37,836 nt of DNA from Treponema sp. (GTDB lineage: Bacteria > Spirochaetota > Spirochaetia > Treponematales > Breznakiellaceae). Positions within the stretch are counted from its first letter, which is position 1. Each line of letters starts with the position of its first letter. Where the stretch lies: contig JAITIC010000013.1 in assembly GCA_031279635.1 (NCBI GenBank), positions 1-37,836 of the forward strand, written 5' to 3'. The translations under genes and the position numbers were made by a program. This document shows positions 1 through 37,836 of this stretch, one piece after another. The notes beneath the pieces are model-generated. The model had not been told where the DNA came from. It saw only the letters and a list, made by a program, of their open reading frames with translations, and ran no database searches.

Positions 1-118
1 AAAACACAGTTTTCGTCTATAAGTCCGCTATAATTCGTACAATTTCACGGGTTTTACCTGAAACTCCGCGAAATTGTCCGTGTCTTTCCGTGTCTGTGGT
101 TAAATGTAAAACCCCTGG
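1..118 (-). repeat. 118-bp dispersed repeat, copy 1 (cut by window start)
   Basis: The reverse complement of this stretch matches 16480-16597 with a single mismatch, so the two are inverted copies. The inner end, read on the minus strand, begins CCAGGGGTTTTACATTTAAC. Copy 1 may continue to the left of the window. It forms the 3' end of the truncated permease reading frame next to it. Weaker relatives lie at 14735-14847 and 19551-19676. I infer a dispersed non-coding repeat; no protein is encoded. Confidence 0.9.
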
Positions 119-303
119 CGGCTCCCTAGAATCCCGTCCAGGGGCATAAAATCCTTAAAGGCAATCTGACCGTTCCAGATGGGGAAATACTTAAAAATAA
201 TATAATACGTCAGGGGGATAATCAGGAGAACGTACACCGAACGGTGCCGTTTTATTTCCCTGCCCAAACGCTTCCGGCGGGACATCTCGGCCACGTGTTT
301 CAT
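100..303 (-). pseudogene. Truncated LplB-type sugar ABC permease (N-terminus only)
   Basis: The 67 residues look like the start of an LplB/YtcP-type carbohydrate ABC transporter permease: a basic N-terminus, one hydrophobic segment (about residues 24-41), then the family's FKYFPIWNGQIAFKDF stretch at about 37-52. Full-length relatives have about 300 residues and six membrane segments. Here the frame runs from GILGS straight into the 118-bp repeat and stops after six unrelated residues. It lies 52 nt downstream of the AraC regulator on the same strand, the usual place for a sugar importer under such a regulator. I infer a gene broken at the repeat junction. The remainder is not at the other repeat copy. 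Confidence 0.72.
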
Positions 304-355
304 ACCAGCTTTATAATAACCGGGAATTCCGGTAAAATGCTGGCTGATTATTGGA

Positions 356-3300
356 TTATTCCGACCTTTTCCGTAGCTGCCCTGGAGGAGAACCGTAAAT
401 TTTTTTAAATACCCGGCAAAAATAAGCCTGATCCTGAAACCCGCAGCGGGCGGCTATTTCCTGGATGGTTTCATCGGTCCGGCGGAGCAGGTTCGCCGCG
501 AGAAACACACGGTACCGGTTCAGGTAATCCCAGAGGGAGAGCCCCATTTCACGGTGGAAAATCCGGGTCAGGTAATCTTCGCTCACATTGACCGCTTCCG
601 CCAGTTTCCACCGGGAAATGGGGGAACCGGCGTACTTGTTAAAATAGAGGATCGTTTTTTTTACCAGGGCCCCCGTATGGGGGGGAAGAATTTCATCCCC
701 GGCGATCAGGGCTTTGATCCGCCGGCGGAATTCCTGAGACGAAGCGGCGGCGGTGTTGCAGATGATAAGCCGGGAATATCCGCTTAAGGTCATGACCTCC
801 GCGGCGGAATCAATCAGGCCGCCTATCATAACCACGGGCGCCGTTACCGTCAGGGGATGCCGCCGGATGGCCGCGGCGGTTTCGGTATTCACCCCGTTCA
901 CCAGGATCAGGGTCGGGCAGACATCCGCCACCGTTTCGTTAAAAAGCGCCATGGAATCAATAGTGATAATCTCCGCCGGAATGTCACCTCCCATGCCGAA
1001 CCGGGGATACTCCCCGGGTTCCGGGGCGCCAATGGTGAGGACGATTCCCCGCTCCGGGGATCGCAGGGCGTTCTCCACCGCCTCGGCAATGGACTTTTCC
1101 GAACCGTGGGTTCCGGTAAAACCGTACGTTTCCCCCGCAGAGGACCGCTTTCCGTAGCATAAAAAAGGAATCTCCGCAAATTCCGGCCGCCGGCGCAGGC
1201 GTAATACCTGCAGGTACTCCTCCTTGGTTGAGGCGGCGGCGTTCCAGACAATAAAAGCTGTCCTGCCCGGAAGTTCCGCGGATTTTCTGATGTCCCGGAC
1301 CAGGGGCAGATCAAAAAAATTCGCCGGCAGAAGGGTGGAATCGGAAAGGGCCAGCACATGATCCTGCCGGCCCACGGCCTGAACGGGGGCGTCCTGACCG
1401 GTCAGGGTTGTCCAGGGAAGGGTCAGGGCGCACCGCGCCTCGTCCCGGGAAAATTCCCCGCCATGGGTCAGGATAATCTGTTCGGCTAAAAGGAGGCCGT
1501 GTTTCCGCCGGACCTCCGGCGCCGTTCCGGTTTTCCCCGGCCGGCGGAAGGTCAGGGCAAGTCCCCCGTAAGTCAGGGCCGCGGATACCGTATCCCCGTA
1601 TTCCTCCCGGATAAGGGAAAAGCACTGGGACAACCGGGCCGTATCGCCGCAGAGAAGGGGAAAAGCGCCTATTCCCGGCAGAAGTTCATCGGGATCAAAA
1701 AGAGTCTTCCGCGGAACTGACTCATCAATCCGGGAAAGGGTTAGATCAATCAGACTGCCCGCCTCGGCTTCCCGGGAGCTTATCAGGGATTTCAGCCTGA
1801 TAATAGCATCCCCTGTTTCCTTTCCGGGGGAAATTTTTTTTTCTAACTCCTCAACCTGATCCATCACCTCCGAGAGGGGATCGTAAAGCTCATGTTCCAG
1901 GGCCCTGAGCAGTTCGGACTTTGCCCGTTCCTCCTGCTCGGCAATCCGTTTCGTCCTGACCACCTCTTCCAGCAGGGAAATCCCCTTGAGGGCGTAACTC
2001 ACGGCGGAACGGAGTTCCTCAAAAATAACGCCGTCGTAGAAGGGAACGTTATGGACAAAATACCCCAGGGACTGATTTTCGATAAACAGGGGCTGGACCA
2101 TAAATATCCCGTCGGCGTAGTGTCCTTTGAGCGCCGCGGGAACCAGGAGTGTTGCGGGAAAGGGCTGTTCCCGCTGGGGGCTGATCCCCTGGGGTGAAAA
2201 ACCGCCCACGCAGCGGGAAATCTTTTCATCCTCAAAAAGCACAATAACTGCGGTGGCGATCCCGATTTTCGGCAGATGCCGGGCCAGGCTCTGTACCAGA
2301 GACCTCCGGTCCCGGGTCCCCAGAAGTTCGCATTTCAGGGAATTCAGGGCCGTATTCCACTGTTCTTTTTCATACTGTCCACGGGTGGTAAGCCGCTCCC
2401 GGATATGAAAGACGGTCCGGTACAGGACCGGCTCAATCCGGGAAATCCTGTCCGGGGGCAGGAGGCCGGAAAGGGAGATGTCCCCCAGGAGCTTGAGGAG
2501 CCGTTCAACATCCCGGCCAGAATTAAAAAAGCGGATCAGGGCTTTTTCAAAAAGATGAAAAAAAACATCGTCCCTGCCGCGGAACAGGGCGTCGGTCAGC
2601 GGAAACACCATATCTTCAACGTAACCGGATTCGAGATTGAGATAAGCGGCGGCCATTCCGATAATGTCCCCGGAGGCTGTACCGCGGGATCCCGCATCCT
2701 GTCCCCCGTTTTCAAAGGCATATTCAGAGGCTCCCCCGGTTTCGCCGGCATGGTAGTATTCGCAGCCGCAGGATTCCCGGATCACCAGTTTCGATGCCAG
2801 CCGCAGATCCGCTATGTTCCGGGATCGTTTGCCGAGGAGTTTAAGGACTATGCCGAAGGACTCAGCGCTTAATTCGGTGTAAGGTATATGTACCGTGGTC
2901 AGGGGGCTTTCCGTTATCCTGCTTTCGATAGAATTATTAAATCCCCCGGCGCGGTAATCCCGGGGCACGTGATAACCCGCTTCCAAAAAATAATTAAGCG
3001 CCCCCAGCGCCATCAGGTCGCTGGAACCTATGAGGGTGTCAAAATCCCGGCCCGGAACCAGGGAACGGTCTTTAAAAAGCTGGGCCGCCGCGGCCTCTCC
3101 GCTGTTCCAGTTGAAGGGATCCGTAACCAGGGGACTCTGCCGTAAAACAGGCAGGCCCGCTTCCCGCAGCGCGTCCCGGTAGCCCTGGAGCCGGGCGACG
3201 GCGGACTGGTGAAAATCGGGGCCCCGGAGAAAAGCTATGCTCCGGGCGCCGTGGGCCCGGACACAATGGCTGACCAGGGCCCTCATCCCGTTGTAGGCGT

Positions 3301-3643
3301 CGAAATCAACACAGGGATGACCGGGGATCTTATAGGCCAGCGTGACATACGGCAGGGGATCAAAGCCCGCATGAAAAGCCTCAAATTCTTCCCTGGTTTC
3401 GGTATACCGTACGGCCGAACTCCAACTGATGAGGCCGTCCAGATTTTCCGTATTCACCAGGGAATACACCGGATTGCGGAGATTCTCCGAGTCCTGCCGG
3501 GCGTTCAGCCTTCCGCCGGGAAAAATAAAAAGGCTGGCGTTTTCGATGTGGGCGGTCCTGACAAAACAGGGCCAGACATTCAGGGAAGCGCCGGTATGAA
3601 TAGAAGCAAGGACGAGCCCTATTCTTTTTTTAGCGGAAGCCAT
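356..3643 (-). CDS. AraC-family regulator fused to LacI-type sensor and degenerate hybrid-kinase core
   Basis: A cytoplasmic regulator of 1095 aa. Residues about 5-295 form a LacI/periplasmic-binding-protein fold, ending in the typical RESCGC motif. Residues about 440-560 look GAF-like. A helical segment follows with an H-box-like sequence (HELYDPL, His584). Residues about 660-760 resemble a kinase ATPase domain but lack the N-box Asn and a clear glycine box. Two receiver-like domains without an obvious phospho-acceptor Asp follow, then an AraC double helix-turn-helix in the last about 90 residues (LNRYRVFLAANLL, then QAYFCRVFKKIYGSPP). No signal peptide or membrane segment is visible. It sits 31 nt after the GH28 gene and before the broken permease, so it probably senses a pectin-derived sugar. 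An RBS is not evident. TACAAT ends five nt before the ATG, but without a good -35. Confidence 0.85.
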   Translation of the reverse strand: MASAKKRIGLVLASIHTGASLNVWPCFVRTAHIENASLFIFPGGRLNARQDSENLRNPVYSLVNTENLDGLISWSSAVRYTETREEFEAFHAGFDPLPYVTLAYKIPGHPCVDFDAYNGMRALVSHCVRAHGARSIAFLRGPDFHQSAVARLQGYRDALREAGLPVLRQSPLVTDPFNWNSGEAAAAQLFKDRSLVPGRDFDTLIGSSDLMALGALNYFLEAGYHVPRDYRAGGFNNSIESRITESPLTTVHIPYTELSAESFGIVLKLLGKRSRNIADLRLASKLVIRESCGCEYYHAGETGGASEYAFENGGQDAGSRGTASGDIIGMAAAYLNLESGYVEDMVFPLTDALFRGRDDVFFHLFEKALIRFFNSGRDVERLLKLLGDISLSGLLPPDRISRIEPVLYRTVFHIRERLTTRGQYEKEQWNTALNSLKCELLGTRDRRSLVQSLARHLPKIGIATAVIVLFEDEKISRCVGGFSPQGISPQREQPFPATLLVPAALKGHYADGIFMVQPLFIENQSLGYFVHNVPFYDGVIFEELRSAVSYALKGISLLEEVVRTKRIAEQEERAKSELLRALEHELYDPLSEVMDQVEELEKKISPGKETGDAIIRLKSLISSREAEAGSLIDLTLSRIDESVPRKTLFDPDELLPGIGAFPLLCGDTARLSQCFSLIREEYGDTVSAALTYGGLALTFRRPGKTGTAPEVRRKHGLLLAEQIILTHGGEFSRDEARCALTLPWTTLTGQDAPVQAVGRQDHVLALSDSTLLPANFFDLPLVRDIRKSAELPGRTAFIVWNAAASTKEEYLQVLRLRRRPEFAEIPFLCYGKRSSAGETYGFTGTHGSEKSIAEAVENALRSPERGIVLTIGAPEPGEYPRFGMGGDIPAEIITIDSMALFNETVADVCPTLILVNGVNTETAAAIRRHPLTVTAPVVMIGGLIDSAAEVMTLSGYSRLIICNTAAASSQEFRRRIKALIAGDEILPPHTGALVKKTILYFNKYAGSPISRWKLAEAVNVSEDYLTRIFHREMGLSLWDYLNRYRVFLAANLLRRTDETIQEIAARCGFQDQAYFCRVFKKIYGSPPGQLRKRSE

Positions 3644-3674
3644 ACCGTATTGTAACGACGGCCGGAATCAAAAA

Positions 3675-5030
3675 CTACCGGTATATAAACGCTTCCGCCG
3701 GACCCTGTATATGTACGCCGTTACATTCAAGGTTCCGTACATGAAGGAGGCGGAAACTTTTTTCCCCTGTTTCGGGAATTCCCAAAAACATATCCGCCTC
3801 GCCGGGACTCACGCCGCTTTGTTCATCGGTGGAAAATTCACATTGGTTCATTACCAGATGTTCCACCGGCGATTCGGGGAGGCCCGCGATAAATCCCGCG
3901 GAGGCCCGACAGCCTGAGGCCCGGAGGCCGGAAAAACGGATGTTTTTAATTGAAGGGGTCATCTGGTTAACCGGCAGGGGATCGGGGCTGAAAAACCCGT
4001 CCGAAAGATCCGCGCCGCAGCGGTAATACATATTGATCACCAGGGGGCAGAGGTTGTTTTCCATGGTTATATTCCGGAATTCCATATCCCGAATCTCCCC
4101 TCCCCTGCCCCGGCGGGTTTTAACGCGGATGCCCCGGTCGGTTCCCCGGAACAGGCAGTCTTCCGCCAGCACCTGAAAGATCCCCCCGGCGGTTTCGCTT
4201 CCGATGACGATGCCGCCGTGGCCGTTCTCCACAACGCAGCCCCGGACCACCACATTACGGCAGGGTTTGCCAACTTTGACGCCTTCTTCCCCGGCCCCGG
4301 ATTTCAGGGCAATGCCGTCATCCCCGACGCTGATACGGCAGCCTTCAATCTTTACATCCCCGCAGGAATCAATATCAATGCCGTCGGTATTCGGCGCGTC
4401 GGGGGGATTGACAATGGAAATCCCCTTTATTCCGAGGCCCTCACAAAAAACCGGATGGAGGGTCCAGAAAGGAGAATTGATCAGGCCGATATCTTCAAGG
4501 CGCACATCGCGGCAATTCAGAAATTGCGCCAGGGGCGGGCGGAGGAATTGGATGTTTCTGCCGCCGCCGCCGCCGGGCTGGTTCTCAAACCCCTGGTTAA
4601 GCCGGGCCAGTTCCCGTTCCGCCGGAGTTTCGGGCCGCCTCTGCCCCCGGCGGCGCTTTTCCCGCAGCAGGTCCCACCAAACCTGGCCGTTCCCGTCAAA
4701 GCCGCCTTTCCCGGCCACCGTGATCCGTTCCTGGCCGCTGGAAAAAAGGCAGGGGCGCATGGCGTAACAACAGACCCCTTCCCAGCGGGTATACACCGGC
4801 CCGTATCGTTCCGGTTCGGGAATAAAGGAAATCACCGCCCCCTCTTCCAGATACAAAGTGGTGCGGGAAAAAATTTCTACCGGGCCGGTCCGCCATACGC
4901 CCCGTTCCACCCGTAAGGTTCCGCCCCCCGCTTCCTTCAGGGTACCCAGAGCGGCGGCAAAGGCCCGGGAATTGTCGGTTTGACCGTCTCCCCGTGCGCC
5001 GAAAAAACTCAGGTTGTATTCATTCATCAT
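3675..5030 (-). CDS. Glycoside hydrolase family 28 (polygalacturonase-like), intracellular
   Basis: A parallel beta-helix enzyme of 451 aa expected to hydrolyse galacturonide or rhamnogalacturonan oligosaccharides. All four GH28 signatures are present in order: NTD at 214-216, DD at 237-238 inside VGDDGIALKSG, GHG at 270-272, and RVK at 302-304. The N-terminus has the FGARGDGQTDN motif of the family. There is no signal peptide, so it probably trims imported oligosaccharides in the cytoplasm. Residues about 124-160 hold a charged and glycine-rich insert. It is the first gene of the minus-strand cluster with the AraC regulator and the broken permease. It is divergent from the isomerase at 5088. 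Exo- versus endo-activity and the exact substrate cannot be told from sequence. Confidence 0.9.
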   Translation of the reverse strand: MMNEYNLSFFGARGDGQTDNSRAFAAALGTLKEAGGGTLRVERGVWRTGPVEIFSRTTLYLEEGAVISFIPEPERYGPVYTRWEGVCCYAMRPCLFSSGQERITVAGKGGFDGNGQVWWDLLREKRRRGQRRPETPAERELARLNQGFENQPGGGGGRNIQFLRPPLAQFLNCRDVRLEDIGLINSPFWTLHPVFCEGLGIKGISIVNPPDAPNTDGIDIDSCGDVKIEGCRISVGDDGIALKSGAGEEGVKVGKPCRNVVVRGCVVENGHGGIVIGSETAGGIFQVLAEDCLFRGTDRGIRVKTRRGRGGEIRDMEFRNITMENNLCPLVINMYYRCGADLSDGFFSPDPLPVNQMTPSIKNIRFSGLRASGCRASAGFIAGLPESPVEHLVMNQCEFSTDEQSGVSPGEADMFLGIPETGEKSFRLLHVRNLECNGVHIQGPAEAFIYR

Positions 5031-5051
5031 TATTTCCCATTATTATTTTCC

Positions 5052-5081
5052 TGGACATCTTCTGCCGAAAGGGAATATACT
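5052..5081 (+). promoter_or_regulatory. Promoter of the isomerase gene (leaderless type)
   Basis: TGGACA at 5052-5057, an 18-nt spacer and TATACT at 5076-5081. The -10 box ends 6 nt before the ATG at 5088, so transcription should begin at or next to the start codon. The GAAAGGGA at 5067-5074 resembles an RBS but lies upstream of the predicted transcript start. Confidence 0.6.
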
Positions 5082-5087
5082 GTTCCC

Positions 5088-5939
5088 ATGATATCGCTTG
5101 GCCTCCGGGCCCATGATTACGGCAGGCTGCCGCCGGAACAGTTGGCGGATACCCTAGCCGCCTTTCAGCCCGATTCGATTCAACTGGCCCTCTCAAAGGC
5201 CCTGGTTAAGCCTCCCCTCTCCGGCTCCCTCTCCCCCGGCTATGCCCGGCGGATTCGGAACATTTTTGAACAACGGAATATTTCCATCGCCGTCCTGGGC
5301 TGTTATATCAACCCGGTGCATCCCGATCCCGCGGTTCGGGAACAGATGCTTCGGAGTTTTGAGGAACACCTCCGCTACGCCCGGGATTTCGGCTGCCCCC
5401 TGGTAGGAACCGAAACAGGCTCCCGCGATCCCGGCTGTTCATACCACCCCGACACCGCCAAGCCGGAAACCTTCGATCTGCTCTGCGGATCGGTGGAACG
5501 GCTCCTCAAGACCGCCGAAGCTTGCGGTTCCATAGTGGCGGTGGAAGCGGTGGCGGATCAACATACCATCTCTTCTATTGAATTGATGGATTGTTTCCTC
5601 CGCCGCCTCGCGTCTCCCGCCCTCAGGGTTATTTACGATCCCGTCAACCTCATCCCCAAGGCGGGGTTAACCGGAACCCAGGAGGCTTTTTTCGCCCGGG
5701 CCTTCGGCTGTTTCGGCGAACATATCGCCGCCATCCATGTCAAAGACTTCCGCATGGAGCGGGGCAAAAAAACCGGCGATCTTCCCGCTGGAACCGGGGA
5801 TATTGACTATCCGGCGCTCCTCAGGATCCTCCTGGAGCGGAAACCGGGGATCGACATACTCCTGGAAAATTCCAGCCCCCAAAATGTTCGGGAGGCCATG
5901 GCCTTCCTCAGAAAGACCGCGGACGCTGTTTTATTGTAA
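5088..5939 (+). CDS. Sugar phosphate isomerase/epimerase, TIM barrel
   Basis: A protein of 283 aa of the xylose-isomerase-like TIM-barrel family (AP endonuclease 2 fold, PF01261). Visible family features are acidic and histidine metal-site candidates at strand ends: LVGTETGS, AVEAVADQHT, VIYDPVNL, IHVKDF and the late LLENSS. The frame is open 108 nt further upstream, but the alignment-like start is ISLGLRAHDYG at 5088, supported by the promoter spacing. Members epimerise or isomerise sugars, sugar phosphates or inositols. Its divergent position beside a GH28 gene suggests a role in uronate or related sugar breakdown; this is inference. The specific reaction is unknown. Confidence 0.8.
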   Translation: MISLGLRAHDYGRLPPEQLADTLAAFQPDSIQLALSKALVKPPLSGSLSPGYARRIRNIFEQRNISIAVLGCYINPVHPDPAVREQMLRSFEEHLRYARDFGCPLVGTETGSRDPGCSYHPDTAKPETFDLLCGSVERLLKTAEACGSIVAVEAVADQHTISSIELMDCFLRRLASPALRVIYDPVNLIPKAGLTGTQEAFFARAFGCFGEHIAAIHVKDFRMERGKKTGDLPAGTGDIDYPALLRILLERKPGIDILLENSSPQNVREAMAFLRKTADAVLL

Positions 5940-6032
5940 GGGAGCTTCTCCGGAAACACAATGCCCGAAGGCGGTCTTTTTTTGGATTATTCCGTTTTTA
6001 TAAAAAATTATCGGCGGCTGAATTTCCCGGTT

Positions 6033-6068
6033 CTGTATCCGGAAACCCGGCGGGGTTTCCGGATACAG
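6033..6068. repeat. Perfect 16-bp inverted repeat with 4-nt loop
   Basis: CTGTATCCGGAAACCC at 6033-6048, loop GGCG, then its exact reverse complement at 6053-6068. No T-run follows on either strand, so it is not a standard intrinsic terminator. It could be a palindromic repeat, a binding site or an mRNA 3'-end stabiliser. Confidence 0.85.
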
Positions 6069-6091
6069 GCCCTAAAACCCGATTTCATCAT

Positions 6092-6226
6092 TTACGCCTC
6101 GCGCCTGAACAGCATGGCCGGGGCCTGCCCAATGGCGGCCTTGTGGAAATTTACGAAAAAAACGATATACCGGTTCAGGTAAAATGCCGCATCCACATTA
6201 TTGAAAAAACCATATTCCGGAACCAT
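6092..6226 (-). pseudogene. Decayed AraC-family C-terminal fragment
   Basis: A 44-residue minus-strand frame contains YLNRYIVFF near residues 16-24 and then FHKAAIGQAPAMLFRRE. The intact regulator at 356-3643 has YLNRYRVFL and, about 35 residues later, FKKIYGSPPGQLRKR. The fragment looks like the two ends of the second AraC helix-turn-helix joined by an internal deletion. Nothing upstream continues the domain. I infer a relic of a former sugar regulator; chance similarity is possible in so short a stretch. Confidence 0.4.
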
Positions 6227-6254
6227 TGACACAACGCCTCCATTCTTTTACTAT
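6226..6254 (+). promoter_or_regulatory. cheR promoter (leaderless type)
   Basis: TTGACA at 6226-6231, 17-nt spacer, TACTAT at 6249-6254, then 6 nt to the ATG at 6261. This is a near-consensus sigma-70 promoter. No purine-rich RBS fits between the predicted transcript start and the ATG. Confidence 0.75.
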
Positions 6255-6260
6255 TAAAAC

Positions 6261-7082
6261 ATGGCAGATGCCGTGTTCCTTAGTGACGTTGATTTTGAAC
6301 AGTATCGCGCTCTTATTTATGCCGAGAGCGATATCACCTTCACGGCGACGAATCGGTCGATCCTGGAAAGCAGGCTCAAGGAACGGCTGAGGGAAAAGGG
6401 CATTGACTCGCCGAAGACTTATTTTGCTGAAATTTCCAAAAACAAAGAAGAACTCAAGGGCTTTCTTGACTTAATAACCACCAATTTGACCCGTTTTTTC
6501 CGGAATCAGGCCCATTTTGACGCATTTGAAAAGTTCGTCGTACCCGAATTGATCAAAAATATCAAAAAAGGCAACCCCGGTACCCTCAGAATCTGGAGTG
6601 CCGGCTGTTCTACGGGGGAAGAGCCCTATACTATCGCCATGCTGATGAACGAGATCCTGCCACCGCCCTGGAAATACGAAATAGTGGCCAGCGATATCAG
6701 CCTGAAATGCCTGATGACCGCCAAAGAGGGCTTTTACACAGAAAGCCGTATCGTCGGCATTCCCGACAGTTATCTCGCCAAATATTTCGACAAAATGGAA
6801 GGCGGCTACAAAATACACCCGGACATCCAATCAAAAATACGTTTTGACTATCATAACCTGAAAAACGATTCCGGCCTTCGCGGCCTGGACATAGTATTCT
6901 GCCGGAATGTCATCATTTATTTTGACGAGCCTGCCCAGAAGGCCGTCATAAACCGCTTTTGGGACGCAATGGCGCCAAAATCCTTTTTATTTATCGGCCA
7001 TTCAGAGTCGCTTTTCGGCATGGATACCAAATTTGAGTTTCTAAAAACAGAGTGGGCAACCCTGTACCGGAAGTTCACCTAA
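6261..7082 (+). CDS. cheR: Chemotaxis protein methyltransferase CheR
   Basis: Transfers methyl groups from S-adenosylmethionine to glutamates of chemoreceptors, setting adaptation. 273 aa, the usual length. The all-helical N-terminal domain covers about residues 8-85 and includes the ITTNLTRFFRNQAHFDAF stretch conserved in CheR. The Rossmann methyltransferase domain follows, with the SAM loop SAGCSTGEEPYT near 113-124 and the DIVFCRNVIIYFDE motif near 209-222. No C-terminal TPR is present. It is followed after 12 nt by cheB, so the adaptation enzymes are co-transcribed and separate from any cheA-cheW cluster in this window. Confidence 0.95.
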   Translation: MADAVFLSDVDFEQYRALIYAESDITFTATNRSILESRLKERLREKGIDSPKTYFAEISKNKEELKGFLDLITTNLTRFFRNQAHFDAFEKFVVPELIKNIKKGNPGTLRIWSAGCSTGEEPYTIAMLMNEILPPPWKYEIVASDISLKCLMTAKEGFYTESRIVGIPDSYLAKYFDKMEGGYKIHPDIQSKIRFDYHNLKNDSGLRGLDIVFCRNVIIYFDEPAQKAVINRFWDAMAPKSFLFIGHSESLFGMDTKFEFLKTEWATLYRKFT

Positions 7083-7094
7083 GGGGAGTTTATC

Positions 7095-8228
7095 GTGGCT
7101 GACGAAGTTTCTGTATTAATTGTTGACGATTCCGCGTTGATGCGCAACCTTATCGGACGGATGATTGAAGATACTCCCGGCCTGGTGATAGCGGAAAAGG
7201 CGATGAACGGCTTGTTCGCCCTGCAAAAGATACCGCGCGTGAATCCCGACGTTATCGTTCTTGACCTGGAAATGCCGGAAATGAACGGCATTGAATTCCT
7301 TAAAGAGCGGCAAAAACAGGGGATCAAAATCCCCGTAGTGATCCTTTCCTCCATTGCCCGCCGCGGCACGGAGATCACCATGGAAGCGCTGTCTCTGGGG
7401 GCCAGCGACTTTATTCAAAAACCTTCAGGTTCCGAATCCGAAGACATCCATGTGGTTAAAGACACCCTGGTGAGCATGCTGCTTGGTTACGGCAGATCTT
7501 ACCGCAGATCTCAAGGTAAAAAAGTGCTCTCCCCGTCGGAGTACCAGCCGAAAGCAGGGCAGACCCACGTTCCGGATATTTTTGCCCATTTGGGCGCCCC
7601 TTCTACAGTCGCCCCGGCAAAGCCGCCCGCCCAGATACGCAAGCCCGGAAAAACCGAAATTATCGCCATCGGCATAAGCACCGGCGGCCCCGACGCCCTG
7701 CGGCAGGTCTTTTCCAAACTGGACGGGGATCTTAAAACTCCCATTGTGGTAGTCCAGCACATGCCCCCCGGCTTTACCAGCGAATTCGCCAAGAGCCTTG
7801 ACCGGATATGCCCCCTGGATGTAAAAGAAGCCCAGGACGGCGACGCCGTCCAATCCGGCAGAATCCTCATCGCCCAGGGAAACAAACACCTGGAAGTCGA
7901 GAAAAAAGCGACCGGCGCGCTGGTGCGCTTATCCGACGCTCCGCAGGTTTCGGGCCACCGGCCTTCAGCCGACGTCCTCTTTGCCTCGGTAGCCATGGCC
8001 TACACCAACCACGCCCTGGGCGTAATCATGACCGGCATGGGCCGCGACGGCGCCCAGCAGCTCGGCACGATCTACAAGGAAGGCGGCATGACCCTCGGCC
8101 AGGACGAAGCCAGCGCGGTAGTTTACGGCATGCCCAGGGTCGCCCACGAACTGGGCCATGTAATGGAGCAGGTCCCCCTCGACAAAATGGCCCAGCGCAT
8201 CTGCGAAGTGGCCAAGGCGGTCAGGTAG
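7095..8228 (+). CDS. cheB: Chemotaxis protein-glutamate methylesterase CheB
   Basis: Removes methyl groups from chemoreceptors and can deamidate receptor glutamines; activated by phosphorylation. 377 aa. The receiver domain (about 5-125) has the acidic pair D11/D12 and phospho-acceptor D57 in VLDLEMPEMNG. A linker (about 135-185) leads to the methylesterase domain. Its catalytic triad is visible: S195 in GISTGGP, H222 in VQHMPPGF, D318 in TGMGRDGA. The start is GTG at 7095, preceded by AAGGGGAG at 7081-7088, which suits an RBS. It forms an operon with cheR. Confidence 0.95.
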   Translation: MADEVSVLIVDDSALMRNLIGRMIEDTPGLVIAEKAMNGLFALQKIPRVNPDVIVLDLEMPEMNGIEFLKERQKQGIKIPVVILSSIARRGTEITMEALSLGASDFIQKPSGSESEDIHVVKDTLVSMLLGYGRSYRRSQGKKVLSPSEYQPKAGQTHVPDIFAHLGAPSTVAPAKPPAQIRKPGKTEIIAIGISTGGPDALRQVFSKLDGDLKTPIVVVQHMPPGFTSEFAKSLDRICPLDVKEAQDGDAVQSGRILIAQGNKHLEVEKKATGALVRLSDAPQVSGHRPSADVLFASVAMAYTNHALGVIMTGMGRDGAQQLGTIYKEGGMTLGQDEASAVVYGMPRVAHELGHVMEQVPLDKMAQRICEVAKAVR

Positions 8229-8245
8229 GACTTCGCTTCCCCACT

Positions 8246-8279
8246 GCGGGGGTACTGTCCCCGCCGTCCGTGTTTTTTT
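8246..8279 (+). terminator. Intrinsic terminator after cheB
   Basis: GCGGGG (8246-8251), 7-nt loop, CCCCGC (8259-8264), then after 8 nt a run of seven T at 8273-8279. The gap before the T-run makes it a moderate rather than perfect terminator. Confidence 0.55.
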
Positions 8280-8362
8280 CTGTAATCACTCATATCAGTG
8301 TGTTTAACCTAATCAGCCTGCCAGGCTATCCAAACCGATGTTATTTGGCTCAAAGGAGTCCT

Positions 8363-8473
8363 GTGGTTAAAGTTCTTGGGTTGAGTAATATGAGTTGTCG
8401 CATATATTTACTATGCTATATACTCATTGCGCTTGGAAACCTCTTTCGATATAATGCACTAAAGGAGTCGTAA
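8363..8473 (+). CDS. Possible 36-aa leader peptide ahead of the peptide transporter
   Basis: A GTG-started frame of 36 codons is preceded by AAAGGAGTC at 8352-8360. It ends with TAA overlapping the ATG of the lipoprotein gene (TAATG at 8471-8475). The same nine bases, AAAGGAGTC, recur at 8461-8469 as the RBS of the lipoprotein gene. The predicted peptide has a hydrophobic middle (IYLLCYILIALG). Against it, the best promoter of the operon (8427-8455) lies inside this frame. I recognise no homologue. It may be a small coupled membrane peptide or a chance frame. Confidence 0.3.
   Translation: MVKVLGLSNMSCRIYLLCYILIALGNLFRYNALKES
8427..8455 (+). promoter_or_regulatory. Promoter of the peptide ABC operon
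   Basis: TTGCGC at 8427-8432, 17-nt spacer, consensus TATAAT at 8450-8455. Transcription would start near 8461, placing the AAAGGAGTC RBS (8461-8469) at the very 5' end of the mRNA. Confidence 0.7.
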
Positions 8474-10008
8474 TGAGCAGAATGATCTTCGTTTCGCCGG
8501 CCGCCCTGACGCTTGCGGCTTTGCTTGTACTTATGGGTTGTTCCCGGCAGAGGGAGAACCCCTCAGAAGCCGTTGGTGCGGCTACGGAACTGCGCTACGG
8601 TTTTACCAGTGAGCCGGTTACCCTTGATCCCCTGCACCCTTCCAACACGGCGGACGGCAGGAGCATTCTCTTTAACGTGTTTGAGGGTCTGGTAAAACCC
8701 GATACCGAAGGCAGGCTCCAGCCCTGTATCGCCGAGTCCTGGACTGTTGAGCAGGGCGGGCTTGTCTATAATTTTAAGCTGCGCCGGGGTGTTCTCTTCC
8801 ATGACGGCTCGCCCCTGAAGCCCGCCGACGTACAATTTACCCTGGAAACCGCCATAGCTGCGGGCTTTGAGGGTTTTACCGGGATAGAAAAAGTTGAAAC
8901 CTTAAACGATACGGTCATCGTGACCCTCAAAAAGGCGGACCCCGAATTCCTTCCCTATATAACCATAGGTATTGTCAAGGCGGATAACCCGGATCGTGAG
9001 AAAAACGCAATCGGGACCGGGCCTTTCTCTATCGAAAGCTATACCGTGCAGCAGTCCCTGGTCTTGAAAAAATTCGGGGACTACTGGCAGCCACCGCAGG
9101 AAGGGGGGATGCCCCGCCTCGACAAGGTGACCATTGCGTTTCTCTCGGATTCCGATGCCCTGCTCCTGGGCCTGCAGGGAGGCAGTATTGACGGAGCAAG
9201 CGTTACCGGCTCCCTTGCCCGGCAGTTGGACCTTCAACGTTTTGACATAGTGCCGGGTTATTCCGCCGCGGTACAGCTCCTCGCGCTGAATAACATGCGC
9301 CCTCCCCTGGACGACATCCGGGTACGGCAGGCGCTTAATTACGCGGTGGACATTCAGGGAATAATCGACGCCGCTTTTTTCGGCCAGGGCCAGCCTTCAG
9401 GCAGTCCTCTCATACCGGGGCTTGCCGCCTATTACGAACAATCCCTCGCCAATCCCTATCCGCTTGATTTGGACCGCGCGCGTTCCCTCCTTGCGGAAGC
9501 CGGTTACGGCGAGGGCGGGCGGAAGCTTTCCCTGGAAATTACCGTACCGTCGAATTACGTCATGCACGTTGACACCGCCCAGGTGATTGCAGACCAGCTT
9601 GCGAAAGCGGGGATAAGCGCCGCGATAAAACTCGTTGACTGGGCAACCTGGCTTTCCGATGTGTATCGTGACCGCGAATACCAGGCCACGATTATTTCAC
9701 TGGACGCGAACAACGTGTCTCCGAGGAGCTTTCTCGCCCGTTACCGTTCGGACAGCGGCAGCAATTTTATCAATTTCAAAAGCGCCGATTTTGACCGGGT
9801 CTATGACGCCGCGTTAAGCGAAATCGATGATGAAAAGCGGGCCGGCCTGTTCAGGGAATCCCAGCGGATCATCTCGGCTAACGCGGCGAGCGTGTACATT
9901 CAGGACATTTTTTATTTCAAGGCATTCCGGGGCGGGACATACGGCGGGGTTTTGAACTACCCGCTTTATGTGGTCGATTTTGCCTCAATGTATGGGACTG
10001 TAAAGTAA
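8473..10008 (+). CDS. Peptide/nickel-type ABC substrate-binding lipoprotein
   Basis: The capture subunit of an Opp/Dpp-family importer, anchored in the cytoplasmic membrane facing the periplasm. 511 aa. A lipoprotein signal ends in LMGC with the lipidated Cys at residue 23. The SBP_bac_5 fold follows: LRYGFTSEPVTLDPL (near 36-50), NVFEGLVKP and IAESWTVEQ in the first lobe, YNFKLRRGVLFHDGSPL further on, and RQALNYAVD in the middle. It has an AAAGGAGTC RBS. It leads a five-gene operon with two permeases and two ATPases. The substrate may be oligopeptides, dipeptides or a metal chelate; sequence alone does not decide. Confidence 0.9.
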   Translation: MSRMIFVSPAALTLAALLVLMGCSRQRENPSEAVGAATELRYGFTSEPVTLDPLHPSNTADGRSILFNVFEGLVKPDTEGRLQPCIAESWTVEQGGLVYNFKLRRGVLFHDGSPLKPADVQFTLETAIAAGFEGFTGIEKVETLNDTVIVTLKKADPEFLPYITIGIVKADNPDREKNAIGTGPFSIESYTVQQSLVLKKFGDYWQPPQEGGMPRLDKVTIAFLSDSDALLLGLQGGSIDGASVTGSLARQLDLQRFDIVPGYSAAVQLLALNNMRPPLDDIRVRQALNYAVDIQGIIDAAFFGQGQPSGSPLIPGLAAYYEQSLANPYPLDLDRARSLLAEAGYGEGGRKLSLEITVPSNYVMHVDTAQVIADQLAKAGISAAIKLVDWATWLSDVYRDREYQATIISLDANNVSPRSFLARYRSDSGSNFINFKSADFDRVYDAALSEIDDEKRAGLFRESQRIISANAASVYIQDIFYFKAFRGGTYGGVLNYPLYVVDFASMYGTVK

Positions 10009-10009
10009 A

Positions 10010-11023
10010 TTGAATTTTATTTTTCGGAGACTTGCCATTGCCCTTGTTACGCTGTTTCTGGTGTCAGTGTTCAGCTTTCTGGCCTTTAGCGTCATCCGGG
10101 GGGATCCGGCGAGCCTCGTTCTCGGCACGGAAGCCAGTGCGGAACAAGTCGCCGCGCTGCGCGCCGAGATGGGCCTTGACCGGAGTATCGGCGCGCGCTA
10201 CCTCAGCTGGCTTGCGGGTTTTTTCACCGGCAGGCTGGGGAACTCGGTCCGTTACCGGGGGGAAGCCGTTTCGGCGATGATCGCCGACCGCCTGCCGGTA
10301 AGTTTTGCCCTGGCCCTGCTTTCCCTTTTTTTTATTCTGCTCATCGCGGTCCCGCTCTCGCTGTTTTCCGTGCGGCGGGAAGGAGGGCTTGCCGATAGTC
10401 TCGCCAACACCTTTACCGCCATAAGTATCAGTGTTCCGGCTTTTTTCCTGGGGGTGCTCTTTATCTGGATTTTCGGCGTAAAGGCGGGGTTGTTCAGGCC
10501 CGGCCTTTATATTGACTACCGGGAGGATTTTGCCGGTTTTATCGCCTGCCTCTGTTTCCCCGCCCTGGCAACCGCTCTTCCCAACGCGGCGGTCCTGGTC
10601 AAATTCCTGCGTTCTTCCCTTTATAAAGAACTGCACAGCGATTATGTCCGTACCGCCCGGAGCAAGGGAGCGGACGGCCCTCTAGTACTGCGCCGCCACG
10701 CCCTGCGGAACGCCCTGGTTCCCTCAATCACCGTTTTGGGAATGATCATCGCCGAGGTTTTTTCCGGAAGCATTGTGATCGAGCAGGTCTTTACGATTCC
10801 GGGAATCGGGCGGCTGCTCATTGCCGCGATCACGTCCCGTGACTATCCCCTGATTCAGACACTGGTGGTGTACATTGCCGCCGTTGTACTCATCGCCAAT
10901 ACCCTCGCGGACATTGTGATTCAGATCATCGATCCGAGAATCAGGCTGAGCGGCCTTGAAAAATGGTCCGCGAAGAGACAGCGCCGGTTCGCGGGGACGC
11001 GGGACGCGGCGTTATGCGAATAA
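10010..11023 (+). CDS. Peptide ABC transporter permease, DppB/OppB type
   Basis: The first membrane subunit of the importer; 337 aa with about six transmembrane segments. The N-terminus (FIFRRLAIALVTLFLVSVFSF, then RGDPA near residue 31) is typical of DppB-type permeases. The EAA-like coupling loop is YVRTARSKGADGPLVLRRHALRNA at about 217-240, which contacts the ATPase. The start appears to be TTG at 10010, one base after the lipoprotein's stop, because it begins exactly where family members begin. No strong RBS is seen, so translation is probably coupled. The C-terminal tail past about 310 is basic and overlaps the next gene. Confidence 0.88.
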   Translation: MNFIFRRLAIALVTLFLVSVFSFLAFSVIRGDPASLVLGTEASAEQVAALRAEMGLDRSIGARYLSWLAGFFTGRLGNSVRYRGEAVSAMIADRLPVSFALALLSLFFILLIAVPLSLFSVRREGGLADSLANTFTAISISVPAFFLGVLFIWIFGVKAGLFRPGLYIDYREDFAGFIACLCFPALATALPNAAVLVKFLRSSLYKELHSDYVRTARSKGADGPLVLRRHALRNALVPSITVLGMIIAEVFSGSIVIEQVFTIPGIGRLLIAAITSRDYPLIQTLVVYIAAVVLIANTLADIVIQIIDPRIRLSGLEKWSAKRQRRFAGTRDAALCE

Positions 11024-11817
11024 AACCGAAACGCGAATCCGGGGACGCTTTCTTCCTTGTGTTTCTTATCGCCGCGATGTTTCTGCTAAGCCTGCTCCCT
11101 CTCCCCGTTGACTATACCCTTATGGATCCGGGCCGGCGCTTTCTGCCGCCCGGCGCGGGGGGGCTTTTAGGAACGGACAACTTCGGGCGGGATGTTTTTT
11201 CGCGGATTGTGATCGGCGGCAGATATACCCTTATACTCGCGCTGGCCACGGTGGCCGCCGCCGCCGCTCTGGGCAGTATTCTGGGACTGTTTTCCGGCTA
11301 CTCAGGGGGGATTTGGGACGAGATCATTATGCGGATAATGGACGCTTTGAGTTCCTTTCCGGGCATACTCCTTGCCCTGGTGATGGTCGCCCTGATGGAT
11401 AACGGCCAGTTCACTCTTTTTGTCGCGCTGTTGATACTGTTTGTGCCGAGTTTTACCCGCGTTATGCGCAGCGGCGCGCTGCAATACAGGCACACCGACT
11501 TTATTCTGGCGGAACGAATCCTTGGCGCGGGCCATCTGCGAATTATCTTCATTCATATTTTGCCGAACATGATTCCCTCCCTGCTTTCCGCCTCGGTACT
11601 GGGGCTTTCCAACGCGATCCTCGCCGAGTCCGCCATGAGCTATCTCGGCCTGGGGATTCAGCCGCCCACGCCAAGCTGGGGACGGATGCTTTCCGAATCG
11701 CAGAATTTTCTTTTTAACGCGCCGTGGTGCGCCATCGCGCCGGGTGTCTGTATCATGCTGACGGTGATTGTTTTTCATTACTTGGGCGAAAACATCCGCC
11801 GCCGCTGGGGGGCGTAG
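11014..11817 (+). CDS. Peptide ABC transporter permease, DppC/OppC type
   Basis: The second membrane subunit, 267 aa. Family features are the LLGTDNFGRDVFSRIVIGGRYTL segment (residues about 49-71) and the coupling loop HTDFILAERILGAGHLRIIFIHILPN (about 159-184), followed by AESAMSYLGLGIQPPTPSWG. The ATG at 11014 overlaps the previous stop by 10 nt. An upstream in-frame GTG-like extension to 10963 adds residues unlike the family and is not used here. It is coupled with the DppB-type gene before it and the ATPase after it. Confidence 0.88.
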   Translation: MRIKPKRESGDAFFLVFLIAAMFLLSLLPLPVDYTLMDPGRRFLPPGAGGLLGTDNFGRDVFSRIVIGGRYTLILALATVAAAAALGSILGLFSGYSGGIWDEIIMRIMDALSSFPGILLALVMVALMDNGQFTLFVALLILFVPSFTRVMRSGALQYRHTDFILAERILGAGHLRIIFIHILPNMIPSLLSASVLGLSNAILAESAMSYLGLGIQPPTPSWGRMLSESQNFLFNAPWCAIAPGVCIMLTVIVFHYLGENIRRRWGA

Positions 11818-11819
11818 CA

Positions 11820-12806
11820 GTGGCCCTGCTTGAAGTGCGGAACCTGTCCGTGGGAATTAGGCGAAACAAGGAATCTCTTCCGGCGCTGGGCGGGATTGAT
11901 TTTGACATTGAGGCCGGCGAAATCACGGCTCTGGCCGGGGAATCAGGCTGCGGCAAAACCCTTACCGCCCTCTCAATACTGCGTCTCCTGCCGAAGGCGG
12001 CGGAAATTACGGGCGGCAGTATTATGTTTAATCCGGGACCTGATGAAAAAGGCCGCGACATACTTTCCCTTGAAGAGGCGGAACTGTGCCGGATAAGGGG
12101 AAAAGACATCTCCATGATCTTCCAGGAACCCCGCCAGTCCTTAAACCCGCTGCATAGAATCGGCGCGCAGATCGGCGAAACCCTGAAACTGCACAGCCTG
12201 GGAGACGGGAAGCAGGCGCGGGCAGCGGCCCTTGACATGATCGAAAAGCTCGGCCTTCCCGAACCGGAAAAAGTCTTCAACGCCTATCCCCACCAGATTT
12301 CAGGGGGAATGTGCCAGCGGGTGATGATCGCCATTGCCGCGATCTGCCGTCCCCGGCTCCTTATCGCCGACGAGCCTTCTACCGCGCTGGATCAGGCAAG
12401 CCAAAGCCAGATACTCGCCCTGCTGCAACAGATAAACCGGGATTTCGGCGCTTCCATTCTTTTTATTTCGCACGATCTTTCCCTTGTCCGCCGCTTTTGC
12501 CGCCGATTTCTCGTAATGTACGCGGGGCGGATTGTAGAGAAGGGGCCGGCTGAACCCCTTTTTTTCGCGCCGGCCCATCCCTATACCCGGGGTCTTATCG
12601 GCGCAATCCCGAACAGGGAACGGCGGGGCAGACCGCTGGCGAATATAAGCGGCAGAGTGCCCTCAATAGAAGACCGGCTTCCCGGCTGTCCTTTTGCACC
12701 CCGCTGCCCCTGCTCCGGGGAAAAGTGCCTCGCGGCACTTCCGCCGGAAACGGACATTGGCGGCGGGCGCCTTGTACGCTGTGTTATGGCGGGGAAAAAT
12801 GCCTGA
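11820..12806 (+). CDS. Peptide ABC transporter ATPase, OppD/DppD type
   Basis: Hydrolyses ATP on the cytoplasmic face to drive uptake; 328 aa. Walker A is GESGCGKT (near residue 40), the Q-loop [11 protein letters not shown], the signature ISGGMCQRV, Walker [13 protein letters not shown], and the H-loop SHDLS. The signature has Met-Cys where most have QQ or MR, so it is slightly unusual. The C-terminal oligopeptide-transport extension carries the cysteine cluster [14 protein letters not shown] plus a later Cys, the place where such ATPases can bind an iron-sulphur cluster. The start is GTG at 11820, two bases after the previous stop. Confidence 0.9.
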
Positions 12807-13575
12807 AGTTTTTTCGCGTAATGGACTTTCTTCCGTACTCTCGATTCGGGATCTTTCCTGTGCATATATCAGCCGGAGCTTCGGCCTCTTTGGTAAAAAA
12901 GATGTCAAGCCCGTGCTCAACCATATCAACATGGACATCGCTCCTGGAGGAATATTCGGCCTGACAGGGGAATCCGGCTGCGGCAAAAGTACCCTGGCCC
13001 GTTGTATTCTGGGGCTTATTGACTATGAGGGGGAAATTGTCATTGACGGGCAAAAGCGGGAAGAGCGAGGGCGGCTTTCGCGGGAGCGCCGTCTGCGGCT
13101 TGCGCGGAAGGCGCAGATGGTGTTTCAGGACAGCGGCGCTTCCCTTAACCCGGCGAAAAAAATCGGCACTCTGATGGAGGAACCCCTGTGTATACACCGG
13201 ATTGGCTCCCCTCCGGAATGGGAAAGAAAGACGGACGAAATGCTAGTCAGGGTAGGGCTTGATCCCTCGTACAAAAAGCGGCGGGTGACTGAGCTTTCAG
13301 GCGGACAGAAACAGCGGGTCTGCGTGGGCCGCGCCCTGCTTCTTGAGCCAAAGCTCCTCATCGCCGACGAGGCGATAAGCTCCCTGGATGTTTCGGTGGC
13401 CGCGCAGATACTGAATCTGTTCCGGGACTTGCACGATGATTTGGGCCTCAGCATCCTTTTTATTTCGCACAACACGGACGCGGTAGAGTATCTATGCGAC
13501 ACCGTCGCAGTTATGGAAGAGGGGAATTTAACCGTGTCCTACCAGGAACACGAAGCTTTTGCAGTGTATGGGTAA
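12799..13575 (+). CDS. Peptide ABC transporter ATPase, OppF/DppF type
   Basis: The partner ATPase, 258 aa. Walker A is GESGCGKST (near residue 57), the Q-loop MVFQDSGASLNP, the signature LSGGQKQRV, Walker B LLIADEAISSLD (Ala replaces the common Pro; the catalytic Glu remains), and the H-loop SHNTD. It is shorter than most OppF proteins, which have over 300 residues, and lacks the C-terminal cysteine-bearing extension present in its partner. The ATG at 12799 overlaps the previous stop by 8 nt, with GGGG at 12791-12794 as RBS. Last gene of the operon. GC-rich short hairpins follow (13600-13650), without a clear T-run. Confidence 0.9.
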   Translation: MPEVFSRNGLSSVLSIRDLSCAYISRSFGLFGKKDVKPVLNHINMDIAPGGIFGLTGESGCGKSTLARCILGLIDYEGEIVIDGQKREERGRLSRERRLRLARKAQMVFQDSGASLNPAKKIGTLMEEPLCIHRIGSPPEWERKTDEMLVRVGLDPSYKKRRVTELSGGQKQRVCVGRALLLEPKLLIADEAISSLDVSVAAQILNLFRDLHDDLGLSILFISHNTDAVEYLCDTVAVMEEGNLTVSYQEHEAFAVYG

Positions 13576-13677
13576 CCCGTCTGCGGTTAAATTCTTTCCT
13601 CTTTCGGCCCTTCGGCCCCCTTCGACCAAGCCCGCCGCAGTCGGGCAGTTCAGGGACCGAATTCCCTTTTCCACCGT

Positions 13678-14667
13678 TTACCGCAGTTCCAGAATAATGC
13701 GGTATTTCAGGTAGATTTCCTCAAGGGTGTGCAGCGGGCCGGGCGCGGAAGTGCGTTTGCGGAAGGCGCAGGCTTCCCGGCGCTCAATAAAAAAATCGTA
13801 GATAGCGCGGTGGTCCCGGTCGTTAACCACCGAATAAGTGGGCTTGGAGCCAAGGTAGGAACGGATCTCGTCATAGCCTATGGCGGCAATGCCGAAGCGG
13901 TTCAGGCGGAAACGGACATGCTGAATCTCCTCATAAGAAAGGCCGAAGAGAAATTCTTCCAGGGCCCATCTGGTTTCGTCGCTCGTGGATTCCTCCAGGA
14001 GAAAGTCCTGCCAGTCCTGCGCCATGTCTATTGATATCCGCAGCAGTTCGGTATTCCCGTCCATGGTTCCAAAGCTGGGAGGAGCCGCGTCACGGGCAAT
14101 CCAGAGGGACGAGAGGGCCGAAAGGTGGCGGATGCCCCGGTGGTCCACGCCGCTGTCCCAGAGGGCAATGAGATCGTTGGCGAGGCTTGTCTTGGTATGC
14201 CGTGAAAAATCGGGGTCGGCAAGGCAGGAAAAATACACCTCCTCCGCCATGAGAGTACAAATAATTGAGAGAACCACATTCCGCAGCGGAGAACGGAATT
14301 CCGGCTTATTATCAACGAGATAGGTAAGCAGGGAAAACGCGTGAAATTTCGCTACAAGAAAACTGCGCAGGGCCACTACCTTGGTAGGTATATGCAAGAG
14401 ATGGGAAGGGGACGAGAAGGCAAGCAGGGATTCGGCAAGCAGCCCTTCGTCCCGAATAAGCCCCTTCAGAAACTCGGTATGCCGTATTGAAGGATACTCC
14501 GAAACTACCGCCCCCAGTTTCCTGAGGCGGAGAAACCGTTCGGACACGAGCGTATAATCTTCGGGAGCGGCATCCTTGAGCCATTCCTTCACGTCGCCGA
14601 CCAGGCGCTCTTCTTCACCGGTCAAGAACAGCGCGGCCAGCTGGGTTTCCGGTTTATCCAGAGACAT
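13678..14667 (-). CDS. Uncharacterised helical protein (329 aa)
   Basis: I do not recognise a family. The 329 residues are mostly predicted helix, soluble, with no signal peptide or membrane segment. Repeated leucine-rich amphipathic stretches and conserved-looking acidic motifs (LMAEEVYF, LEEFLFGLSYEEIQH, DFFIERRE) suggest a helical-repeat scaffold. It lies downstream of the JetA-like gene on the same strand, 236 nt apart, but each has its own promoter-like sequence. Codon use and GC resemble the neighbours, so it is not obviously foreign. The ATG at 14667 is set by a promoter only 7 nt upstream; no RBS is present. A partnership with the JetA-like protein is possible but unproven. Confidence 0.7.
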   Translation of the reverse strand: MSLDKPETQLAALFLTGEEERLVGDVKEWLKDAAPEDYTLVSERFLRLRKLGAVVSEYPSIRHTEFLKGLIRDEGLLAESLLAFSSPSHLLHIPTKVVALRSFLVAKFHAFSLLTYLVDNKPEFRSPLRNVVLSIICTLMAEEVYFSCLADPDFSRHTKTSLANDLIALWDSGVDHRGIRHLSALSSLWIARDAAPPSFGTMDGNTELLRISIDMAQDWQDFLLEESTSDETRWALEEFLFGLSYEEIQHVRFRLNRFGIAAIGYDEIRSYLGSKPTYSVVNDRDHRAIYDFFIERREACAFRKRTSAPGPLHTLEEIYLKYRIILELR

Positions 14668-14674
14668 ATACTAC

Positions 14675-14703
14675 AGGGTACAGGTAAAAGCCGGATTTAT
14701 CAA
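14675..14703 (-). promoter_or_regulatory. Promoter of the 329-aa gene (leaderless type)
   Basis: On the minus strand: TTGATA (14698-14703), 17-nt spacer, TACCCT (14675-14680), then 7 nt to the ATG at 14667. No RBS lies between. Confidence 0.6.
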
Positions 14704-14734
14704 GGTAAATTCGCCTGGGTTCAGGAATTCCGGT

Positions 14735-14847
14735 TTCAACCACGGACATTTACGGACAGAACGGACAAAACCGGTATGATAGCATGTAAGGCGAAAAAAT
14801 TGCTCCCTCAATTCGCCCGTGTCTGTCCGTGTAGCGGGGCTGTAAAA
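14735..14847 (-). repeat. Degenerate relative of the 118-bp repeat
   Basis: Read on the minus strand it opens with TTTTACAG and then ACACGGACAGACACGGGCGAA, close to the opening of the 118-bp family (TTTTACATTTAACC, then ACAGACACGG). The other end holds CAACCACGGACATTTACGG, so the two ends are loosely inverted. It is diverged, and its exact borders are uncertain. Confidence 0.55.
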
Positions 14848-14881
14848 TCGCCGGTCAACAGCGCGGATTACCCCTTTTCAA

Positions 14882-14904
14882 AATCCCCTGTCAGGCCGGG
14901 GATT
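14882..14904 (-). terminator. Candidate terminator of the JetA-like gene
   Basis: On the minus strand AATCCCC, 9-nt loop, GGGGATT, then TT and TTTTGAAAAGG. The 7-bp stem begins at the stop codon itself. The T-run is short, so this is a weak call. Confidence 0.4.
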
Positions 14905-16427
14905 CAATATCCCGGTTCATGCTTTCTGCGCATCCGCACATTCGGGACGGCATACCCCGCGGCGCTTACCGAAAGCGCGCCGTATTCCGCCGCGGCTTCC
15001 TCAACCGCGTACGCAAAGTTCTTGCGGGAGTCGCCGTACAGCAGGGAGTAGACAAAGCGGATATAGGAATCCCCGCCGGTGATAAGATCCGCCGGGGCGA
15101 GCAGGCGCTCCTTTCCGCCCTGCTCGTCAAGCCATGCGTTAATGCGCTTGAGGGAAAGCCGCCGCCGCATGCGCTCAAAGAATTCTTTCTCGGTCCGGGA
15201 CAGGGCCTCAATATCCGCAACGGAGGGCGCGGCGTTAAAATCCCCCTCGTCACGGCTGCGGCGGAAAGCCAGGGAGGAGGGCGCGAGAAAAACGACGCGG
15301 TACAGGCCGTGGGAAAAATGTTCGGCGGCCGCCGCGTTGCCGCCGTGAACGGCCTGTATCAGAAGCCCCAGCTTTCCCGCCACGGTACTGTCAGGCTCAA
15401 TACAGGCTTTGATGATTTCGGTACTGGAGCGGGAATAGGCGGCGTTCCTCCGGTCTATCTCGTCTTCCAAAGGATCTACCGAGCGCAGGTCGTCCCTGAT
15501 CTCTTCCAGCATGCCTTCCAGTTTTTTCCGGCAGTCTTCGCGGCTGGTCTGCAGTATCCGCATATACCTGGCCACGCTGGTCTCAAGCCATTCGTCGTCG
15601 CGGAGCAGGTCCGCCACCTGCCGGAAAATCGCCTGCCGGTACCGGGAAACATTGTCGGAAGTCTTGAGGCGCTTGTAGGCCTTGTCCAGCACTTCCCCGG
15701 CGTACAGATCATAATGCTCATGCAAAGCCGAGGCAGCCTTTGAGCGCACCGCTTCGGCGTTGAGATTATCATAATAACCTTTAATGCTTTGGGAGAGTAC
15801 CTTCAGGGAATCAATGAGGGCGCGGGCTTCCTCGTGGGCCTTGAGCACCATGAAGTGGCCGTTTTCCTTTACGGTTTCCCCGCAAAGGGAAGAGTAGACA
15901 TTCACTACATGGCTTTCGTATTCGGTTTTCAGTCCCTCGTCCACGCGGATCAGGGATTCAAAAAACGGCTTGCCCCAAGCGGTAATGTTGATGACGCGGG
16001 TGAAGTCAGGCAGCGTTTCGTCACTGAGCCAGCCTGAGCCGGTGAGCCGCCGCAAAAAACGGCCTGCCAGCGCCCTTTCGTCACCGAGCCGGCCTGTTGT
16101 CCCGCCTTCCGCGCCTGAACCGGCCGCAGACGGCGGACTTTCCGTGGGCGGACTTCCGAAATCCAGCATTCCGGTTTCCGCGTCCGCCGGAACTTGCGGC
16201 CACGGGACCGCTCCCTCGTCGCCCTCTTCTTCGGCAAGATTGTCCCGGTGCAATCCGAGGTAGGCCATGAATTCACGGATCACCAGTTCCCGTTCAATGC
16301 CCCTGGTATTTTCCTGAAAGAGCCGGTAGTAGAGCACCAGCAGCGCCGCGTAATGTTCTTTGTTTACCCGCGCCAAGGGCGAAAAAAAATTCTCTGGTAA
16401 AACGGAAAAAACACCGGCGCCGGACAT
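14904..16427 (-). CDS. JetA-like (Wadjet kleisin, DUF5716-type) orphan protein
   Basis: 507 aa. The opening FSVLPENFFSPLARVNKEHY (about 7-26), followed by LLVLYYRLF and GIERELVIREFMAYL, matches my memory of JetA, the MukF-like kleisin subunit of Wadjet SMC complexes. The middle agrees too: HYDLYAGEVLDKAYKRLKTSDNVSRY (about 238-263) and DEIDRRNAAYSRSSTE (about 322-337). Residues 66-118 are an acidic then proline/serine/glycine-rich linker. The C-terminal third has no clear match. In Wadjet, JetA bridges an SMC-like ATPase (JetC) with JetB, and JetD cuts DNA. None of those genes is in this window. The frame is open up to 16619, but that part is the 118-bp repeat; the ATG at 16427 is supported by a promoter 6 nt upstream. 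Confidence 0.72.
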   Translation of the reverse strand: MSGAGVFSVLPENFFSPLARVNKEHYAALLVLYYRLFQENTRGIERELVIREFMAYLGLHRDNLAEEEGDEGAVPWPQVPADAETGMLDFGSPPTESPPSAAGSGAEGGTTGRLGDERALAGRFLRRLTGSGWLSDETLPDFTRVINITAWGKPFFESLIRVDEGLKTEYESHVVNVYSSLCGETVKENGHFMVLKAHEEARALIDSLKVLSQSIKGYYDNLNAEAVRSKAASALHEHYDLYAGEVLDKAYKRLKTSDNVSRYRQAIFRQVADLLRDDEWLETSVARYMRILQTSREDCRKKLEGMLEEIRDDLRSVDPLEDEIDRRNAAYSRSSTEIIKACIEPDSTVAGKLGLLIQAVHGGNAAAAEHFSHGLYRVVFLAPSSLAFRRSRDEGDFNAAPSVADIEALSRTEKEFFERMRRRLSLKRINAWLDEQGGKERLLAPADLITGGDSYIRFVYSLLYGDSRKNFAYAVEEAAAEYGALSVSAAGYAVPNVRMRRKHEPGY

Positions 16428-16433
16428 TGGTAA

Positions 16434-16462
16434 ACGGTAGGGGAAGATTGTTTCTTTGTCAA
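16434..16462 (-). promoter_or_regulatory. Promoter of the JetA-like gene (leaderless type)
   Basis: On the minus strand: consensus TTGACA (16457-16462), 17-nt spacer, TACCGT (16434-16439), then 6 nt to the ATG at 16427. It fixes the start well inside the longer open frame. Confidence 0.65.
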
Positions 16463-16479
16463 GAGATCGTACTGTGTGT

Positions 16480-16597
16480 CCAGGGGTTTTACATTTAACC
16501 ACAGACACGGAAAGACACGGACAATTTCGCGGAGTTTCAGGTAAAACCCGTGAAATTGTCCGAATTATAGCGGACTTATAGACGAAAACTGTGTTTT
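16480..16597 (+). repeat. 118-bp dispersed repeat, copy 2
   Basis: Identical to the reverse complement of 1-118 except for one base (GTCCGAA here, GTACGAA there). It begins CCAGGGGTTTTACATTTAAC and ends GAAAACTGTGTTTT. Related sequence continues to about 16656, including a decayed CCGTGGTTCA end. It separates the JetA-like gene from the exported protein at 16761. Confidence 0.92.
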
Positions 16598-16725
16598 TAA
16601 AGTAAAAATTCGTGTTCATCCGTGGTTCATACTATTTTGTGTGTAAAATGAGCTGTAAATGTAAAATTGCTGTGCGGGAAAGCATTGCTCACTCTTCACT
16701 CTTCATTTTCTTGTAAGTTTAGAAC

Positions 16726-16754
16726 TTGCCCGGAGCGTTTTCTTTGGCTATACT
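16726..16754 (+). promoter_or_regulatory. Promoter of the exported YD-like protein (leaderless type)
   Basis: TTGCCC at 16726-16731, 17-nt spacer, TATACT at 16749-16754, then 6 nt to the ATG at 16761. No RBS is seen in the 20 bases before the ATG. Confidence 0.7.
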
Positions 16755-16760
16755 GCAATT

Positions 16761-18005
16761 ATGAAGTTCCGGCGGAATGGTTTTCTTTTTTTTCTTGTTG
16801 TTTCGCTTGCCCTTTTCCCCATTCGCGCCGCAGCGCAAAATAACCGGGAGGGGGGAGCGGCTGTAGCGGCGCCCGCCGGGGATGTGCCGGACGGCGAATC
16901 CGCCCCGGTAATTTTTCCGCTTATTCCGCTTCTTGAGACGGCCTTTAACGGTGAACTGCGCTGGCGGCCCGACTGGCCCGGTGATATTCCCCCGGACGGC
17001 TTTTTACTTGCCGCCGAAAACCTGCTTTCCGGAGGAGGGAGCGGCGCGCGGCGGCCGCCTTTTTTCTTGACCCTTTCAAACGGGAGCGAAACGTTCAGCT
17101 TTGAGCGCGACAAGGCCGGGCGGCTCAGGGAATTTCCGTTTTTCTCGCGTAACGCCCGTTTGAGCGTAAAGGCCGCTTATGATGATTCCGGCGCGATGCT
17201 GAGTATGAACGTCAGGGCCGCGGCCTGTAAAAATGAAGCCGGCGGCGAAGGGGCCGATAGCGGGATCTCTGAAGACGAAAACGCCGGAAGCGAAATCACC
17301 GAAATAACGTGGGACATTGAATTCCCGCCTGATTTTTTTCCCTACAGTGAGCGTTCGCCGGGCGGGGATTTTCCCCCGGTGAAGGTCTCACAGGGGGATA
17401 CGGGCTTTTTTGTTTTTTTCTTTGAAAGCCAGGCCTTCTTCTCCGAAACATGGTACGACGGCGGGGGAAATCCCCTTGTCTTTTTCAGGGCAAACGTCCG
17501 CCCGGAAAACGGCTTCTGGACTGTGCAGGCCCTTCACTCATGGGACGCGAAAGGCCGGCAATCCGAGGAATATTCGTTTGATGCGGGCGGCAATATAAGC
17601 GGGATACGTTCCCCGGAAGGGACGTTTTCGGCCCTGTATACGGGCAATGTCCCGCGCTATTGGGAACGCCGGCCGGTTTCCGGCGAAGAGGCGGTCTCCC
17701 GCGCGGCCCTGCAGTGGGACGAGCGGGGCCTCCTCCTGGGTCTCAGTTTTGAGGATGCCGTTCCGTCCGCCGGGAGCGTCCCCGCGTCTTCCGTGGAAAC
17801 CGCCCCGCTTGAGCTAAACTTGCCTGACGCTCCGCCTGCGGAAGAGGCCGGGCCTCCGCCGCTTGAATACCGCTATACATACGAACTGGACACGGCGGGA
17901 AACTGGATAAGCCGCCAGGATATTGCCATAATCGGCCGTTTCGGCGTATTTGTACCCCGTCCGGGCCGTTCCTGGACGCGCCGCATCAGTTTTGCGGGGA
18001 ACTAG
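16761..18005 (+). CDS. Exported YD-repeat-like hypothetical protein
   Basis: 414 aa. A signal peptide is clear: basic start (KFRR), hydrophobic core about 8-20, cleavage likely after AAA at about 25. The mature protein has several short beta-turn units of the kind YDDSGAM, WDAKGRQSEEYSFDAGGN, WDERGLLLGLSF and YELDTAGNWISR, which resemble YD (Rhs-type) repeats, though too few and irregular for an Rhs toxin. A proline/alanine/acid-rich segment lies near 340-365. It is presumably periplasmic or surface-located. The next gene starts directly at its stop codon, so the two form an operon. Function unknown. Confidence 0.75.
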   Translation: MKFRRNGFLFFLVVSLALFPIRAAAQNNREGGAAVAAPAGDVPDGESAPVIFPLIPLLETAFNGELRWRPDWPGDIPPDGFLLAAENLLSGGGSGARRPPFFLTLSNGSETFSFERDKAGRLREFPFFSRNARLSVKAAYDDSGAMLSMNVRAAACKNEAGGEGADSGISEDENAGSEITEITWDIEFPPDFFPYSERSPGGDFPPVKVSQGDTGFFVFFFESQAFFSETWYDGGGNPLVFFRANVRPENGFWTVQALHSWDAKGRQSEEYSFDAGGNISGIRSPEGTFSALYTGNVPRYWERRPVSGEEAVSRAALQWDERGLLLGLSFEDAVPSAGSVPASSVETAPLELNLPDAPPAEEAGPPPLEYRYTYELDTAGNWISRQDIAIIGRFGVFVPRPGRSWTRRISFAGN

Positions 18006-18275
18006 ATGGGCGTTTTGGAAGAATGGCGGGACATCAAGTATACGGAGACATTTGAGGCTGAACTGCGGGGGCTGGAACGCCGCAGACAGGCCGACCCGAA
18101 CTGTAAAATAGCGGATTTAGAGGGGACTCTCAAGCATTTGCGCATCATGGACGGGGCCGATTGGGGCGGCCGGGGCGAAGTGCAGGACACAATTATAGCC
18201 GCCACCATAGCCGCCTATGAGCATTTCATTGCCCGGTGGAGGGCGGATTTGGCGGAGATCCCCGATGTTTCCTGA
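18006..18275 (+). CDS. Small conserved-looking hypothetical protein (89 aa)
   Basis: The ATG follows the TAG stop of the preceding gene with no gap; GCGGGGA at 17994-18000 can serve as RBS, so translation is probably coupled. The protein is soluble, charged and helical (EEWRDIKYTETFEAELRGLERR, and an IIAATIAAYEHFIARW helix). No signal peptide, no motif I recognise. It could be a cytoplasmic partner or regulator of the exported protein; that is a guess from position. Confidence 0.65.
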   Translation: MGVLEEWRDIKYTETFEAELRGLERRRQADPNCKIADLEGTLKHLRIMDGADWGGRGEVQDTIIAATIAAYEHFIARWRADLAEIPDVS

Positions 18276-18391
18276 ACAAAGAAAAATTTGCCGTTTAGGC
18301 CGACTTTTACATTTTACTGTTACCTTTTCGCTCCCGCGTTGTTGTTATTAATGGCAGGCTAAGTACAGTTTCATGTTCCTCCTATTCCCCA

Positions 18392-18427
18392 CCCCGAAGT
18401 TGCTCCTTTCTTCGGGGCTTTTTTTTG
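18392..18427 (+). terminator. Strong intrinsic terminator
   Basis: CCCCGAAG (18392-18399), 10-nt loop, CTTCGGGG (18410-18417), then C and eight T (18419-18426). It ends the two-gene unit before the deacetylase-family gene. The 110 bases between the gene and this hairpin show nothing else. Confidence 0.9.
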
Positions 18428-18448
18428 CCTGAATAATACCCGCCGCCT

Positions 18449-18477
18449 TTCCAATCGTCAACCTTATGGTTTAGAAT
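18449..18477 (+). promoter_or_regulatory. Candidate promoter of the deacetylase-family gene
   Basis: TTCCAA at 18449-18454, 17-nt spacer, TAGAAT at 18472-18477, 5 nt before the ATG at 18483. The -35 is poor; the -10 position repeats the leaderless pattern of the window. Confidence 0.45.
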
Positions 18478-18482
18478 GAGCC

Positions 18483-19556
18483 ATGTACCTGCTTCACGAT
18501 CCGGCTTGCAGATTTTCCCACCGGGATTACGGTATCATGCTGCCCATTTCCCCATCCAGGGCGGACCGCGTTGCCGGGTCGCTTGCCGCTGCTCCTCTTG
18601 ATATGGCCGCCGCGGCCGGCAAGCTGCGCCTGCCCGCTTTTCCGGTGTTGGGTAGGGAGGATCTGGAGCGGGTGCATTCGAAGGATTTTATCGCGGCCCT
18701 GTACGGTGAAAGCCCCGGCGGGAAACGCTCCCTGCTTGAGGCGCTGCTCAACGCCTGGGAACTTATCGACGGGCAGGGCCGCTTCCACCGTTACGAACCG
18801 GAACAGGCCACGCGCCCCCTGGAAGAACTCTTTGAAAAAGTGCTGGCCCAGGCAGGCGGAACTTACCTCGCGTGCCGCCTCGCGCTTGAGGCCGAAGGCT
18901 TTTGCTACTACCTCGGCGGCGGCCTGCACCACGCCCGCTATGAGGGCGGGACCGGTTTTTGCCTGCTCAACGACATTATGATCGCCGCCCGGAAAATCCA
19001 GGCCGAAGGGCGGGCCGCCCTTGTCTGGGTTGTCGATGTGGATGCGCACAAGGGCTGCGGAACGGCCGAGCTGATACACCTCGCCCGCCTGCGCGGCGAA
19101 CTGCGCCCGCCTGATGCCGCCGCGAATGCGCCCCTTCCCCGGATTTTCGGCCTTTCAATACACATGGCCCGCGGCTGGCCCCTGGACGGGGAGACACTCG
19201 CGAAAGCCCGCCCCGGACACGCGCCCCTTATTCCCTCGGACGTGGAAATCCCCATCGAGGAAGGCGGTGAGGCGCGCTATATTCCGGAACTTGAAGAAGG
19301 TTTACGGACACTGGAACGGCTTTCGCGGGCGGTTTTGCCCGATCTGGTCATTGTAGTGGACGGCGCCGACCCTTACGAGTACGACGGCCTTCCCTCATCA
19401 TCGCTGCTTAAACTCACTCTGGAACAGTGCGTCCGGCGGGACCGGCTCATCTACGACTATTTCAAACAACGGAACATCCCCCAGGCGTGGCTCATGGCCG
19501 GCGGCTACGGCGGACGCGCCTGGGAACCGGTATCGGCTTTCCTTTCAACAGTTTAA
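18483..19556 (+). CDS. Histone-deacetylase-family zinc hydrolase
   Basis: 357 aa, one arginase/deacetylase-fold domain. Such bacterial enzymes remove acetyl groups from polyamines, acetyl-lysine or other small amides. The active site is intact: H149/H150 in GGGLHHA, GTGFCLLND at about 157-164, zinc ligands D187 and H189 in VDVDAHKG, D296 in VDGADPY, and the catalytic Tyr342 in AGGYGG. Where eukaryotic enzymes have HHGNG after the DxH pair, this one has HKGCG. The sequence between residues 70 and 125 is longer than in compact relatives. No signal peptide. The stop codon lies inside the edge of a repeat (GTTTAACCAC), so the extreme C-terminus may have been altered. Substrate unknown. Confidence 0.85.
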   Translation: MYLLHDPACRFSHRDYGIMLPISPSRADRVAGSLAAAPLDMAAAAGKLRLPAFPVLGREDLERVHSKDFIAALYGESPGGKRSLLEALLNAWELIDGQGRFHRYEPEQATRPLEELFEKVLAQAGGTYLACRLALEAEGFCYYLGGGLHHARYEGGTGFCLLNDIMIAARKIQAEGRAALVWVVDVDAHKGCGTAELIHLARLRGELRPPDAAANAPLPRIFGLSIHMARGWPLDGETLAKARPGHAPLIPSDVEIPIEEGGEARYIPELEEGLRTLERLSRAVLPDLVIVVDGADPYEYDGLPSSSLLKLTLEQCVRRDRLIYDYFKQRNIPQAWLMAGGYGGRAWEPVSAFLSTV

Positions 19557-19676
19557 CCACGAACGACATTGCGTGGCGAAAGCCCGTGAAAAGGGAAAAT
19601 GCGAATTATAGCGGAAAACTGTGTTTTCAAAATAAAAGTCCGTGTTGGTCCTGTGGTCAGTGGTTAAATGTAAAAC
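19551..19676 (+). repeat. Relative of the 118-bp repeat, copy 3
   Basis: Same orientation as copy 2. Shared blocks include TTTAACCACG, CCCGTGAAA, GAATTATAGCGG and AAAACTGTGTTTT. It ends GTGGTTAAATGTAAAAC at 19660-19676, which is the reverse complement of the GTTTTACATTTAACCAC opening of copy 2. The full element therefore probably had inverted ends. It fills the gap between the deacetylase-family gene and lepA. Confidence 0.75.
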
Positions 19677-19693
19677 TTTCGGAGCAGGGGCAC

Positions 19694-19723
19694 TTCCCCT
19701 TTACCTCCTCCCTCATCTATACT
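19694..19723 (+). promoter_or_regulatory. Candidate lepA promoter (leaderless type)
   Basis: TATACT at 19718-19723 lies 7 nt before the ATG at 19731. The -35 is weak (TTCCCC at 19694-19699, 18-nt spacer). There is no RBS between the -10 and the ATG. Confidence 0.45.
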
Positions 19724-19730
19724 GTTTCCA

Positions 19731-21539
19731 ATGGCAGAAACCGCTTTTATCCGTAATTTTTGTATTATCGCCCACATTGATCACGGCAAGTCCACGCTGG
19801 CCGACCGGCTTATCCAGAAGGCGCAGCTCGTGAAGGACCGCGACTTTCAGGATCAGATACTGGACACCATGGACATTGAGCGGGAGCGGGGCATCACGAT
19901 CAAGAGCCAGGCGGTGGCGATTCCCTACACCGCCGCCGACGGCCGTGAATACCGGCTCAACCTGGTTGATACGCCCGGACACGTGGACTTTACCTACGAG
20001 GTGAGCCGGGCGATTAATTCCTGCGAGGGGGCGCTGCTGCTCGTGGACGCCACGCAGGGGGTGCAGGCCCAGACCCTGTCCAACATGTACCTGGCCCTGG
20101 AGCACAATCTTGAAATTGTGCCGGTGATCAACAAGATCGATATGCAGGCCGCCGACGTGCCCGGCACCAAAAAACAGATTGAAAAAGACCTGGGCCTTGA
20201 CGCCGAAGACGCCCTGCTCGTTTCGGCGCGGCGGGGTACGGGAGTGGATGAACTGTTTGAGGCCATTGTGAAACGCATACCTCCGCCCGCGGGAGACGCC
20301 GCCGCCCCGCTGCGGGCGCTGATTTTTGACTGCCATTATGATCCTTACCGGGGCGTGGTGGTACACCTGCGGGTTTTTGACGGGCGGATTACCAGGGGCA
20401 TGAAGATTATGTTTATGTCCGGCGGCTCGGTGTACGAGGTTGAAACCGCCGGCGTCTTCAAGCTGGCCCTGGTGGAAACCGGGGAGCTTTCCGCCGGGGA
20501 CGTGGGTTACATAATCGCCGGCGTTAAAACCGTAAGCGACGTACGGGTGGGCGACACGGTGACCGGCGCGGACGCCCCCTGCGCTTCGGCCCTGCCCGGT
20601 TTCCGCGAAGTGAAGCCCGTTGTGTTTTCCTCAATTTATCCGGTGGACTCCAACGACTACGAGGAACTGCGCTTAAGCATGGAGAAGCTCAAGCTCAACG
20701 ACGCCTCGCTGGTGTACGAGAAGGATTCCTCGGCGGCCCTGGGTTTCGGTTTCCGCTGCGGCTTTTTGGGTCTTTTGCATCTTGAGGTAATCCAGGAGCG
20801 GCTGGAGCGTGAATTCGACCAGTCGGTGATCTTCACCGCCCCTTCGGTCAAGTACAAGGTAAGCCTGCGCGGCGCCGACGGGGAAATGCTCGTGGACAAT
20901 CCCGTGGAATATCCCGACGAGGGCCGGATAGAGGCCGCCTGGGAGCCGTATATCCGCGCCTCTATTATCACTCCCGCAGGATACCTCGGCAATATTATGA
21001 CGCTCTGTCTTGAGAAGCGCGGGGTGCAGACCAACCTCACCTACCTTGACGAGAAGCGGGTGGAGCTGGTTTACGACATGCCCCTTGCCGAGGTCTTGTT
21101 CGATTTTTACGACCGCCTGAAAAGCATCAGCAGGGGGTATGCGTCATTTGATTATGACATCACCGGGTACAAGCCCACAGAGCTCGTCAAGCTGGACATT
21201 TTATTGAACGGCAAAGCGGTGGACGCCCTTTCCCAACTGGTCTTCCGGGGCAACGCCTACGACCGCGCCCGCAAAGTCTGCGAGCGCCTGCGGGACGAGA
21301 TTCCCCGGCAGCAGTTCAAAATCCCCATCCAGGGCGCTGTCGGCAGCCAGATCATCGCCAGGGAAACGGTGAACGCCCTGCGCAAGGACGTGCTCGCCAA
21401 ATGTTACGGCGGCGACATTACCCGCAAACGGAAGCTCCTGGAAAAGCAGAAAGAGGGCAAAAAGCGGATGAAGATGGTCGGTGACGTGGAGCTGCCCCAG
21501 AGCGCGTTTTTGGCGGTGCTGAAAACGAAGGACGAGTAG
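19731..21539 (+). CDS. lepA: Elongation factor 4 (LepA)
   Basis: A ribosome-dependent translational GTPase that acts on stalled or mispositioned ribosomes. 602 aa, the standard length. The G domain has the P-loop AHIDHGKST (14-22), switch I region [15 protein letters not shown] and NKIDMQ. Domains II and III follow (the latter containing [23 protein letters not shown]), then the LepA-specific C-terminal domain with [22 protein letters not shown] near 560-581. It is complete and intact. It stands alone and is followed by a dense set of hairpins. Confidence 0.97.
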
Positions 21540-21575
21540 CAGCCTGTTGCGCTTGTGGATTTTTTGCAATCTGAG

Positions 21576-21605
21576 GCTTTCCCAAAATTTCGGTTTTGGG
21601 AAAGC
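21576..21605. repeat. Palindrome, 12-bp stem
   Basis: GCTTTCCCAAAA (21576-21587), loop TTTCGG, TTTTGGGAAAGC (21594-21605). First of a series of hairpins after lepA. No T-run follows. Confidence 0.85.
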
Positions 21606-21618
21606 AACCTTGAAATTC

Positions 21619-21652
21619 GCAGTTTTGCAGGGCTGAAAGCCTGAAAAACTGC
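21619..21652. repeat. Hairpin with nested stem
   Basis: Outer arms GCAGTTTT (21619-21626) and AAAACTGC (21645-21652). Between them GGCT and AGCC can pair as an inner stem. Confidence 0.7.
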
Positions 21653-21656
21653 AAGA

Positions 21657-21710
21657 GCCTGTCCCAAAACCGTGCGCGTTAGCGCACAGGCAATTAGTTT
21701 TGGGACAGGC
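21657..21710. repeat. 14-bp inverted repeat of the TTTTGGGACAGGC family
   Basis: GCCTGTCCCAAAAC (21657-21670) pairs perfectly with GTTTTGGGACAGGC (21697-21710). A second hairpin, TGCGC-GTTA-GCGCA (21673-21686), sits inside. A sister palindrome with the variant core TTTTGGAACAGC is at 23281-23310. Confidence 0.85.
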
Positions 21711-21783
21711 GCATCTTTCAGGAAAAATGCAAAAAAATCCCCGATTTATGAGGCAGCTTGGGGCTAAAGCAGCTTGCAGGGTA

Positions 21784-21807
21784 AAAAATCGCCTGAAGGC
21801 GATTTTT
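21784..21807. terminator. Bidirectional terminator between lepA and the XRE gene
   Basis: AAAAATCGCC, loop TGAA, GGCGATTTTT: a 10-bp stem with T-runs on both strands. The genes on each side converge here. Confidence 0.75.
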
Positions 21808-21828
21808 GGGGATATCCAAACCGCGCCG

Positions 21829-21900
21829 CGCATACATACAACGCCGTGCCGTCCCCGCCGAACCCGCACGGCGCAGGCCCGGTGACCACCAGTGTATGCG
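21829..21900. repeat. Nested inverted repeat next to the XRE gene
   Basis: Outer arms CGCATACA (21829-21836) and TGTATGCG (21893-21900); inner arms CGCCGTGC (21842-21849) and GCACGGCG (21866-21873). The whole lepA-XRE gap (378 nt) consists of consecutive stem-loops and has no plausible gene. Confidence 0.65.
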
Positions 21901-21917
21901 GTAGACCGTGCGGCGGC

Positions 21918-22253
21918 TCATTTATTCAACGTTGAAAGGTAATTATCACGGAGCGCGTAGAGATTTTTACCCAGTATCGAATACAGGTCGGCGGTATACT
22001 TTTCAATAATATTTACCGGGTTATCCGGCATGGACTGTTCCGGTTTAAGCAGTTCATAGGCTTCAATGTGAAACACATCAGCCATTTTTGCCAACGTCCG
22101 CGGCGAAACCCATTTTTTGCCATTTTCAATATCGCTGAGAAAAGGGACGGAAATATCCAGCTTTTCCGCCAATTCCACCTGAGAAAACTGGCGATAATTG
22201 CGGTATTTTCTGAGGTTTTTACTCAAAATACGCCGTAAATCCTGCTCATCCAA
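21918..22253 (-). CDS. XRE-family helix-turn-helix regulator
   Basis: 111 aa. Residues about 11-66 form an HTH_3 (Cro/C1) domain: LRKYRNYRQFSQVELAEKLD, then SVPFLSDIENGKKWVSPRTLAKMADVF. The remaining 45 residues are helical (IIEKYTADLYSILGKNLYALRDNYL) and may dimerise. Start is TTG at 22253 with AAGGA at 22261-22265 (7-nt spacing); the ATG seen just upstream is in another frame. Its promoter region holds a long inverted repeat (22268-22408), a candidate autoregulatory site. Such proteins are common in mobile or defence contexts, but no partner toxin or phage gene is next to it. Confidence 0.85.
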   Translation of the reverse strand: MDEQDLRRILSKNLRKYRNYRQFSQVELAEKLDISVPFLSDIENGKKWVSPRTLAKMADVFHIEAYELLKPEQSMPDNPVNIIEKYTADLYSILGKNLYALRDNYLSTLNK

Positions 22254-22267
22254 AAAAACATCCTTCC

Positions 22268-22408
22268 CATGTTACGCAAAACCAGAAAACGGGCCGCAAA
22301 TTACGCCAATCGCGGGCTAAACCGGCGCGAATATACACCAATCATAAGCATTAGCGATAATTCGCGTTGCCATTACTATGGCGCCATTCGCAGATAATGC
22401 GTAACATG
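22268..22408. repeat. 141-bp region bounded by 11-bp inverted repeats
   Basis: CATGTTACGCA (22268-22278) and its exact complement TGCGTAACATG (22398-22408) bound the segment. Inside are CGCGAAT/ATTCGCG (22326-22332 and 22360-22366) and the 10-bp palindrome ATGGCGCCAT (22378-22387). It lies just upstream of the XRE start. It may be a pair of operators or a small palindromic insertion. The gap on to the barrel gene at 22641 holds only a candidate promoter. Confidence 0.7.
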
Positions 22409-22479
22409 ACTTACTAACGTAACCGTACATACGGCTGCCCCGTATTCTCCCCACCCAGCCTCTGCATTATGCTTTTAGC

Positions 22480-22508
22480 TTGACAGATAGATAAACATAT
22501 ACATTAAG
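22480..22508 (+). promoter_or_regulatory. Candidate promoter of the outer-membrane protein gene
   Basis: Consensus TTGACA at 22480-22485. The -10 is unclear: ATTAAG at 17-nt spacing (22503-22508), in an AT-rich stretch. The transcript would have a leader of about 130 nt before the RBS. Confidence 0.4.
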
Positions 22509-22640
22509 TACATTATCCAATAGTTTAACCCGCTGGGTAGTAAAAGGGGAAAATTGGAGGCTATTACGAAAAGGGTGTATGAGAAGTCATACATACCAAT
22601 CCCCGCAATCCGGCAGGTCCGGTTGCAGAAGGAGTTTGCG

Positions 22641-23207
22641 ATGAAAAAAATTTTGGTTGGGCTGCTTGTATTGGCGGCGCTCTCCGGTTCGGTATCGGCG
22701 ATGGATTGGACAACGTATCCTGATGCGATTGCCGATGATTTTGTGTCAATTCATCTCGGCGCGGGCATAGGCTACGTGCAGTACGGCGACTTGGTTATTC
22801 CGCCGCTGATAGCTTCCGCCGATTTTAACTTGCCAATCGGGGGTCTGCCCTTTACGCTGGGCGGTATATTCGGCATTACCGCTTCCAAATGGGAGTACGC
22901 CGTCGGTTCGTATAAAGCGACATTCGATTATACGTCAATGGCCATTGGCGCCCGTTTCGGCTATCACCCGAATTTCGGGGTAAAAAACCTTGACGCCTAT
23001 GCCAACGTCGAGTTTGGGTATTGGGGCGTTCAGGCTAAAGCCAGCAGCAATGTGGGCGGTTACACTGCTTCCGGTGTCGGTGGAACGCTGTACTACGGCG
23101 CGAATATCGGCGCGCAGTATTTCTTTACCAAAAACATCGGCGCCTTCGCCGAGCTGGGATACAGCGCCCTTACCTTTGCCAGAATTGGCCTCGCGGTTAA
23201 ATTCTAG
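22641..23207 (+). CDS. Small outer-membrane beta-barrel protein
   Basis: 188 aa. Signal peptide KKILVGLLVLAALSGSVSA with cleavage after residue 20. The rest alternates glycine/aromatic beta strands (LGAGIGYVQYG, SMAIGARFGYHP, AYANVEFGYWGVQAKA, LYYGANIGAQYFF, FAELGYSALTFARIGLAVKF) and ends in Phe, as outer-membrane barrels do. About eight strands could form. An RBS, GAAGGAG at 22628-22634, selects the ATG at 22641 over an in-frame upstream start. The GC content is a little lower than in the neighbours. Function unknown: porin-like, adhesin or stress barrel are all possible. Confidence 0.8.
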   Translation: MKKILVGLLVLAALSGSVSAMDWTTYPDAIADDFVSIHLGAGIGYVQYGDLVIPPLIASADFNLPIGGLPFTLGGIFGITASKWEYAVGSYKATFDYTSMAIGARFGYHPNFGVKNLDAYANVEFGYWGVQAKASSNVGGYTASGVGGTLYYGANIGAQYFFTKNIGAFAELGYSALTFARIGLAVKF

Positions 23208-23280
23208 GGCCTGTTCACACTACGTGGAATCAATGAACAAACGGCGATAACACACAAGGCAAGATAGATAAATTAAGATT

Positions 23281-23310
23281 GCTGTTCCAAAACTGAAGTT
23301 TTGGAACAGC
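23281..23310. repeat. 14-bp palindrome of the TTTTGGAACAGC family
   Basis: GCTGTTCCAAAACT, loop GA, AGTTTTGGAACAGC: a perfect stem. It shares its design with 21657-21710. The 508-nt gap between the barrel gene and the DUF115 gene also holds CCTGTTCACACTACG at about 23212, which resembles an IS end, and the element at 23525-23703. A minus-strand frame at 23230-23466 is not convincingly coding. Confidence 0.85.
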
Positions 23311-23524
23311 CTCAATTGTAAAAATATTTGATTTAGTGGGCAAAACCCACAAACTCCTAGCGTCTACTGGTAAAAACGCGGCGGTCCTGATCGCTACCCG
23401 CAGGGCCACCGCGTTATAAAAAGCATAAAAAGTCCGCGGATTAAACAGCAATTCTACTTTTACCACCAGGGCAAAAGCGTTTACTTTTTCACTTTCTAAA
23501 ATTTCCCTAAAATCCTATATGCAA

Positions 23525-23703
23525 GAAGAAGAGTAACTATTCAGTCGCCAGTGGGGGATAGCGACAATCGGCGGAATGAAGGGGCTTTTAGCCCCGAAAT
23601 GAGCCGGTTGGGAGCGGAAGGGGGCGGCAGCCCCCTTCGTTAAAGCACTAGAGAACAAGAAAAGTTCTCTAATCACGCTACGACTGAATAGTTACGAAGA
23701 AGA
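23525..23703. mobile_element. MITE-like element with 15-bp terminal inverted repeats
   Basis: GTAACTATTCAGTCG (23533-23547) and its exact complement CGACTGAATAGTTAC (23681-23695) enclose 163 bp. The flanks GAAGAAGA (23525-23532 and 23696-23703) are identical 8-bp direct repeats, though in low-complexity sequence. Inside are three hairpins: GGGGCT/AGCCCC (23581-23595), GAAGGGGGC/GCCCCCTTC (23617-23638) and TAGAGAAC/GTTCTCTA (23649-23671). Ends beginning GTAA with 8-bp target duplications are the hallmark of the IS66 family, so this may be a non-autonomous IS66 derivative. It encodes no protein. Confidence 0.7.
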
Positions 23704-23715
23704 ATGAGTAATTGC

Positions 23716-25380
23716 TTACATTGCTTGCCCTGTTTCGCCGCAGGTTCGTTCAAGCAGGGCAAGCGTCGGGTCGATTTCGGTACGGAGGCGCTTGAGGAAC
23801 GAGAGCGCGGCGCTTCCGGCATCGGCGATTTCCTTCAGGCCGGGGCGGCGGCCCCCCGCGCCGGCGTAATCGGGAAAATGCGCCCACAGGTAGTCGCACT
23901 CGCCGATGAGCGCGTCCAGCCGCTCCATATCCGCTGTCCCGCCTGAGAGGATCTCCCGCAGCGCGGCGAGGCGGTTTTGTTCCCCCTGTATAAAAGAGCG
24001 CAGCCGCTCCGCAAGGCCCGCTTCCGGCGCGCGGGGTGTCTCTTCCGCCCCGCCTTTCCCCCCGGCCAGCGCGTCAAAGGCCCCTTCAGGCGGCAGAGTC
24101 CGCAGCCCCAGGGGAAGGCCGCCGCCGGCGATGTCAAAAAGGCGCGGGTCCGCGGCGAACTCCCGCTCGAAAAGGGCGCGGTAGCCGCGCATGGCCGGAT
24201 CGCTGTGTACCGGAAGGCCGGATTTGGAGAGCAGGCGGCAGGCGGCTCCTCCAAAGGCGGCGGTGTTGAAGAGGCCCCCAAAGCGGCCGTGACGGCGGAG
24301 TTTCGCGCGGTGGGTCGGCGTGGAACGGGCATGGTAGGCGTCAAGGGTGAAAGAAAAATCAATGCCCCCGATAATGACCGTTCCCCGCCCAAGCCGCCGG
24401 GCCAGTTCCACCGCGGTAAGCCCCACCGAGCCAAGGGGAGGGACGGCCGGGGGAAGCAGGCCGGCGTCCCTGAGCCGCTCAAAAAGACGCAGTTCCGTCC
24501 ACGGCGTCATAAAAAGATAGCGCTCTCCTGAGAGCAGGTTCCCGCTTTCAGGCAGCGCCGAAAGGTCCATCGCGGCGGGAACCTCCCATCCCCGGCAGCC
24601 GATAAAATCATGCAGGTTCCAGTGCTGGCTTTCAAGGATCACCACAAGGTCGGGGACGACGTCCCGCTCCCGCAGGGCGGGAAGACAGGAGTCCACGCAG
24701 ATTATCCTGAAAGGCCGCCCCCGGCGGCGTTTCAGCGCTTCGGCGAAGCGGCGGGAAAGGCCGTCAAGCAGCGGGTCAAGCGAGGGGCCCGCCCCCAGCG
24801 CCAGAACCGGCGCGCCGCCGAAAGAGATTTCCGCGATTGAGGGAGAGCGGGGGATAAGGGCGAGATTTCGCAGGGCGTTGCGGATGTAGCGGCGGCCCAG
24901 TTTTGCCAGCGTCAGGGCGTTGCTCCAGTCCGTGGCGATTTCCCGCCGCAGCGCCTCAGCCAGGGTTTCGTACAATTCGGGGAAAAGCTGCCAGCCCCCG
25001 TTAAAGCGAACCGTCTGTACCCCGCGGAAAATCCGCTGCCCCCAGGTTTGCCGTACCAGAGCGCAGAGGGCGGCGCTTTCACAGGTGTCTGTTATGAGCA
25101 GTCTGGGATTTGCCAAAAGCGCGGGAGTTCTGTTTTTAAGGGACAGATCGTATAACGCTTTTTCCGCTTCCACACAGAGTACGGCGGAATGGGGAGCTTC
25201 TTCGGCCAATCGCGCAAGCAGCCGCCCCAGCCCGTAACCGTAAAGCGGGGAGGGGCAGAAATAAAGGGTTTTGTCCGTAACAGGGATAGCGTCCGCTGTC
25301 CGTTCCGCCCTGCCGGCAGGATCAACGCCGGAAAGCAACGTTTTTGCGTTATAGACGAAACCGCGGCGGGCCGCCGTCAC
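23716..25380 (-). CDS. DUF115 (MptE/Maf-like) protein
   Basis: 554 aa. The middle carries the DUF115/MptE-like core: PVLALGAGPSLDPLLDGL (about 209-226), then IICVDSCLPALRERDVVPDLVVILES and the late GTVIIGGIDFSFTLDAYHAR. In archaea this fold is a hydroxymethylpterin pyrophosphokinase. In bacteria with glycosylated flagella, DUF115 is the core of Maf proteins, which attach sugars to flagellin. No signal peptide or membrane segment. The start is GTG, directly abutting the stop of the SurA-like gene, so the two are coupled. In a motile spirochaete a flagellin-modification role is the more likely one, but it is inference. The C-terminal 120 residues are helical. Confidence 0.75.
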   Translation of the reverse strand: MTAARRGFVYNAKTLLSGVDPAGRAERTADAIPVTDKTLYFCPSPLYGYGLGRLLARLAEEAPHSAVLCVEAEKALYDLSLKNRTPALLANPRLLITDTCESAALCALVRQTWGQRIFRGVQTVRFNGGWQLFPELYETLAEALRREIATDWSNALTLAKLGRRYIRNALRNLALIPRSPSIAEISFGGAPVLALGAGPSLDPLLDGLSRRFAEALKRRRGRPFRIICVDSCLPALRERDVVPDLVVILESQHWNLHDFIGCRGWEVPAAMDLSALPESGNLLSGERYLFMTPWTELRLFERLRDAGLLPPAVPPLGSVGLTAVELARRLGRGTVIIGGIDFSFTLDAYHARSTPTHRAKLRRHGRFGGLFNTAAFGGAACRLLSKSGLPVHSDPAMRGYRALFEREFAADPRLFDIAGGGLPLGLRTLPPEGAFDALAGGKGGAEETPRAPEAGLAERLRSFIQGEQNRLAALREILSGGTADMERLDALIGECDYLWAHFPDYAGAGGRRPGLKEIADAGSAALSFLKRLRTEIDPTLALLERTCGETGQAM

Positions 25381-26919
25381 TTATTCGCTCTGGGTCAGGA
25401 AGTAGCGGAAGTAGGTCTCAAGGAACCGGTCGTCCATCTTTTCGCTGTTGAGAAAATAAGTTCCCAGGGACTGCCCGCTCATATAACTCAGCCAATAGCC
25501 GGAATAGGCCGACGCGATAGACTCGACATCCTCCGCATCGGCTTCGGTTTCTTCCGTGGGGACCAGCACCAGCACGTTAGCGCCCTGTACCAAAGGCTCG
25601 GACAGGGTGTTGACCGGGGTGAAAAAGGCGGTCTTCCAGAAATTTTCATCCGTGGAAGACGCGGCAAGTTCCGGCGCCGAAAAAGAACCAAGGCTCGTAA
25701 AAAGATCGACGCCTCCATAGTTGACCGGGAGCGGCCCGAAGGTAGTTTTTTCAATCCCCCGCTCCTGCAGGGCTTCGTCAAATCCGGAGCCGTTTGCCTG
25801 AACGATAAAATCACGGGCCTGGGCGACGGCCCAGTCTTCCATGCGGCCCCGTTCAAAATTCCGCACATAAGAGCGGACCTTTTCCAGTGTCGCAGGATCG
25901 GCGGCATCGGCGTTTATCACCGCCTCTTCAGCCCGGAAAAAAGCCCAGCCGGAGGCGAGCTTGATCACGTCGCTGTATTCCCCCCTGTCCAGGGCGATGA
26001 TTTTTTCCCTGTCCTCTTCCCCGGCGATTTCCTGATTCAACTCGTGGGCCAATTTGATCCCCATATCCCCGCCTCTTTCGGCGTAGCTGTCCTGCGACTG
26101 GGTTCTCGCCGCGTCCTCAAAAGTGATGGTCCCGCTTTTGATCGAGTCGAGAATTTGCCTCGCCTCCCGTTCGCTGGAATTGATCGTTATTTTGGAGTGA
26201 TGGACGGTCCTGAACAGTTCAGGATGCTCCGCCGCGTACCGGGCAAGCTCGCTATTGGGATAGGCGTCCACCGAAAACGAAACCATGTCGAAGCTCCGCC
26301 GGGGCGAGGCCATCTTTCCGATAAAGACCCCTTCCGCCTGGGATTTGAGCAGGCCGGTTGCATCGGCATAAAAACGCTCTTTCGCGAGATCTTCCTGCAC
26401 CTGCCGCCAGAGGGTAAGCCGCTCATTAGTGGAGAGCCGCTGGTACAGGGCGGAAGAAAAGCGGCCGTTTTCCTGAAACTGGGGCAGCTGCGCCACTTCC
26501 CGGTCAACGATCTCCGATGGAACCTCATAGCCGGACTTTTTCATTTCCTGCAAAATCGCCGTATGGAGCGCCGCGCCCTCAAAAGCCTCCCGCCAAATCT
26601 GGTAGCCCGCGAACTGGTAATTATTGGGATCAATTGAATTCTGCCGGTACTGGACCACCATTGAATAGTAGCGGGCAAAGTAATTTCCCGGCACATAGGT
26701 GATCGGCACCTTGTCGTATGAGCCGAAAGTCAGCTCCGCGCCGGCGCTCATGCCGTATTCGGGGACAATGGCCGGAACCAGGACAAAGGCGATTATTACG
26801 ATTATAAGCACGATAATCGTGCCGATGAAGACGAAGGGATTAGCCTTAAAGCGGCGGATAAAATCCGAATTCGAAGGATTTTTTTCTTTTGCCGCCGGTT
26901 TTTTTTCCTTAAAAATCAT
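25381..26919 (-). CDS. SurA/PpiD-like peptidyl-prolyl isomerase, membrane anchored
   Basis: 512 aa. A basic cytoplasmic N-terminus precedes a single hydrophobic anchor (FVFIGTIIVLIIVIIAFVLV, about residues 29-48); the rest is periplasmic. The N-terminal SurA-type chaperone region includes helices around YQIWREAFEGAALHTAILQEM. A parvulin-like domain follows (HHSKITINSSEREARQIL, FEDAARTQSQD, RGGDMG), though the catalytic core looks reduced. Such proteins help fold outer-membrane and secreted proteins. The frame extends 14 codons upstream to 26961, but GAGAGG ten nt before the ATG at 26919 favours this start. Co-transcribed with the DUF115 gene. Confidence 0.78.
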   Translation of the reverse strand: MIFKEKKPAAKEKNPSNSDFIRRFKANPFVFIGTIIVLIIVIIAFVLVPAIVPEYGMSAGAELTFGSYDKVPITYVPGNYFARYYSMVVQYRQNSIDPNNYQFAGYQIWREAFEGAALHTAILQEMKKSGYEVPSEIVDREVAQLPQFQENGRFSSALYQRLSTNERLTLWRQVQEDLAKERFYADATGLLKSQAEGVFIGKMASPRRSFDMVSFSVDAYPNSELARYAAEHPELFRTVHHSKITINSSEREARQILDSIKSGTITFEDAARTQSQDSYAERGGDMGIKLAHELNQEIAGEEDREKIIALDRGEYSDVIKLASGWAFFRAEEAVINADAADPATLEKVRSYVRNFERGRMEDWAVAQARDFIVQANGSGFDEALQERGIEKTTFGPLPVNYGGVDLFTSLGSFSAPELAASSTDENFWKTAFFTPVNTLSEPLVQGANVLVLVPTEETEADAEDVESIASAYSGYWLSYMSGQSLGTYFLNSEKMDDRFLETYFRYFLTQSE

Positions 26920-27031
26920 AAAAACTACGCCTCTCAGTTGTTTTGCTTTTGAGCCTTGCATACCATACCATTTTCGGCTTTTCTGGTCTAGAGGCCGCGA
27001 CAGGGCATGTCGTCACAGACAGCATAATGGA

Positions 27032-27101
27032 ATGAGCCTCCGCGGGGCAAGCCCCGCGGTATCTTAAGCGTTGCATTAGTTCGATCGGAGGCTCGTTCGA
27101 T
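27032..27101. repeat. CCGCGG-hairpin repeat, copy A
   Basis: Core ATGAGCCTCCGCGGGGCAAG continues into CCCCGCGGTATCTTAAG. The stem is CCGCGGGGC/GCCCCGCGG (27040-27059). An outer pairing of GAGCCTCCG (27034-27042) with CGGAGGCTC (27086-27094) and a direct repeat GTTCGAT (27079-27085, 27095-27101) enlarge it. Copies B and C are at 30912-30948 and 37656-37695. On the minus strand TATAAT at 27111-27116 may be a -10 for the SurA-like gene, with a poor -35. Confidence 0.8.
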
Positions 27102-27173
27102 AGGAAGTTTATTATACCCTCCCCCGCGCAAGCGGGTTCTTGGGTTTAATACCAATTTCCTGTAAGCGGTACT

Positions 27174-29159
27174 TTATCTGAGCCGCGGCAAGCCTGGCAA
27201 GCGCAGCTTGTCTTGGGGTATTAAATCAGACTTTCGAATAAAACCACGGACAAAACGGGCAATCAGGTCTTCCCTCCCCGCTTCCTTTAACGCTTCAATC
27301 ACCAGCTTCCGTTTATCGGGACGATCAAAATGGAGCAGCGCCCTTTGCAGCCGCCGTTCCCGTCCCCCCCTGGCGGCGTACACCGGCAGCATGGTGCGGG
27401 GGTCAAGGCCGCTGCGGTACATCACCGTGGACATGGTTCCCGGCGTGGGGTAAAAGTCCTGGGCCTGATCGGGAACAAAGCCGGTTTTTTTAAGGTACAG
27501 GGCAAGCTCTACCGCCTCGGCAAGGGAAGCGCCGGGATGGGCCGAAATAAAATAGGGAAGCAGATACTGCCTGAGTCCGAGCCGCCGGTCTTGCGCGGCA
27601 TAGTCCTTCCTGAATTGCTCATAACGATCATTGCCGCATTTTCCCATCGCGTCCAGAACCGTCCGCGAAACATGTTCCGGCGCGACTTTAAGCTGGCCGC
27701 TTACATGATGCCGGCAAAGTTCCTCAAGAAATTGTCCCCCGTATTTTTTATCCAATTGTATAAAATCAAAGCGGATGCCGGAGCGGATAAATATTTTTTT
27801 GATGGGGGCCGGATTTTTCTCTTTGACTGACAGCGTTCCGCCGCTGTCCCGCAGGGCTTTCAGCGTTTCCAGATACAGCCGGTGATCCGCTTTCAGGCGC
27901 GGGCAGGGTTCGGGGTACAGACATTCCCGGCCGGCGCAGAAAGCCCCCCGCCGCTGTTTCTTGCAGGCCGGGCCGAAAAAGTTCGCCGTAGGCCCACCCA
28001 CGTCGTGAATATACCCCTTAAAGCCCGGCAGGGCGGCAAGAGCGCGGGCCTCCCTGACGAGGCTTTCTTTTGAGCGCGCCGTAACTGCCCTGCCCTGGTG
28101 AAACGTTATGGCGCAGAACGAACAGCCTCCAAAGCAGCCGCGGTTCGCGGTAAGGGAAAAGGAGACTTCTTTAAGTGCGGGAATTCCTCCCGCGCCGTCA
28201 TAAACGGGATGGGCCTGCCGGGTAAAGGGAAGCTCGTAAAGGCGGTCCAATTCTTCGGTACCGAGGGGAAAGGCGGGAGGGTTTTGAATCACCCAGCGGT
28301 CTCCGTCGCTTTGTTCCGCAAGTGGCCGGCCGCTTTCCGGGTCGGCGTTTTGCTTTTGGATCATGAAGTGCCCGGCGTATGCGCGTAACGAAACATCGTC
28401 GTTTCCCTTTACGCTTTCGTAACCGGGCAGCTTCAGCGAGGCGGCAAAAAGATCGCCGGCCTTTCCGCCCCGCGCGCGGACGCAGGTCCCCCGCACGTCG
28501 TGAATGTCCCCGACGCGTTCACCGGCGGCAAGGCGTCGGGCAATTTCCAGCAGAGGCTTTTCACCCATGCCGTAAACGAGTATGTCCGCCTTTGAGTCCA
28601 GCAAAATTGAGCGCCGCACTGTGTCGGACCAGTAATCATAATGGGCAAAACGGCGGAGACTCGCCTCAATGCCGCCGATAATCACCGGCGCGTCTTTGCA
28701 GGCCCGCCTAATTCCCCCGGCATAGACCAAGAGCGCGCGGTCGGGACGCAGGCCGGCCCTTCCCCCCGGCGAATACGCATCGCCGGAGCGCCTGCGCTTC
28801 GCCGCGGTATAGTGGGCCACCATAGAATCCATGCTGCCCGAACCGACAAGAAAACCGAGCCGGGGCCGGCCCAGCGCGGCGTATGAGGAGGGATCGTTCC
28901 AATCAGGCTGGGAGATTACTCCAACACGAAAGCCGACTGCCTCAAGCGCGCGGCACAGCAAGGCCGCCGCAAACGAGGGATGATCGACATACGCGTCACC
29001 GGAAACAAAAACAAAATCGCAAGCCTCCCATCCCCGCCGGCCCATTTCACGGCGTCCCGCGTTTTTATCCGCGGGGGAGGAAACGGGAGGGAAACCGTCT
29101 GTCTTACACGCCGACAACGGCGCTGACCTGCGGCACTTCCTTTTTGAGATAATTTTCAA
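27174..29159 (-). CDS. YgiQ-family radical SAM protein
   Basis: A radical S-adenosylmethionine enzyme of unknown reaction. Length up to 661 aa. The family's N-terminal domain is clear (VSGDAYVDHPSFAAALLCRALEAVGFRVGVI, IGGIEASLRRFAHYDYWSDTVRRS). The iron-sulphur motif CFGGCSFC (CxxxCxxC) with preceding TANRG marks the radical SAM core, and VAPEHVSRTVLDAMGK and the PGTMSTVMYRSGLDPRT motif follow. The listed upper end, an ATG, overlaps the NifU-like gene by 56 nt. A TTG at 29117 behind an AGGT, or the ATG at 29045, could be the true start. E. coli YgiQ has a PFLPMS stretch that matches GFPPVSS here, which argues against 29045. The pairing with a NifU scaffold is sensible for an Fe-S enzyme. Confidence 0.88.
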   Translation of the reverse strand: MKIISKRKCRRSAPLSACKTDGFPPVSSPADKNAGRREMGRRGWEACDFVFVSGDAYVDHPSFAAALLCRALEAVGFRVGVISQPDWNDPSSYAALGRPRLGFLVGSGSMDSMVAHYTAAKRRRSGDAYSPGGRAGLRPDRALLVYAGGIRRACKDAPVIIGGIEASLRRFAHYDYWSDTVRRSILLDSKADILVYGMGEKPLLEIARRLAAGERVGDIHDVRGTCVRARGGKAGDLFAASLKLPGYESVKGNDDVSLRAYAGHFMIQKQNADPESGRPLAEQSDGDRWVIQNPPAFPLGTEELDRLYELPFTRQAHPVYDGAGGIPALKEVSFSLTANRGCFGGCSFCAITFHQGRAVTARSKESLVREARALAALPGFKGYIHDVGGPTANFFGPACKKQRRGAFCAGRECLYPEPCPRLKADHRLYLETLKALRDSGGTLSVKEKNPAPIKKIFIRSGIRFDFIQLDKKYGGQFLEELCRHHVSGQLKVAPEHVSRTVLDAMGKCGNDRYEQFRKDYAAQDRRLGLRQYLLPYFISAHPGASLAEAVELALYLKKTGFVPDQAQDFYPTPGTMSTVMYRSGLDPRTMLPVYAARGGRERRLQRALLHFDRPDKRKLVIEALKEAGREDLIARFVRGFIRKSDLIPQDKLRLPGLPRLR

Positions 29160-29328
29160 TACCCATCTTAAGCGTCATCTGGGCCATAGGGCAGCAACCG
29201 CACGCGCCGGTCAACTTTACCGAGACAGTCCCATCCTCGGAAATGGAGACAAATTCCACATCCCCGCCGTCGGCCTGCAAAGAAGGCCGCACATTATTCA
29301 AAGCGGTTTTCACCTGTTCTTCAAGCAT
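29104..29328 (-). CDS. NifU-like iron-sulphur scaffold (C-terminal domain type)
   Basis: 74 aa, a stand-alone NifU C-terminal domain that holds and hands over Fe-S clusters. The motif CGCCPMAQMTLKMGIE has the required CxxC pair; the family's LQADGGDVEFV stretch precedes it. Start ATG with AGGAGT eight nt upstream. It directly precedes and overlaps the radical SAM gene. Confidence 0.92.
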   Translation of the reverse strand: MLEEQVKTALNNVRPSLQADGGDVEFVSISEDGTVSVKLTGACGCCPMAQMTLKMGIENYLKKEVPQVSAVVGV

Positions 29329-29345
29329 ATTTTACTCCTAATACC

Positions 29346-29374
29346 AATATAACGATAAAGCGAAAGAATGGCAA
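29346..29374 (-). promoter_or_regulatory. Promoter of the nifU-like gene
   Basis: On the minus strand: TTGCCA (29369-29374), 17-nt spacer, TATATT (29346-29351). The ATG lies 17 nt downstream with an AGGAGT RBS, so this gene is led in the ordinary way. Confidence 0.7.
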
Positions 29375-29439
29375 TGACATGGGGCGGACGCATACCACAC
29401 TCTACTTTACAAAGGAAAGTACAAATGAGAAACTAAGGC

Positions 29440-30840
29440 ATGTCAGAAAAAAATAATGATGCCGCCGGCCGTCTGGGAACCGAGCCGGTAGGCAAGCTGC
29501 TGTTCCGTTTTTCCATGCCTGCCATTACCGGAATGTTGGTTAGCGCCCTTTACAATGTGGTTGACCGGATCTTTGTCGGCCAGGGCGTGAATGAGATTGC
29601 CCTGGGCGGCCTCTCACTGGTATTGCCGCTGATGACTATTGCAATGGCTTTTGCCATGCTCTTCGGTATCGGCGCGGCAAATATGATTTCGATACGTTTG
29701 GGCCAGGGCCGGAGAGACAAGGCGGAAAACGCCCTGAACCACTGCTTCTTTCTCCTCTGCGGCATAGGCCTTTTGGCGACCATCGCCGGTCTCAAATTCC
29801 TCGATCCGATCCTTTCCATGCTGGGCGCGCAGGAGGGCAGCGAATCCCTGGGCTACGCCCGTAACTATTTCAGGATCATTCTCTATGGTTTTGTCTTTTT
29901 CATGGTGGGCTTCGGTTTCTCCCATTGCACGAGGGCGCAGGGCTTCCCCACCATTACCATGATCAGCATGATCCTTGGCGCAGGGCTGAATATGATCCTG
30001 GACCCGATTTTTATTTTCATCTTCCACTGGGGCGTTGAGGGCGCCGCCTGGGCGACTATCATCTCCCAGTTTGTTTCGGCCCTTTGGATACTGAGTTTTA
30101 ATTTCGGCAAAAAGGCGGTGATAAAACTCAGGCTGAAAGCGTTCAAGCCTTCTCTTGCCATTGTCACCCAAATCATGGCGTTCGGCTCCGCTCAGTTCCT
30201 CTTGCAGTTTTTGATGTCGGTGGTGCAGCTCCTGTACAATACGAGCATGGGCTGGTACGGCGCGGAAGCCCTGGGGGTTGCCAACGGGGGCGACATCGCC
30301 CTTTCGGGTATGAACATCAACGGCTCGATCGCGATGCTGATCCTCATGCCGGTTTTCGGCATAAACCAGGGGGCGCAGCCCATACTGGGCTACAATTACG
30401 GGGCCAGACGCTTTGACCGGGTGCTTAGGGCTTACCTTGGAGCTATCGCCGCCGCCACCCTGATCTGCGTTGTGGGTTTTTCGCTTGCGCAGTTGTTCCC
30501 GGTGCAGTTGGTCCGTATCTTTGCTCCGGAAGGCAGCCCGGCGTTGATGCGCTTCGCCCCCAAAGCCATGCGGACCATGCTCCTGCTCCTGCCCCTCAAC
30601 GGTTTCCAGATCGTGTCGGCGAATTTCTTTGTGGTCACCGGCCGTCCCAAAATCTCAATCTTTCTCTCGATGCTGCGGCAGTGTATCGCCCTCATCCCCT
30701 GTATGCTGGTTTTCGGAAAAGCATGGGGGCTCTGGGGCGTGGTTGCCGCCACGCCGGTAGCGGATACCCTCGCCGTGCTTTGTACCGGTGTGATGATATT
30801 TTTCGAGCTGCGAAAGCTCAAGGCGCACAGTTCCGGGTGA
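29440..30840 (+). CDS. MATE-family multidrug/metabolite exporter
   Basis: 466 aa with about twelve transmembrane segments in two similar halves. The N-terminal half shows the family's PAITGMLVSALYNVVDRIFVGQGVNEIALGG stretch (about 24-54). The second half repeats it with the Q-rich AQFLLQFLMSVVQLLYNTSMGWYG and the FGINQGAQPILGYNYGARRFDRV motif (about 306-328). MATE proteins export cationic drugs or metabolites using Na+ or H+ gradients; the substrate cannot be predicted. RBS CTAAGG at 29433-29438 is close to the ATG. It stands alone and converges with gltD. Confidence 0.92.
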   Translation: MSEKNNDAAGRLGTEPVGKLLFRFSMPAITGMLVSALYNVVDRIFVGQGVNEIALGGLSLVLPLMTIAMAFAMLFGIGAANMISIRLGQGRRDKAENALNHCFFLLCGIGLLATIAGLKFLDPILSMLGAQEGSESLGYARNYFRIILYGFVFFMVGFGFSHCTRAQGFPTITMISMILGAGLNMILDPIFIFIFHWGVEGAAWATIISQFVSALWILSFNFGKKAVIKLRLKAFKPSLAIVTQIMAFGSAQFLLQFLMSVVQLLYNTSMGWYGAEALGVANGGDIALSGMNINGSIAMLILMPVFGINQGAQPILGYNYGARRFDRVLRAYLGAIAAATLICVVGFSLAQLFPVQLVRIFAPEGSPALMRFAPKAMRTMLLLLPLNGFQIVSANFFVVTGRPKISIFLSMLRQCIALIPCMLVFGKAWGLWGVVAATPVADTLAVLCTGVMIFFELRKLKAHSSG

Positions 30841-30846
30841 TGGAGT

Positions 30847-30911
30847 ATGAACATACCTAAGCTAAAAAACTCATTGCCGAAGGCGAAGGCTTAACTATCG
30901 AATTCAAAAAA
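30847..30911 (+). pseudogene. Frameshifted N-terminal stub of an AlbA_2-domain protein
   Basis: The sequence starts ATG AAC ATA CCT AAG CTA. After one missing base in the A-run near 30864-30869, the frame reads LIAEGEGLTIEFKK, which is how many AlbA_2 (Schlafen-like putative DNA-binding) proteins begin. The similarity stops exactly where repeat copy B begins. About 22 residues remain out of several hundred. I infer a gene lost by deletion or insertion at the repeat. Confidence 0.55.
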
Positions 30912-30948
30912 ATGAGCCGCCGCGGGGCAGTCCCGCGGTATTGCGAAG
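30912..30948. repeat. CCGCGG-hairpin repeat, copy B
   Basis: ATGAGCCGCCGCGGGGCAGT then CCCGCGGTATTGCGAAG. Stem CCGCGGG (30920-30926)/CCCGCGG (30932-30938). It sits between the convergent MATE and gltD genes, fused to the AlbA_2 stub. Confidence 0.8.
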
Positions 30949-30981
30949 ATTTCTCCATTGAGCTGTCAGGCGCAATTCTTT

Positions 30982-32448
30982 TCAGCCCAGCGTCGCCAGG
31001 ATCGCCTCCGCCGCGGCCTTGCCGTCGGCGATGGCCCGGACCACGAGGCTCGCGCCGTTGCGGGAGTCGCCGGCCGCCCAGACTTTGGGATTCGAGGTGT
31101 GGAAACTTCCCCGGGTGCGGATATTACCCTGTTCGTCCAGTTCAAGACCGAGGTCCTTTACCAGGCCTTCCTGTACTACATGGGTAAAGCCCATGGCGAG
31201 TAACGCAATGTCCGCGCCGATTTCAAAGTCCGTACCCGGTATCTCGGTCATATTCCAGCGGCCGTCTTTCACGGCCCAGTCGACGCGGCATACCTGAACG
31301 GCGTTCAGTTTTCCGTCTTTCGAGTTAAAGGACTTGGTGTTAATCGACCAGAGCCGCTGGCTGCCTTCAAGGTGGGAGCTGGACGTTTTGAGCACTGTGG
31401 GCCAAAGGGGCCAGGGCGACGATTCGGAGCGGTGTTCAGGCGGCTTGGGCATTACCTCGATCTGCGTTATTGAGCTTGCGCCCTGGCGGTTGGCGGTGCC
31501 GACACAGTCGGAGCCGGTGTCTCCGCCGCCGATGACTACCACCCGTTTGCCGTAGGCGGTAATAGGCTCAAGGCCGGTCCGCTCTTCTCCCAGAAAACGA
31601 TTCTGCAGGGAAAGGTAATCCAGGGCCTGCACGATACCGGGATTCTCCCTGCCGGGAACCGGCAGGTTGCGAGGTTCCCTCGCGCCGATGGTGAGGAGTA
31701 CCAGGTCAAAAGACGCTTCAAGCTCTTTGGCGTTGATAATCTCTCCGGCGGAAAGTCCGCCGTCAGCGCCTTCTGCGCCGAAGCCGTAGCGGCCGCCGCC
31801 GATGCGCGAGCCGGTTTTGAAAATCACCCCTTCGGCATCCATGAGTTTGATCCGCCGGTCGATGAAACTCTTGTCCAGCTTGAAATCAGGAATGCCGTAG
31901 CGGAGATAACCACCCAGCTTTTGGTCGGCCTCGTAAACCGTTGTGGTAAAACCGGCGCGGTTGAGGAAACAGGCGGCGGACAGGCCCGCGGGGCCCGCGC
32001 CTATAACGGCGACCTTTTTGCCGTTTCGGGTTTTAGGCGGCCTGGGCATGACGATGCCCATCTCAAAGGCTTTTTCAATGGCGGCTAACTCATTCTGCCT
32101 GATCGTTACCGGATCATCGTTGGCCCCCAAAACGCAGGAAGCCTCGCAGAGCGCGGGGCATACCCGGCCGGTGAATTCAGGGAAGGGGTTGGTGTGTTCA
32201 AGGATCGCCCACGCGCCAGCCCAGTCGTTCCGGTAGATTCGATCCTGCCATTCGGGCATTACATTGCCCAGGGGACAGGCCCAGTGGCAAAAAGGCACGC
32301 CGCAGTCCATGCAGCGGGCCGCCTGGGCGCGGCGGTCCCCGTCGGAAAGGCTGGTTTCCACCTCGCTGTAATCGTTTATCCGTTCCTCAACAGGCCGGTA
32401 TCCTGAAACCTGCCGCTTTATCTTCAAAAAACCTTTGGGATCACCCAT
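30982..32448 (-). CDS. gltD: Glutamate synthase small subunit
   Basis: 488 aa. Supplies electrons from NAD(P)H through FAD and iron-sulphur clusters to the large subunit. The N-terminal cysteine clusters are CMDCGVPFCHWACPLGN (about 42-58) and CPALCEASCVLG (about 96-107). The FAD-binding GAGPAGLSAACFLNRAGF (about 151-168) and NAD(P)H-binding GGGDTGSDC follow, and the GDSRNGASLVVRAIADGKAAA motif closes the FAD site. RBS AGGTGG precedes the ATG. It follows gltB after a repeat-filled gap of about 145 nt. Confidence 0.95.
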   Translation of the reverse strand: MGDPKGFLKIKRQVSGYRPVEERINDYSEVETSLSDGDRRAQAARCMDCGVPFCHWACPLGNVMPEWQDRIYRNDWAGAWAILEHTNPFPEFTGRVCPALCEASCVLGANDDPVTIRQNELAAIEKAFEMGIVMPRPPKTRNGKKVAVIGAGPAGLSAACFLNRAGFTTTVYEADQKLGGYLRYGIPDFKLDKSFIDRRIKLMDAEGVIFKTGSRIGGGRYGFGAEGADGGLSAGEIINAKELEASFDLVLLTIGAREPRNLPVPGRENPGIVQALDYLSLQNRFLGEERTGLEPITAYGKRVVVIGGGDTGSDCVGTANRQGASSITQIEVMPKPPEHRSESSPWPLWPTVLKTSSSHLEGSQRLWSINTKSFNSKDGKLNAVQVCRVDWAVKDGRWNMTEIPGTDFEIGADIALLAMGFTHVVQEGLVKDLGLELDEQGNIRTRGSFHTSNPKVWAAGDSRNGASLVVRAIADGKAAAEAILATLG

Positions 32449-32472
32449 TTCAAACCACCTCGATCAATTTTT

Positions 32473-32585
32473 TAACCATTCAGGCCGGGGGGCGTTGCGG
32501 GGGGTGTCCCCCCGCAGAGGGGGCAGCGTAAGCCCGCAGGGCTGGAGCGTAGGGGGAGACTTCCCCCTCCCCCTTGACTGAATAG
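32473..32585. repeat. Three-hairpin element between gltB and gltD
   Basis: Left end TAACCATTCAG (32473-32483), right end GACTGAATAG (32576-32585). The right end shares ten bases with the right terminus of the element at 23525-23703. Inside are TGCGGGGGG/CCCCCCGCA (32496-32516), AGCCC/GGGCT (32531-32543) and AGGGGGA/TCCCCCT (32551-32568). It is a diverged relative by architecture. It lies inside the glt transcript and may attenuate gltD. Confidence 0.6.
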
Positions 32586-32593
32586 CGCTCACT

Positions 32594-35500
32594 TTAACTC
32601 TTAACCTCAAGTTCCTCGCGTTCGCGGATTTCGTATAACTTCCGGTCCAGTTCGGCAAGTTTCATTTCCTGCAGGGCCCGCTTGTATTCCACCGGAAGTA
32701 CTTTGATAAATTTACGTTTCCGCGTTTCCCAGTCGGCCAGTATGCTTTTGGCGTAGGCCGAGTCGGTCCAGTAGATGTGTTTCTTGACGCAGTCTTTCAC
32801 AAAGTTTTCGTCTTCCTCGTTGTCCATGCCGGAAAGTTCAACCATTCCCTTGTTGAGGAAATATTCGCAGTTGTCGTTGACGTCTAATACGTAAGCGATG
32901 CCACCGGACATACCGGCGGCGAAGTTCCGCCCTACCTGGCCCAGCACTACGAGACGGCCGCCGGTCATGTATTCGGCGGCATGGTCTCCCGTGCCTTCGA
33001 CCACGGCAACGGCCCCGGAATTTCGCACGCAGAAACGCTCTCCCGCCACTCCGGCGGCGTACAGTTCGCCTGAAGTGGCGCCGTAAAGCACGGTGTTACC
33101 GACGATGATGTTTTCGTTGGAGTTGAAGGTGGAACCCTCCGGGGGGGTCACGACGATGCGGCCGCCGGAAAGCCCTTTGCCCAGATAATCGTTGGCGTCC
33201 CCGGCGAGACGGAATGTAAGCCCCTTGGCGAGAAAAGCGCCGAAACTCTGACCGGCGGAACCGGCAAAGTCGATGGTGATAAAGTTTTCCGGCAGGCCCT
33301 GGCCGCCGAAGCGCCTGCTCACCTCCCAGGAGAGCATGGCCCCCACGGCCCGGTCGGTGTTCTTTACCGGCGATTTCAGCGCCGTGGGGGTTTTGTTGTC
33401 CAGCGAGGCCCTGCACTTTTCTATGAGGCGGCGGTCCAGCACGTTGTCGATTTTGTGGATCTGGCTTTGCGTGCAATAGGTGTCCCTGCCGCCGGGTATA
33501 TATGCAGGCCCTTCGGCCCTGTGGAGAATCCGCGAAAGATCCACCCTTGCCGCCTTTGCCGCCGAAAGCGAATTGCCGTTGGGTAATACAACGGCAGGCG
33601 GCCCTGCAGCAGGCGGCATCTGCGAAGCGGACGAAATGTGCCGGGGAACGAGGAGATCCGCCCTGCCGATGAGGTCGTTAAATTTGCGGAAGCCCAGAGA
33701 GGCCATAAGCTCGCGGACCTCTTCGGCGAGGAAGCGGAAAAAGTTGATTAAGTGCTCGCTTTTGCCGGCAAAGCGGCGGCGCAGTTCCGGATCCTGGCTT
33801 GCGACGCCCATAGGGCAGGTGTTCTCGTGGCATTTGCGCATCATCACGCAGCCCAGCACGATAAGACAGGACGTGCCGAAGCCGAATTCCTCGGCCCCCA
33901 TCATGCCGGCGATTACGATGTCCCGGCCGGTTTTAAGCTGGCCGTCGGTCTGGAGCCGCACCCGTCCCCGCAGGCCGTTTTGCACCAGCACCTGGTGGGA
34001 CTCGGAAAGCCCCAGCTCCCAGGGAATCCCCGTGTGGCGGATGCTCGACTGGGGGCTTGCGCCGGTACCGCCGTCGTAGCCGGAGATAAGGATATTGTCC
34101 GCATGGGCCTTGGCGACGCCGGCGGCGATCGTCCCCACTCCGGTTTCGGCCACCAGTTTTACGCTGATCCGCGCTTCGGGGTTGGCGTTCTTCAAATCGA
34201 AGATCAGCTCGGCAAGGTCCTCAATCGAATAAATGTCATGGTGCGGCGGCGGGCTTATCAAGGTAACGCCCGGAGTTGAGTACCGGGTCCGGGCGATCTG
34301 CACGTCAACCTTGTGTCCCGGCAGTTGGCCGCCCTCGCCGGGTTTTGCGCCCTGGGCGATCTTTATCTGCAATTCAACGGCGCTGGCCAGGTATTCGCTG
34401 GTAACGCCGAAACGCCCCGAGGCAATCTGCTTGATGGCGCTCCGCGTCCAGGAGCCGTCGGAGCGGGGGGCGAAACGGTCCGGGTTCTCTCCCCCCTCGC
34501 CTGAGTTGGACCTGCCTTTGATCGAGTTCATCGCGAGGGCGATTGTCTCATGGGCCTCTTTGGAGATGGAGCCGAAGGACATCGCGCCGGTGGTAAAGCG
34601 TTTCATAATCGATTCGACGCTTTCAACTTCCTCAATGGGAACCGCCTCCGCCGGCGCGTCTTTCACCGAACCCGGAACGGCAAAATCAAGCATGCCCCTG
34701 ATAACGTGGGGGCTGCGGTTGAGATTGTCCACGAGCGCGCTGAACTGTTTGAACTTTTGATAATCGCCGGTTCGCGCGGCCCACTGCAGCAGGTGAATCG
34801 TGTCGGGGTTCCAGGCGTGACGCTCCCCGGTTTTCCGCCACTGGTACTGGCCGTCGCCGTACAGCAAATAATCGCCGGGGGCCAAATCTCCGCCGTGCTT
34901 TTTGTCTTCCTCCACCGCCGCCTGGTAATGGAACAGGGCCTCGGCCTCAAGCTCCGCGAAACCGGCGCCGGCGATTCTGCTCACCGTGCCTTTAAAACAC
35001 TTTTCGATCACCTCGTCGCCCAGGCCCACGGCCTCGAAAATCCCCGCGCCCCGGTAGGAGCGGAGGGTACTGGTCCCCATTTTGGACATTACCTTGAGCA
35101 GGGCCTTGTTCAGGCCCTTGATGTAGCTTTTTTCCGCGTGGACGTAGCCGCCGAGCCGTCCGCCGTCAAAGCCACGGCAGATCCCCGCGATGGAGGCAAG
35201 CGCCCCATAGGGCACGATTAAATCCGCGCCGTAGCCGAACAGCAGGGCAAAGTGCATGATCTCCCGCGGCTCCGCGGTTTCGGCGATAATCGAGGCCCGC
35301 ATCCGCAGCCCCCGACGGATCAGACCCTGATGCACCGCCCCGACGGCGAGCAGGCTCGGCACGGCGCAGCGCCCCGTTTCACGCAGCGGGTCAGGCCCGT
35401 GGGAAACGGCCGTCCGGTCGGAAAGCACCAGGAGCGAGGCTCCCGCCTCAATCGCTTTACAGGCGTCCTCAACCAGGCGGTCAAGCGCCGCCTCAAGCGG

Positions 35501-37393
35501 CGAAACGGTTTCTTTCGTTCCCGCGCCGCCCGCGGTAAAAACGGCCTCCAGCGTTTGGGAAACAAACATCTCCGGCCTGATTTTCAGAAGCCTGCCAAGC
35601 TCTTCGGGCGTCATAATCGGCTTGAATACTTTGATCCGCCGGCAATGCCCGGCGGTCTCGTCCAGCAGATTGTGCTGGGGGCCGACAAAACTGGTCAGGG
35701 TCATCACCAAATCTTCACGAATCGAATCAATGGGAGGGTTCGTGACCTGGGCGAAGGACTGTTTGAAGTAGGCGAACACCCGCTGACTCTTGGCGGAGAA
35801 TACCGCAAGGGGGGTGTCGGTCCCCATGGAACTGGTCGGTTCCTGCCCGCTTTCCGCCATGGGGAGGAGGAGCCGCTCGCAGTCTTCCCTGGTGTAGCCG
35901 GCGGCCCGCTGCATAAACAGCAGGGCGCGGTCATCGTGGAACAGCGGGTCCGCCGGAACGCCGGGCGACTTCTCGTCCTGGTCAAGGGTGATGATGTTGT
36001 TCCACACCCAGTCGGCGTAGGGCCTGCGCAGGGACACGTTCCGCTTCACCTCGGCGTTGGGGATTATCCTCCCCTCAAGCATGTCAACGAGGAGTATTTT
36101 CCCCGGCAGCAGGCGGCCTTTGTAGACCACGTCCTCCGGCCTGAAATCCTGCACGCCGGTCTCGGAGGCCATGACGATAAGATCGTCCCTGGTGATCGTG
36201 TAACGGGAGGGGCGCAGGCCGTTCCGGTCAAGCGTACCCCCCACGTAGCGGCCGTCGCAGAACACTATCGAGGCCGGCCCGTCCCACGGCTCCATAATGC
36301 AGGCCTGATATTCGTAAAAGAATTTCAGTTCTTCGGGGATGGGGTTTTTATCGTTCCACGCTTCGGGGATGAGCATCATCAGGGCCTGGGGAAGGCTCCG
36401 CCCGGACATGACCAGGAGTTCCAGGGCATTGTCAAAGCTGGCGGAGTCGCTCTTTTCAGGCTCCAGCACCGGCAAAATGTCTTTTAAGGCGTCGCCGAAG
36501 CGGGGATGGGCGTAGAGGGCCTCCCGCGCGGCCATGCGGAAACGGTTGCCCTTGATGGTGTTGATTTCGCCGTTATGGGCAACCATGCGGAAAGGCTGGG
36601 CCAGGGGCCAGTTGGGAAAGGTGTTGGTGGAAAAGCGGGAGTGTACGAGCGCCACCGCGGTGGAAACCGTCTCGTCGGACAGTTCGGGGAAATACTCCCT
36701 GAGCTGGCTGGACATCATCATGCCTTTGTAGACAATCACCCGGGTGGAAAGGGAGGGGATATACGCCTCAAGGCCCTGAGAGCGCAGGGCGTTTTCAAAC
36801 CGCTTTCTGAAAATATAGAGCTTGAAGTCGAGGGGGGACACTTCGTCGGCATCGCCGCCGCTGTCCGCGGGAGCGGCTTTGGCCTGTTTACCGATGCCAA
36901 AGAGGCCCCGCCCTTCTTTCGGGACCAGCACGAGCTGGGTAATCGCCGGTTCCGCCGCCCGTGCGATAAGGCCCACCGCATCGCTGCGGACCGGCACGTC
37001 CCGCAGGGCCAGCCTGGAAAGTCCCGTAGCGGCGGCGCATTGGTCAATGGCGGCAATTATCTTCTTCCTTTTTGCGGCCGCGTCCGCCTCGCCTCCGGCG
37101 GGAAAGAACACCAGTCCCGTGCCGTAGCCCCCCGCGTCAGGCAGGCCGGGAAACTGTTTTTTATAAAAGTCATGGGGAATATGCAGCAGCACCCCCGAAC
37201 CGTCGCCGGTTTTGTTGTCCGCGCTCTGTGCCCCCCGATGCTCCATCCGTTCAAGCACCTCAAGGCCCTTGCTCAACAGGGCGTGGGACCGGCGTCCCTT
37301 AATATCCGCCACAAAGCCGATCCCGCAGGAATCGTGCTCGTCCCCGGCACGGTACAGACCCCGCTTTGCCTCTCCCTCCTCATGCGCACCCAT
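32594..37393 (-). CDS. gltB: Glutamate synthase large subunit
   Basis: Makes two glutamates from glutamine and 2-oxoglutarate. 1599 aa, about 100 longer than typical. A 22-residue propeptide precedes the nucleophile Cys23 in HDSCGIGF; the class II glutaminase domain follows, with an insert around LFGIGKQAKAAPADSGGDAD. The FMN domain contains FGSISKEAHETIA and GEGGENPDRF. The 3Fe-4S cysteines are in GCVMMRKCHENTCPMG. The C-terminal GXGXG region includes GDANDYLGKGLSGGRIVV. A charged tail ends the protein (KLAELDRKLYEIREREELEV). RBS AAGGAG lies five nt before the ATG. It is the first gene of the gltB-gltD operon. Confidence 0.96.
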   Translation of the reverse strand: MGAHEEGEAKRGLYRAGDEHDSCGIGFVADIKGRRSHALLSKGLEVLERMEHRGAQSADNKTGDGSGVLLHIPHDFYKKQFPGLPDAGGYGTGLVFFPAGGEADAAAKRKKIIAAIDQCAAATGLSRLALRDVPVRSDAVGLIARAAEPAITQLVLVPKEGRGLFGIGKQAKAAPADSGGDADEVSPLDFKLYIFRKRFENALRSQGLEAYIPSLSTRVIVYKGMMMSSQLREYFPELSDETVSTAVALVHSRFSTNTFPNWPLAQPFRMVAHNGEINTIKGNRFRMAAREALYAHPRFGDALKDILPVLEPEKSDSASFDNALELLVMSGRSLPQALMMLIPEAWNDKNPIPEELKFFYEYQACIMEPWDGPASIVFCDGRYVGGTLDRNGLRPSRYTITRDDLIVMASETGVQDFRPEDVVYKGRLLPGKILLVDMLEGRIIPNAEVKRNVSLRRPYADWVWNNIITLDQDEKSPGVPADPLFHDDRALLFMQRAAGYTREDCERLLLPMAESGQEPTSSMGTDTPLAVFSAKSQRVFAYFKQSFAQVTNPPIDSIREDLVMTLTSFVGPQHNLLDETAGHCRRIKVFKPIMTPEELGRLLKIRPEMFVSQTLEAVFTAGGAGTKETVSPLEAALDRLVEDACKAIEAGASLLVLSDRTAVSHGPDPLRETGRCAVPSLLAVGAVHQGLIRRGLRMRASIIAETAEPREIMHFALLFGYGADLIVPYGALASIAGICRGFDGGRLGGYVHAEKSYIKGLNKALLKVMSKMGTSTLRSYRGAGIFEAVGLGDEVIEKCFKGTVSRIAGAGFAELEAEALFHYQAAVEEDKKHGGDLAPGDYLLYGDGQYQWRKTGERHAWNPDTIHLLQWAARTGDYQKFKQFSALVDNLNRSPHVIRGMLDFAVPGSVKDAPAEAVPIEEVESVESIMKRFTTGAMSFGSISKEAHETIALAMNSIKGRSNSGEGGENPDRFAPRSDGSWTRSAIKQIASGRFGVTSEYLASAVELQIKIAQGAKPGEGGQLPGHKVDVQIARTRYSTPGVTLISPPPHHDIYSIEDLAELIFDLKNANPEARISVKLVAETGVGTIAAGVAKAHADNILISGYDGGTGASPQSSIRHTGIPWELGLSESHQVLVQNGLRGRVRLQTDGQLKTGRDIVIAGMMGAEEFGFGTSCLIVLGCVMMRKCHENTCPMGVASQDPELRRRFAGKSEHLINFFRFLAEEVRELMASLGFRKFNDLIGRADLLVPRHISSASQMPPAAGPPAVVLPNGNSLSAAKAARVDLSRILHRAEGPAYIPGGRDTYCTQSQIHKIDNVLDRRLIEKCRASLDNKTPTALKSPVKNTDRAVGAMLSWEVSRRFGGQGLPENFITIDFAGSAGQSFGAFLAKGLTFRLAGDANDYLGKGLSGGRIVVTPPEGSTFNSNENIIVGNTVLYGATSGELYAAGVAGERFCVRNSGAVAVVEGTGDHAAEYMTGGRLVVLGQVGRNFAAGMSGGIAYVLDVNDNCEYFLNKGMVELSGMDNEEDENFVKDCVKKHIYWTDSAYAKSILADWETRKRKFIKVLPVEYKRALQEMKLAELDRKLYEIREREELEVKS

Positions 37394-37450
37394 TCTGGCT
37401 CCTTGTCTTTTGCTTCGATGTTGTAATACGCATATCGAAACAACCTTGTT

Positions 37451-37479
37451 ATTATGCTGAAACAGAGGAATTTGTGCAA
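37451..37479 (-). promoter_or_regulatory. gltB promoter
   Basis: On the minus strand: TTGCAC (37474-37479), 17-nt spacer, CATAAT (37451-37456). The leader before the gltB ATG would be about 50 nt and includes the AAGGAG RBS. Confidence 0.6.
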
Positions 37480-37507
37480 TCGCTATAGACCGCTGCTGTT
37501 TTCGGCG

Positions 37508-37656
37508 GCGGCCCCTGTGGCAGTTAAAGAGAAGAAGGCAAACGCACGAAAAGAGGCGGCGGAAGCGAAAAAGAAGATGGCGGCACGGTTAAAGACAGCG
37601 GAGGGAAAGACGATATACAAGAAGCGGAAAGAGACGGGAACCGGTGTTTGGAATAA
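37508..37656 (+). pseudogene. IS1182-type transposase C-terminal remnant
   Basis: The frame reads AAEAKKKMAARLKTAEGKTI followed by YKKRKETGTGVW. IS1182-family transposases near their C-terminus have the pattern M-x-x-K-L-x-T-x-E-G-K-x-x-Y-x-x-R-K, followed by TVEPVFG. The match ends at repeat copy C, where the rest of the domain is replaced. There is no N-terminal transposase sequence upstream, where the gltB promoter lies. A relic, not functional. The gap 37394-37767 otherwise contains only this, the gltB promoter and repeat C. Confidence 0.6.
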
Positions 37657-37695
37657 TGAGCCGCCGCGGAGCAGATCTCCGCGGTATCCTAAGGA
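37656..37695. repeat. CCGCGG-hairpin repeat, copy C
   Basis: ATGAGCCGCCGCGGAGCAGA then TCTCCGCGGTATCCTAAGG. Stem CCGCGGAG (37664-37671)/CTCCGCGG (37677-37684). Relative to copy A one G-C pair has become A-T with both partners changed, so pairing is kept. Confidence 0.8.
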
Positions 37696-37742
37696 ACTGT
37701 TGACAAATAACTTGACTATTTAGATGACATAGTGCATGCTAG

Positions 37743-37767
37743 AAGGAAACGACAGGGGCGTTTCCTT
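37743..37767 (+). promoter_or_regulatory. Hairpin covering the RBS of the edge transposase
   Basis: AAGGAAACG, 7-nt loop ACAGGGG, CGTTTCCTT: a perfect 9-bp stem ending directly at the ATG (37768). The AAGGAA is the only RBS candidate and would be hidden in longer transcripts. Insertion sequences often use such a stem to block translation from outside promoters. Possible -35 boxes TTGACA (37700) and TTGACT (37712) lie upstream without a convincing -10. Confidence 0.6.
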
Positions 37768-37836
37768 ATGCATGAAGAATTGACGAAAAAAATCAATAAA
37801 ATGATGCCCATATTGAACGAAAAGCAACTGCGCAGA
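37768..37836 (+). CDS. Transposase N-terminus (possibly ISAzo13 family), cut by window end
   Basis: 23 codons are visible, running ATG CAT GAA GAA through to the end of the window. The pattern KINKMMPILNEKQLRR resembles the start of ISAzo13-type transposases (helix, then P-x-L-N/D-E-K/R-x-x-R). It is preceded by the RBS-masking hairpin. Family assignment is tentative because almost all of the protein lies outside the window. Confidence 0.45.
   Translation, partial: MHEELTKKINKMMPILNEKQLRR

Follow-up and report, generated by a model that had tools for sequence, protein, structure and literature searches.

An unlinked Wadjet kleisin gene in a Treponema genome that carries jetB, jetC and jetD on another contig

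Type I Wadjet (JetABCD), a defence system that cuts plasmids and in which JetA is the subunit closing the ring, is also known under the names EptABCD and MksBEFG. DNA loops are extruded by a motor of JetA, JetB and JetC, JetD cuts a small circle once its extrusion is complete, and activity requires all four subunits (PMC10586767). The locus described here raises the question of what a gene for the kleisin subunit is doing on a stretch of DNA from which jetB, jetC and jetD are absent. That stretch, referred to below as the window, is the complete 37.8-kb contig C209 of the source genome G000, a draft assembly of 3.1 Mb in 276 contigs with a completeness of 91% and a contamination of 5.4%. A sequence-only reading of the window had described an “orphan” JetA-like kleisin, for which it offered three options: partners elsewhere in the genome, a repurposed subunit, or a different complex. 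We followed this up by searches of the window, of the whole genome and of 200 genomes of the family.

The kleisin gene and its neighbours

The 507-aa open reading frame is real and lies on the minus strand, with its ATG start at 16427 and its stop at 14904. The frame stays open up to 16619, which would give a protein of 571 aa; this longer reading was rejected, the 64 additional residues being absent from relatives and crossing the region that holds repeat R1. JetA homologues start at the position of the 16427 ATG (alignment A1), so that the start chosen in the sequence-only reading is correct. The assignment to JetA/DUF5716 was upheld as well: against a cut-off of 26.2 bits, the Pfam profile PF18982 matches the protein with a score of 264.9 (E=1.3e-78) over residues 32-502 and profile positions 2-434 of 434, the best of the PADLOC JetA1 models gives E=5.2e-73, and the alignment shows that the JetA residues conserved family-wide are retained. 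Judged by these profile matches, the product of 14904-16427 is a genuine JetA, the kleisin of Wadjet.

The Pfam search gave no MukF-family match to this kleisin, and a sequence search against solved structures, with the single sequence as well as with a family profile, found no relative. An AlphaFold model calculated from 22 sequences was of low confidence (pLDDT 61), and Foldseek comparison of this model with 350,542 chains gave no significant match, with a chain of the E. coli JetABC complex (8as8_E) ranking second at E=0.07 and 9qxt_E ranking fifth at E=0.12, both at low TM-scores. Given the low confidence of the model and the lack of a significant match, structure was kept out of the evidence. 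A promoter of its own, which had been ascribed to the gene, finds little backing, as the 3 promoter-like matches in the jetA region are close to the mean of 1.7 (sd 1.1) obtained with shuffled sequence.

The genes on either side of jetA are listed in Table 1. The 329-aa protein gave no Pfam match over the cut-off and no PADLOC or NCBIfam match. It was considered as a partner of JetA and dropped, given that it is present in 135 of the 200 family genomes, including many that lack jetA, and that its copy in the related genome G183 sits between an HD-GYP-like gene and argS; the gene forms a one-gene synteny island between G000 and G183. The match of the 414-aa exported protein to PF05593 (E=1.3e-4) is barely over the cut-off, and none of the relatives examined has such a protein beside jetA. 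Next to it, window positions 18006-18275 encode an 89-aa protein of unassigned function, a 71% identical copy of which is found in G154, about 1.3 kb from the 329-aa gene of that genome (L135:6317-6574).

Table 1. Features of the window (contig C209) and of contig C225 in the source genome.
Feature	Contig	Position	Strand	Remarks
jetA	C209	14904..16427	-	507-aa kleisin subunit, type I Wadjet; PF18982 and PADLOC JetA1 matches
329-aa protein, function unassigned	C209	13678..14667	-	downstream of jetA; not a Wadjet part
414-aa exported protein	C209	16761..18005	+	divergent, upstream of jetA; one RHS-repeat match; not a Wadjet part
repeat R1, 118 bp	C209	16480..16597		52 bp upstream of jetA start; from self-comparison
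repeat R1, second window copy	C209	1..118		first 118 bases of the contig; 99% identical, opposite orientation
jetB	C225	10746-11381		PADLOC JetB1 3.9e-29; DUF4194 1.1e-12; MukE-like KITE
jetC	C225	11378-14644		PADLOC JetC1 6e-258; Pfam SbcC_Walker_B, AAA_29; SMC ATPase
jetD	C225	14705-15967		PADLOC JetD1 2.2e-37; Pfam JetD_C; Toprim nuclease

The remaining subunits on a second contig

Searching the whole genome returned one JetA (C209), one JetB (DUF4194), one JetD_C and one SbcC/JetC Walker-B match, the last three all on contig C225. The sequence-only reading was therefore right that jetB, jetC and jetD are missing from the 37.8 kb, genome-wide searches placing them on C225 only, and of the options it offered, that of partners elsewhere is borne out by the intact jetB, jetC and jetD on that contig. 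The term “orphan” does not survive the presence of an intact jetB-jetC-jetD block in the same genome: jetA is unlinked from jetBCD, not partnerless.

On C225 the three genes are adjacent and in order, with an overlap of 4 bp between jetB and jetC. The motifs of JetC are intact (Walker A GDNGSGKST, signature KSGGETQ and Walker B VIFDEAF, near residues 30, 971 and 1001), and a sequence search against solved structures finds PA14 JetC at 1.1e-6; JetD conserves its acidic motifs IENKETFY and GDLDPDG. An N-terminal IFDR motif described for JetB in a review (PMC10586767) is absent from the C225 protein and likewise from its relatives in intact operons. The gene for a 497-aa HDOD protein ends 18 bp before jetB, which leaves no jetA in front of jetB. 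Should C209 and C225 adjoin, jetA would be at least about 20 kb from jetBCD (14.9 kb between the jetA stop and the end of C209, and 4.9 kb between the end of jetD and that of C225), a distance that can be given only as a lower bound since the draft consists of so many contigs. Downstream of jetD, 63 residues of a metal P-type ATPase survive as a remnant at C225:16117-16305 (L004:6117-6305).

Set beside known systems, the four subunits fit the type I PADLOC models and have the expected sizes and catalytic motifs together with the usual jetB-jetC-jetD order, and they differ from type I Wadjet in that jetA lies outside the operon and jetBCD directly behind the HDOD gene. JetA, JetB and JetC correspond in role to MukF, MukE and MukB of MukBEF/MksBEF, but the kleisin lacks a MukF match and the nuclease JetD is present with intact motifs. 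A further comparison is with the intact jetABCD operons of the family (G005 L055, G007 L051, G067 L052), which hold orthologues with JetA and JetC 72-80% identical, but in which jetA is directly upstream of jetB. What is new is only the encoding of the Wadjet subunits at two places; the proteins themselves are ordinary.

All four proteins have their nearest relatives in G173 and G005. Identities of JetA, JetB, JetC and JetD are 79, 75, 81 and 63% to G173, and 77, 74, 80 and 64% to G005, the latter with an intact jetABCD operon. Across 14 genomes, JetA identities between pairs rise and fall with those of JetC (r=0.85) and JetD (r=0.88), and less closely with those of the short JetB (r=0.68). 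Trees of 16 taxa join G000 with G173 and G005, weakly, for JetA (63/62) as well as JetC (58/53); a 14-taxon JetA tree was unresolved. Replacement of the original gene by a foreign jetA was also considered and is unsupported, as the 16-taxon JetA and JetC trees place G000 alike. Between G000 and G173, dN/dS amounts to 0.143 for JetA, 0.143 for JetB, 0.135 for JetC and 0.200 for JetD, values to be read as rough pairwise averages at a high synonymous distance (near 1). By this measure the unlinked JetA is constrained like JetB and JetC, which argues against a repurposing of the subunit.

Linkage of jetA and jetB across the family

Most of the named relatives are MAGs from Treponema or other Spirochaetia, and we read their sample names as pointing to an origin in termite guts. 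JetA is carried by 69 of the 200 family genomes, with no JetA match in the other 131. Comparison of the JetA and JetB coordinates placed jetA beside jetB on the same contig in 64 of these 69, contrary to the suggestion that relatives may lack jetBCD too. In three more (G040, G111, G101) jetA is cut by a contig end, and four further jetA fragments lie at contig ends of other genomes (G074:C351, G107:C21, G177:C59, G146:C49). A true split, in which jetA is full-length but not followed by jetB, which lies elsewhere, was seen among the 69 only in G000 and its congener G173 (MS502-93), where jetA is located on a 3.5-kb contig and followed by 404 bp of other sequence, and jetB is found at C6:19.2-19.9 kb. 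Nothing relevant on split Wadjet systems, or on Wadjet in Treponema, was found in the open-licence literature.

Did the two genomes inherit one split? In the JetA (100/98) and JetC (100/99) trees, G173 comes out as the sister of G005, whose operon is intact. A single split common to G000 and G173 would make these two sisters, a grouping that the JetC data reject (p-AU 0.007) and that the JetA data reject marginally (p-AU 0.041). This makes two separate splits likelier than one, and the phylogenetic signal indicates that the genes probably came apart separately in G000 and G173. A P-type ATPase is found behind jetD in both genomes, as the remnant mentioned above in G000 and as an intact gene in G173, and none turned up in G005; given this shared neighbour, one split followed by a re-joining in the G005 lineage is formally possible.

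The age of the G000 arrangement can be judged from the independent assembly G183, which is separated from G000 by a dS of about 0.10-0.20 and has an HDOD protein 98% and a 329-aa protein 95% identical to those of G000. Compared with C225:9170-15962, its locus (L124:88-3120, C19) shows the same HDOD-jetB junction, with the jetB start codon changed, and runs from the HDOD gene through the first jetB bases and a 98-bp jetB piece to an intact jetD; deletions have taken 472 bp out of jetB, together with some 3.3 kb in which nearly all of jetC was contained. The jetD frame of G183 is open over 419 aa although JetB and JetC are gone. jetA was not found in this assembly, which is 77% complete. The occurrence of the HDOD-jetB junction without jetA in G183 implies that the junction predates the divergence of the two genomes, and the retention of jetD with loss of jetB and jetC implies that the lineage with the split is one in which these genes are also being lost.

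Other departures from the standard operon were seen in the family. The gene order is permuted to C-D-A-B in G110 (L173:810-7474) and in G075 (L174:4323-14999), where D and A are about 4 kb apart. Between jetB and jetC, inspection by eye revealed a 279-aa DNA methyltransferase-like gene in G173 (L046:9942-10781, C6) and a two-gene MazE/MazF toxin-antitoxin-like cassette in G176 (L056:6015-6610, C23); in G134 and G135 (L171:6166-10546, L172:4208-8653) the same two genes are separated by 4.5 kb, which by eye encode two repeat-rich surface-like proteins, a large receptor-like protein and a PilZ-like protein. Lone JetD-family genes occur in genomes without jetA or jetB matches (L167:6803-8077 in G053, L168:6748-8022 in G054, also L169 and L170), those of G053 and G054 with identical neighbours, a pseudouridine-synthase-like and a D-Ala-D-Ala-ligase-like gene; such a stand-alone Toprim nuclease could merit separate study. 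A second kind of Wadjet-like locus (L037-L044; e.g., G160:C39 and G150:C93) has DUF4194 and JetD_C together on one contig, both as strong matches, with no PF18982 kleisin nearby.

Assembly in trans and the fate of the split system

The expectation of a single four-gene cluster derives from detection tools and published operons and is not a known mechanistic requirement; in G000 the genes are divided between C209, with jetA, and C225, with jetBCD. The explanation that we consider likely is that the C209 JetA is the kleisin of a type I Wadjet whose jetBCD genes are those on C225, a system of dispersed genes with four proteins assembling in trans. With the genes at two places, assembly has to occur in trans, and the kleisin can be expressed differently from the other subunits. 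Going by the sequences, this dispersed Wadjet probably still works, and we infer that its four proteins still assemble. On the mechanism known from published work, JetA would connect the heads of JetC and join two JetABC motors into a dimer. This complex would act on small circular DNA by loop extrusion, the completion of which would switch on JetD and so lead to cleavage of the circle; nothing in the G000 sequences suggests a mechanism beyond this one.

As to how the genes were parted, a genome rearrangement probably took jetA away from jetBCD, perhaps at the dispersed repeats that are abundant in this genome. For the R1 repeat, 25 matches are listed in G000, of which six reach 98-100% along almost the whole repeat. 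The R2 repeat (about 148 bp), found directly upstream of the HDOD gene (C225:9022-9169) and again in the window (21573-21713), counts 67 among the matches listed, some 40 of them long, and the R2 family is common to the window and C225 with identities of up to 94%. That R1 and R2 mediate gene shuffling is a guess. After the split, jetA would have come under its own expression signals, and jetBCD, behind the HDOD gene, would probably be co-transcribed with it. A split kleisin fits the fluid background of these operons, which are permuted, interrupted and often lost in repeat-rich genomes.

This background of loss also lends some plausibility to decay, in which the split was a step towards the loss of Wadjet, the genes are intact since the loss is recent, and the system is dead in the G000 strain. 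The many family genomes without a JetA match point in this direction, as do G183, which behind the same HDOD gene keeps just the jetB scar and jetD, and the decayed cluster at L161:1921-4863, where jetA and jetC are internally deleted, jetD is a remnant and jetB is apparently whole. We nevertheless regard decay as unlikely, because G000 has four full-length reading frames with intact catalytic motifs and a dN/dS of 0.14-0.20, even if such pairwise averages over time would not show a very recent loss of constraint, and because the split predates the divergence of G000 and G183 and has persisted for some time without damage in G000.

Another scenario, that the split was selected, with a separate JetA locus setting the number of rings that close and arming the dangerous DNA-cutting complex only when JetA is made, appears quite improbable; if true, the split would act as an on/off switch for plasmid defence, at which these spirochaetes arrived twice.

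An artefact, either through C209 or C225 coming from another organism in the bin or through a misjoin of jetA at a repeat, is very improbable. The contamination estimate leaves room for the former, and the multi-copy R1, with its near-identical copies, sits exactly between jetA and its upstream neighbour as a possible site of the latter. Against this, the HDOD-jetB junction is unique sequence and recurs in G183, which has close copies of genes from both contigs; the self-comparison found no repeat match in the stretch from jetA to the 329-aa gene; both contigs carry R2; and a second genome, G173, is split in like manner. Most improbable of all is a repurposed kleisin, with JetA serving a housekeeping SMC or other partner and jetBCD working without it, for which the missing linkage alone would speak: JetA shares the constraint and the nearest relatives of JetB and JetC, it keeps the family-conserved residues, one matching JetBCD set is present in G000, and all four subunits are reported as necessary for Wadjet (PMC10586767). 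The option of a different complex finds no support in these results either.

The significance of a dispersed type I Wadjet for general biology is modest. Surveys of defence systems depend on gene adjacency, and would count the full Wadjet set of G000 as one incomplete system while passing over the rest. Within the family, operons form a natural series from intact through permuted, interrupted and split to scarred, in which one could examine whether co-expression of the subunits is needed and which subunit is lost first.
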